In this document: piece by piece, positions 1-41,282 of the stretch
Layout of the letters: each line of letters begins with the position of its first letter
How positions within the stretch are numbered: position 1 is the first letter of the stretch
DNA from: an uncultured Acidimicrobiales bacterium
Lineage (GTDB): Bacteria > Actinomycetota > Acidimicrobiia > Acidimicrobiales > SZUA-35
Assembly: GCA_937981915.1 (NCBI GenBank)
Contig: CALJMD010000081.1
Coordinates: 1 to 41,282, forward strand
Length of the DNA: 41,282 bases
Reading direction: 5' to 3'
Program-made: the position numbers and the translations under genes
Notes under the pieces: model-generated
Databases searched by the model: none
Seen by the model: only the letters and a program-made list of their open reading frames with translations
What the model was told of the DNA's origin: nothing

Positions 1-1827
1 ACCGACAATGAGATGGAAGACCGTCTCCGACGAACCTTCACCGCCGTGGCCGACCAGACCGACGCCTCGGCTCCTTCAGAACTGGGCTTCCTGCCAGCCC
101 TGGCCGAGCGTCGTATTGAACAGGCCGACTCACGCTCTCGAAGCTCCTGGCTGCTCGGTGTCGCCGCCTCACTGATGATCGCCGCGCTCGGCGTGGCCTA
201 CTTCGGACAGTCCCGTCAACCGACGGAAACAACACCTGCCGCCTCCCAGGACGAGGCGTTGCCCTCAACCGATGCCGACAGCGCGGCCGGCGACATTGAC
301 GTGGCCACCGTGGTCGGCGACGACGGCATCTTGCACCTGCTGCCACCCAACGCCGAGGACCTGACCTCCTATGTCGAGTGGGACTCCGGGTCCGAGGCCT
401 CGATCGAAGGAGGACTCTCCCGGATCGCTGTTGGCAAGCCCGCCAGCAACGGATTGGCGTCGGTCTACGCCGTCATTCACACCGAGGACCAGGGTTGGTT
501 CCACTACGAACCCACCGAGAACCAACAGGTAGCCGGTCGGACACTGATGGAGTCCTACGACGAAGGTGTGGTCGAACGTCTCGACGACGGGACGTTCATC
601 GTTTACCAGGCGGAGTTCGGCGACCCGGCGCTGGAGACGCTGGTTGCCGGAACCGCGATGACCGATGGACGACTGTCGTTCGATAGTGCCCAGTCCGACT
701 TCGAAGAGATTAGCCGAGTCGAGAATGTGGGCGAGATCGCCGCCTCCACCCTCGTCCACGAACCACCAGACGAAGAGGGTGATGCACCCTCGTTCCGCCT
801 GATGACGATGACGGCCGACGAGCCGACCGAGGCGATCGCCTGGGCCGCTGACTTCATGTTCCCGTCACTTAGATCGATCACCGTGAACGGTCGCCCCGGC
901 TGGGCTGACACCCAGGGGCTGCCCTTCGGGAGGGTGTCGATCGTGGCCTGGTCACCGGCCGACGGCTTCGTTTCAGTGCTGATGACACCACAGCCCGACG
1001 ATGAAGCAATTGCTTTCGCCGAGCAGATGTCCGCCGTCGACGGGACCACATGGCACGAGGTGCTTGGTGGCGCCGACGCAACCGGCGAAGACGCCGCTCT
1101 GTATCTGTTGCCGGACTCCCAGGATGATCCGACGGTCACCGTCTCGTTCGCCTCCAAAGAAGAGGCTGAGCTGTTCGAAATCGGGTCCCGCCTGGTTGTC
1201 GGTCGTCAGACCGATGACGGCTTCCAGGATCTGGTCTCCGTTGCCCACAAGCCGTTTGCCGACGATCTCGGGGCTGGAAACGGGAGCGTCGCGAATACCT
1301 TGTCCGTCGAGCAGCCCGACGATGTTGGTCAAGTGAGCTTTGCCTCGGCCAGCGAATCCGTCGATCTCGAATTGGTGGCCGAGGGCACCCGGCTGGACTC
1401 TTTCGAACTTGACTTTGACGGTGGCTCCAGCGGACTGGAAACCGTCGTCCGCCTGCACAACAACTCCACCGTGTTTGAGCGCACCGAAGTAACCAGTTCT
1501 CCGACATCGAACGGTGCCGGCTGGCCGGCGTTCACCTTGGTGACCGCACGTCAGCTTGATGATGAGTTGGAGGCCGTCGGCCACGCTGTGTACGAGTTCG
1601 GTGTTCCCTCGCTGGATGTCGTTGAGTTGGCCGCTGGTTCGGCCTACGTCTACTCGACCGGTAGCGGTGACAACACTGAGACGGTGATCGCCTGGTCACC
1701 TGATGCCGGCCATGTCGCCGCCCTCCGGGTCACGGGAATATCGCAGACCGAGGCCGTTGGCTTCGCCCAATCGTTGAGCGAGGTCGACAGTGGGACGTGG
1801 CGATCGACCCTGGAATCGGCCGGCTGA
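1..1827 (+). CDS. Membrane-anchored protein with duplicated extracytoplasmic region (5' end probably outside window)
   Basis: I do not recognise a named family. Residue numbers count from the ATG at position 13. The short charged N-terminus (about 1-45) would be cytoplasmic, a single hydrophobic helix spans about 46-64, and an acidic linker follows. The outer part is two similar copies, about 104-352 and 358-602. Both hold a 'LLP' strand, an 'SR(I/L)xVG' segment, an 'xAWSP' segment and a 'FAxxxSxVDxxTW' ending. The layout resembles anti-sigma-like membrane proteins encoded after ECF sigma factors, but no zinc-binding anti-sigma motif is visible, so that role is only a guess. The frame stays open to base 1 (residues TDNE precede the ATG), so the true start may be a few bases outside the window. 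A strong terminator follows the stop. Confidence 0.75.
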   Translation, partial: TDNEMEDRLRRTFTAVADQTDASAPSELGFLPALAERRIEQADSRSRSSWLLGVAASLMIAALGVAYFGQSRQPTETTPAASQDEALPSTDADSAAGDIDVATVVGDDGILHLLPPNAEDLTSYVEWDSGSEASIEGGLSRIAVGKPASNGLASVYAVIHTEDQGWFHYEPTENQQVAGRTLMESYDEGVVERLDDGTFIVYQAEFGDPALETLVAGTAMTDGRLSFDSAQSDFEEISRVENVGEIAASTLVHEPPDEEGDAPSFRLMTMTADEPTEAIAWAADFMFPSLRSITVNGRPGWADTQGLPFGRVSIVAWSPADGFVSVLMTPQPDDEAIAFAEQMSAVDGTTWHEVLGGADATGEDAALYLLPDSQDDPTVTVSFASKEEAELFEIGSRLVVGRQTDDGFQDLVSVAHKPFADDLGAGNGSVANTLSVEQPDDVGQVSFASASESVDLELVAEGTRLDSFELDFDGGSSGLETVVRLHNNSTVFERTEVTSSPTSNGAGWPAFTLVTARQLDDELEAVGHAVYEFGVPSLDVVELAAGSAYVYSTGSGDNTETVIAWSPDAGHVAALRVTGISQTEAVGFAQSLSEVDSGTWRSTLESAG

Positions 1828-1857
1828 TTGCCGTCCGCTAAATCGCCGATTTGAACG

Positions 1858-1889
1858 ACAAGGGGGCTGGGAATTCCGAGCCCCCTTGT
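1858..1889 (+). terminator. Hairpin terminator after the first gene
   Basis: A perfect 11-bp stem pairs ACAAGGGGGCT (1858-1868) with AGCCCCCTTGT (1879-1889) around a 10-base loop, and T-rich sequence follows. It lies 30 bases after the stop at 1827 and just before the argS promoter, so it separates the two transcription units. Confidence 0.85.
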
Positions 1890-1902
1890 TGCCTGTCGGT
1901 TG

Positions 1903-1917
1903 TACGATCGAGTCATG
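1903..1917 (+). promoter_or_regulatory. Candidate leaderless promoter of argS
   Basis: TACGAT (1903-1908) fits the actinobacterial -10 pattern TAnnnT and lies 6 bases before the ATG at 1915. Transcription would then start at or next to the start codon. There is no Shine-Dalgarno sequence, and the preceding terminator ends at 1889, leaving little room for a leader. Confidence 0.5.
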
Positions 1918-3519
1918 ATTAAAGACCAGCTGTTCGACGCTGTCGCCGACGCATTATCCAACCTCGGAGTGGACTCTGTTCCCTCCGGCTTGGTAGTGGA
2001 GCGTCCGGCTCGGCGCGAGCATGGTGACTGGTCTACCAACGCCGCGCTGGTGTCGGCCAAGGCGGCCGGTCGGAACCCCAGGGAGTTGGGCCAGCAGCTG
2101 GCCGACTACCTCACCGAGAATCGGCCCGCCCATGTTGAAGCGCTTGAAATCGCAGGCCCAGGGTTTGTGAACTTTCGGCTTGCTGCCACCTGGCTACACG
2201 ACGTGTTGGCGGAAGTGCTGGCCGAAGGTGAAGCGGACTACGGCCGGATCAACCTTGGTGATGGCCTGAAGGTCAACATCGAGTTTGTGTCGGCCAACCC
2301 GACTGGACCCATCCACGCCGGTGGCGGCCGGTGGGGCGCCTATGGCGACTCGGTCGCCCGAATTATGGCCCGGTGCGGTTACGCCCCCCACAAAGAGTTC
2401 TACATCAACGACCGGGGCCGGCAAACGCAGCTGTTCGGCGCGTCGTTGACGGCGGCCAAGAACGGTGAGTCGGTTCCCGAAGACGGCTATCAGGGCGCCT
2501 ACATCGACGAGTGGGCGGCCGAAATGCCCGATGACGTCGACCCGGTCGCCTGGGGCATCGAACGGTCGCTGGCCGATGCCCGGGAGTCGCTGGAGCAGTT
2601 GAACGTGGTGTTCGACACCTGGTCAAGCGAGAAGTCCATGGTCGACACCGGCGCCGAAGCGGCGGTCATGGACAGGCTGCGGGCATCAGGTCACGTGTAC
2701 GAGGCTGACGGAGCGACCTGGCTGCGGACGTCTGACTTCGGCGACGACCAGGATCGGGTGCTGATCAAGAGCAACGGCGACTACACCTACCTGACGCCAG
2801 ACATCGCCTACCACCTCGACAAATACAACCGGGGCGACTACATCATCGATGTGCTCGGTGCCGATCATCACGGCTACGTACCTCGGATGAAGGCCGCGCT
2901 CGAAGCCCTTGGCTCCGGTGGCGACACCTATGAAGCGATCATCGGCCAGAACGTGAAGCTGATGCGGGGCGGTGAAGAAGTCAAGATGTCCAAGCGGGCT
3001 GGCAACCTGGTGGAGATCCGGGACCTGGTGGACGAGGTCGGTGCCGACGTGGCCCGGTTCGCTTATCTGCTTCAGTCGGTGGACTCGCCGCAAACCCTCG
3101 ACCTTGACCTGCTCAAGACCGAGGCGTCGGAGAACCCGGTGTTCTACGTGCAGTACGCCAACGCCCGGGTGCACAACATCGGGATCGAAGCCGACAAGCG
3201 GGGAATCGTGCGCAAGCCGTTCGCCGACGTCGACGTGAGCCCCCTCAGCCACGAGCGGGAACTTGAGCTGTTGAGGCAGCTGTCCGCTCTGGGCGAGGTA
3301 CTCGAATTCGCTTGCACTGAGCGGGCCCCACACCATGTTTCCAACTGGGTGCGGGAGCTGGCTCGGGCCTTCCACGGCTTCTACCACGACTGCCCGGTTC
3401 TGCGCGATGACGTGGACGCCGACCTGCAGCAGGCTCGGCTGTGGCTGGTGGAGGCGTCGCGAATCGGTCTGGCCATTGGTCTCGACCTGCTCGGCGTCAG
3501 TGCGCCCGAGTCGATGTGA
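1915..3519 (+). CDS. argS: Arginyl-tRNA synthetase
   Basis: Cytoplasmic class I aminoacyl-tRNA synthetase that charges tRNA-Arg with arginine using ATP. The 534 residues have the family layout: an N-terminal additional domain with 'GPGFVNF' near residue 82, the class I HIGH-type signature inside 'ANPTGPIHAGG' (HAGG at about 134-137), the KMSK loop 'VKMSKRAG' (KMSK at about 357-360), and a C-terminal DALR anticodon-binding domain beginning near 'VQYANARVHNI'. HAGG departs from the usual HxGH but resembles the HIGG of actinobacterial ArgRS. An in-frame TTG at 1900 is possible; I prefer ATG 1915 because of the adjacent -10 element. lysA follows 40 bases later, as in Mycobacterium. Confidence 0.97.
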   Translation: MIKDQLFDAVADALSNLGVDSVPSGLVVERPARREHGDWSTNAALVSAKAAGRNPRELGQQLADYLTENRPAHVEALEIAGPGFVNFRLAATWLHDVLAEVLAEGEADYGRINLGDGLKVNIEFVSANPTGPIHAGGGRWGAYGDSVARIMARCGYAPHKEFYINDRGRQTQLFGASLTAAKNGESVPEDGYQGAYIDEWAAEMPDDVDPVAWGIERSLADARESLEQLNVVFDTWSSEKSMVDTGAEAAVMDRLRASGHVYEADGATWLRTSDFGDDQDRVLIKSNGDYTYLTPDIAYHLDKYNRGDYIIDVLGADHHGYVPRMKAALEALGSGGDTYEAIIGQNVKLMRGGEEVKMSKRAGNLVEIRDLVDEVGADVARFAYLLQSVDSPQTLDLDLLKTEASENPVFYVQYANARVHNIGIEADKRGIVRKPFADVDVSPLSHERELELLRQLSALGEVLEFACTERAPHHVSNWVRELARAFHGFYHDCPVLRDDVDADLQQARLWLVEASRIGLAIGLDLLGVSAPESM

Positions 3520-3559
3520 TCGGCCCGATCGTGAATCCATGTGATCGAGCGGTGTCGTA

Positions 3560-4849
3560 GTGACCCCCGTGCAGACTTCCAATCCTTTGCCATGGCACTT
3601 GTTGTCCGACAACGCCACCGTTGGCGCCGAGGGCCGTCTTTCCATCGGTGGCTGCGACACCCTTGACTTGGCCGCCGAATTTGGTACGCCGCTTTTCGTC
3701 TACGACGAGGACCACCTTCGGGCGCGCTGCCGCGAAGCGGTCGACGCCTTCGGCGCTCACGCCACCTACGCCTCCAAAGCGTTCCTGTGTAAGGCAATGG
3801 CCCGTATCGCCTTCGAAGAGGGCATGGGGATTGACGTTGCCTCCGGTGGCGAGATGCATGTTTGTTTGGCCGCCGGTGTGCCGGCCGATCGGCTTGTCTT
3901 CCACGGGAATAACAAGTCGTTGGCAGAGTTGGTGTTGGCTCGGGAGCACGGCGTGGGCCGCATCGTGGTCGACTCCGAGGATGAACTCGACCGATTAGAA
4001 GAGTTACATACCGCCGATGGCCGAACCGCCGATGTGCTGTTACGCATCACTCCCGGCATCAAGGCTGAAACGCACGAGTTCGTGGCCACTGGCCAAGACG
4101 ATTCCAAGTTCGGTTTCACGGTGTCAACCGGAGCGGCCAAGGCCGCTGTCGATCGCGCCCAGGAGTCGCCTGCGGTCAACCTGCTCGGCATCCATGCTCA
4201 CATCGGCTCCCAGGTGTTTCGAGTGGACTCGTTCGCCGCCGCCGTCGAGGTGCTGGCTGAGTTCGCCAACCCGCTCGGACTGCCTGAGTTGGTTGTCGGT
4301 GGCGGGTTGGGTGTGCCCTACGTGGAAGGCGAGGAAGCTCCCAGCATCACGCAGTGGTCGTCGATGATCAAGAAGGCGGCGGCCGAAGCCGGGATTCAGT
4401 CCGCTATCGGTATCGAACCTGGTCGTTCGGTAGCGGCGGCCGCAGCGGTCACCCTTTACACCGTCGGCACGGTCAAGCAACTGCCCGGCATTCGAACCTA
4501 CGTGGCCGTCGACGGCGGTATGAGTGACAATCCTCGACCCGTGCTCTACGGGTCGGGCTACGAGGCGTTCTTGCCCCGTGACGTGTTGGCCGAACGGTCC
4601 GACCGGGTTCGCATCGTTGGTAAACACTGTGAGTCCGGCGATCTGCTGATCCGCCAGGCGGCCGTTCCTTCCGGGCTGATGGTCGGAGATGTTCTGGCCA
4701 CTCCGGTGACCGGAGCGTACGGACACTCGATGGGTTCGAACTACAACAAGATTCTTCGCCCGCCGGTGGTGTTTTGCCGCGACGGCGACGCCCGGCTGGT
4801 GGTACGACGCGAAACCTACGACGATCTGCTGTCTACCGACTTGGGCTGA
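3560..4849 (+). CDS. lysA: Diaminopimelate decarboxylase
   Basis: PLP-dependent fold-type III decarboxylase that converts meso-diaminopimelate to lysine, the last step of lysine synthesis. The 429 residues match the family length. Visible motifs are the PLP lysine in 'YASKAF' (Lys73), 'HAHIGSQ', the phosphate-binding 'GGGLGVPY', 'EPGRS', the 'CESGD' substrate-binding loop and a C-terminal 'SMGSNYN' segment. The start is GTG 3560, with an in-frame GTG at 3569 as an alternative; no strong ribosome binding site decides. It probably shares a transcript with argS. Its 3' end faces the glycoside hydrolase gene with only 12 bases between the two stops and no clear terminator. Confidence 0.96.
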   Translation: MTPVQTSNPLPWHLLSDNATVGAEGRLSIGGCDTLDLAAEFGTPLFVYDEDHLRARCREAVDAFGAHATYASKAFLCKAMARIAFEEGMGIDVASGGEMHVCLAAGVPADRLVFHGNNKSLAELVLAREHGVGRIVVDSEDELDRLEELHTADGRTADVLLRITPGIKAETHEFVATGQDDSKFGFTVSTGAAKAAVDRAQESPAVNLLGIHAHIGSQVFRVDSFAAAVEVLAEFANPLGLPELVVGGGLGVPYVEGEEAPSITQWSSMIKKAAAEAGIQSAIGIEPGRSVAAAAAVTLYTVGTVKQLPGIRTYVAVDGGMSDNPRPVLYGSGYEAFLPRDVLAERSDRVRIVGKHCESGDLLIRQAAVPSGLMVGDVLATPVTGAYGHSMGSNYNKILRPPVVFCRDGDARLVVRRETYDDLLSTDLG

Positions 4850-4861
4850 AACCCCAGTTCG

Positions 4862-7426
4862 CTACCCGTTGCGATGTGAGTAGTTCCAGTGGTGTCTACC
4901 CAGGTTCTCCAGTCTCGGGTCGTTGGCCGATTGGATGTCCCAGAACGGTGTGGCTTTGCCGTCCAACGTTTGGGCGCTGGGACCCCGAACGATCTTGAAG
5001 ATGTGTCCGTACGACGAGTCGCCGGTGGCATGCCACACGCCCATCAGCAGATCGTATTTGTCGGCCAGTGCGGGACCGGAGTTGTCGGTCAGCAGTAGCG
5101 AGACGGCAGCCTGGTTCCATTGGTACGGACCGGCGAAGTCCACGCCGGTACCGGCCGGTTCACCGTATTCGCCGACCAGCAGAGGGAACTTGGCGGTGGC
5201 GGCGGCGAGGTCGGCGTCCATGGAGGAGTAGGTGTAGGCCTCGTACCCGCCGTCAATGCGCGAACCGTAGGCGTGCCATGACAGGACCAGGTTGCGGGTC
5301 AGGTCGCCGGAGGAGTGGCTCTTGAGCGACTGCCACCACGAGTCGTAGCAGCCCTTGGCCATGGCCCGAAGGTCCTGGCCCCACTCCGAGGCGTCGATAA
5401 CGATGATGTTCTCTGCGCTGTGGTGGTTGCGGATACGTTCGATCCAGAACGTCTGGGTGTCAAAGAACGCTCCGGGCGGGCAGCCGTTGACATGGGAGTT
5501 GCCCCACGGTTCGTTGGTCGGGTTGAACCACACGTAGCCCTCTTGGCGGGCGTTGGCCCCTCCGGCGTTGCCTACGCCGAATTCGTCGACCAGCCCGTCA
5601 ACGAATCGAACGACGTTTCCGAATGATCCGCTGAACGACGAGCCCGGGTCGTTCCAGGCGCCGGTGGCGGTAATGTTCTGGCCGGTGAGGTCGTGGGCTT
5701 CGATCATCTGGACCACCCCGTAGTTGATGCCTTCGTAGACGTCGGGAATGGCGGCGGTCAGCGTCTCGGAGACGGTGGGTGAGCCGCCTTCGCCTTGACT
5801 GACCAGGTTGACTCTGACAAACCGTTGATTCCAATGATTGTTGGGTTGTGCGACGTTGGGGGTGGCTGCGCCGTTGATGGCGTAGTAGCGGTCGGGAAGA
5901 TCGACGTGCGAGCTCGACGTCGGGTCCCAAACTTGACCGGAGCTTACGCCACCGCCGGGGAAGTAGCCGCCGTTGCTCGAATCGTTAAGCCAGACGTCGA
6001 ATACTCCGTTGTCGGTTCCTTGATAGACGTAGGGGAAGTCAAACATGTTGTAGGCGGCATTGAACCCGCCTCCCACGAACTGGTTGCCGCAGGGGTCCAA
6101 AATGTCGGTGCCCGAGGTGCGGAAGACTCCGGCACCTGCGCCAGGTGAACATGTCCCGTTGCCGGTACCTCCATTGGAAGGCGCATTCGAGCCTCCGTTC
6201 GAGGTTGTTGGGGGCGCCGTCGTCGGCGAGGTGGTTGGAGGTTGGCTGGTCGATGCAGTGGTCGGCGATGCAGTTGTCGAACTGGAGGTCGTTGAGCTTG
6301 ACGAGGTCGACTGTTGCGTCGTTGTGGCGATCTCCTCCAGCAGTGTGGTGGTTACCAACGTCGACAGGGTCGTGACCACGTCTTGCACCGTGGTCGAAGA
6401 GACGGTGGTGCCGACGGTTGTCGTGGTGGTGGATGCGGCGGCGACCAGCATTGTTGTGGTCGTGGCCGGTTCGCCCGACGTCGCCGGTGACGACTCGGTG
6501 GTCGTTGGCTCTTGCCTCAGCGGGTTGTTGACCACGGCTTCAGTGGTCGACGGCTTCTTTGTCTTGCCCGGGCGCTCAGGCTTCGCCGCCACCGTTGGCG
6601 AGGAGCCGGACTGGTCCTTGTTCTGACCGACCTTGCGGCCGTTGTCCTGTCCGTTGCGTCGGCCGTTGTTTTGCCCCTTGGACGTGGAAGCGTCGGCGTC
6701 ACTGTTGGCTGGAGCGGCCTGTTCGGCGGCGGTTGTCACTGTCGTCGCTGGTTCTGCCGTCGTTGTCGGTTTGGCTGTTGTTGGCTTGGCTGTTGTAGTC
6801 GGTTCGGCTGCCGTTGTCGGTTTGGCGGTGACTTCGGTGGTGTCAGGTGAGGACGTCGGCGCGACAGTGGTGGATTGAGTGGTTGGTTCAGCGGTCGTGG
6901 GCGATGAGGTCGCCGTTGGCCCGGTCAGCAGACCGTCCGGACTCCCGTAACCGAGAATGCGGCTGAGGTGTCCGTCGGGGGTGTCCGATGAAGCAGCGTG
7001 ATTCGGCTCTGAGGCATGAAGTGGGTGGGAGCTCGACTGACTTGCCGGCTCGGCCGACAGCTGTTCTCGCAGTCCGGTTTCGGTCGAGGCGTTGGCTGCA
7101 GTCGCCCGCTGGGTGGCATCGGGCTCGGAGACGTGGTCGGCGTCAGCCTCGCTGGGTAACGCGTCGTCGCCACTGGCTGATGCCTCCAGGTCGGCTCTGG
7201 TGCGCCCGGCGTCAGCATCACTTGAGAACGCCATACCTGATGCGGCGTCGTCGAGGACGATCGCCTCTTCGATCGTGCCCACCGCGTTGTCGTCGGGTTG
7301 GGTAAGCACCAACGCTCCAACGCCTATCGCGGCTACTATTCCTGCTGGAATTGCCGCTTGAACAAGTGCCCGGTAGCCAGCTGAAACGCCGAGTCCCGGG
7401 ATCCGCCATCCCGCTCTTTTCGCCAT
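4862..7426 (-). CDS. Membrane-anchored GH5-type glycoside hydrolase with Thr-rich stalk
   Basis: Probable surface polysaccharide hydrolase of the GH5 cellulase/mannanase superfamily. The 854 residues divide into a basic N-terminus, one hydrophobic helix (about 21-42, signal anchor), an acidic/Ser segment, a Thr/Ser/Pro-rich linker (about 165-425) containing a basic 'GQNNGRRNGQDNG' patch, and a catalytic domain (about 426-854). In the catalytic domain 'WFNPTNEPWG' supplies the expected acid/base Glu639, 'LVGEYGEP' the nucleophile Glu753, and 'SWHAYG' lies between them. The substrate cannot be read from sequence; beta-mannan or beta-glucan is plausible. The next gene upstream on the same strand ends 108 bases away. 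Both sit between lysA and hom, which are neighbours in Mycobacterium, so this looks like an accessory insertion. Confidence 0.85.
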   Translation of the reverse strand: MAKRAGWRIPGLGVSAGYRALVQAAIPAGIVAAIGVGALVLTQPDDNAVGTIEEAIVLDDAASGMAFSSDADAGRTRADLEASASGDDALPSEADADHVSEPDATQRATAANASTETGLREQLSAEPASQSSSHPLHASEPNHAASSDTPDGHLSRILGYGSPDGLLTGPTATSSPTTAEPTTQSTTVAPTSSPDTTEVTAKPTTAAEPTTTAKPTTAKPTTTAEPATTVTTAAEQAAPANSDADASTSKGQNNGRRNGQDNGRKVGQNKDQSGSSPTVAAKPERPGKTKKPSTTEAVVNNPLRQEPTTTESSPATSGEPATTTTMLVAAASTTTTTVGTTVSSTTVQDVVTTLSTLVTTTLLEEIATTTQQSTSSSSTTSSSTTASPTTASTSQPPTTSPTTAPPTTSNGGSNAPSNGGTGNGTCSPGAGAGVFRTSGTDILDPCGNQFVGGGFNAAYNMFDFPYVYQGTDNGVFDVWLNDSSNGGYFPGGGVSSGQVWDPTSSSHVDLPDRYYAINGAATPNVAQPNNHWNQRFVRVNLVSQGEGGSPTVSETLTAAIPDVYEGINYGVVQMIEAHDLTGQNITATGAWNDPGSSFSGSFGNVVRFVDGLVDEFGVGNAGGANARQEGYVWFNPTNEPWGNSHVNGCPPGAFFDTQTFWIERIRNHHSAENIIVIDASEWGQDLRAMAKGCYDSWWQSLKSHSSGDLTRNLVLSWHAYGSRIDGGYEAYTYSSMDADLAAATAKFPLLVGEYGEPAGTGVDFAGPYQWNQAAVSLLLTDNSGPALADKYDLLMGVWHATGDSSYGHIFKIVRGPSAQTLDGKATPFWDIQSANDPRLENLGRHHWNYSHRNG

Positions 7427-7534
7427 ACGTTAGGCATCGGTCGGATCCAGAAGTGACCTGAAGTCGTTTCTTCGGTCCTGGGCCTTTTGGGTGCGTCGTG
7501 GTCCGAATAGTTCGGAGACGTGCGACCCATGTGT

Positions 7535-9241
7535 TCAGTCCAGGTCTGGGTCTCGAAGCCCATCACCGAAGCTGAAGAGGGCCAAGATGGCGGTTTCTGT
7601 GTCTTCGGTTTCAGCATCGACGCTGAGCGGTTCTGCTGTTGGTTCGAGGTCCGACGTCGAACAGTCCGGGTTCGACACGGCGGGCTCATCAGCATCAGAT
7701 GTCGCAGCTTCGGGCGTCTCCACCTCGGGCGCCCCGGGCACCGTCTCTGAGGTCTCCGCCTCAGGCGTCGCTGTTTCTGAGGTAGCCGTCTCGGCAACGT
7801 CTTCGAGGCTCTCGAGCGGCTGTTCTGGTGTTGTGTCCAACGGGTGTGGGATGACCAGGTCGGCGTCAACCGCCGGTTCCGCCTGGTTGTCGATCGCCAG
7901 CTCGTCCTCATCGAATGGCAGGACAACCGGCTCTTCGGTCGCCGGGTCAAGCTCTACGACAACTTCTTGGTGTTCTTCTTCTGGCGGGTCCGTGTCGAGT
8001 TCGAGCGGGATCTCCGGCTCGTCTACCGGTACGGGGCAGATCGAGTCGGGGACCGCCGGATAGACCGGCTCAGCCAGCGGCTTCAGCTCCCTTGGGGCTT
8101 CGGTCGCTATCGATTCGATTGGATCAGATTCAGATTCAGATTCGGAGCCGGGATCAGATTCGGAGCCAGAGTCTGTCGCCGATGTCTCACTATCTGCCGC
8201 GTCCTCATCACCAGGTTCGGTGGAGTCGGGATCGGGCGCTGCATCAGTCAGCTCGTCAGCGTCTGGGTCCGAGGCGGTGTCAGCTTCTGTGTCAGCACCG
8301 GTGTCTGGAGCGGCCGGATCGTCCTCCGGCTGCGGGTCGTCGGTCTCCGGGTCAGCGTCGGCGTCTGCTGGTTTCTCTCCACGTTCGCTGTCATCTTCGA
8401 CGTCGGTGCTTGTTTCGTCAGTCGTTGCATCATCAGTGGTTGAGTCGTCTGCAGCGGGTGCACGGGAATCGGTCGGTGACGTCGTGTCGTCGGATGCCGG
8501 CGTCGTAGCCGTCGGTGTGGTTGAGGTCGGCTCGGGATCGGTTGTCACCTCGGAGGGATCCGCGACTACGACGACGGGCAGGGCTACCTCGGGCTCGGGC
8601 GAGGCCACTGCGACAGGTGGCTCGACGGTCTCGTCCGAGTCGTCGGCCAGTACCGGCCTGAGGCCACGGTCGGGGTCGGGTATGAACAGGATCGGCAGGT
8701 CGTACTGGGAGAGGTCGGTGAATCCGGTGCCGGAATGGCGAACGACCGCTTGCCAGTAGTCATCCAACAACCGTTGCTGTTCCTCCACTGTTGCGTCCTC
8801 GAACTCGTCGAGGAGTCGTTCGGTTGCTTCGACAGCGGCCCGTCGCACCTCGACCGTCGATGGCGCCGGGGTCGATGAGGTCTCAGTTGATGCTTCTCCG
8901 CTGGGGCCGTCGTCACTTTGGGTCACAGACGATGCAGGTGCGGACGAGATGGTCGCTTCGGCTCGTACCGATGATCCTGGCTGGACAGAGATGATGGCCT
9001 CAGAGTCCTCGACGACGCCGCCGGTGGTCGCCGATGTGTCTGCTCGGACTTCGTCGTCGGCACCGGCCATTGCGACTACGGACAAGTCCGACTCTGAGAT
9101 GGTGGTCGGGCCACCGGGCGCGGCGGAACGAACTCCGACCAGCGTGATACCGGCAAGGAAAAGGACTGGGAGGCCGACCTCGGCGAATCCTCTTAGTCCG
9201 GAACTGAACGGAGTGGGCATTGTCCGTCGCTCTGGGCGCAT
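7535..9241 (-). CDS. Acidic low-complexity membrane-anchored protein
   Basis: Not recognised. The 568 residues begin with a basic N-terminus and one hydrophobic helix (about 19-38), then become extremely rich in Asp, Glu, Ser, Thr, Pro and Ala. One ordered-looking stretch, about 125-195, has a predicted amphipathic helix ('ATERLLDEFEDATVEEQQRL') followed by 'DLPILFIPDPDRG'. Downstream are repeats of Ser-Asp/Ser-Glu and 'PETEPE'-like sequence. A cell-wall-spanning stalk or surface coat protein is a reasonable guess. It precedes the glycoside hydrolase on the same strand and is divergent from sppA. A second in-frame ATG lies at 9220. The length and uniform composition of the open frame suggest a real gene. 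Confidence 0.7.
   Translation of the reverse strand: MRPERRTMPTPFSSGLRGFAEVGLPVLFLAGITLVGVRSAAPGGPTTISESDLSVVAMAGADDEVRADTSATTGGVVEDSEAIISVQPGSSVRAEATISSAPASSVTQSDDGPSGEASTETSSTPAPSTVEVRRAAVEATERLLDEFEDATVEEQQRLLDDYWQAVVRHSGTGFTDLSQYDLPILFIPDPDRGLRPVLADDSDETVEPPVAVASPEPEVALPVVVVADPSEVTTDPEPTSTTPTATTPASDDTTSPTDSRAPAADDSTTDDATTDETSTDVEDDSERGEKPADADADPETDDPQPEDDPAAPDTGADTEADTASDPDADELTDAAPDPDSTEPGDEDAADSETSATDSGSESDPGSESESESDPIESIATEAPRELKPLAEPVYPAVPDSICPVPVDEPEIPLELDTDPPEEEHQEVVVELDPATEEPVVLPFDEDELAIDNQAEPAVDADLVIPHPLDTTPEQPLESLEDVAETATSETATPEAETSETVPGAPEVETPEAATSDADEPAVSNPDCSTSDLEPTAEPLSVDAETEDTETAILALFSFGDGLRDPDLD
8118..8180 (-). repeat. Short Ser/Asp/Glu-coding repeats inside the acidic gene
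   Basis: On the plus strand this stretch repeats the hexamer TCAGAT and the unit TCGGAGCC, encoding alternating Ser with Asp or Glu on the minus strand. Such tracts can change length by slippage, so this part of the protein may vary between strains. Confidence 0.6.
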
Positions 9242-9366
9242 GAACGGGGTATCGGTCGCTCAGAGCCAGCACCTGAGTGTTGATCTGCCATCGGTTGTTT
9301 CGCCCCGCCACCGCGTGAGGCTAGTCGGTCACTAGGTGGCGATCCTGGCCGCTCGCGCTCAACCGA

Positions 9367-9372
9367 TAGAAT
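9367..9372 (+). promoter_or_regulatory. Candidate -10 element for sppA
   Basis: TAGAAT is a near-consensus -10 hexamer in the divergent region between the acidic-protein gene and sppA. I see no convincing -35 at the normal spacing. It would give a 5' leader of about 55 bases with a ribosome binding site at its end. Confidence 0.45.
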
Positions 9373-9433
9373 CAGGCGAAACGGCGGCAACGATCGCTTT
9401 TTGAGGCCCGCGGACGGTACTGGAGAACAACTG

Positions 9434-10837
9434 ATGGAAGACCAAGGACTACCACAATCACCTGGACAACCCGGCGCCGGTCAGCCCGGCCCCCCTCCGA
9501 GTGGTGCCCCGGCCTCCAACATTCCCCCTCCTGTTGACGCCCGACCGGTGTCCGGCCAGACACCGGCGAACCAACCGGTACCTCCTTCGCCCGCTGGCCC
9601 GATGCCCGGACCGGCCCAGGCGCCGGCTTCTGCTCCGGCCAACAACGGGGGCTGGTACAACGGTCCGTGGCCGGCACCAGGTATGGCTCCGGTTGAGTCG
9701 GTTGGCTCTGCCATCGCCAGGACAGCCATCAAGGCGCTGACGGCGCTGGTGATCTTGTTTGGACTTCCACTGCTGGCCCTCATCGTGCTGGGCTCGGCGT
9801 TCGCCGCCATCGGATCGGCCGCCGGGGGCGACGAAACGTTGGAAACAACTGCGGGACGGCAGTTCATTGCCGGTGACCGCGGCGGTTCAACCGAGCTGGT
9901 GGCCGTGTCGGTGTTCGGCCCGATTCTTGGAGAAGAGCGAGGCGGTGGGGGAGGACTGTTCTCGACCGTGACCGGAGTGACCTACGGCTACAACGTCAAA
10001 GAGACGCTGGCCGAGTTGGCTGAAGATGAATCGGTTGACGGGATCCTGCTTGAGGTCGACTCGCCGGGCGGAACGATTTACGGCTCAAAGGCCATCGCCG
10101 ACGGCGTTGCCGAATACCGAGAAAAGACCGGCAAACCAGTGGTGGCCTACGTCTCGGGAATCAGCGCGTCGGGTGGCATGTACGCCATGGCCGGTGCCGA
10201 TGAGATCGTGGCCGACCATGGCACCCTGGTCGGCAGCATCGGCGTGATCTTCGGTCCGTTCCCCCGCTACAACGATGTTGTCGCCCTCGACGGAGGTCTG
10301 TTGGGCGGCGGCGTCACCACCGAAGGTGGAATCGAATTCGAGTACCTGACCGCCGGTCGCCACAAAGACTTCGGAAACCCCTATCGGGACATGACCGAAG
10401 AGGAACGCAAAACGTTGACCGAAGGTTTGGACGACGCCTACGACGAGTTTGTCGATCACGTAGCTGATGGCCGTGGAATCTCCTCCGGTGAAATCAAGAA
10501 CGATCTTGGTGCCCTGATCTTCGGTGAACAGCAAGCAATGTCTCGTGGCCTCATCGACAGCATCGGAACCAGGGAAGAAGCACATCAGCAGCTGGCCGAC
10601 CTGGTCGGTGCCGCCGACGGTGACTGGCGACTGGATCGCAGTATTGTCGGCGAACCCGGTCTGCTCGACTTGTTCATCAGCCAGGGCGTTGAGTCTCTTA
10701 GCGACGACGACACTACAGCCGACTACGGCACCCCGGCCGACGCCTCCGCTAATCTGCCGTCGGTCTGCACAGGAACGGCTACTCTGCTCACCTATTACGG
10801 TGATCCGAACGGGCTTTGTGGCTCGTTGACGAACTAA
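9434..10837 (+). CDS. sppA: Signal peptide peptidase SppA-like S49 serine protease
   Basis: Membrane-bound S49 peptidase that would degrade cleaved signal peptides or other membrane peptides. From ATG 9434 (467 residues) it has a Pro/Gly/Ala-rich cytoplasmic tail of about 80 residues, one transmembrane helix (about 97-125), then the protease domain. The Ser/Lys dyad is visible: 'SGISASGGMY' (Ser246) and 'AGRHKDFGNPYRDM' (Lys311), with the structural motifs 'DSPGGT' and 'GSIGVI'. The start is chosen because GGAG (9422-9425) lies 8 bases before ATG 9434; an in-frame TTG at 9401 lacks such a site. The long disordered N-terminus is unusual beside the short bacillar enzyme. It is divergent from the surface-protein genes. 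Confidence 0.9.
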   Translation: MEDQGLPQSPGQPGAGQPGPPPSGAPASNIPPPVDARPVSGQTPANQPVPPSPAGPMPGPAQAPASAPANNGGWYNGPWPAPGMAPVESVGSAIARTAIKALTALVILFGLPLLALIVLGSAFAAIGSAAGGDETLETTAGRQFIAGDRGGSTELVAVSVFGPILGEERGGGGGLFSTVTGVTYGYNVKETLAELAEDESVDGILLEVDSPGGTIYGSKAIADGVAEYREKTGKPVVAYVSGISASGGMYAMAGADEIVADHGTLVGSIGVIFGPFPRYNDVVALDGGLLGGGVTTEGGIEFEYLTAGRHKDFGNPYRDMTEEERKTLTEGLDDAYDEFVDHVADGRGISSGEIKNDLGALIFGEQQAMSRGLIDSIGTREEAHQQLADLVGAADGDWRLDRSIVGEPGLLDLFISQGVESLSDDDTTADYGTPADASANLPSVCTGTATLLTYYGDPNGLCGSLTN

Positions 10838-10872
10838 CCGTCCGCTCAGCCGGAGGCCTCGCCAAGGCAAGA

Positions 10873-10884
10873 GCGTCCGGACGC
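10873..10884. other. Perfect 12-bp palindrome in the hom leader
   Basis: GCGTCCGGACGC reads the same on both strands and lies 32 bases before the hom start. It could be an operator half-site pair or part of a small RNA hairpin. I see no threonine- or isoleucine-rich leader peptide that would indicate attenuation. Confidence 0.3.
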
Positions 10885-10916
10885 CCGCAAGACCGGAAAC
10901 GTAACGAGAGAAGACT

Positions 10917-12254
10917 ATGGGAAGCGATATGGACTCGACCGTAAGAGTCGGCCTGTTGGGCTGCGGACACGTCGGCGGTGCGCTTGTCGGACTGATCGAG
11001 GAACGCAATCAGGAGGTTGAATCCTCGGCTGGTGTGCGCTTTGACATCACCCGCATAGCGGTACGAAATTTGTCGAAACACCGTGACACTGTTGTCCCCG
11101 GTGGGCGCAGTCACGATGAGGTGTTCACCACCGACGCCGAGTCGATCGTCAACGACCCTGACGTCGACCTGGTGGTCGAACTGATTGGTGGCGTCGAACC
11201 GGCTCGCAGCCTTATCCTCGACTCACTCAAGTCGGGCAAACCGGTGGTCACCGGCAACAAGGAACTTTTGGCCAACGTCGGAGCCGAGCTCTATACGGCA
11301 GCAGCGTCGAGCGGGGTCGACATCTTGTTCGAGGCAGCGGCTGCCGGAGCTATTCCCATCGTCCGACCGCTGCGGGAGTCTCTGCTCGGCGAGGACATCA
11401 AGCGGATAATGGGAATCGTCAACGGCACAACTAACTACATCTTGACCAAGATGACCGAAGAGGGCGCCGATTACGCCGAGGCGCTGGCCGAAGCTCAACA
11501 ACGCGGTTACGCCGAACGGGACCCGACAGCCGACGTCGAAGGCTACGACGCCGGCGCCAAGGCAGCCATCATGGCCTCGCTGGCGTTCGGCGCCCAGGTG
11601 GTTGCAGGCGACGTGTACCACGAAGGAATCGCTGGGGTCACCGCCAGCGACATTGCCTTCGCTGAACGCTTCAACCACGTCATCAAGTTGCTGGCGGTAG
11701 CCCAGCGATTCGCCCCATCCGACGAGTCAACCGACGATCGGTCCGAGATCGGGGTGACCGTCTACCCGGCCATGGTCCCCAACGAGCACCCGTTGGCGTC
11801 AGTGCGGGACAGTTTCAATGCCGTGTTCGTCGAAGGCGAAGCGGCAGGCGAAATGATGTTCTATGGCCGTGGAGCCGGTGGTACCCCAACCGCCAGCGCC
11901 GTCCTTGGCGACATGATCGACGCTGCCACCAACTGGAAACGCTCGACGTTCCGGCCGGTGCCTCAAGGGCCCAGAGCCAAGATTCGGCCGGTCGACAGCA
12001 TCGAAACCGCGTACTACCTCAACATGTCGACCGTCGATTCGTCGGGCGTGTTGGCCGCGGTCGCCGGGGCGTTCGCCGCCAACGGCATCTCCATCCGGTC
12101 CATGGATCAACAGGAGAGCACCGGCGAGACAGCCCGGCTGTCGTTTCTCACCCACACCGCGTTCGAAGGACAAATGCAGTCCACGATTACCGCCATCAAC
12201 GAGTTGGAGTCGGTGGAGGAGATTCACAGCGTTCTGCGCGTTGTCGAATCATGA
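10917..12254 (+). CDS. hom: Homoserine dehydrogenase with ACT domain
   Basis: Reduces aspartate semialdehyde to homoserine with NAD(P)H, the branch point to threonine and methionine. The 445 residues carry an N-terminal Rossmann motif 'GLLGCGHVGG' (about 12-21), the 'VTGNKELLA' segment, the catalytic-domain signature 'IMGIVNGTTNYIL', a 'DPTADVEGYDAGAKAAI' active-site stretch, and a C-terminal ACT regulatory domain ('NGISIRSMDQQE...') that typically senses threonine. A GAGAG purine run precedes ATG 10917; ATG 10929 is an alternative. The stop overlaps the thrC start in ATGA, so the two are translationally coupled. Confidence 0.97.
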   Translation: MGSDMDSTVRVGLLGCGHVGGALVGLIEERNQEVESSAGVRFDITRIAVRNLSKHRDTVVPGGRSHDEVFTTDAESIVNDPDVDLVVELIGGVEPARSLILDSLKSGKPVVTGNKELLANVGAELYTAAASSGVDILFEAAAAGAIPIVRPLRESLLGEDIKRIMGIVNGTTNYILTKMTEEGADYAEALAEAQQRGYAERDPTADVEGYDAGAKAAIMASLAFGAQVVAGDVYHEGIAGVTASDIAFAERFNHVIKLLAVAQRFAPSDESTDDRSEIGVTVYPAMVPNEHPLASVRDSFNAVFVEGEAAGEMMFYGRGAGGTPTASAVLGDMIDAATNWKRSTFRPVPQGPRAKIRPVDSIETAYYLNMSTVDSSGVLAAVAGAFAANGISIRSMDQQESTGETARLSFLTHTAFEGQMQSTITAINELESVEEIHSVLRVVES

Positions 12255-13657
12255 CCCGATCGACGTACGTTTCAACCCGGGGCCAGGCCGAACAGCTCGG
12301 TTTCGGCGACGCCCTGCTGACCGGACTGGCCACCGACGGTGGCCTGTACTGTCCGGTCGAGTTCCCACCCCTTCCCGACATTTCGGCTGACACCGACTAC
12401 CGGGATGCCGCGGTGGCCGTTATCGCTCCGTACGTTGCCGGCACGTTTGATGTGCCCGAGTTGGAAACGATGGTGGGCCTGGCCTACGACAGCTTTCGTC
12501 ACCGTGAGGTGTGTCCGATCATCGACGTCGGCGGCGGGCATCACCTGCTCGACCTGACCCAAGGTCCGACGTTGGCGTTCAAAGACGTTGCCCTGCAGTT
12601 GGTCGGCCGGATGCTCGACACCGAGCTGACCCGCCGGGGCCGCCGGGCCACCATCCTCGGTGCCACCTCGGGGGATACCGGCTCGGCCGCCATCGAAGCA
12701 CTGGCCGGGCTCGACTCGGTGGACGTGGTGATTCTTCACCCGGCTGGACGGGTGTCCGATGTGCAACGTCGACAAATGACCACGGTCGACGCCGCTAACG
12801 TCCACAACCTGGCCGTTCGCGGCACCTTCGACGACTGCCAGGATCTGGTCAAGGCGGCGTTTAATGACCGGGACCTTCGAGAGGCGGTATCGCTGGGAGC
12901 GGTCAACTCCATCAACTGGGCCCGGGTCATGGCCCAAATCGTCTACTACGTCACGTCGGCCAGGAGTGTCCGGCCCGACGGCGGCCCGGTGACGTTTTCG
13001 GTTCCCACCGGCAACTTCGGCAACGTTCTCGCCGGTTGGTACGCCAAACAGATGGGCCTGGCGGTGAACACCTTGATCGTGGCCAGTAATAGGAACGACG
13101 TGTTGACCCGCTTCTTCGAGCGGCGTTCACTCGAGATTCACCAGGTTGAGCCGTCGTTGAGCCCCAGTATGGATATTCAGGTGTCGTCCAACTTCGAGCG
13201 GCTCCTATGGGAAACCAGCGGGCGCAACGGAGCGGCGGTGGCCCGACTGCTCACCGAGTTGCGTTCGGCGAGCCGGGCCGATGTCCCCGCGGAGTGGTGC
13301 CGTCTTATCGACGCCTCCTTCGTCGGCTACCGACTCAGCGATGACGAGACGCTGGACGAGATCAAGCGAGCACACGCCGAGACCGGTTTGGTTGTCGAGC
13401 CGCACACTGCCATCGGACTTGGCGCGGCCCGTTGCTACGCCGCAGAGAACAACCGCTTCGACGACGAGCCCGTGATCACACTGGCTACCGCCGATGCCGC
13501 CAAGTTCCCCGACGCAGTCGAGTCGGCATTGGGGACCCGTCCCGAGTTGCCTGAACATCTGGCCGATCTCTTCGACCGCAAAGAGAACTACGACGAGATC
13601 GACAACGATTTGTCGGTGGTGGCTTCACGTTTGCGTTCACTGCAAACACCGTCGTAG
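12251..13657 (+). CDS. thrC: Threonine synthase (long form)
   Basis: PLP enzyme that converts O-phosphohomoserine to threonine. The 468 residues carry the N-terminal 'YVSTRG' segment, 'GLATDGGLY', the PLP lysine in 'GPTLAFKDVALQ' (Lys111), the phosphate loop 'GATSGDTGSAAI', and 'VPTGNFGNVLAGWYAK'. Length and N-terminal layout match the long threonine synthases of proteobacteria and fungi rather than the roughly 360-residue mycobacterial form. It overlaps hom by 4 bases. Homoserine kinase (thrB), which often follows, is not here, so the substrate must be made by a kinase encoded elsewhere. Confidence 0.96.
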   Translation: MTRSTYVSTRGQAEQLGFGDALLTGLATDGGLYCPVEFPPLPDISADTDYRDAAVAVIAPYVAGTFDVPELETMVGLAYDSFRHREVCPIIDVGGGHHLLDLTQGPTLAFKDVALQLVGRMLDTELTRRGRRATILGATSGDTGSAAIEALAGLDSVDVVILHPAGRVSDVQRRQMTTVDAANVHNLAVRGTFDDCQDLVKAAFNDRDLREAVSLGAVNSINWARVMAQIVYYVTSARSVRPDGGPVTFSVPTGNFGNVLAGWYAKQMGLAVNTLIVASNRNDVLTRFFERRSLEIHQVEPSLSPSMDIQVSSNFERLLWETSGRNGAAVARLLTELRSASRADVPAEWCRLIDASFVGYRLSDDETLDEIKRAHAETGLVVEPHTAIGLGAARCYAAENNRFDDEPVITLATADAAKFPDAVESALGTRPELPEHLADLFDRKENYDEIDNDLSVVASRLRSLQTPS

Positions 13658-13915
13658 CCGACGGCGGTCTACCAAGCCTGCGGCTGGGGTTGAGAGTCAT
13701 TCGGAGACGGTGGCGCTACCATTTACGGGTACCAGGGGCGCCACCATTTCTGCCCGCATCGCGGGCCTGCAGATCGGTTTGTGGGGTGGCCGCGTCGCAG
13801 GGGTTGAGTCATCAAGGTTCGATTCGACCTGTGCCACTACCCGTCTGTTGATTCTGACCTGCACCGATACATGTACTGAGAAGCGCATGCACCGAGGAAA
13901 CTGTGAGGAGTATCC
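13658..13915 (+). promoter_or_regulatory. rho leader region with candidate promoter and hairpin
   Basis: This 258-base gap contains no credible gene. TACCAT (13717-13722) is a possible -10 element. GCCCGC (13752-13757) and GCGGGC (13761-13766) form a 6-bp hairpin that could end thrC transcripts or structure the rho leader. A GAGGAG ribosome binding site (13905-13910) lies 5 bases before the rho GTG. A long leader would suit autoregulation of rho, known in other bacteria but not shown here. Confidence 0.4.
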
Positions 13916-15670
13916 GTGAGCGACCAAATGACTGTCGAGCGCGAGGGACTTGAGAAGAAGGAAAAGTCTGAGCTTCAGACCATCATCACCGCGCTGGGTG
14001 GCTCTGCCAGCAGCCGGGCGAAGAAGGCCGACCTCATCGACCAAATCCTTCAACTAACCGGCCGCGCCGAGCCTGATCATCCTCTTGGCCCGGACGGCGA
14101 ACCGCTCGCCGACTGGGAGGTCGACGTTATGGACGAAGGGTCCACGGCACCGTCGAAGGGTTCCGCCAAGCGATCCGGCGCCAACGGCGCGGACAGCGAC
14201 AAAGGCGGCAGCGAGTCTTCGGAGACTCCGGCCGAGCCCGAGCTTGAGGCCAAGACCAAGGCATCTGACGAGAGTGCCGCTGAGGCAAAGAGCTCCGAAT
14301 CCAAGAGTGGGGGTTCCGGCGGTCGAGGTTCGAGGAACGACAAGGGTTCCAAGGGCAACGACTCGAAGAGCAACGACCGGAACAACGACAGTCGCAACGA
14401 CCGGAACAACGACAGAAACAACGACGCCAAAGGCGACGATGTCGAGTCGGGCAACCGACGCAACCGCCGCCGGGGCAAGGGCCGCGGACGCGATCGCGAT
14501 GATGCCGGCAACGATCCGGTCAGCGAAGCGCCTTTGTCCATTGAGGGCTACGTCGACCTGCGCGACGAAGGCTACGCCTTCCTTCGGGCCAACGGGTTTC
14601 TTCCCAGCCGTGACGACGCCTACGTGTCGGTCAAGCAGGTCCGCCAATTCGGACTACGTAAAGGCGACCATCTGACCGGTACCTGCCGGCCCGCCAATCG
14701 CAACGAGAAGAATCCGGCGCTGAGCGAGATCACCGCCATCAACGGCCAAAATCCTGGTCAAATGGAATCTCGGCGGAACTTCGAGGAACTGACCCCGTTG
14801 TTCCCCGACGAGCGGTTGGTCCTTGAAACCAAAGACGAGCCGCTGAACATGACGACGCGGATCATTGATCTGCTGGCCCCGATCGGGAAAGGCCAACGTG
14901 GGCTGATCGTGTCGCCTCCCAAGGCCGGCAAGACGTCGATCATGAAGAACATCGCCAAAGCCATCGAGGCCAACAACCCCGAGGTTGAGCTGCTGGTTCT
15001 GTTGGTGGACGAACGCCCCGAAGAGGTCACCGACATGGAGCGCTCGCTCGCCAACGGTGAAGTTATTGCCTCGACGTTTGACCGCCCTCCTGAAGAGCAC
15101 ACCGCGGTGGCCGAGCTCACCTTGGAGCGGGCTAAGCGGATGGCCGAGAACGGCAAAGACGTCTGCATGATCATTGACGGCATCACCCGTCTGGCCCGGG
15201 CCTACAACATGTCCGGCCCGCAAAGCGGCAAGGCCCTTTCCGGCGGTATTGACGCCGCCGCCCTGTATCCGCCGAAGCGATTCCTGGGCGCGGCCCGGAA
15301 CTTCGAGGAGGGTGGTTCCCTGACCATCTTGGCCACCGCACTAGTCGAGACCGGATCCAGAATGGACGAGGTCATCTTCGAAGAGTGCAAGGGCACCGGC
15401 AACATGGAGTTGCGGCTCGACCGCCGACTGGCCGAGAAGCGAATCTTCCCGGCCATTGATGTTGACGGTTCCTCCACTCGCAATGAAGAACTGCTCCGGT
15501 CCCGCAAAGAAGTCGAAGCCTCATGGAAGCTTCGACGAGTTGTGGGCGGACTGTCCTCCGGCGAAGACGCCTCCAGCGCAGCCGGAATCGAAATGCTGGT
15601 CGAACGCCTGGCCATGTTCAAAACCAACGAAGAGTTCCTTTCCGAAATCGCCCGGGCCAAAGCCGAGTAG
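13916..15670 (+). CDS. rho: Transcription termination factor Rho
   Basis: Hexameric RNA-dependent ATPase/translocase that terminates transcription. In the 584 residues, a Rho N-terminal helical domain (about 10-50) is followed by a long low-complexity insertion (about 75-205), first Ser/Glu/Lys-rich, then Asn/Asp/Arg-rich with 'NDRNND' repeats and a basic 'RRNRRRGKGRGR' patch. The RNA-binding cold-shock-like domain follows ('EGYVDLRDEGYAFLR', about 210-224), then the ATPase with Walker A 'PPKAGKT' (334-340), Walker B 'LLVLLVDERPEE' (359-370) and the Q-loop 'GKALSGGIDAAAL'. Asn/Arg-rich insertions are known in actinobacterial Rho and add RNA affinity. GTG start with a strong GAGGAG site. Confidence 0.97.
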   Translation: MSDQMTVEREGLEKKEKSELQTIITALGGSASSRAKKADLIDQILQLTGRAEPDHPLGPDGEPLADWEVDVMDEGSTAPSKGSAKRSGANGADSDKGGSESSETPAEPELEAKTKASDESAAEAKSSESKSGGSGGRGSRNDKGSKGNDSKSNDRNNDSRNDRNNDRNNDAKGDDVESGNRRNRRRGKGRGRDRDDAGNDPVSEAPLSIEGYVDLRDEGYAFLRANGFLPSRDDAYVSVKQVRQFGLRKGDHLTGTCRPANRNEKNPALSEITAINGQNPGQMESRRNFEELTPLFPDERLVLETKDEPLNMTTRIIDLLAPIGKGQRGLIVSPPKAGKTSIMKNIAKAIEANNPEVELLVLLVDERPEEVTDMERSLANGEVIASTFDRPPEEHTAVAELTLERAKRMAENGKDVCMIIDGITRLARAYNMSGPQSGKALSGGIDAAALYPPKRFLGAARNFEEGGSLTILATALVETGSRMDEVIFEECKGTGNMELRLDRRLAEKRIFPAIDVDGSSTRNEELLRSRKEVEASWKLRRVVGGLSSGEDASSAAGIEMLVERLAMFKTNEEFLSEIARAKAE

Positions 15671-15859
15671 TCGGCCCGAGTCAAGGCGGAATAGCCGCCA
15701 GGTCAAAGGTCTAGTAGTTCATTCTGCTGCGGTCACGACGCCCGCTGCCGCTGTCTGGTAGCAACTGGGGCCGAACCGAGGCAGACTGGATAGCTGCCTA
15801 CGGGCCATGGGAATTTTCCCCGCAAGAATCAATCAATCGAGAAGCAAGCCGAGCAACTT
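15671..15859 (+). promoter_or_regulatory. Structured leader upstream of the L31 gene
   Basis: No gene is visible in these 189 bases. Several hairpins can be drawn: GGCGG (15685-15689) with CCGCC (15695-15699), possibly ending rho transcripts; GGCAG (15780-15784) with CTGCC (15794-15798); and GGGAA with TTCCC nearer the start. Ribosomal-protein leader motifs upstream of L31 genes are described for Actinobacteria and other groups. Whether this one belongs to that class needs a covariance-model search. The Shine-Dalgarno sequence before ATG 15860 is weak. Confidence 0.35.
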
Positions 15860-16144
15860 ATGAAGTCCGACATTCATCCCAATTACCGTCCCGTGGTGTT
15901 TATGGACGCCTCGGCCGATTTCTCGTTCCTGACCCGTTCGACCATCGATACCGATGAGACCGTCGAATGGGAGGACGGCAACACCTACCCGCTGGCCAAG
16001 GTCGACATTTCGTCCGCCAGCCATCCGTTCTTCACCGGAACCATGAAGATCGTTGACACCGCTGGTCGCGTTGAGCGCTTCGAGCGTCGCTACGGTCGTC
16101 GTCGCAACGCCGAGGGCGGTTCCGAGGCTGAAGCTGCGGAGTAA
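15860..16144 (+). CDS. rpmE2: 50S ribosomal protein L31, type B
   Basis: Small protein of the large ribosomal subunit that bridges to the small subunit. The 94 residues begin '[16 protein letters not shown]' and include '[13 protein letters not shown]' and '[13 protein letters not shown]', typical of the type B (YkgM/RpmE2) form. The zinc-binding cysteines of type A L31 are absent; the protein has no cysteine. Type B copies are often zinc-regulated backups, but this one occupies the standard position after rho and may be the ordinary L31. An acidic tail ('[10 protein letters not shown]') ends it. Confidence 0.93.
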
Positions 16145-16201
16145 CTTCCGCTGGCAGGTCGCCGAATCGGTGCCCCGCCTCACCGCTGACATCAGTCGGT
16201 C

Positions 16202-17269
16202 ATGACATCCACACCGGGACAATCCGACGGTGAGCTTGTCTGTCGGCGCCGCGCCCAATTGGAAGCGGCAAAGCTGAGATCGTTGGCTCGTCGCCACGCT
16301 GGCGCCGAAAGAGGCGATCCCGGCGGCGATTCGGGTGTATCGGATACCACTGTTCCGGGCCTTGTGTTCATCGACGATCGGGTTTTCGGTCTGGCCGTTG
16401 ACGTTTCCGACCTCGGACGCCTGCTTCATCAAGTCGCTCGCACCCGCAAAGCCAACGGGTCGACGACGGTGACTGGTTTGACGATTTTCGCTGAGAGCGA
16501 GGCTGCATCGGTTATCGCCCGACGGGTCTCACTGCTTCAACCATCCCTGGCCGACCTCGACGTTGAGGTTCAAGAAGTAGACGGCGCCCAAAGCGTGTCC
16601 GCGGTGGCAGCCGACATGTTGATCCCTCCGGTTCTGGACGTCAAGGCGTGGACCGCAGCGTCGTCAATGGCCGATGCCGGGGCGCGCGTGATCGACGATC
16701 ACGGACGTCTGGTAGCCGAGGTCATGGGACTGGAAGTGGCTCGACTCACGCCGGACGGGATTCGAGTCGGTGTCGGCGAGGCCGATCGTGAACTACAGGT
16801 GTACCTCAACAGCCACTTGGAAGACGGCGAGGCCCTTGCCCGAGCGGTCCAAACCGTGTCAGACCTTCGCCCGGTGCCGTCGCATCCGCTCAACCGGTTG
16901 GCTCGCCCTCGATGGCTGCGCTCAGTGTTGATGGACGATCCCTCGCTCGTCGAGCTGACGGAATTGCAGCCGTTGGCGCCGCTGACGCCCGCTGATGGCG
17001 TGTTCGACCGCGAACCGTCGGCGGCGTACTGTCCACCGGCGGCCGGCGCGGCCGGAACGACGGTGGTGTGCTCGGTAGGCGTGGATCTCAACCTTGTTCC
17101 CGAAGCCTTCGAGTATCGGCAACGAACCGACCCCGATTCCCGTTTGATGCTGGTGTTGCCCGAACGTGACCGACACCTTGCGGTCGAACCGCTTCGAGTT
17201 CTTTTCTCCGATCCGTCGGACCTGACAGTTCGTTCCGTTCAGGCCCCGTGGGAGTCGGTACGCTCGTAA
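16202..17269 (+). CDS. Conserved-looking protein of unknown function coupled to prfA
   Basis: Not recognised. The 355 residues have no signal peptide or convincing membrane helix, so the product is probably cytoplasmic. The first 40 residues are charged ('CRRRAQLEAAKLRSLARRHA'). The body looks like mixed alpha/beta strands: 'VPGLVFIDDRVFGLAVDVSDL', 'GARVIDDHGRLVAEVMGLEVARL', and a Pro-rich 'PLAPLTPADGVFDREPSAAYCPPAAG' loop. The stop TAA ends one base before the prfA ATG, so its translation is almost certainly coupled to release factor 1. That spacing supports a real gene and suggests, without proving, a translation-related or cell-wall job. No catalytic motif stands out. Confidence 0.75.
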   Translation: MTSTPGQSDGELVCRRRAQLEAAKLRSLARRHAGAERGDPGGDSGVSDTTVPGLVFIDDRVFGLAVDVSDLGRLLHQVARTRKANGSTTVTGLTIFAESEAASVIARRVSLLQPSLADLDVEVQEVDGAQSVSAVAADMLIPPVLDVKAWTAASSMADAGARVIDDHGRLVAEVMGLEVARLTPDGIRVGVGEADRELQVYLNSHLEDGEALARAVQTVSDLRPVPSHPLNRLARPRWLRSVLMDDPSLVELTELQPLAPLTPADGVFDREPSAAYCPPAAGAAGTTVVCSVGVDLNLVPEAFEYRQRTDPDSRLMLVLPERDRHLAVEPLRVLFSDPSDLTVRSVQAPWESVRS

Positions 17270-17270
17270 G

Positions 17271-18356
17271 ATGCTTGACCGCCTAACCGCCTTGGAGGAT
17301 GAGTACCGGGAGCTAGAGGCCCGTATGGCCGACCCCGAAATCGTCTCCGACAACAAGCGTTTCGTCGAAATGTCGAAGCGCTATGCGGCGCTGGGCGACA
17401 TCGTGTCCCTGACTAGAAGACTTCGGGAACGCTATGACGATGTCGAGACGGCCAAAGAGTTGTCGGCCGAAGCGGACAGCGAAGAACGCGACGAGCTACG
17501 GCAGATGTCGTCTGCCGCCGAGGCCGACATCGAGAAGCTGGAAGCCGAACTCAAGGTTTTGCTTCTGCCGAAGGATCCGAACGCCGGTCGCAACGTGATC
17601 GTCGAGATCCGAGGGGCCGAAGGTGGCGAGGAAGCCAACCTGTTCGCCCGGGATCTGTTCGAGATGTACAAGTCGTTCGCATCTGGTCAAAGCTGGGGCT
17701 TCGAGGTCTTGAATACCAGCGTGTCCGATCTTGGTGGGTATGACGACGTCACGTTCATGGTGAAGGGTGACGACGTCTGGACTCGTATGAAGTTCGAGGC
17801 CGGTCCTCATCGGGTGCAGCGAGTTCCGGTGACCGAATCTCAGGGGCGAGTTCACACCTCGTCGGCCACGGTGACGGTGCTCCCTGAAGCTGAAGAGGTC
17901 GACATCGCCATCGACATGAACGAACTTCGCTTCGATACCTACCGCTCGTCCGGAGCCGGTGGCCAGCACGTCAACACCACCGACTCAGCGGTTCGAGTCA
18001 CTCACTTGCCTACCGGCGAAGTGGTCTCCATGCAGGACGAGAAGAGCCAGCTCCAAAACCGGGAGCGGGCGCTGAAGGTGCTGCGGTCACGGCTGCTGCA
18101 GCGCGAAGAGGATCGTCAACGCTTGGAAGCGTCGGCCGCCCGCCGGGATCAAACCGGTGGTGGTGGCCGTTCGGAGAAAATCCGAACCTACAACTTCAAA
18201 GAAAACCGGGTCACCGATCACCGGATCGGTTTGACCATTCACAAGCTGGACCGGGTACTGGCCGGCGACCTCGGCGAGGTCAGCGACGCGTTGGTGCAAG
18301 AGGAACGAACCCGCCAGCTGCAAGAAGAGTCGGCTGGCTCCACCGCGGTCGACTGA
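17271..18356 (+). CDS. prfA: Peptide chain release factor 1
   Basis: Recognises UAA and UAG stop codons and triggers hydrolysis of peptidyl-tRNA. The 361 residues match the RF1 family. The universally conserved GGQ lies in 'SSGAGGQHVNTTDSAVR' (230-232). The stop-codon-reading tripeptide is PVT (186-188) in 'VQRVPVTESQGRVHTS', a P-x-T motif that marks RF1 and excludes RF2 (SPF). The helical N-terminal domain covers about 1-100. The stop codon shares a base with the prmC start, so factor and modifying enzyme are coupled. Confidence 0.97.
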   Translation: MLDRLTALEDEYRELEARMADPEIVSDNKRFVEMSKRYAALGDIVSLTRRLRERYDDVETAKELSAEADSEERDELRQMSSAAEADIEKLEAELKVLLLPKDPNAGRNVIVEIRGAEGGEEANLFARDLFEMYKSFASGQSWGFEVLNTSVSDLGGYDDVTFMVKGDDVWTRMKFEAGPHRVQRVPVTESQGRVHTSSATVTVLPEAEEVDIAIDMNELRFDTYRSSGAGGQHVNTTDSAVRVTHLPTGEVVSMQDEKSQLQNRERALKVLRSRLLQREEDRQRLEASAARRDQTGGGGRSEKIRTYNFKENRVTDHRIGLTIHKLDRVLAGDLGEVSDALVQEERTRQLQEESAGSTAVD

Positions 18357-19282
18357 TGACCGACAGCGAGCAGGCGTCGGGCAATCTTGACTGGCGGACA
18401 CTGGTTGCCGCAGCCCAAAGCTCCTTGGCTGAAGCCGGAGTGCCTGACGCTGACATCAGCGCTCGGCTCATTGGCCAGCGGGCCACCGGAGCCGAACCGG
18501 GGGAGTGGGTCGAAGTGCTGGCTGATGCTCCCCACAAACGTCACTTGGCTCATTTCGACGCCATGGTGGAACGTCGATGTCAAGGGGAACCTCTTCAGTA
18601 CGTGTTGGGGCAGTGGGGGTTCCGCCATCTCGACTTGTTCGTAGACAACCGGGTGTTGATTCCTCGTCCTGAGACCGAAACGGTGGCCGGTCTCGCCGTT
18701 ACCGAGGTTGAATCGGTCCGTCACGCCGCCGGAGACGTCACCCCAGAAGACGTCGCAGAGCTCCCGGTTATCGTTGCCGACTTGGGCACAGGCTCGGGTG
18801 CTATCGGCCTTTCGGTGGCCTACGAGTGCTCCGATGTCGACGTGTGGCTGACCGACGTGTCCGCTGCGGCGTTGACCGTGGCCCGAGCCAACTTGGCGGG
18901 CCTCGGGACCAAAGGTTCGAGGGTTCGCCTCGCCGAGGGATCTTGGTTCGCGGCGCTGTCACCGGAGCTACAAGGTCGATTGTCAGTGGTGGTTTCCAAC
19001 CCTCCCTATGTCGGCCATGACGACGACATCGACCCTCAGATTAGGTGGGAACCGGCTGACGCGTTGTTTGCCGAACCGGCGGAACAACATCTCGTTCACC
19101 TGGTCGAGACCGCAACATCGTGGTTGCACGACGCAGGCTCGTTGATCCTCGAGATGGCCCCCGACCAGACGTCAACGATTCAACAGTTGGCTGCGAGCCT
19201 TTTCGACGAGGCCACTGTTCACAACGACCTTGCCGGTCGTCCGAGAGCGGTCGTTGCCCGCCGTCCGCTGCAACGGAATTGA
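18356..19282 (+). CDS. prmC: Release factor glutamine N5-methyltransferase
   Basis: Methylates the glutamine of the GGQ motif in release factors using S-adenosylmethionine. The 308 residues contain an N-terminal helical substrate-binding domain, 'VLIPRPETE', the SAM-binding 'VADLGTGSGAIGLS', and the catalytic 'NPPY' (215-218). Its start overlaps the prfA stop (TGATG), the usual pairing with its substrate. In Mycobacterium a Sua5/YrdC gene follows; here rpiB follows instead. Confidence 0.95.
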   Translation: MTDSEQASGNLDWRTLVAAAQSSLAEAGVPDADISARLIGQRATGAEPGEWVEVLADAPHKRHLAHFDAMVERRCQGEPLQYVLGQWGFRHLDLFVDNRVLIPRPETETVAGLAVTEVESVRHAAGDVTPEDVAELPVIVADLGTGSGAIGLSVAYECSDVDVWLTDVSAAALTVARANLAGLGTKGSRVRLAEGSWFAALSPELQGRLSVVVSNPPYVGHDDDIDPQIRWEPADALFAEPAEQHLVHLVETATSWLHDAGSLILEMAPDQTSTIQQLAASLFDEATVHNDLAGRPRAVVARRPLQRN

Positions 19283-19290
19283 ACCCGCCG

Positions 19291-19306
19291 TACACTCGCC
19301 GTCGTG
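19291..19306 (+). promoter_or_regulatory. Candidate leaderless promoter of rpiB
   Basis: TACACT (19291-19296) fits TAnnnT and lies 7 bases before GTG 19304. No Shine-Dalgarno sequence is present in the 21-base gap after prmC. The layout matches the argS, ppk2 and J-domain gene starts in this window. Confidence 0.5.
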
Positions 19307-19771
19307 ACATCATCTGAATCCAACAGTCGACGGATTGCCGTGGCCTCCGACCACGCAGGCTTCGCCCTCAAGTCGACGATTGCAGAACATTTGCGTTCAT
19401 CGGGCTACGAGGTCAGTGACCTTGGCACCGATGGACTCGACTCGGTCGACTACCCGGACTTCGGTCGTGCCGTAGGTGAGGCTGTGGCGTCCACCGAAGC
19501 AGATTTGGGTGTCGCTGTATGTGGTAGCGGCATCGGCATCTGTATCGCCGCCAACAAGGTGGACGGTGTCAGAGCGGCCACGGTGCACGACGTAACGTCG
19601 GCCCGGCTCACTCGGGAACACAACGACGCCAACGTAATGTGCGTGGGCGAACGGTTCATCGGGGTTCAGGTCGCCCTTGATGCGGTCGACGCCTTCCTTG
19701 CCGCCGAATTTGCCGGTGGTCGCCACGCCCGACGGGTGGCGAAGCTGGTGCGTCACCCCGAGTCGGCGTAA
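19304..19771 (+). CDS. rpiB: Ribose-5-phosphate isomerase B
   Basis: Interconverts ribose 5-phosphate and ribulose 5-phosphate in the pentose phosphate pathway. The 155 residues fit the RpiB/LacAB family: 'IAVASDHAGFALK' near the N-terminus, 'DYPDFGRAV', the active-site cysteine in 'AVCGSGIGICIAANK' (Cys73), and 'LTREHNDANVMCVGERFIG'. GTG start. It is separated from prmC by 21 bases but probably has its own leaderless promoter. The gap to glyA contains two hairpins. Confidence 0.96.
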   Translation: MTSSESNSRRIAVASDHAGFALKSTIAEHLRSSGYEVSDLGTDGLDSVDYPDFGRAVGEAVASTEADLGVAVCGSGIGICIAANKVDGVRAATVHDVTSARLTREHNDANVMCVGERFIGVQVALDAVDAFLAAEFAGGRHARRVAKLVRHPESA

Positions 19772-19799
19772 GCGGGTCGTAACCCGTACCATTACCAAT

Positions 19800-19851
19800 C
19801 CGCAGGTTCTGCGGCCCCACGGCCAGCCGACTCGGTTGGACTCGCCGTGGG
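19800..19851 (+). promoter_or_regulatory. Two tandem hairpins in the glyA leader
   Basis: CCGCAG (19800-19805) pairs with CTGCGG (19809-19814) around a 3-base loop, and CCCACGGC (19816-19823) pairs with GCCGTGGG (19844-19851) around a 20-base loop. No T tract follows. They lie between rpiB and the glyA ribosome binding site (GGAG, 19872-19875). They could insulate the two genes, stabilise the mRNA or regulate glyA. Confidence 0.45.
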
Positions 19852-19881
19852 CACGTTGAAACTAGAAATCTGGAGTGTCCC

Positions 19882-21129
19882 ATGCCTTGGCCCACAATCA
19901 ACGACGATGACGTGACCCGGCTTGTCGCCAACGAAACCGAACGGCAGAACACTGGTCTGCAGCTGATCGCCTCGGAGAACTTTGCCTCTCCGGCCGTGAT
20001 GGAGGCGACCGGTTCGGTGTTCACCAACAAGTACTCCGAGGGCTACCCGGGCAAACGCTATTACGGCGGCAATCAGGTGGTAGACCAGGTCGAGGACCTG
20101 GCCCGCCAGCGCATTTGTGAACTGTTTGGCGCCGATCATGCCAACGTTCAGCCCCACTCGGGGGCCAACGCCAACATGGCGGTGTACCACGCCCTGTTGG
20201 AGCCCGGTGACACGGTGCTCGGACTCAGCTTGGATCACGGTGGCCACCTGACCCACGGCTCGCCCGTCAACGCGTCGGGGCTCATTTATAACTTCGTCGG
20301 CTACCGGGTCTCCGACTCCGACGAACGAATTGAAATCGAGGAGGTGGCGGCGCTGGCTCACGAACATAAGCCGAAGCTGATTGTCACCGGTGCCACCGCC
20401 TACCCCCGGATCATCGAGCCGGAGCCGTTCCGCAAGGTGGCTGACGAAGTCGGCGCCCTGTTGATGTTCGATGCCGCCCACATTGCCGGTCTGATTGCCG
20501 GTGGGGCTCACCCCAACCCGGTCCCGTACTGCGACGTGGTCACGTTCACCACTCACAAGACGCTTCGGGGGCCTCGTGGCGGTTGCATTCTCACCACCGC
20601 CGAGTTGGCCGGTGCTATCGACAAAGCGGTTTTCCCTGGCCAACAGGGTGGCCCGCAGGAGCACAGCATTGCTGCCAAGGCAGTGGCCTTTGCTGAGGCG
20701 TCCACTGACGAGTTCAAAACCTATGCCCGACAGATCGTCTCTAATGCCGAGGCGTTGGCCGCAGCGTTGGCCGGTGAAGGTTTCCGCTTGGTGTCCGGTG
20801 GGACGGACAACCATCTGATGCTGCTTGATCTGCGTCCGTTCGATGAGGAGTTGACCGGTAAGGAAGCTCAAATCGTCTTGGACGAGGCGGGGATCACCCT
20901 GAACCGCAACTCGATTCCCGATGATCCTCGTTCACCGTTTGTCACGTCGGGCCTGCGTATTGGCACCCCGGCTGTGACCACCCAGGGCATGCGGGAACCA
21001 GAAATGGCCGAGATCGCCAGGTTGATCGCTTCCACGTTGCGTCAGCGCAACGATGCCGCCGCGGTGGCTGGCATCCGCGAAGAGGTTCGGGCATTGTGCG
21101 AACCATTCGCCCCGTACCCGCAGGTCTGA
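19882..21129 (+). CDS. glyA: Serine hydroxymethyltransferase
   Basis: PLP enzyme that interconverts serine and glycine while charging tetrahydrofolate with a one-carbon unit. The 415 residues are standard: '[15 protein letters not shown]', 'YPGKRYYGG', '[18 protein letters not shown]', and the PLP lysine in '[13 protein letters not shown]' (Lys226). A GGAG site 6 bases before ATG 19882 fixes the start. Its position between rpiB and wecA agrees with actinobacterial layouts. Confidence 0.97.
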
Positions 21130-21193
21130 TTGACTCGGGGTTAGTGGATTGGTCGGCGTTGTAGTCGGCTGACGGTTTCTCATGGAGGGCGCG

Positions 21194-22141
21194 ATGGAGA
21201 CATCGAACCCGGACAAGATCATGTTTCCCGAACGGGGCCTGACCAAGGCTGATTTGGTTGGCTACTACCAAACGGTGGCCGAATTGATGCTGCCCATGTT
21301 GTCGGCCCGTCCGTTGACCCTTCACCGCTTTCCCGGTGGTGTGGGCGGCAAGGGGTTCATGCAGAAGAACGCCGGTAAACACTTTCCGGCTTCGATACAG
21401 CGCTTCGAGGTGCCAAAACAAGATGGTGGCGTTACCAGCTATCCGGTGGTGACCGAACCGACGGATATTCCCTGGTTGGCCAATCAGGGGACGGTGGCGT
21501 TCCACATCTGGCTGTTCACGGTGAACGGAGGTGTCGGGGACCGCTGGCTGGTCCTTGACTTGGATCCTCCAGCTCGACTGCAGACGTCAGTGGAGACCGC
21601 AGAATCGGCGGTGACACAGGTGGCGTTGGCCGTTTCAAAGGTTCTTGCCGACTTCTCTTTGTCGTCGATTCCGGTAGTGACCGGGTCGAAGGGGCTTCAC
21701 ATTTGGATACCGGTTGCCGGAGGCTCGTCGGACCGGTTGGCTACGGCCAACCGGGCTCTGGCCGGTTTGGTGGTGGACCGGGTGCCGGATTTGGCTACCA
21801 CTGAGTTTCTGAAGCGGGAACGCAAGGGGCGTGTCTTTGTTGATTGGCTTCGAGCTAACCGTGGCGCCACTGTTGTCGCCCCGCTGTCGGTTCGGGCAAC
21901 GGCGACCGCCTCGGTTGCCGTGCCGGTGGACTGGGAGGAACTTGTCTCGGTTCGGCCTGACCAGTGGACGTTGACCGACGCCGTCGAGTTGGCGGCTCGG
22001 CCGACGCTGCTGGACCGAGCCGAGCCGTTCGGACCGGACGACGCCATTGGTGAACCCGTGATCGATGCCATTGTTGCCGCCGCCCGTCAGGCTGGTGTCG
22101 ACCTCGACACTCCCTTTGACCGGTTCGGGCGCAAACGATAG
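21194..22141 (+). CDS. Stand-alone LigD-type polymerase/primase domain protein
   Basis: Archaeo-eukaryotic-primase-type nucleotidyltransferase resembling the polymerase domain of the NHEJ ligase LigD. The 315 residues contain 'RPLTLHRFPGGVGGKGFMQKNAG', the metal-binding 'LDLDPP' (Asp122, Asp124), 'VTGSKGLHIWIPV', and a third acidic residue in 'VFVDWLRANRGATVVAPLSVRA' (Asp217). There is no ligase or phosphoesterase domain, and no ku gene nearby. It could fill gaps at double-strand breaks or in excision repair. The start is ATG 21194, behind GGAGGG (21184-21189); an in-frame ATG at 21182 lacks a ribosome binding site. Confidence 0.88.
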   Translation: METSNPDKIMFPERGLTKADLVGYYQTVAELMLPMLSARPLTLHRFPGGVGGKGFMQKNAGKHFPASIQRFEVPKQDGGVTSYPVVTEPTDIPWLANQGTVAFHIWLFTVNGGVGDRWLVLDLDPPARLQTSVETAESAVTQVALAVSKVLADFSLSSIPVVTGSKGLHIWIPVAGGSSDRLATANRALAGLVVDRVPDLATTEFLKRERKGRVFVDWLRANRGATVVAPLSVRATATASVAVPVDWEELVSVRPDQWTLTDAVELAARPTLLDRAEPFGPDDAIGEPVIDAIVAAARQAGVDLDTPFDRFGRKR

Positions 22142-22212
22142 GCAAGCGACTAGGCCATTGGTGAACCGGGGTCATTGATCCCGGGGTCGCGTTAAAGATT
22201 CCCGATGTCGGA

Positions 22213-22218
22213 TAGCGT
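22213..22218 (+). promoter_or_regulatory. Candidate -10 element for wecA-like gene
   Basis: TAGCGT fits TAnnnT and lies 11 bases before ATG 22230, so the transcript would have only a few bases of leader. No -35 or Shine-Dalgarno sequence is evident. Confidence 0.35.
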
Positions 22219-22229
22219 TGTCCTCGCAG

Positions 22230-23468
22230 ATGCGACCCGCCCTCTCGTCTTACCTGGCGGTCGCCGCAATTGCCGCTGCGGTGACCATGGTGTTGGTCCC
22301 CCTCGTTCGCTTCGTCGCTCGTTCGACAGGGTTGTTGGTTGAGCCCGACAGTAGGCGTGAACATGCCCGACCGACGGCGTTGTTGGGTGGTGTGGCAATG
22401 TACGGGGGTTTCGTGGCCGGCATGGCGGCCGCCATGCTCTCAGGCTGGTTCGGGCCGATCTTTACCGGTTCGACGGAGCCTGCGGCGGTTCTTATCAGCG
22501 CCACGGTTGCTTGTCTGGTTGGTTTGGTTGACGACGTCCGCGACATTTCTGCTCCGGCCAAGACGGCGGGTATGTGCATCGCAGCGTTTTGTCTGGGTGT
22601 CGGTGGCATCAGCATCATCTGGTTCCGAATCCCGTTCCTTGACGTTTTTGTCCTGCCATACGATCTAGCCCTCGTGGTGTCGGTGGTGTGGGTGTTGGGT
22701 ATGGCCAATGCCGTCAACTTCATCGACGGTCTGGACGGTCTGGCCGGCGGCATCATGGCCATCGGGGCCGGCGCGTTCTTGTTGTATGCGGTGCGGTTGG
22801 GTGAGGTCGAGTTGTTGTTCCCGGCCAACATCGGGGGACTGACCGCGGCTCTGGTTGTTGGCATGTGTGTCGGATTCTTGCCGTGGAACGTCTACCCGGC
22901 CCAGATCTTTATGGGCGACGCCGGGAGTCTGCTTCTTGGGACTTTGATGGCGGCGTCGACGATGGCGGTGGGTGGTCGAACCCCCGATCCGTTCAGTGGT
23001 CAGACGTTCTTCTTCTATGCCCCGTTGGCCATTCCGTTGCTGATTCTGGGTGTGCCCATTTTGGATACGGCGTTTGCCATTGTTCGTCGTGCGACCCAGC
23101 GGCAGGGTTTGGCCACCGCGGACAAAGATCACCTTCATCACCGTTTGGTGCGCCTGGGTCATGGTCACCGCCGCAGCGTGACCATCTTGTGGGCATGGAC
23201 GGCATTGCTGTCGGCCTTTGTTCTGTATCCGACTTACAACGAGGGTGAAGGCGATGGCATCGTGCCGCTTGGGGCGGGGACGTTGCTGTTGTTGCTGTAC
23301 ACCTGGTTTCATCCCGGCGTGCGCCGCGACGGTCGGGTCATTGACGCCCGTTCTTCCCATCCGGTGTTCCGTGACCGCGTTGGGAGCGACACCGACGTTG
23401 TCGTACCTGCTCCGGCCCCGGTGATAGAGGTTCGAGAGGGGCGCTCGGCGGCCGGCAACAGCTCGTAG
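22230..23468 (+). CDS. wecA: Polyprenyl-phosphate N-acetylglucosamine-1-phosphate transferase (WecA/MraY family)
   Basis: Integral membrane enzyme that transfers a sugar 1-phosphate from a UDP-sugar to a polyprenyl phosphate carrier, starting cell-envelope glycan synthesis. The 412 residues have about ten hydrophobic helices. Family motifs are 'DDVRDI', 'NAVNFIDGLDGLAGG' with the acidic catalytic cluster, 'QIFMGDAGSLLLG' and the cytoplasmic His motif 'DKDHLHHRLV'. This is the WecA/TagO branch, not MraY, judging by the HLHHRL loop and genomic position. Mycobacterial wecA (rfe) occupies the same place before the atp genes. An in-frame TTG at 22218 is possible; ATG 22230 fits the short-leader promoter better. 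Confidence 0.92.
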   Translation: MRPALSSYLAVAAIAAAVTMVLVPLVRFVARSTGLLVEPDSRREHARPTALLGGVAMYGGFVAGMAAAMLSGWFGPIFTGSTEPAAVLISATVACLVGLVDDVRDISAPAKTAGMCIAAFCLGVGGISIIWFRIPFLDVFVLPYDLALVVSVVWVLGMANAVNFIDGLDGLAGGIMAIGAGAFLLYAVRLGEVELLFPANIGGLTAALVVGMCVGFLPWNVYPAQIFMGDAGSLLLGTLMAASTMAVGGRTPDPFSGQTFFFYAPLAIPLLILGVPILDTAFAIVRRATQRQGLATADKDHLHHRLVRLGHGHRRSVTILWAWTALLSAFVLYPTYNEGEGDGIVPLGAGTLLLLLYTWFHPGVRRDGRVIDARSSHPVFRDRVGSDTDVVVPAPAPVIEVREGRSAAGNSS

Positions 23469-23744
23469 AAGCGGTCCCGTCGGGGCGATCGTTGCCACGC
23501 CGCATACCGATAGGCGGAATAGCTGTTGGCGATTACCTGGGGCGTTATATGTGTGACCCGTTACATCAGGTTGTTGTTTTTGGCTTCTTCTCCCTATCGT
23601 TTCGGTCGGCAGCCGAGCTTGACGACTCATGGTTCTGTTTCAAATTTCGGATCGTTCCCCGCGCAGGTGGGCGGTGTTCCAGGACCGTGTAACGAGACTG
23701 TGTAACGAGATCGTGTAACAAGACCCGGGCTGCGGGAGATTGAT
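23469..23744 (+). promoter_or_regulatory. Control region upstream of the atp operon
   Basis: This 276-base gap contains no credible gene. A possible -35 TTGACG (23619-23624) with a weak -10 CAAATT (23641-23646, spacing 16) could drive the operon. GTTACA at 23560-23565 is the inverse of the TGTAAC core repeated three times at 23687-23725. A GGGAG ribosome binding site (23734-23738) precedes the atpZ GTG. Confidence 0.4.
23687..23725 (+). repeat. Three perfect-register 13-bp tandem repeats before the atp operon
   Basis: The units are GTGTAACGAGACT (23687-23699), GTGTAACGAGATC (23700-23712) and GTGTAACAAGACC (23713-23725). They share GTGTAAC-AGA with one or two changes each, and no spacer separates them. 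They end 20 bases before the first atp-cluster start codon, so they are either operator iterons or part of the mRNA leader. Confidence 0.85.
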
Positions 23745-24041
23745 GTGAGCGCCAACGAAGGCCGATGGACAAGCGATTACCGCCAGACAAGTGGTGGCTT
23801 TGAGCTCGTGTTTTCAGGGGTCATCTTTGCGCTCGTCGGACTGTGGCTGGATCGCAGGCTTGGCAGCACTCCGTGGTTGACCGTGGCCTTGGCTGTCATT
23901 GGTTTTGTCGGGGCGTTGGCCAACGTCTACTACCGCTACGACCAGGACATGGCCCGCCACGAATCTGAAGCGGCCGCTCTTCGAGTTGGTGGTCACGTTC
24001 CGGCCGATAAGACTGACGGCAGCGGCACGGTGGCATCGTGA
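23745..24041 (+). CDS. atpZ: AtpZ/AtpI-type ATP synthase accessory membrane protein
   Basis: Small two-helix membrane protein of 98 residues. 'GGFELVFSGVIFALVGLWLDRRLGSTPWLTVALAVIGFVGALANVYYRY' is the typical AtpZ signature: a helix, a 'G.(W/Y)LDR..G(T/S).PW' turn and a second helix. The family is linked to F0F1 assembly or Mg2+/Ca2+ transport; the exact role is unsettled. GTG start with a GGGAG ribosome binding site 6 bases upstream. It overlaps the next gene in GTGA. Probably the first gene of the atp operon. Confidence 0.85.
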   Translation: MSANEGRWTSDYRQTSGGFELVFSGVIFALVGLWLDRRLGSTPWLTVALAVIGFVGALANVYYRYDQDMARHESEAAALRVGGHVPADKTDGSGTVAS

Positions 24042-24586
24042 GTGCGGTTGGAGCACTGGGACGACCCAGCGACGAAGCGCCGGGAGCCGAGGTTGCTCGG
24101 GACATGGCCAGGCGAGGTCTGATGGTGCTGCCCGTGGTCATGGCGGTTGCCTGGCTGGTAGCTTCGACGCCGGTCGCACTGTCCATCGGTTACGCCATGA
24201 TCATCGTGTTGGCCAACTTTCTACTGTCGGCGTACATGCTCAAATGGGCCGCTGCGATCTCGCTGGGTTTGATCCCATCGGTCGCCCTCGGAGGCTACGC
24301 GTTGCGCTTAGGCCTAATATTCGTGGCGGTATGGACGATTCGGGACATGTCATGGGTCCGAATGATCCCACTAGGCATTACCATTATCGCCACACACCTT
24401 GGGTTACTGGCGTGGGAGCTTCGCTACATATCAGCGTCGCTCGCTCATCCTGGACTCAAACCGTCTCCTGCCACGGGCGTGGTCGGGAGAAGGAGGAGAG
24501 GTCGGGGCAACCGGCCTGCTGCCGGTTATCGGCCCGCTGGTGTTCCGCGCCAGCTGTCAAACCCTTCGATCAGCTCGAACGAGTAA
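24038..24586 (+). CDS. atpI: ATP synthase subunit I-like membrane protein
   Basis: The 182 residues have about four hydrophobic helices between 30 and 130 ('GLMVLPVVMAVAWLVA', 'IGYAMIIVLANFLLSAYML', 'LGLIPSVALGGYALRLGLIFVAVW', 'MIPLGITIIATHLGLLAWE'). This is the layout of ATP synthase I family proteins, which help assemble the c-ring. The final 45 residues are a basic, Pro-rich tail with 'GRRRRGRGNRP', unusual for the family. The start GTG overlaps the atpZ stop, and atpB follows after 50 bases. Identification rests on topology and position more than on a sharp motif. Confidence 0.75.
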   Translation: MSAVGALGRPSDEAPGAEVARDMARRGLMVLPVVMAVAWLVASTPVALSIGYAMIIVLANFLLSAYMLKWAAAISLGLIPSVALGGYALRLGLIFVAVWTIRDMSWVRMIPLGITIIATHLGLLAWELRYISASLAHPGLKPSPATGVVGRRRRGRGNRPAAGYRPAGVPRQLSNPSISSNE

Positions 24587-24587
24587 G

Positions 24588-24610
24588 TACAAGTCAGAAA
24601 CTACAAGTCA
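24588..24610 (+). repeat. Pair of 9-bp direct repeats before atpB
   Basis: TACAAGTCA occurs at 24588-24596 and again at 24602-24610 between the atpI stop and the atpB ribosome binding site. The 14-base period differs from the 13-bp repeats before atpZ. It could be chance, a regulator site or a duplication. Confidence 0.6.
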
Positions 24611-24636
24611 CATCCTGAGTTGCAAGGAGCCTGTCC

Positions 24637-25775
<1,139 letters not shown>

Positions 25776-25785
25776 GAGCATCTTG

Positions 25786-26382
25786 ATGCTCAATCCAGTA
25801 GTCACACAGATATCGGTGAAAGCAGCGACGTTTTTGTTGGCTGCCGAGGAAGCTCCTGGAGCCGAAGAGGGAGGCGGAGGCATCACCTCCAGCCCCATCT
25901 GGCCGTCCTCCAGTGAGATGTTCTGGGGCATCCTGTCGTTCACTGCTCTCTACCTGCTGGTGCGCTTCGTGCTACTGCCTCCGGTTCAGCGGATCCGAAA
26001 TGATCGGGCCGCCACCATTCAGGCCGATAAAGACGCTGCTTCGCTTGCTCGATCCAAAGTTGCTTCGGCTTCGGCCGAAGTTGAGGATCAGCTGGCAGGC
26101 GTCCGCGGTGAAGCCCAGGTCGTCATTGACGAGGCCCGGGCCGAAGCCGAAGCGGAACGGCAGCGACTGGTCGGCCGAGCCGAGCGGGAAGTCAACGCCA
26201 TGCGCGAACTGGCCGCCACAGAAGTTTCCACCGAGCGGGCTGAGGCGTTGGCCTCACTCCGTCCCCAGGTCGCTGACCTGGCCGTCGGTGCTGCTTCACG
26301 GGTGACCGGTCGATCCATGCAGTCGTCGTCGGTGCGGTCAAAGGTCGATGAGTACCTGGCCAACCCGTCCAACTCGAACTAG
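25786..26382 (+). CDS. atpF: ATP synthase F0 subunit b, first copy (b'-like)
   Basis: Peripheral stalk subunit. The 198 residues have an Ala/Gly/Glu-rich N-terminus, one membrane helix ('FWGILSFTALYLLVRFVLLPPVQRI', about 47-71), and a long Ala/Glu/Arg-rich coiled coil that reaches up to F1. AGGAG (25774-25778) lies 7 bases before ATG 25786. A second b-type gene follows directly, so the stalk is probably a b/b' heterodimer as in cyanobacteria and photosynthetic bacteria. The order there also places b' first, so I lean to b' for this copy. Confidence 0.88.
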   Translation: MLNPVVTQISVKAATFLLAAEEAPGAEEGGGGITSSPIWPSSSEMFWGILSFTALYLLVRFVLLPPVQRIRNDRAATIQADKDAASLARSKVASASAEVEDQLAGVRGEAQVVIDEARAEAEAERQRLVGRAEREVNAMRELAATEVSTERAEALASLRPQVADLAVGAASRVTGRSMQSSSVRSKVDEYLANPSNSN

Positions 26383-26395
26383 AGCTCCGGAGTTC

Positions 26396-26477
26396 GGTGA
26401 TCGGCGTTAGTCCGATCACCTGTTGAACACCGGATTGTCGCCAGCCATCCGAGAAGGCCACCAACCGCAGGGTGGCC
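26396..26477 (+). promoter_or_regulatory. Two hairpins between the b-type genes
   Basis: GGTGATCGG (26396-26404) and CCGATCACC (26412-26420) form a perfect 9-bp stem with a 7-base loop. GGCCACC (26456-26462) and GGTGGCC (26471-26477) form a 7-bp stem with an 8-base loop. No U tract follows either. They could slow or block nucleases or attenuate read-through between cistrons. Confidence 0.6.
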
Positions 26478-26500
26478 CGAACGTCCAAGGGAAAAGCGGA

Positions 26501-27046
26501 ATGTACAACATCTACACAATGGCATTCGTCATAGCGGCCGATGCACCCAATGGAAGGCAAATCGCCGGAGATCCCCGTGAGGTCTACTGGGGTACCGCTG
26601 CGTTCCTGGTGGTCATGGGTCTCTTCTTCTGGAAGGGCCTGCCGGTCGTTAAAGACGGTCTGTCCGCTCGCACCGAGCGCATCCGGGCTGAAATTGACTC
26701 GGCCAAGGCTGAGCGAGCTGAAGCAGAGGCGGCATTGACCTCCACTGTTTCAGAACAGCCTGACCTGTCGGTCGAAGAAGCCCGCATCCGCTCCGAAGCA
26801 ACGGAGACGGCCGCCAAGCTCAAGGCTGACATGATCGCCCGAGCGCAGGTCGAAGCCGATGAGGTCCGCCAACGCGGCACGTCTGAGGTAGCCAACATGC
26901 GACGCCAGGCCGAAGCCGACCTGGCCGCTGAAGTTGCCGAAGCCACGCGACGGGCGACCGAAGATGTGGTCCGCGAAGGCCTCGATCCGGCGGCTCAGAC
27001 CGATCTGATCGAGTCCTACATCAACCGAGTAGGTGAGATGTCATGA
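26501..27046 (+). CDS. atpF: ATP synthase F0 subunit b, second copy
   Basis: A second peripheral-stalk subunit of 181 residues: one membrane helix ('YWGTAAFLVVMGLFFWKGLPVV', about 29-50), then a charged helical coiled coil ('RTERIRAEIDSAKAERAEAEAAL') through to the C-terminus. ATG 26501 follows an AGGGA purine run; an in-frame TTG at 26423 would add a non-helical stretch and overlap the hairpins. Its last codons overlap the delta-subunit start in ATGA. In mycobacteria the second b-type subunit is fused to delta; here the two are separate but touching. Confidence 0.88.
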   Translation: MYNIYTMAFVIAADAPNGRQIAGDPREVYWGTAAFLVVMGLFFWKGLPVVKDGLSARTERIRAEIDSAKAERAEAEAALTSTVSEQPDLSVEEARIRSEATETAAKLKADMIARAQVEADEVRQRGTSEVANMRRQAEADLAAEVAEATRRATEDVVREGLDPAAQTDLIESYINRVGEMS

Positions 27047-27567
27047 GCGATCGAGTAAACGGATACGCACAGGCCCTGTTGGCCGTCGCCCGAGCTGAAG
27101 GCGACGTTGAAGGGACCCGGTCCCAGCTTCGTGATGTTGCTTCCGCCGTCGAGTCCAACGACGAGTTGCGAGCCACGCTGAGCAACAATCTCCTCCCGGC
27201 CTCCACTCGCCAACAGATTGTTGATGACGTGTTGGCCGGTAAAGCCACGGACACTGTCAAAGCGCTGGTCGGCATGGTTGTCGGCGCCGGCCGAGGCGGC
27301 GAACTTGGTGACATTGTTAAGGCGTTCGGTTCGGCTGCTGCCGCTGCCGGTGGCCGCAAATCGGCGGTGGTCCGCTCCGCGGTGCCGCTGACCGAAGATC
27401 AAAAGACTCGCCTGGCCCACGCACTGAGCACCTCGACCGGCGCACCGGTCGAGCTTGAAAACATCGTTGACCCTGACGTGGTCGGCGGTGCCGTGACCAC
27501 CGTTGGTGATGTCGTGATCGACGGAACCGTACGCACCCGCCTCAACCAGCTCAAAGAGGCGCTGTAA
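27043..27567 (+). CDS. atpH: ATP synthase F1 subunit delta
   Basis: Connects the peripheral stalk to the top of F1 (OSCP equivalent). The 174 residues have the family layout: an N-terminal helical bundle ('VNGYAQALLAVARAEGDVEGT...'), a middle 'LVGMVVGAGRGGELGDIVKAF' helix, and the C-terminal beta segment 'VDPDVVGGAVTTVGDVVIDGTVRTRLNQLKEAL', which is diagnostic. It starts 4 bases inside the end of the second b gene, so the partners are translationally coupled. Confidence 0.96.
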   Translation: MSDRVNGYAQALLAVARAEGDVEGTRSQLRDVASAVESNDELRATLSNNLLPASTRQQIVDDVLAGKATDTVKALVGMVVGAGRGGELGDIVKAFGSAAAAAGGRKSAVVRSAVPLTEDQKTRLAHALSTSTGAPVELENIVDPDVVGGAVTTVGDVVIDGTVRTRLNQLKEAL

Positions 27568-27592
27568 AGCGACTCTTGAGTCTCCGGTTGCC

Positions 27593-27605
27593 GCCCGAAA
27601 CGGGC
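27593..27605 (+). promoter_or_regulatory. Small hairpin between delta and alpha genes
   Basis: GCCCG (27593-27597) and CGGGC (27601-27605) close on a three-A loop in the 84-base gap after atpH. A purine-rich ribosome binding site follows before ATG 27652. It is short and could be chance. Confidence 0.35.
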
Positions 27606-27651
27606 CCGCAAACAGTACTCGCAAGACCAGGAAGAAGAGAGAATCCCCAAG

Positions 27652-29274
27652 ATGGCACTGTCCTTTGATCCAAATGAGATCACCAGCGCACTCCAGAAGA
27701 ACCTCGACGCTCTTGACACCGATGTTCGCAGCCTGACCGTTGGCCGGGTGGCCGAGGTCGGCGACGGCATCGCTCGTGTAAGCGGACTGCCCAACGCGGC
27801 GGTCAACGAGATGCTCCGGTTCGAGGACGGGACGTTCGGTCTGGCCCTCAACCTTGACGAAGACACCATCGGTGCCGTGGTTCTGGGCAATGTCAACAAG
27901 ATCGAGGAAGGCCAGCCGGTCGAGGCGACCGGCGACATCCTTCAGGTCCCGGTCGGCGACGGCATGATCGGCCGAGTTGTCAACATGTTGGGCGAGCCCA
28001 TCGACGGCAAGGGCCCTCTGGCTAACGTCCAGGCCCGACGCATGGAAATCCAGGCCCCCGGCATCATCGGTCGTCAACCGGTGGGTGAGCCACTGCAGAC
28101 CGGCATCAAAGCCGTTGACTCGCTGATCCCGATCGGTCGAGGTCAGCGAGAGCTGATCATCGGTGACCGCAAGACCGGCAAGACCACTGTTGCCATCGAC
28201 ACGATCTTGGCCCAGAAGGGCTTGGGCGTGAAGTGCATCTACGTCGCCATCGGCCAGAAGGCCTCAACGGTTGCCCAGACAATCGCTCTGCTCGAAGAGT
28301 ACGGCGCCATGGACTACACGGTGGCCGTGGTGGCCCCGGCGTCCGACCCGGCCCCGTTCAAGTTCCTCGCCCCTTACTCCGGTTGCGCCATTGGCCAGCA
28401 CTGGATGGAAAACGGCGATCACTCGCTCATCGTTTACGATGACCTTTCCAAGCAGGCGGAGGCCTACCGCCAGGTATCGCTTCTGCTTCGCCGCCCGCCG
28501 GGTCGTGAGGCGTACCCCGGTGACGTGTTCTACCTTCACAGCCGTCTTCTGGAGCGTGCGGCCAAGCTGTCGGACGAACTGGGCGCCGGCTCGCTGACGG
28601 CGCTGCCGATCATCGAAACGAAGGCCGGTGACGTTTCGGCCTACATCCCGACCAACGTGATTTCCATCACCGACGGTCAGATCTTCCTCCAAGACGACAT
28701 GTTCAAGTCCGGTATTCGTCCGGCCGTGGACGTCGGTATCTCGGTGTCTCGAGTGGGTTCAGCCGCTCAGATCAAGGCCATGAAAGCAGCGGTCGGTACT
28801 CTCAAGTCCGATCTGCAGCAGTTCCGAGACCTGGCTGCGTTCGCCGCCTTCGGTTCGGACCTGGACGCTGTGTCGCAGGCTCAGCTTGATCGGGGCTACC
28901 GCCTCACCGAGCTGCTGAAGCAGGGCATTAACGCACCAGTTCCGGTTGAGGAGCAAGTCATCGTTCTGTACGCCGGGACCAGGGGTTACCTTGACGGCGT
29001 CGAAGTGGCTGACGTGGAACGCTACGAGGCGGAGCTGATCGAATGGTTCAACTCTCGTCACGGTGATGTGCTGGGTGCGATTCGCACCGAAGGTAAGGTC
29101 CCTGACGAAGAGGCGCTCGAAGCAGCCCTCGACACCTTCACCAACCAGTTCGTTGGCTCCAACGCCGATAAAGATGATCCGGCCATCAAGGCCCAAGCCG
29201 AGGCCGAGACCAAGATGGTCGACGCCCCGCACACCCTGCCCGAGGAGGACGTCTCTCGGGTGTCTGGGTCATGA
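27652..29274 (+). CDS. atpA: ATP synthase F1 subunit alpha
   Basis: Non-catalytic nucleotide-binding subunit of the F1 hexamer. The 540 residues match the family: an N-terminal beta barrel ('[14 protein letters not shown]'), the P-loop 'GDRKTGKT' (171-178), '[27 protein letters not shown]', and the alpha signature '[18 protein letters not shown]' with the arginine finger region. The C-terminus extends about 25 residues past the usual end with an acidic '[21 protein letters not shown]' tail; mycobacterial alpha also carries a C-terminal extension, though I cannot align the two here. Confidence 0.98.
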
Positions 29275-29294
29275 GCTGCGCCCATGACCTCGAG

Positions 29295-29313
29295 TTTCGA
29301 CCTGGGGTCGAAA
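29295..29313 (+). promoter_or_regulatory. Hairpin between alpha and gamma genes
   Basis: TTTCGACC (29295-29302) and GGTCGAAA (29306-29313) form a perfect 8-bp stem around TGG in the 65-base gap. It lacks a U tract, and GAGGAAGG just before atpG provides the ribosome binding site. Transcript stabilisation or partial attenuation is possible. Confidence 0.55.
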
Positions 29314-29339
29314 CATCGCAGTCGAGGAAGGTCTGTTAG

Positions 29340-30302
29340 ATGCCAGGTGGTGCAGAACGCATCTTGCGTCGCCGCATAGGCAGCGTCAAGAACACCAAGA
29401 AAATCACTCGAGCGATGGAGCTGATCGCCGCCACTCGTGTGGCGCGTGCTCAGCAGCGGGCCAAAGCTGCCCGACCGTACTCCGAGCAGCTGACCGGTGT
29501 CATCGAGAACTTGGCTGCGGGTGGAGCCGACGTCGATCATCCACTGCTTCGCCAGGTTGAGAACGCCGAACGTGTGGCCTTTGTGGTCTGCGCCGGTGAC
29601 CGTGGCTTGGCTGGGCCGTACAACTCGGCTGTGGTTCGTTCAGCCGAGCGTGAGATCCAAGCGCTGCGGGCTGGTGGCGGCGACTACAGAATTCTGGCCG
29701 TTGGCAAGAAGGTCAACGACTACTTCTCGTTCCGGAACTACACGATTGACTCCACCTACGGTGGTTTCACCGACAACCCCACCTTCGAAGACGCCCGAGC
29801 CATCGCTCAGCGGGTTCGGGAACTCTTCGACTCAGGCGATGTCGACCAGGTGGAGCTGATCTACACCGAGTTTGTTTCGCTCGGAACCCAGCGGGCCGTA
29901 GTCCGACGTTTCCTTCCCTTGGAGCCGGTCAGTGTGATGGCCGAGGAGGGTGGCGGTGACGCCGCCGCGTTGGCTGGATTCAGCTTTGAGCCGTCCTCCG
30001 GTGGTGTCTTGGCCGATTTGCTGCCCCGCTATGTTGAGGCTCGTCTGTTTACCGCTTTGCTGGACGCAGCGGCTTCCGAGCACGCGAACCGCCAGCGGGC
30101 GATGAAAGCGGCTACCGACAACGCCGAGGATCTGATCGTCAAGCTGTCCCGAGCAATGAACCGGGCCCGCCAAGAATCGATCACTACTGAAATTATGGAG
30201 ATCGTCGGCGGTGCCGAGGCTCTCGGTGGCGACTCCGGTGACGAAGCCGAAGCCGTCGATTTAGAACGTGTACTGGCTACGGGCAACCCGTCAGCCAACT
30301 AA
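29340..30302 (+). CDS. atpG: ATP synthase F1 subunit gamma
   Basis: Central rotating shaft. The 320 residues show the conserved N-terminal helix ('RILRRRIGSVKNTKKITRAMELIAATRVARAQ'), the Rossmann-like middle ('VAFVVCAGDRGLAGPYNSAV'), and the C-terminal helix ('EHANRQRAMKAATDNAEDLIVKLSRAMNRARQESITTEIMEIVGGAEAL'). Helix ends and length agree with the family. An acidic tail of about 25 residues extends beyond the usual 'EIVGGAEAL' end. Confidence 0.97.
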   Translation: MPGGAERILRRRIGSVKNTKKITRAMELIAATRVARAQQRAKAARPYSEQLTGVIENLAAGGADVDHPLLRQVENAERVAFVVCAGDRGLAGPYNSAVVRSAEREIQALRAGGGDYRILAVGKKVNDYFSFRNYTIDSTYGGFTDNPTFEDARAIAQRVRELFDSGDVDQVELIYTEFVSLGTQRAVVRRFLPLEPVSVMAEEGGGDAAALAGFSFEPSSGGVLADLLPRYVEARLFTALLDAAASEHANRQRAMKAATDNAEDLIVKLSRAMNRARQESITTEIMEIVGGAEALGGDSGDEAEAVDLERVLATGNPSAN

Positions 30303-30321
30303 GAACTCAGGCCGTAATTAG

Positions 30322-31793
<1,472 letters not shown>

Positions 31794-31794
<1 letters not shown>

Positions 31795-32210
31795 TGGTCA
31801 TGCAGGTCGAGTTCGTTTCTCCCGAGGACATTTTGTACTCGGGTGAGGGAACTCAGGTCACCGCTCGCACCCGAGGCGGCGGTGAGATCGCATTTCTAAC
31901 CGGTCACGAGCCGTTCATCGGCTCACTCGTGCCTTGCGAGGTGCGTGTCAGCGAAGCATCCGGCGACGTGAAGAGGTTCGCGGTTCGAGGCGGGTTTGTT
32001 TCGGTGAACGGAGCCAAGGTCACTGTTCTGTCCGATGCGGCTGTGCCGGCGGCAGACGTTGATGCTTCGGCCGCTCAGGCTGATTTGGCTGAGGCCGAAG
32101 CGGCACTTGAGTCCGACCCGACTGATGCCGAAGCAAGAATGAACGTTCAGTGGGCAAATGCTCGACTGGCCGCCATCAGTACCGGTTCTGGCCACAGCGC
32201 CGACCACTAG
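31794..32210 (+). CDS. atpC: ATP synthase F1 subunit epsilon
   Basis: Regulatory subunit at the foot of the central shaft. The 138 residues have an N-terminal beta sandwich ('MQVEFVSPEDILYSGEGTQVTARTRGGGEIAFLTGHEPFIGSL', 'FAVRGGFVSVNGAKVTVLSDAAVPA') and a C-terminal helical pair ('AQADLAEAEAALESDPTDAEARMNVQWANARLAAI'). Fully overlapping start (TAATG) with atpD. It is the last gene of the operon. Confidence 0.95.
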
Positions 32211-32224
32211 AACACCACCATTCA

Positions 32225-32246
32225 CTGAAAGGTTCCAACCTTTCAG
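32225..32246. promoter_or_regulatory. Near-perfect palindrome between atpC and glpX
   Basis: Arms CTGAAAGGTT (32225-32234) and AACCTTTCAG (32237-32246) are exact inverted repeats around CC. As DNA it could be an operator for glpX; as RNA it would fold into a hairpin with a small loop. No T tract follows, so a classical terminator is unlikely. glpX starts 22 bases later. Confidence 0.65.
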
Positions 32247-32267
32247 GCGACAAACGAGGCTTGCGCT

Positions 32268-33251
32268 ATGACTTCCGATTGGGTAGCCCCAGAACGCGAC
32301 TTGGCCATGGAGCTGGTCCGCACCACTGAACTGGCGGCCATGGCTGCAGCCAGGTGGATGGGACGTGGCGACAAGATCAAGGCCGATCAGGCTGCGGTCG
32401 ACGCCATGAGAGTCATGCTGGACGGCGTCGCCATGGATGGCACTGTTGTCATCGGTGAAGGCGAAAAAGACGAAGCGCCCATGCTGTACAACGGCGAGCG
32501 GATCGGCAACGGCAATGGCCCGCACGCCGATATCGCCGTAGACCCGATTGACGGCACGACGCTCACCGCCACCGGCCAGGCGGGCGCAATCGCCGTCATC
32601 GCCGCCGCCGAGCGGGGCACCATGTACGACCCCGGTCCCATCGTCTACATGGAAAAGATCGCGGTTGGCCCAGAAGGGGCTGGCATCGTCGACATTCGCC
32701 TGCCGGTTGAAAAGAACCTTCGAGCACTGGCCAAGGCCAAAGGCAAAGACGTAAGGGATCTCAACGCAATCGTGTTGAACCGGGAACGCCACGCCGGGAT
32801 GATCGAGGAGATTCGTTCCACCGGAGCCAGAATCAGCCTCATCCAAGACGGTGACGTGGCTGGCGCTATCGCCACCGCACGGCCTGATTCGGGCGTAGAC
32901 ATTCTCTTCGGTATCGGGGGCACCCCCGAAGGCGTTATTACTGCCGCGGCACTGAAGTGCATGGGTGGGGACTTGCAAGGGCGACTGTGGCCTCGCGACG
33001 ACGCCGAACGCGAGTTGGCTGAGCAGCACGGGTTTGACGTCGAGAAGATCATCACGTTGGATGACCTGATCGGTACCCGAAACTGTTTCTTCGCCGCCAC
33101 CGGCATTTCGTCGGGCGCTCTGCTGCGCGGCGTTCGTTTCGGTAACGACACCATCACCACTCAGTCGCTGGTTATGCGAGGCCGATCGGGAACGGTTCGC
33201 CTGATCGAAGCTGATCACCGCAAGTCGAAACTCGATCAGCTAAAAAGCTAG
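32268..33251 (+). CDS. glpX: Fructose-1,6-bisphosphatase, class II
   Basis: Hydrolyses fructose 1,6-bisphosphate to fructose 6-phosphate in gluconeogenesis. The 327 residues fit the GlpX family: 'DKIKADQAAVDAMR', 'GEGEKDEAPML', the metal/phosphate site 'VDPIDGTTLTA', 'GIGGTPEGVITAAALKCMGG', and 'FAATGISSGALLRGVRF'. Actinobacteria generally use this class as their main FBPase. The palindrome between it and atpC may control it separately from the atp operon. Tandem hairpins follow the stop. Confidence 0.97.
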   Translation: MTSDWVAPERDLAMELVRTTELAAMAAARWMGRGDKIKADQAAVDAMRVMLDGVAMDGTVVIGEGEKDEAPMLYNGERIGNGNGPHADIAVDPIDGTTLTATGQAGAIAVIAAAERGTMYDPGPIVYMEKIAVGPEGAGIVDIRLPVEKNLRALAKAKGKDVRDLNAIVLNRERHAGMIEEIRSTGARISLIQDGDVAGAIATARPDSGVDILFGIGGTPEGVITAAALKCMGGDLQGRLWPRDDAERELAEQHGFDVEKIITLDDLIGTRNCFFAATGISSGALLRGVRFGNDTITTQSLVMRGRSGTVRLIEADHRKSKLDQLKS

Positions 33252-33304
33252 CAACCCTGCCGGGTTGCCAACAACCCTGTGGGTTGCCAGTTGCCGTGGG
33301 CAAC
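33251..33304. terminator. Three tandem hairpins between convergent glpX and ppk2
   Basis: GCAACCC/GGGTTGC (33251-33257, 33262-33268), CAACCC/GGGTTG (33272-33277, 33281-33286) and GTTGCC/GGCAAC (33290-33295, 33299-33304) each close on 3-4 bases. The first two units are near copies, so one probably arose by duplication. They lie exactly between two converging stops and would fold on either strand. No T run is present. Confidence 0.6.
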
Positions 33305-34143
33305 TAGTCCGGGATGACGATGTCGGCGGGGTTGAAGTCGGCGGTCGGGTAGTTCATATTCAGGCCTCGAAGGGTCTGGATCATGATCTCCGACACCGCG
33401 ATGTTGCGGTACCACTTGCGGTCGGCGGGAACGATGTACCACGGCGCGTCGTCTGTGCTGGTCTTTTCGAGCAGCTCCTCGAAGGCTTCCTGGTACTGAT
33501 CCCACTTGGATCGGGGCCCAAGGTCCCCGGCATCAAATTTCCAGTTCTTGGCCGGTTCGTCCAGGCGGGCTTGTAGCCGCTCTTGCTGTTCCCCTTTGGA
33601 GATGTGCAGGAAGATCTTGACGATCGTGGTGCCCTCGTCCGCCAGCATCTGCTCGAAGTTGACGATGTGGTCGTACCGCTTTGACCACTGTGCTTTCGGC
33701 ACGAGCTCTTCGACCCGGACCACGAGGACGTCTTCGTAGTGACTGCGGTTGAAGATCACCAACTCGCCGTTGCCGGGAACCTGTTGATGGATCCGCCAAA
33801 GGTAGTCCCGGGACAGTTCTTTGGACGATGGCTTTTTGAACGAGGCGACCCGCACTCCGCTTGGGTTGACGCCTTCAAAAACGTGACGGACCGTGCCGTC
33901 TTTGCCCCCGGCGTCCATGGCTTGGAGCACGAGGAGAACTCGCTGGCCTCCGTTGGCCCAGAGCAGTTCTTGAAGCTGCTCCATCTCCTCGTTGAGGGTG
34001 AGCAGATGGGCTTTGCCCTCGTCTTTGTCGTCGCCGGCCCAGCTGGGGGTGGAGCGGGTGTCCCACTTGGACAGCTTGATCTTTGAGTCGGGTTTCACCC
34101 GCAGTTCGTCGATGTTGAACGCCGGGTAGTCGGTGGGTGCCAT
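33304..34143 (-). CDS. ppk2: PPK2-family polyphosphate:nucleotide phosphotransferase
   Basis: Transfers phosphate between polyphosphate and nucleotides. The 279 residues show Walker A 'AMDAGGKDGTVRHVFEGVNPSGV', the lid/segment 'FKKPSSKELSRDYLWRIHQQVPGNGE', Walker B 'VIFNRSHYEDVLVVRV', and 'WYIVPADRKWYRN'. The single-domain layout resembles PPK2 enzymes that phosphorylate ADP or AMP; which nucleotide is preferred cannot be read here. I chose ATG 34143 because a -10-like TACCAT lies 8 bases upstream and homology begins near it ('APTDYPAF'). Upstream in-frame starts would run into the divergent J-domain gene. Confidence 0.92.
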   Translation of the reverse strand: MAPTDYPAFNIDELRVKPDSKIKLSKWDTRSTPSWAGDDKDEGKAHLLTLNEEMEQLQELLWANGGQRVLLVLQAMDAGGKDGTVRHVFEGVNPSGVRVASFKKPSSKELSRDYLWRIHQQVPGNGELVIFNRSHYEDVLVVRVEELVPKAQWSKRYDHIVNFEQMLADEGTTIVKIFLHISKGEQQERLQARLDEPAKNWKFDAGDLGPRSKWDQYQEAFEELLEKTSTDDAPWYIVPADRKWYRNIAVSEIMIQTLRGLNMNYPTADFNPADIVIPD

Positions 34144-34151
34144 GGAGGGCA

Positions 34152-34157
34152 ATGGTA
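34152..34157 (-). promoter_or_regulatory. Candidate leaderless promoter of ppk2
   Basis: TACCAT on the minus strand lies 8 bases before ATG 34143. No ribosome binding site is present. The facing J-domain gene has an equivalent element 58 bases away, so the two genes form a compact divergent pair. Confidence 0.5.
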
Positions 34158-34214
34158 GCTCGTGCGAACCTAACGCTCGTACACCTTCGGAGTCGCGGTT
34201 GACGGTGTTGCGGC

Positions 34215-34230
34215 TACCGTTGAAGCGGTG
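34215..34230 (+). promoter_or_regulatory. Candidate leaderless promoter of the J-domain gene
   Basis: TACCGT (34215-34220) fits TAnnnT and lies 7 bases before GTG 34228. There is no Shine-Dalgarno sequence. A TTGACG at 34199-34204 is too close to act as its -35. Confidence 0.45.
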
Positions 34231-34962
34231 AATACAGAGACGGCGGGCGCCGTTGTGGCTGAGCTGGAAATCTGTCATTCTCGTCCCATCGCCCCCACGC
34301 GCCGGATTGCGCTCGGTAGCCGGGATTTGCCTTGTGACCCTGCTCCCGGTGCCGGTGGCTTGCTGCTTGTTGGCATCGTGGCCAACGTGGCGTCTGAGAT
34401 CGAGCCCGAGCTGCGGGAAGACTTGGTGACCGTGATGGACCGGCTGAGTGCCGGTCGCAAAGTGATTCAGCCAACTGTTCGGCACCGCTATCAGATCGAC
34501 CAGGTTGGTCTCACGGTGTCTCGCCAGCGGTTGCTGAACGGCCCGAGTGGGCTTGAGTTCGACTTCGACGACCGCAACGCCAGAGCTGTCCAGCTGGCCT
34601 TGGGGGCGGTCTATGCCGCTGGTACGTTGCCTCGGGCAGCGAAAGCCGCCGTCTTTGACGGGTTCCAGAAGGCTCTGGTGTGGGATCGACCGGTTGATTC
34701 GGCCTTCATTGCCGTTGTTATGGGTGGCCGCTCGATTGACATTGGTGGGCTTCGAGCCTGGAATGACCCTGTCGGTTGGGCGCTCGACACGTTGGGTATC
34801 GATGGGAAAGCCGATGAGGCCCCGTCAAAGCGTGTGGTGCAACGAAAGTTCCGTTCGCTGCTGCGAGACGCTCACCCCGACCATGGTGGTCACGATGAGG
34901 CGGCGGCAGCTCGGATAGCGGAATTGAGCGAGGCTCGACGGATTCTGTTGGCCACCGACTAG
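34228..34962 (+). CDS. Protein with C-terminal J domain
   Basis: The 244 residues end in a J-domain-like segment ('RKFRSLLRDAHPDHGGHDEAAAARIAELSEARRILL') with the HPD tripeptide at 216-218, which activates Hsp70 ATPase in DnaJ proteins. The rest is unfamiliar: 'ALGSRDLPCDPAPGAGGLLLVGIVANVASEIEPELREDLVTVMDRLSAGRKVI' and 'GLTVSRQRLLNGPSGLEFDFDDRNARAVQLALGAVYAAG'. There is no Gly/Phe or zinc-finger region, so it is not a standard DnaJ. It may recruit DnaK to one client. GTG start beside a -10 element. The sequence has no membrane helix of convincing length. Confidence 0.75.
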   Translation: MNTETAGAVVAELEICHSRPIAPTRRIALGSRDLPCDPAPGAGGLLLVGIVANVASEIEPELREDLVTVMDRLSAGRKVIQPTVRHRYQIDQVGLTVSRQRLLNGPSGLEFDFDDRNARAVQLALGAVYAAGTLPRAAKAAVFDGFQKALVWDRPVDSAFIAVVMGGRSIDIGGLRAWNDPVGWALDTLGIDGKADEAPSKRVVQRKFRSLLRDAHPDHGGHDEAAAARIAELSEARRILLATD

Positions 34963-34991
34963 TTCGGCGGGCACGCCCTCACAGCAACAGC

Positions 34992-34997
34992 TAACCT
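34992..34997 (+). promoter_or_regulatory. Candidate -10 element for the OmpA-domain gene
   Basis: TAACCT lies 30 bases before GTG 35028, with a GGAGGG ribosome binding site (35017-35022) between. This would give a short conventional leader, unlike the leaderless genes nearby. No -35 is evident. Confidence 0.4.
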
Positions 34998-35027
34998 TTG
35001 CCTTGTCGAAGGTTGTGGAGGGCATAG

Positions 35028-36293
35028 GTGTCTGAGTTAAACACCGAGGCCGAAGGTGGCGGCCCCGGACCAGAACAGTACAACGATCCGATATACGCCG
35101 AGAGTGTGTTGAGGCGATTGGCCAGTCTGCGAGGTCGTGGCCTGACGGCTGAACAGATCTCGCATCGCATTGCTTTGACGCACCCCGAGCGTCCAGGCGG
35201 CGGAGCCTGGTCCCCCGTGACTGTCGGTCGAATGATCGAACTGGTGGATTCCGATGCAACTGGTCGGATCGCTCAGCCTCCGCCCACTCCGGTTCGCTCC
35301 TCACCCCCGCCGGTCCGTGCTCCTTCTGTCGCCCCTCCTGTTGCTTCCCGTCAGCCGCCCAGAAGGCAGGCAGAGCAGCGGTTACCTAGGTCGACCGAGC
35401 CCGTAGAGCCGGGTGGCGTGCGTCGCCGGGTGCCTGCACCTGCCGTCGATATGCATGATGCTGGACGGACGTCACGAGCTGGCTGGTTGCTTGGCGCTGC
35501 CACCATGGCGTTGGTGGTAGGAATCGCCACGACACTGGCTTGGACGCTGGGCTTGTTCGAAGACGACTCGGGGGTTTTGTCCAGCGAACAGGATGCGGCC
35601 TCCAGCGGCGGCGACGCCGACTCGAATGAATTCGAAGACGCCTCCGACGCCTTTGATGCATTGGCGTCGGAATTGCCGGGGGAGCCTTCCTCGTCCGACG
35701 ATGCAGCGGATGAAGACAAGTTCATCATACGAATCGAACCTCCGGCCGATGAAAGCGACGGTGGTGTGGCCCCGGCGACGGCGACGATTCGCAACGACGG
35801 CAAGTTGCATGTGGAGGGGGCCTTTGCTTCGGAGTCCGACGCCGACAACTTCGTGGCTCGGGCGGGTGAAGTCTTTGGCCCGGACAACATTGTGTCGGCC
35901 TATCTGATCAACCCGGATGCTCCTGAACCAACGGTGTCTGATGTGGCGTTGGACAAGCCGGTTTTGTTCAAGTCCGGATCGGCCGAGATTGACCCGGAGT
36001 ACATTCCGTTCCTCGAGGCGTGCGGCGACGTATTGAAACTGAATCCGACGATCGTTATGTCGATTTCGGCCTACACCGATTCGCAGGGGCCGAGCGAGTT
36101 CAACCTGGAGCTGTCGCAGGAGCGAGCGAATGCCATCGTCGAGTTCTACCGCACACTCGAAATCGATGATTCGCAGCTTGTCGGTGTCGGCCTGGGCGAA
36201 GAAGCGGCGTTCGCTGACAACAGCACCGACGATGGTCGGCAACAAAACCGACGGGCCATGCTGCAGTTGATGAACATCATGGGTGAGGGCTGA
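35028..36293 (+). CDS. HTH-like/transmembrane/BON-like/OmpA-domain envelope protein
   Basis: The 421 residues form an unusual chain. An N-terminal segment, about 21-72, resembles the helix-turn-helix 'recombinase' module ('LRRLASLRGRGLTAEQISHR...GGAWSPVTVGRMI'). A Pro/Arg-rich linker (about 82-140), one membrane helix (about 152-176) and an acidic linker follow. A BON-like repeat ('ATIRNDGKLHVEGAFASESDADNFV', about 246-295) leads to a C-terminal OmpA domain (about 300-418) with the peptidoglycan-binding stretch 'SAYTDSQGPSEFNLELSQERANAIV' and 'DGRQQNRRAML'. BON plus OmpA recalls mycobacterial OmpATb/ArfA. The HTH end would be cytoplasmic and the OmpA end outside. GTG start with GGAGGG. Its 3' end overlaps the MFS gene by 17 bases. 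Confidence 0.85.
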   Translation: MSELNTEAEGGGPGPEQYNDPIYAESVLRRLASLRGRGLTAEQISHRIALTHPERPGGGAWSPVTVGRMIELVDSDATGRIAQPPPTPVRSSPPPVRAPSVAPPVASRQPPRRQAEQRLPRSTEPVEPGGVRRRVPAPAVDMHDAGRTSRAGWLLGAATMALVVGIATTLAWTLGLFEDDSGVLSSEQDAASSGGDADSNEFEDASDAFDALASELPGEPSSSDDAADEDKFIIRIEPPADESDGGVAPATATIRNDGKLHVEGAFASESDADNFVARAGEVFGPDNIVSAYLINPDAPEPTVSDVALDKPVLFKSGSAEIDPEYIPFLEACGDVLKLNPTIVMSISAYTDSQGPSEFNLELSQERANAIVEFYRTLEIDDSQLVGVGLGEEAAFADNSTDDGRQQNRRAMLQLMNIMGEG

Positions 36294-37872
36294 TTTCCTC
36301 GACCGGCCGTGGAAGCGAACCGGTGGAGTCTGAGTCGGAGTCGAGGTCTGGATCGTCGGGGTTGAGTTGCTCCAGCTCTTGATTGGCGGTTTCGGGGAAC
36401 ACCAGAAGAATGATGGACACGGCGATCAAGGGGCCGAACATCATCGCCCCGATGCCGGAGCCGAGGTCATCCCATCGCACGGCCAACGAACCGACGAGCA
36501 CCAGCCCAAGTGCCGATCCGGCCACGCCGACGACATCAAGCATTCCACCGACCCGACCTCGGGCCTTGGTGGGGAACAACTCAGTGGAATAGCCTCGTAG
36601 GGCGGGCACGGCGGCGTTCATCGAGCAGAAGCCGACGAGGGCGGCCACCCACATTGCCGGCCCGGCCAGTTGATAGGAGGCGGTGTAGCCGACAGCTCCT
36701 ATAGCAATGGCGGTGGCTCCCACCTTTTTTCGGCCGATGACGTCAGCCAGGTAGCCGCCAATGGGGATTGACGCGGTGGAGGGAATCGAGACCAGCAGCT
36801 GGAAGACGGTGACGTCGAAGGCGCTGAAACCGCGGTCGTCGACGAGGAAGTCGTTTCGAAGCTGGGATGCCGGGGACAGGAACATCAAGAAGACAAAGGA
36901 GGTGGCGGCTAACATGACGAACCGGCCCCATTTGATGTCGCCTGACGACTCGGCTTGGTCGGCCACCACGTACCGTCGGGTCTCGGGGAGTCGACGACTC
37001 AACCACCAAAGTAGGGGAAGGAACGCCAGCGGGAAGACGAAGATCAACCTCCATCCGCCGACGACCAAATCGGCGAGCGGCAGTGTCCAGACCACCAGAG
37101 CGGCGCCGAAACCGGTGGTCATGGTGACAAAGGCAACGGCCAGCGCCCTGGAAGACGCCGGTACTTCCTCGGTAGCGGCCAGGCCGACCACGGTGATTAG
37201 GCCGGTGGTCAGACCTCTGGCAATGGCCTGAGAGATACCGAGTACGGCAAGACTCGGGGCCAGAGCCCCAATTGCAGTGAAGCCGATGGCGCCAGCCGCC
37301 ATCCAAATCATCAGCGGTCGACGACCAATCCGATCGGCGTAGCGGAGGAAAACGAATGACAGCAGAACGCCGATTCGAACCGCCGCCAACGTGTTGGCTT
37401 GGGCGTCAACAGCGGCCCCGAAGTCTCGAGCGGCGAACGTGATGGTTTGACCGATGATCACGCCCAGGTAGCCGGCCATCGTGCCGATGGTGCCGGCCAC
37501 GGCAATGAGCTGAGCAGTTTCGGCCGAGACGATTTCCTGGGGCCACCACCATCGGCGCCGTGGCGTGCGGTCGGCCGACCTGAATGCCTGCCGAAACAAC
37601 AGCCACAGGTACGGCCACCACAGCGGGATCGCCAGCTTGAACTCGACTCGTTCGGTGGCGGTTGGGAGAGCGGCGTCCGGGTCTCGTCGTTGCAGGTCAC
37701 CGTGGACGGTGACTGTCCGTCGGTAGTGACTGAACGGCCCTTCCTCCAGCTCGAAAACGTGATCGTCGCCGTCGTTGCCGACCGCCACTTCACGAACCAG
37801 GTCGGTTCGGGGCTTGAGCAGGTTGTCCAGGGTGGCTTTGTCAGCCAACCAGGTACTGGTAACGGTGGACAT
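36277..37872 (-). CDS. MFS transporter
   Basis: Secondary transporter of the major facilitator superfamily; substrate unknown. From ATG 37872 (531 residues) a soluble N-terminal region of about 90 residues, unusual for MFS, precedes twelve or so hydrophobic helices. The cytoplasmic loop motif 'RYADRIGRRPLMIW' and its second-half partner 'YLADVIGRKKVGA' are the MFS signature A pair. 'STELFPTKARGRVGG' suggests the sugar/metabolite-proton symporter branch. An in-frame GTG at 37923 would overlap the upstream small gene by 32 bases, so I prefer ATG 37872, although neither has a clear ribosome binding site. The C-terminus is acidic and Ser-rich. Confidence 0.88.
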   Translation of the reverse strand: MSTVTSTWLADKATLDNLLKPRTDLVREVAVGNDGDDHVFELEEGPFSHYRRTVTVHGDLQRRDPDAALPTATERVEFKLAIPLWWPYLWLLFRQAFRSADRTPRRRWWWPQEIVSAETAQLIAVAGTIGTMAGYLGVIIGQTITFAARDFGAAVDAQANTLAAVRIGVLLSFVFLRYADRIGRRPLMIWMAAGAIGFTAIGALAPSLAVLGISQAIARGLTTGLITVVGLAATEEVPASSRALAVAFVTMTTGFGAALVVWTLPLADLVVGGWRLIFVFPLAFLPLLWWLSRRLPETRRYVVADQAESSGDIKWGRFVMLAATSFVFLMFLSPASQLRNDFLVDDRGFSAFDVTVFQLLVSIPSTASIPIGGYLADVIGRKKVGATAIAIGAVGYTASYQLAGPAMWVAALVGFCSMNAAVPALRGYSTELFPTKARGRVGGMLDVVGVAGSALGLVLVGSLAVRWDDLGSGIGAMMFGPLIAVSIILLVFPETANQELEQLNPDDPDLDSDSDSTGSLPRPVEEISPHP

Positions 37873-37891
37873 TGAGGTTGCTATCGGCCGA

Positions 37892-38134
37892 CTAGGTCTC
37901 GGCTGGATCCTCTTGTCGCTCACCTTCGGAGATCAGGTCGGCTGCTGCGCCGGATTGGCCGCCTGTTGCCACGTCATCTGACGTGTCCTGGTCGTTGAGC
38001 TTGGCGTTAACCCGCCTTGTGGCCAGTCCCAACAGCCCAACCAGCACCAGCATCGGGGCCAGCACAACGAGAAGTTCGTCCCAGCCCCCCTGATGGGCCA
38101 GGGGGATCGCAGCCCAAACCGTGCCAATGGTCAT
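37892..38134 (-). CDS. Small membrane protein upstream of the MFS gene
   Basis: Eighty residues with one hydrophobic helix ('LLVVLAPMLVLVGLLGLATRRV', about 22-43) and an acidic, Gln/Ser-rich cytoplasmic tail. No family is recognised. Two things support it being real: TAGCCT lies 6 bases before ATG 38134 in the leaderless pattern seen elsewhere here, and it fills the gap between the MFS gene and divergent nifU. It may be coexpressed with the transporter (19 bases between stop and ATG 37872). Confidence 0.6.
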   Translation of the reverse strand: MTIGTVWAAIPLAHQGGWDELLVVLAPMLVLVGLLGLATRRVNAKLNDQDTSDDVATGGQSGAAADLISEGERQEDPAET

Positions 38135-38140
38135 GCATTC

Positions 38141-38146
38141 AGGCTA
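38141..38146 (-). promoter_or_regulatory. Candidate leaderless promoter of the small membrane protein gene
   Basis: TAGCCT on the minus strand lies 6 bases before ATG 38134. It is the fifth such arrangement in the window. It shares the 63-base divergent region with nifU. Confidence 0.45.
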
Positions 38147-38167
38147 CGCCGATGCGGATATCCTTAA

Positions 38168-38195
38168 GGTAACTCAAGACGAAAGTTTTGTTACC
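38168..38195 (+). promoter_or_regulatory. Inverted repeat/hairpin at the nifU start
   Basis: GGTAAC (38168-38173) and GTTACC (38190-38195) are inverted repeats 16 bases apart. Inside them AAGAC (38176-38180) can pair with GTTTT (38185-38189, one G-U) around GAAA, giving a bulged hairpin that ends 2 bases before GTG 38198. It also overlaps a possible -10 TAAGGT (38165-38170). It may be an operator or an RNA element blocking initiation. Confidence 0.45.
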
Positions 38196-38197
38196 CA

Positions 38198-38581
38198 GTG
38201 CCTGAGACCTCCCCAATTGCATCCAGCGCCGAGAACCTTGGTTCCAGCGACGCTGCTCCAGCTACCTCTGACTCGGCCGCTGGATCGGAAGCGACTGATT
38301 CGCCTTCACCGATGTTCGACAAGGTGGCCGAGGTAGTCAAAGTCATTCGACCTGCTGTGCAGGCGGATAACGGCGACATTTTCCTGAGAGATGTCGACGA
38401 CGAGTCGGGCGTGGTGTCAGTCGAGCTTGTCGGTGCCTGCATCAGCTGCCCGGCATCGAGTCAAACGTTGAAAGAGGGCCTCGAGCGCATTCTCAAGCAG
38501 CGGGTTGACGGCGTCACCGCCGTGCAGCACGTCGGCGAGGAACTGCTCGGCTACGAAGAGGGAACGTCAGTTTCTCTCTAG
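38198..38581 (+). CDS. NifU-type iron-sulfur cluster scaffold (Nfu)
   Basis: Assembles or carries Fe-S clusters for delivery to target enzymes. In the 127 residues, the C-terminal Nfu domain ('VVKVIRPAVQADNGDIFLRDV...') holds the cluster-binding CxxC in 'VGACISCPASSQTLKEGLERIL' (Cys81, Cys84). The first 38 residues are Ser/Ala-rich and disordered, longer than needed. If translation began at the internal ATG near 38312 ('MFDKVAEV'), this tail would be absent; the GTG start is favoured by its position next to the inverted repeat but has no Shine-Dalgarno sequence. Confidence 0.9.
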   Translation: MPETSPIASSAENLGSSDAAPATSDSAAGSEATDSPSPMFDKVAEVVKVIRPAVQADNGDIFLRDVDDESGVVSVELVGACISCPASSQTLKEGLERILKQRVDGVTAVQHVGEELLGYEEGTSVSL

Positions 38582-38611
38582 TGGCGTCGGCCCGGCGGCC
38601 CTAAAACTACA

Positions 38612-38644
38612 AAGCGGAGGCCCCTACAGTCGAGGCCCCCGCTT
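38612..38644. terminator. Bidirectional hairpin terminator between nifU and mscL
   Basis: AAGCGGAGGCC (38612-38622) pairs with GGCCCCCGCTT (38634-38644) with one mismatch and an 11-base loop. Read on the minus strand it is followed by a short T run (GTAGTTTTAG), suited to ending mscL transcripts. It sits between the two convergent stops. Confidence 0.7.
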
Positions 38645-38694
38645 GAAGTAAGTCAGTCCGAGACCAAACCCGGACTAGTTGCTCTGTCCGAAGA

Positions 38695-39045
38695 TCAGCG
38701 GCTCCGGAGAGCGTCCCGAATTTCGGTCAGCAGAGCCTGATCCGGCGTTTGGGCCAGTTCGGTGCTGGCACCGGCGCGAGCCAGTGACTTCACGATCATG
38801 AAGACAACCCAGGCCATGATGACAAAGCTGATGAGAGCGGCCAGCATGGCTCCGAGCGGAATGCCGGACGGGGCCCAGTCGGCGAAGGTGTCGCCGTCGG
38901 GGATGAATCCGGCCTTGCCGACCAGCGACAAGATTACGTTCACGACCGATTCGACTACCGGCGCGAAGGCCAGGGCCAGAATCAGACCGACGGCAATGGG
39001 AATAACGTTGAACTTCTCAAGGAATTCCCTGAATTCTTTAAGCAT
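38695..39045 (-). CDS. mscL: MscL-family mechanosensitive channel (short form)
   Basis: Membrane channel that opens under high tension to release solutes on osmotic downshift. The 116 residues start 'MLKEFREFLEKFNVIPIAVGLILALAFAPVVESVV', the MscL N-terminal helix and pore helix, followed by an outer loop ('FIPDGDTFADWAPSG'), a second helix ('LGAMLAALISFVIMAWVVFMIVKSL'), and the C-terminal 'LLTEIRDALRSR' helix. It is shorter than typical MscL, and the pore-helix sequence departs from the common Gly-rich pattern, so gating threshold may differ. AGGAGG 7 bases before ATG 39045 fixes the start. Confidence 0.85.
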   Translation of the reverse strand: MLKEFREFLEKFNVIPIAVGLILALAFAPVVESVVNVILSLVGKAGFIPDGDTFADWAPSGIPLGAMLAALISFVIMAWVVFMIVKSLARAGASTELAQTPDQALLTEIRDALRSR

Positions 39046-39097
39046 TTGGTCGCCTCCTAGGGCTACACACTGGGGATCCCGCGAATCCCAAGATCTA

Positions 39098-39112
39098 CCG
39101 ACACCATGTCGG
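39098..39112. other. Small hairpin in the gap upstream of mscL
   Basis: CCGACA (39098-39103) and TGTCGG (39107-39112) pair around CCA in the 154-base gap between mscL and the reductase gene. It could end the reductase transcript or lie in the mscL leader. I see no clear promoter for mscL in this gap. Confidence 0.35.
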
Positions 39113-39199
39113 ACGACAACCAGTATTGCGGCTGCGCCCACTCAGGTGGGTGATATTCACCGTCTGGGGCCGGTTTTGACCATTGCCGATCGTCTTGGA

Positions 39200-40702
39200 T
39201 CAGGCTCGATCGAGTCGGGTTCGAAGGGCCCGGAACCGCCCCTGCGCCCACGCCGCTAGTTCGGTTCCGGCGTTGGGGAACGTTTCTGAGATGTAGGTGT
39301 CGACTGCCTGCGTGACAGCGTCGCCGTAGGTGGGGTAGGGGATGACGGTCCCGTACCACTTGTGGAAGGCAATGTCGTTGGCCATAGCCAAGCTGAACAT
39401 TGCAATGAGGTCGCCGGCCCGAGGGCCGACAATGGTTGCTCCGAGAACCTGTCCGCTCAGTTTGCGCACGTCGACAATGAGAATCCCGTGGTCGGCTTCG
39501 TCGGTGTACGCCCGGTCGGTGGCCGACAAATCGACCGTTATGCGACGGACGTCGGCAGCCGGTACTTCCGGTTGGTCACCGATGGTGGCCACCTCGGGCG
39601 AGGTGTAGGTGACGGCGGGCCGAACCGGACGCTTCTTGAGCGGCAAGTAGGGGAGAGCGATCGCTTGGATCAGGCGGCGACCCCAGGCATTGGCCATGTG
39701 AGTCGTGCCTCCTTCGATAGTGACGTCGCCAACGGCCCAGACTCCTTCGATATTGGTTCGACCTTTGTCGTCGATGATGATCTGGCCGCCGTCTGTCGTC
39801 GCCACACCGACTTCGCCCAGCCCAAGGTTGCTGGAGTTGGGTACGCGGCCGACGGCGACAAGAACGGCGTCAACGTCGTCGAGGCCATCTGTCGGGTCTT
39901 CACCCAACGGTCCGATTTCCAATCGACGGTTTGCCGCCTGGAAGCGGTGTGGGGCCAAGCCCGGTTTCAGCTCGACCCCCTGGGCCTCAAGTGCCCGGGT
40001 CAGAACCTCGGCTGCGTCAGGAAGCAAGCCCGGAAGGATCTGCGCGGCGGCGTCGAGAACGGTTACCCGGGATCCGAGACGGTTGAACGCCACCGCCATC
40101 TCCAGGCCGATCGGGCCGGCACCGACGATGACCAGCCGCTCGGGGACCGCCTCTTGCTCGAACAGTTCCTCGTTGGTGAGGTACATGTCGTCGGGTAGGC
40201 CGGGAATAGGTATCCGGCGGGGCGACGATCCGGTGGCGACCACGATGTGATCCGCCCGGTAGGTCACGGGATTCACGACAAAACCGCCGGTCGTTGCCGG
40301 TGACGGCTGGTGGGTGGTATCAGGCGCTGACACGGTGACGGTGTTGGCCGAGGTCACGGTGGCGGTTCCGAAGACCAGATCGATGCCTTCCATTGAACCG
40401 AACTCGTCGCGCTCGTGAGCCTCAAGATCGTCGCGGCGTTGTCGCACCCGCTTGAGTAGCTCGGCGGTCGTCTCCGGAGCCACCTTCGAGGTTCCGGCCC
40501 CGTCAGAGGCCTTGGCCGAGAGATGCAGCAACGACTTGGACGGGATGCAACCGAAGTTGGTGCAGTCACCGCCGACCCGGCTCCGCTCGAGCATCAATAC
40601 CCGCTTGCCGAACCGTGACAGCCCGACTGCGGCGGTCAACCCACCGCTGCCGGAGCCGATGACGATGGCGTCGTACATCTCGTTGCTGTTGTTGTTATTC
40701 AT
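39200..40702 (-). CDS. Flavin pyridine-nucleotide disulfide oxidoreductase (mercuric reductase-like)
   Basis: FAD-dependent class I disulfide reductase family protein of 500 residues. It has the N-terminal FAD motif 'AIVIGSGSGGLTAA', the redox pair Cys47/Cys52 in 'GGDCTNFGCIPSKSLL', the NAD(P) site 'LVIVGAGPIGLEMAVAFNRLG', and the second FAD motif 'NIEGVWAVGDV'. At the C-terminus, where dihydrolipoamide dehydrogenase has a catalytic His-Glu, it reads 'IPYPTYGDAVTQ', closer to MerA-like proteins. It lacks an N-terminal heavy-metal domain and a terminal vicinal cysteine pair, so mercury reduction is unsupported. The start overlaps the TVP38-family gene by 4 bases. Confidence 0.9.
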   Translation of the reverse strand: MNNNNSNEMYDAIVIGSGSGGLTAAVGLSRFGKRVLMLERSRVGGDCTNFGCIPSKSLLHLSAKASDGAGTSKVAPETTAELLKRVRQRRDDLEAHERDEFGSMEGIDLVFGTATVTSANTVTVSAPDTTHQPSPATTGGFVVNPVTYRADHIVVATGSSPRRIPIPGLPDDMYLTNEELFEQEAVPERLVIVGAGPIGLEMAVAFNRLGSRVTVLDAAAQILPGLLPDAAEVLTRALEAQGVELKPGLAPHRFQAANRRLEIGPLGEDPTDGLDDVDAVLVAVGRVPNSSNLGLGEVGVATTDGGQIIIDDKGRTNIEGVWAVGDVTIEGGTTHMANAWGRRLIQAIALPYLPLKKRPVRPAVTYTSPEVATIGDQPEVPAADVRRITVDLSATDRAYTDEADHGILIVDVRKLSGQVLGATIVGPRAGDLIAMFSLAMANDIAFHKWYGTVIPYPTYGDAVTQAVDTYISETFPNAGTELAAWAQGRFRALRTRLDRA

Positions 40703-41282
40703 GAGTGGTCCGCTTCCTGCGAAGCTTGATTCTGTGTGGACGTGGACGGGTAACGCTTTTCGATTCGTGCTTTCACTATCGACCCGGCTGCGACCAGCAG
40801 CAGAGAGGCCACCAAGATCCTCAAGTCAAAAGAAGGTGTGCCATCGGCGAGCGACTCGACCGACGCTCCGAAGCCGACAAAGGCCACGGTGCCCGGGAGT
40901 GTGCCCAGAAACGAACCGGCCATAAACGATGGAAGGCGAAGCCGGAGGAAACCGCCGAGGTAACCAACGGCGTCAAACGGCAGGTACAGCAAACGCATGA
41001 TGGCAGTGGTCTCGAACGGGTGATCCTGGGCACGGCGACCGAGACGCCCGGTTAGTGCCAACAGACGCTGACCCAGCGTTCCGCTAAGAATGAATCGGCC
41101 CACGCCGTAGGCCGTCAAGGTTGACAGGTTGGAGGCGATGACCGTCCAGGCCGTGCCCCAGTACAAGCCGAACGCCAGTCCACCGACAATGGTGAGAACG
41201 CTGGCCGGGAACAACACCAGCGGTCGGGCCACATAGGCCACGACGAAGAGCGCCGGGCCCCACCAGTTGTCGACCAGGATCA
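40699..41282 (-). CDS. TVP38/TMEM64 (VTT-domain) membrane protein, 5' end outside window
   Basis: Integral membrane protein of the SNARE-associated/DedA-like VTT superfamily. Motifs are 'PLVLFPASVLTIVGGLAFGLYWGTAWTVIASNLSTLTAYGVGRF' and 'RLLYLPFDAVGYLGGFLRLRLPSFMAGSFLGTLPGTVAFVGFG', the paired re-entrant-loop pattern, with a last helix near 'ILVASLLLVAAGSIV'. The open frame continues to the window edge ('ILVDNWWGPALFVVAYVARP'), so the start lies outside. It ends inside the reductase gene (ATGA overlap), so the two are coupled; pairing of VTT proteins with MerA-like flavoproteins is common in bacteria. Proposed roles of the superfamily include lipid or ion transport. Confidence 0.9.
   Translation of the reverse strand, partial: ILVDNWWGPALFVVAYVARPLVLFPASVLTIVGGLAFGLYWGTAWTVIASNLSTLTAYGVGRFILSGTLGQRLLALTGRLGRRAQDHPFETTAIMRLLYLPFDAVGYLGGFLRLRLPSFMAGSFLGTLPGTVAFVGFGASVESLADGTPSFDLRILVASLLLVAAGSIVKARIEKRYPSTSTQNQASQEADHS

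Follow-up and report, generated by a model that had tools for sequence, protein, structure and literature searches.

A recombinase-type helix-turn-helix domain joined through a membrane helix to BON-like and OmpA-like domains in one genus of Acidimicrobiales

Can a protein that is expected to hold the cell wall from the outside carry a module of DNA-binding type on the inside, and what would such a module contact there? The question is raised by an open reading frame encoding 421 residues at positions 35028–36293 of the forward strand in a 41,282-nucleotide stretch of DNA from an uncultured Acidimicrobiales bacterium, hereafter the window. The gene (35028..36293, +) begins with a conserved GTG codon, the six intact family members, that of the window included, align from the start codon, and a Shine-Dalgarno-like GGAGGG (35017..35022, +) can be read from the sequence 5 nt 5′ of the GTG; among the five remaining intact members, most also have GA-rich sites 5′ of the aligned start. 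From its N-terminus the protein comprises a three-helix domain, a disordered linker, one transmembrane (TM) helix, an acidic linker, a BON-like half-domain and an OmpA-like domain. Mean pairwise identity among the six intact sequences, that of the window included, is 0.18 in the N-terminal tail, 0.49 in the helix-turn-helix (HTH) domain (residues 23–76), 0.27 in the inner linker, 0.30 in the TM helix, 0.26 in the outer linker, 0.54 in the BON-like region and 0.68 in the OmpA-like domain. Because the N-terminal domain retains 0.49 identity against about 0.26 in the linkers, it is a conserved module and no chance resemblance, and the HTH–TM–OmpA build is both real and unusual.

The earlier note on this locus had proposed that the N-terminal segment resembles a recombinase-type HTH, and profile searches with residues 23–76 (35094..35255, +) support this, the predicted fold being compatible with it. 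Pfam scanning of the whole protein recognised the OmpA-like domain alone, with no HTH match at the N-terminus. In the full-length AlphaFold2 (AF2) model, whose mean pLDDT is 50.5 and whose quality falls off beyond the domains, helices span residues 21–36, 41–51 and 63–78; the fold search was run instead with a model of the isolated N-terminal domain, computed from a six-sequence alignment, in which the HTH fold suggested for checking by AlphaFold is predicted as three helices at a pLDDT of 86.3 and a pTM of 0.72. Furthermore, a six-orthologue profile of the domain, searched blindly over 298 genomes of Acidimicrobiales at a threshold of E 0.001, returned 14 non-orthologue matches, and all 11 that were inspected proved to be serine recombinases (best E 2.7e-9), matched over their C-terminal DNA-binding domain. 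In the family’s own genomes the blind search likewise ranked two serine recombinases as the best non-orthologue matches (E 3.7e-4 and 0.0022), followed by a few weaker matches unrelated to recombinases.

Pfam family PF07508 is weakly matched by five of the six members (best E 0.0025), the window domain remaining below the curated cut-off (12.0 bits versus 21.1), and profile–profile alignment with hhalign scored the HTH profile against a recombinase profile at 94%, versus at most 9% in 100 column shuffles; the recombinase set used there had been pre-filtered with a loose motif, a mild bias that leaves the blind search as the stronger test. Foldseek placed the Bxb1 serine recombinase (integrase) in its top rows at a non-significant E of 0.32, and VIA-align Z-scores for the HTH model were 8.9 for a small terminase, 6.9 for Pax-6, 6.1 for DosR and 5.5 for a serine integrase; since such Z-scores fit many small HTHs, fold comparison alone is no proof of a recombinase link. 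Searches of the HTH profile against PDB sequences yielded weak matches at most, the best being topoisomerase V and DosR at E 0.04 to 0.09. As far as sequence can tell, the N-terminal HTH shares descent with the serine-recombinase DNA-binding domain, corresponding to the N-terminal half of PF07508, with which it has in common its profile, the three-helix HTH fold, a G-loop and a Trp ahead of the recognition helix. The window protein itself, however, is no recombinase: Pfam scans found no resolvase (catalytic) domain, the HTH is fused to a TM helix and an OmpA-like domain, and within the family it has an invariant PGGG loop, near-neutral charge and a score below the Pfam cut-off.

The HTH is followed by a Pro/Arg-rich linker of variable length (residues 77–150; 35256..35477, +; pLDDT ~30), predicted to be disordered and cytoplasmic, and by the single TM helix (residues 153–174; 35484..35549, +), which is modelled as a helix by AF2 and reaches a hydropathy peak of 1.85 (best segment 154–172). 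By charge count the stretch behind it, residues 175–229 (35550..35714, +), is an acidic linker, assigned to the extracytoplasmic side and, like the inner linker, disordered in the AF2 model. In the window protein K+R number 20 before the TM helix versus 13 after it, and D+E 16 versus 53. As there is one hydrophobic segment, with 150 residues ahead of it and a strongly acidic stretch behind, the sensible reading of this predicted topology is N-in, C-out, with the HTH in the cytoplasm and the OmpA-like domain outside, as the earlier note had supposed. The 150 residues preceding the sole TM helix also rule out a signal peptide, and thereby the export of the N-terminus that the same note had named as fatal to its proposal.

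On the outer side, the OmpA part of the BON–OmpA assignment made in the earlier note stands firmly and the BON part weakly. Residues ~250–300 (35775..35927, +) constitute a BON-like half-domain, modelled by AF2 as beta-beta-alpha-beta over residues ~250–294. The Pfam BON model matches none of the six orthologues, and the profile of this region matched no BON structure in the PDB; hhalign against the true BON repeats of paralogues gave a probability of 47% (E 2e-4), with a score of 24.8 versus at most 15.0 in 60 shuffles. The label ‘BON-like’ is thus fair, and a BON domain proper is no more than a candidate. The OmpA-like domain (residues 313–408; 35964..36251, +), in contrast, matches PF00691 at E 5e-14 over the full model length 1–98 (52.9 bits versus a cut-off of 27.2), and the match is present in all six orthologues. 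Its PDB matches include ArfA/Rv0899 (2lbt/2kgw/2l26, E 1e-10 to 1e-15) and Acinetobacter baumannii OmpA, in which D271 and R286 are the Asp and Arg that bind diaminopimelate (PMC6572160). D351 and R366 of the window protein align with these two residues and with the TD..G and LS..RA of solved homologues, and they are invariant in six orthologues. Judging from what is known of the family, the domain should grip peptidoglycan, as the earlier note had predicted for the outside end.

ArfA (OmpATb, Rv0899) is a membrane-anchored Mycobacterium tuberculosis protein with BON and OmpA-like parts (PMC6151718). The window protein follows the same plan of a TM anchor ahead of a C-terminal OmpA-like peptidoglycan-binding domain; the middle part, weakly recognisable as BON-type, amounts to one divergent half-domain. 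In ArfA the anchor lies within a 72-residue N-terminal domain, while in the window protein the TM helix comes after 150 residues that include an HTH; the N-terminus is thus indeed unlike that of OmpATb. The window protein belongs with the OmpA-like wall proteins on the ArfA/OmpATb plan and carries a new inner module. Full-text literature searches found no published account of a protein that combines an HTH with an OmpA domain.

Protein searches of 61 related genomes added orthologues from six other members of the genus (G010, G008, G007, G003, G005 and G002), and a contig scan placed two orthologues in Acidimicrobiales MAGs. The survey of relatives that had been suggested for this architecture finds it only in one clade of one Acidimicrobiales genus, in 7 of 12 genomes; a phylum-wide search with the HTH profile returned no further cases among the 16 candidates scored per genome, a depth at which distant cases could escape. 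In a tree of the BON–OmpA parts of 60 proteins, the seven HTH proteins form one group (support 100/99), and among the proteins of their sister group (joint clade 98/93) the place of the HTH is taken by a DUF937-like region, by a long linker or by nothing at all; this is most simply read as a single gain of the HTH. A paralogue from the same genome (G000:C192:13-807; L003 / L061) shares the inside-outside plan of cytoplasmic domain, TM helix, BON and OmpA, with DUF937 replacing the HTH, and across the paralogues of this genome and genus the inner module matches DUF937 (PF06078) at a best E of 6.7e-24, or DUF2510 weakly. A shared outer anchor is therefore fitted with different inner modules. Further OmpA proteins (L127, L137 and L067) include some with a DUF2510-like N-terminus and one with an outside CHRD domain, indicative of wide module shuffling, and at G011:C41:138914-139165 (L032 / L060) an open frame retains no more than the C-terminal ~84 residues of a relative of the window protein, apparently a gene remnant.

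These relationships bear on the plainest account of the protein, namely an ordinary ArfA/OmpATb-like BON–OmpA wall protein whose cytoplasmic N-terminus has little effect. The outer part does follow ArfA, one member of the sister group (L016) has no N-terminal domain at all, and, while five of the six orthologues are intact, the G008 copy appears to carry a one-base frameshift that falls in the HTH, past helix 2 and ahead of the PGGG loop (L010 / L038, G008:C8 about 38600-38760). The frameshift may be an assembly error rather than a real loss, however, and the 54-residue HTH domain is under selection, since its mean identity is 49% against ~26% in both linkers. We consider this account improbable.

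If the inner domain is under selection, what does it contact? The closest HTH relatives all belong to DNA-binding enzymes, and the three-helix fold resembles that of DNA-binding HTHs such as those of the small terminase, Pax-6 and DosR. One could thus imagine a transcription regulator anchored to peptidoglycan, whose HTH binds a promoter from the membrane and whose BON–OmpA part serves as the sensor. Transmembrane regulators such as ToxR and CadC combine an N-terminal HTH, one TM helix and an extracytoplasmic domain, and with many HTH types they are widespread (PMC10269533); the window protein similarly has an HTH and a TM helix in one chain, with predicted N-in topology and a cytoplasmic HTH. 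It differs in its OmpA-like domain outside and in an HTH that Pfam models miss at their cut-offs, whereas the regulators of that survey were found with Pfam models; the survey’s main text mentions neither OmpA nor peptidoglycan (PMC10269533).

The properties of the HTH itself lean slightly against DNA binding. Its net charge in six members is +1, +1, +2, +2, +1 and -3, versus +1 to +9 in ten recombinase relatives (Mann-Whitney p 0.006, for rows that are related and not independent). Recombinases retain basic residues where helix 2 begins and in the loop, and in the window family these have been replaced. Conservation is lowest at exposed positions of the recognition helix (29%) and highest in the HPxxPGGGxW loop (71%), a pattern opposite to the one that selection for a fixed operator would produce. 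Consistently, the seven upstream regions show no shared palindrome or conserved operator, and no conserved gene neighbour was found across the HTH clade. The adjacent gene at 34228–34962 (+) of the window encodes a J-domain protein (C-terminal DnaJ match at E 4e-4, below the cut-off) with a conserved N-terminal part; 37 of 41 related genomes from across the order have one copy each, so that it is probably a core gene, and it is ruled out as a partner, adjoining the HTH gene in G000, G008 and G010 only. A changing recognition helix could, on the other hand, reflect changing operators. A transmembrane transcription regulator is on balance no more than a candidate role for this protein, and an unlikely one.

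The same anatomy would also suit a tether between chromosome and wall, in which the HTH and the Arg-rich linker would keep a loose grip on DNA or bind it at a recurring site and so link the nucleoid to peptidoglycan. Basic residues are indeed present on the cytoplasmic side of the window protein, and the Arg-rich cytoplasmic linker of some members could add DNA affinity, but the charge of the HTH is low and in two orthologues acidic residues outnumber basic ones over the entire cytoplasmic region (K+R versus D+E of 17 versus 19 in L013 and 19 versus 31 in L014), which makes a tether quite improbable. The broader proposition, of a membrane-borne HTH that binds DNA and so puts promoters under direct control of the wall, through its state or position, or fastens the chromosome to it, is one we regard as possible but doubtful.

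HTH-containing membrane proteins can also act through protein contacts, as in RodZ, which binds MreB via its cytoplasmic domain (PMC6052060). A comparable adaptor, connecting MreB with the wall machinery by way of an HTH, would have the same order of parts, namely cytoplasmic HTH, TM helix and extracytoplasmic part. RodZ, however, has an HTH_25 rather than the recombinase type and lacks an OmpA domain, and HTH_25 (PF13413) matches neither the HTH domain nor anything in the window’s genome. MreB-level matches (E <1e-70) occur in 4 of the 12 genomes of the genus (G002, G004, G009 and G011), a patchy distribution within one genus; of the seven genomes that encode the HTH protein, six lack them, among these the window’s. 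The only match in the window’s genome is a 638-residue frame at E 4.5e-21, which falls well short of what a true MreB scores and is probably DnaK. The window’s genome is 88% complete, and the absence repeats in relatives that are 90–95% complete. The lack of MreB from most genomes with the HTH protein thus mostly refutes this alternative, which we regard as exceedingly unlikely.

We therefore favour, with confidence somewhat short of even, a wall-anchored adaptor whose HTH has been repurposed for docking. In this model, a single-pass N-in membrane protein would hold peptidoglycan outside through its OmpA-like domain, and inside, the recombinase-related HTH would hang from a long flexible linker; the outer part, being fixed, would position the inner domain at a definite site along the membrane for the docking of a cytoplasmic partner. 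Low charge, lost basic residues and a variable recognition helix hint that this partner may be a protein rather than DNA, even though every close relative of the HTH comes from a DNA-binding enzyme. Over evolution the inner module (HTH, DUF937, DUF2510-like or none) would have been swapped on a common BON–OmpA anchor.

Genomes of the host genus hold 9 to 21 OmpA-domain matches each, with interchangeable inner modules for which we found no studied function. If the inner HTH does bind DNA, the protein would provide a physical link, within one polypeptide, from the cell wall to the chromosome or to a promoter; if it does not, the DNA-binding domain of a mobile-element enzyme would have been reused to equip a wall anchor on its inner side.
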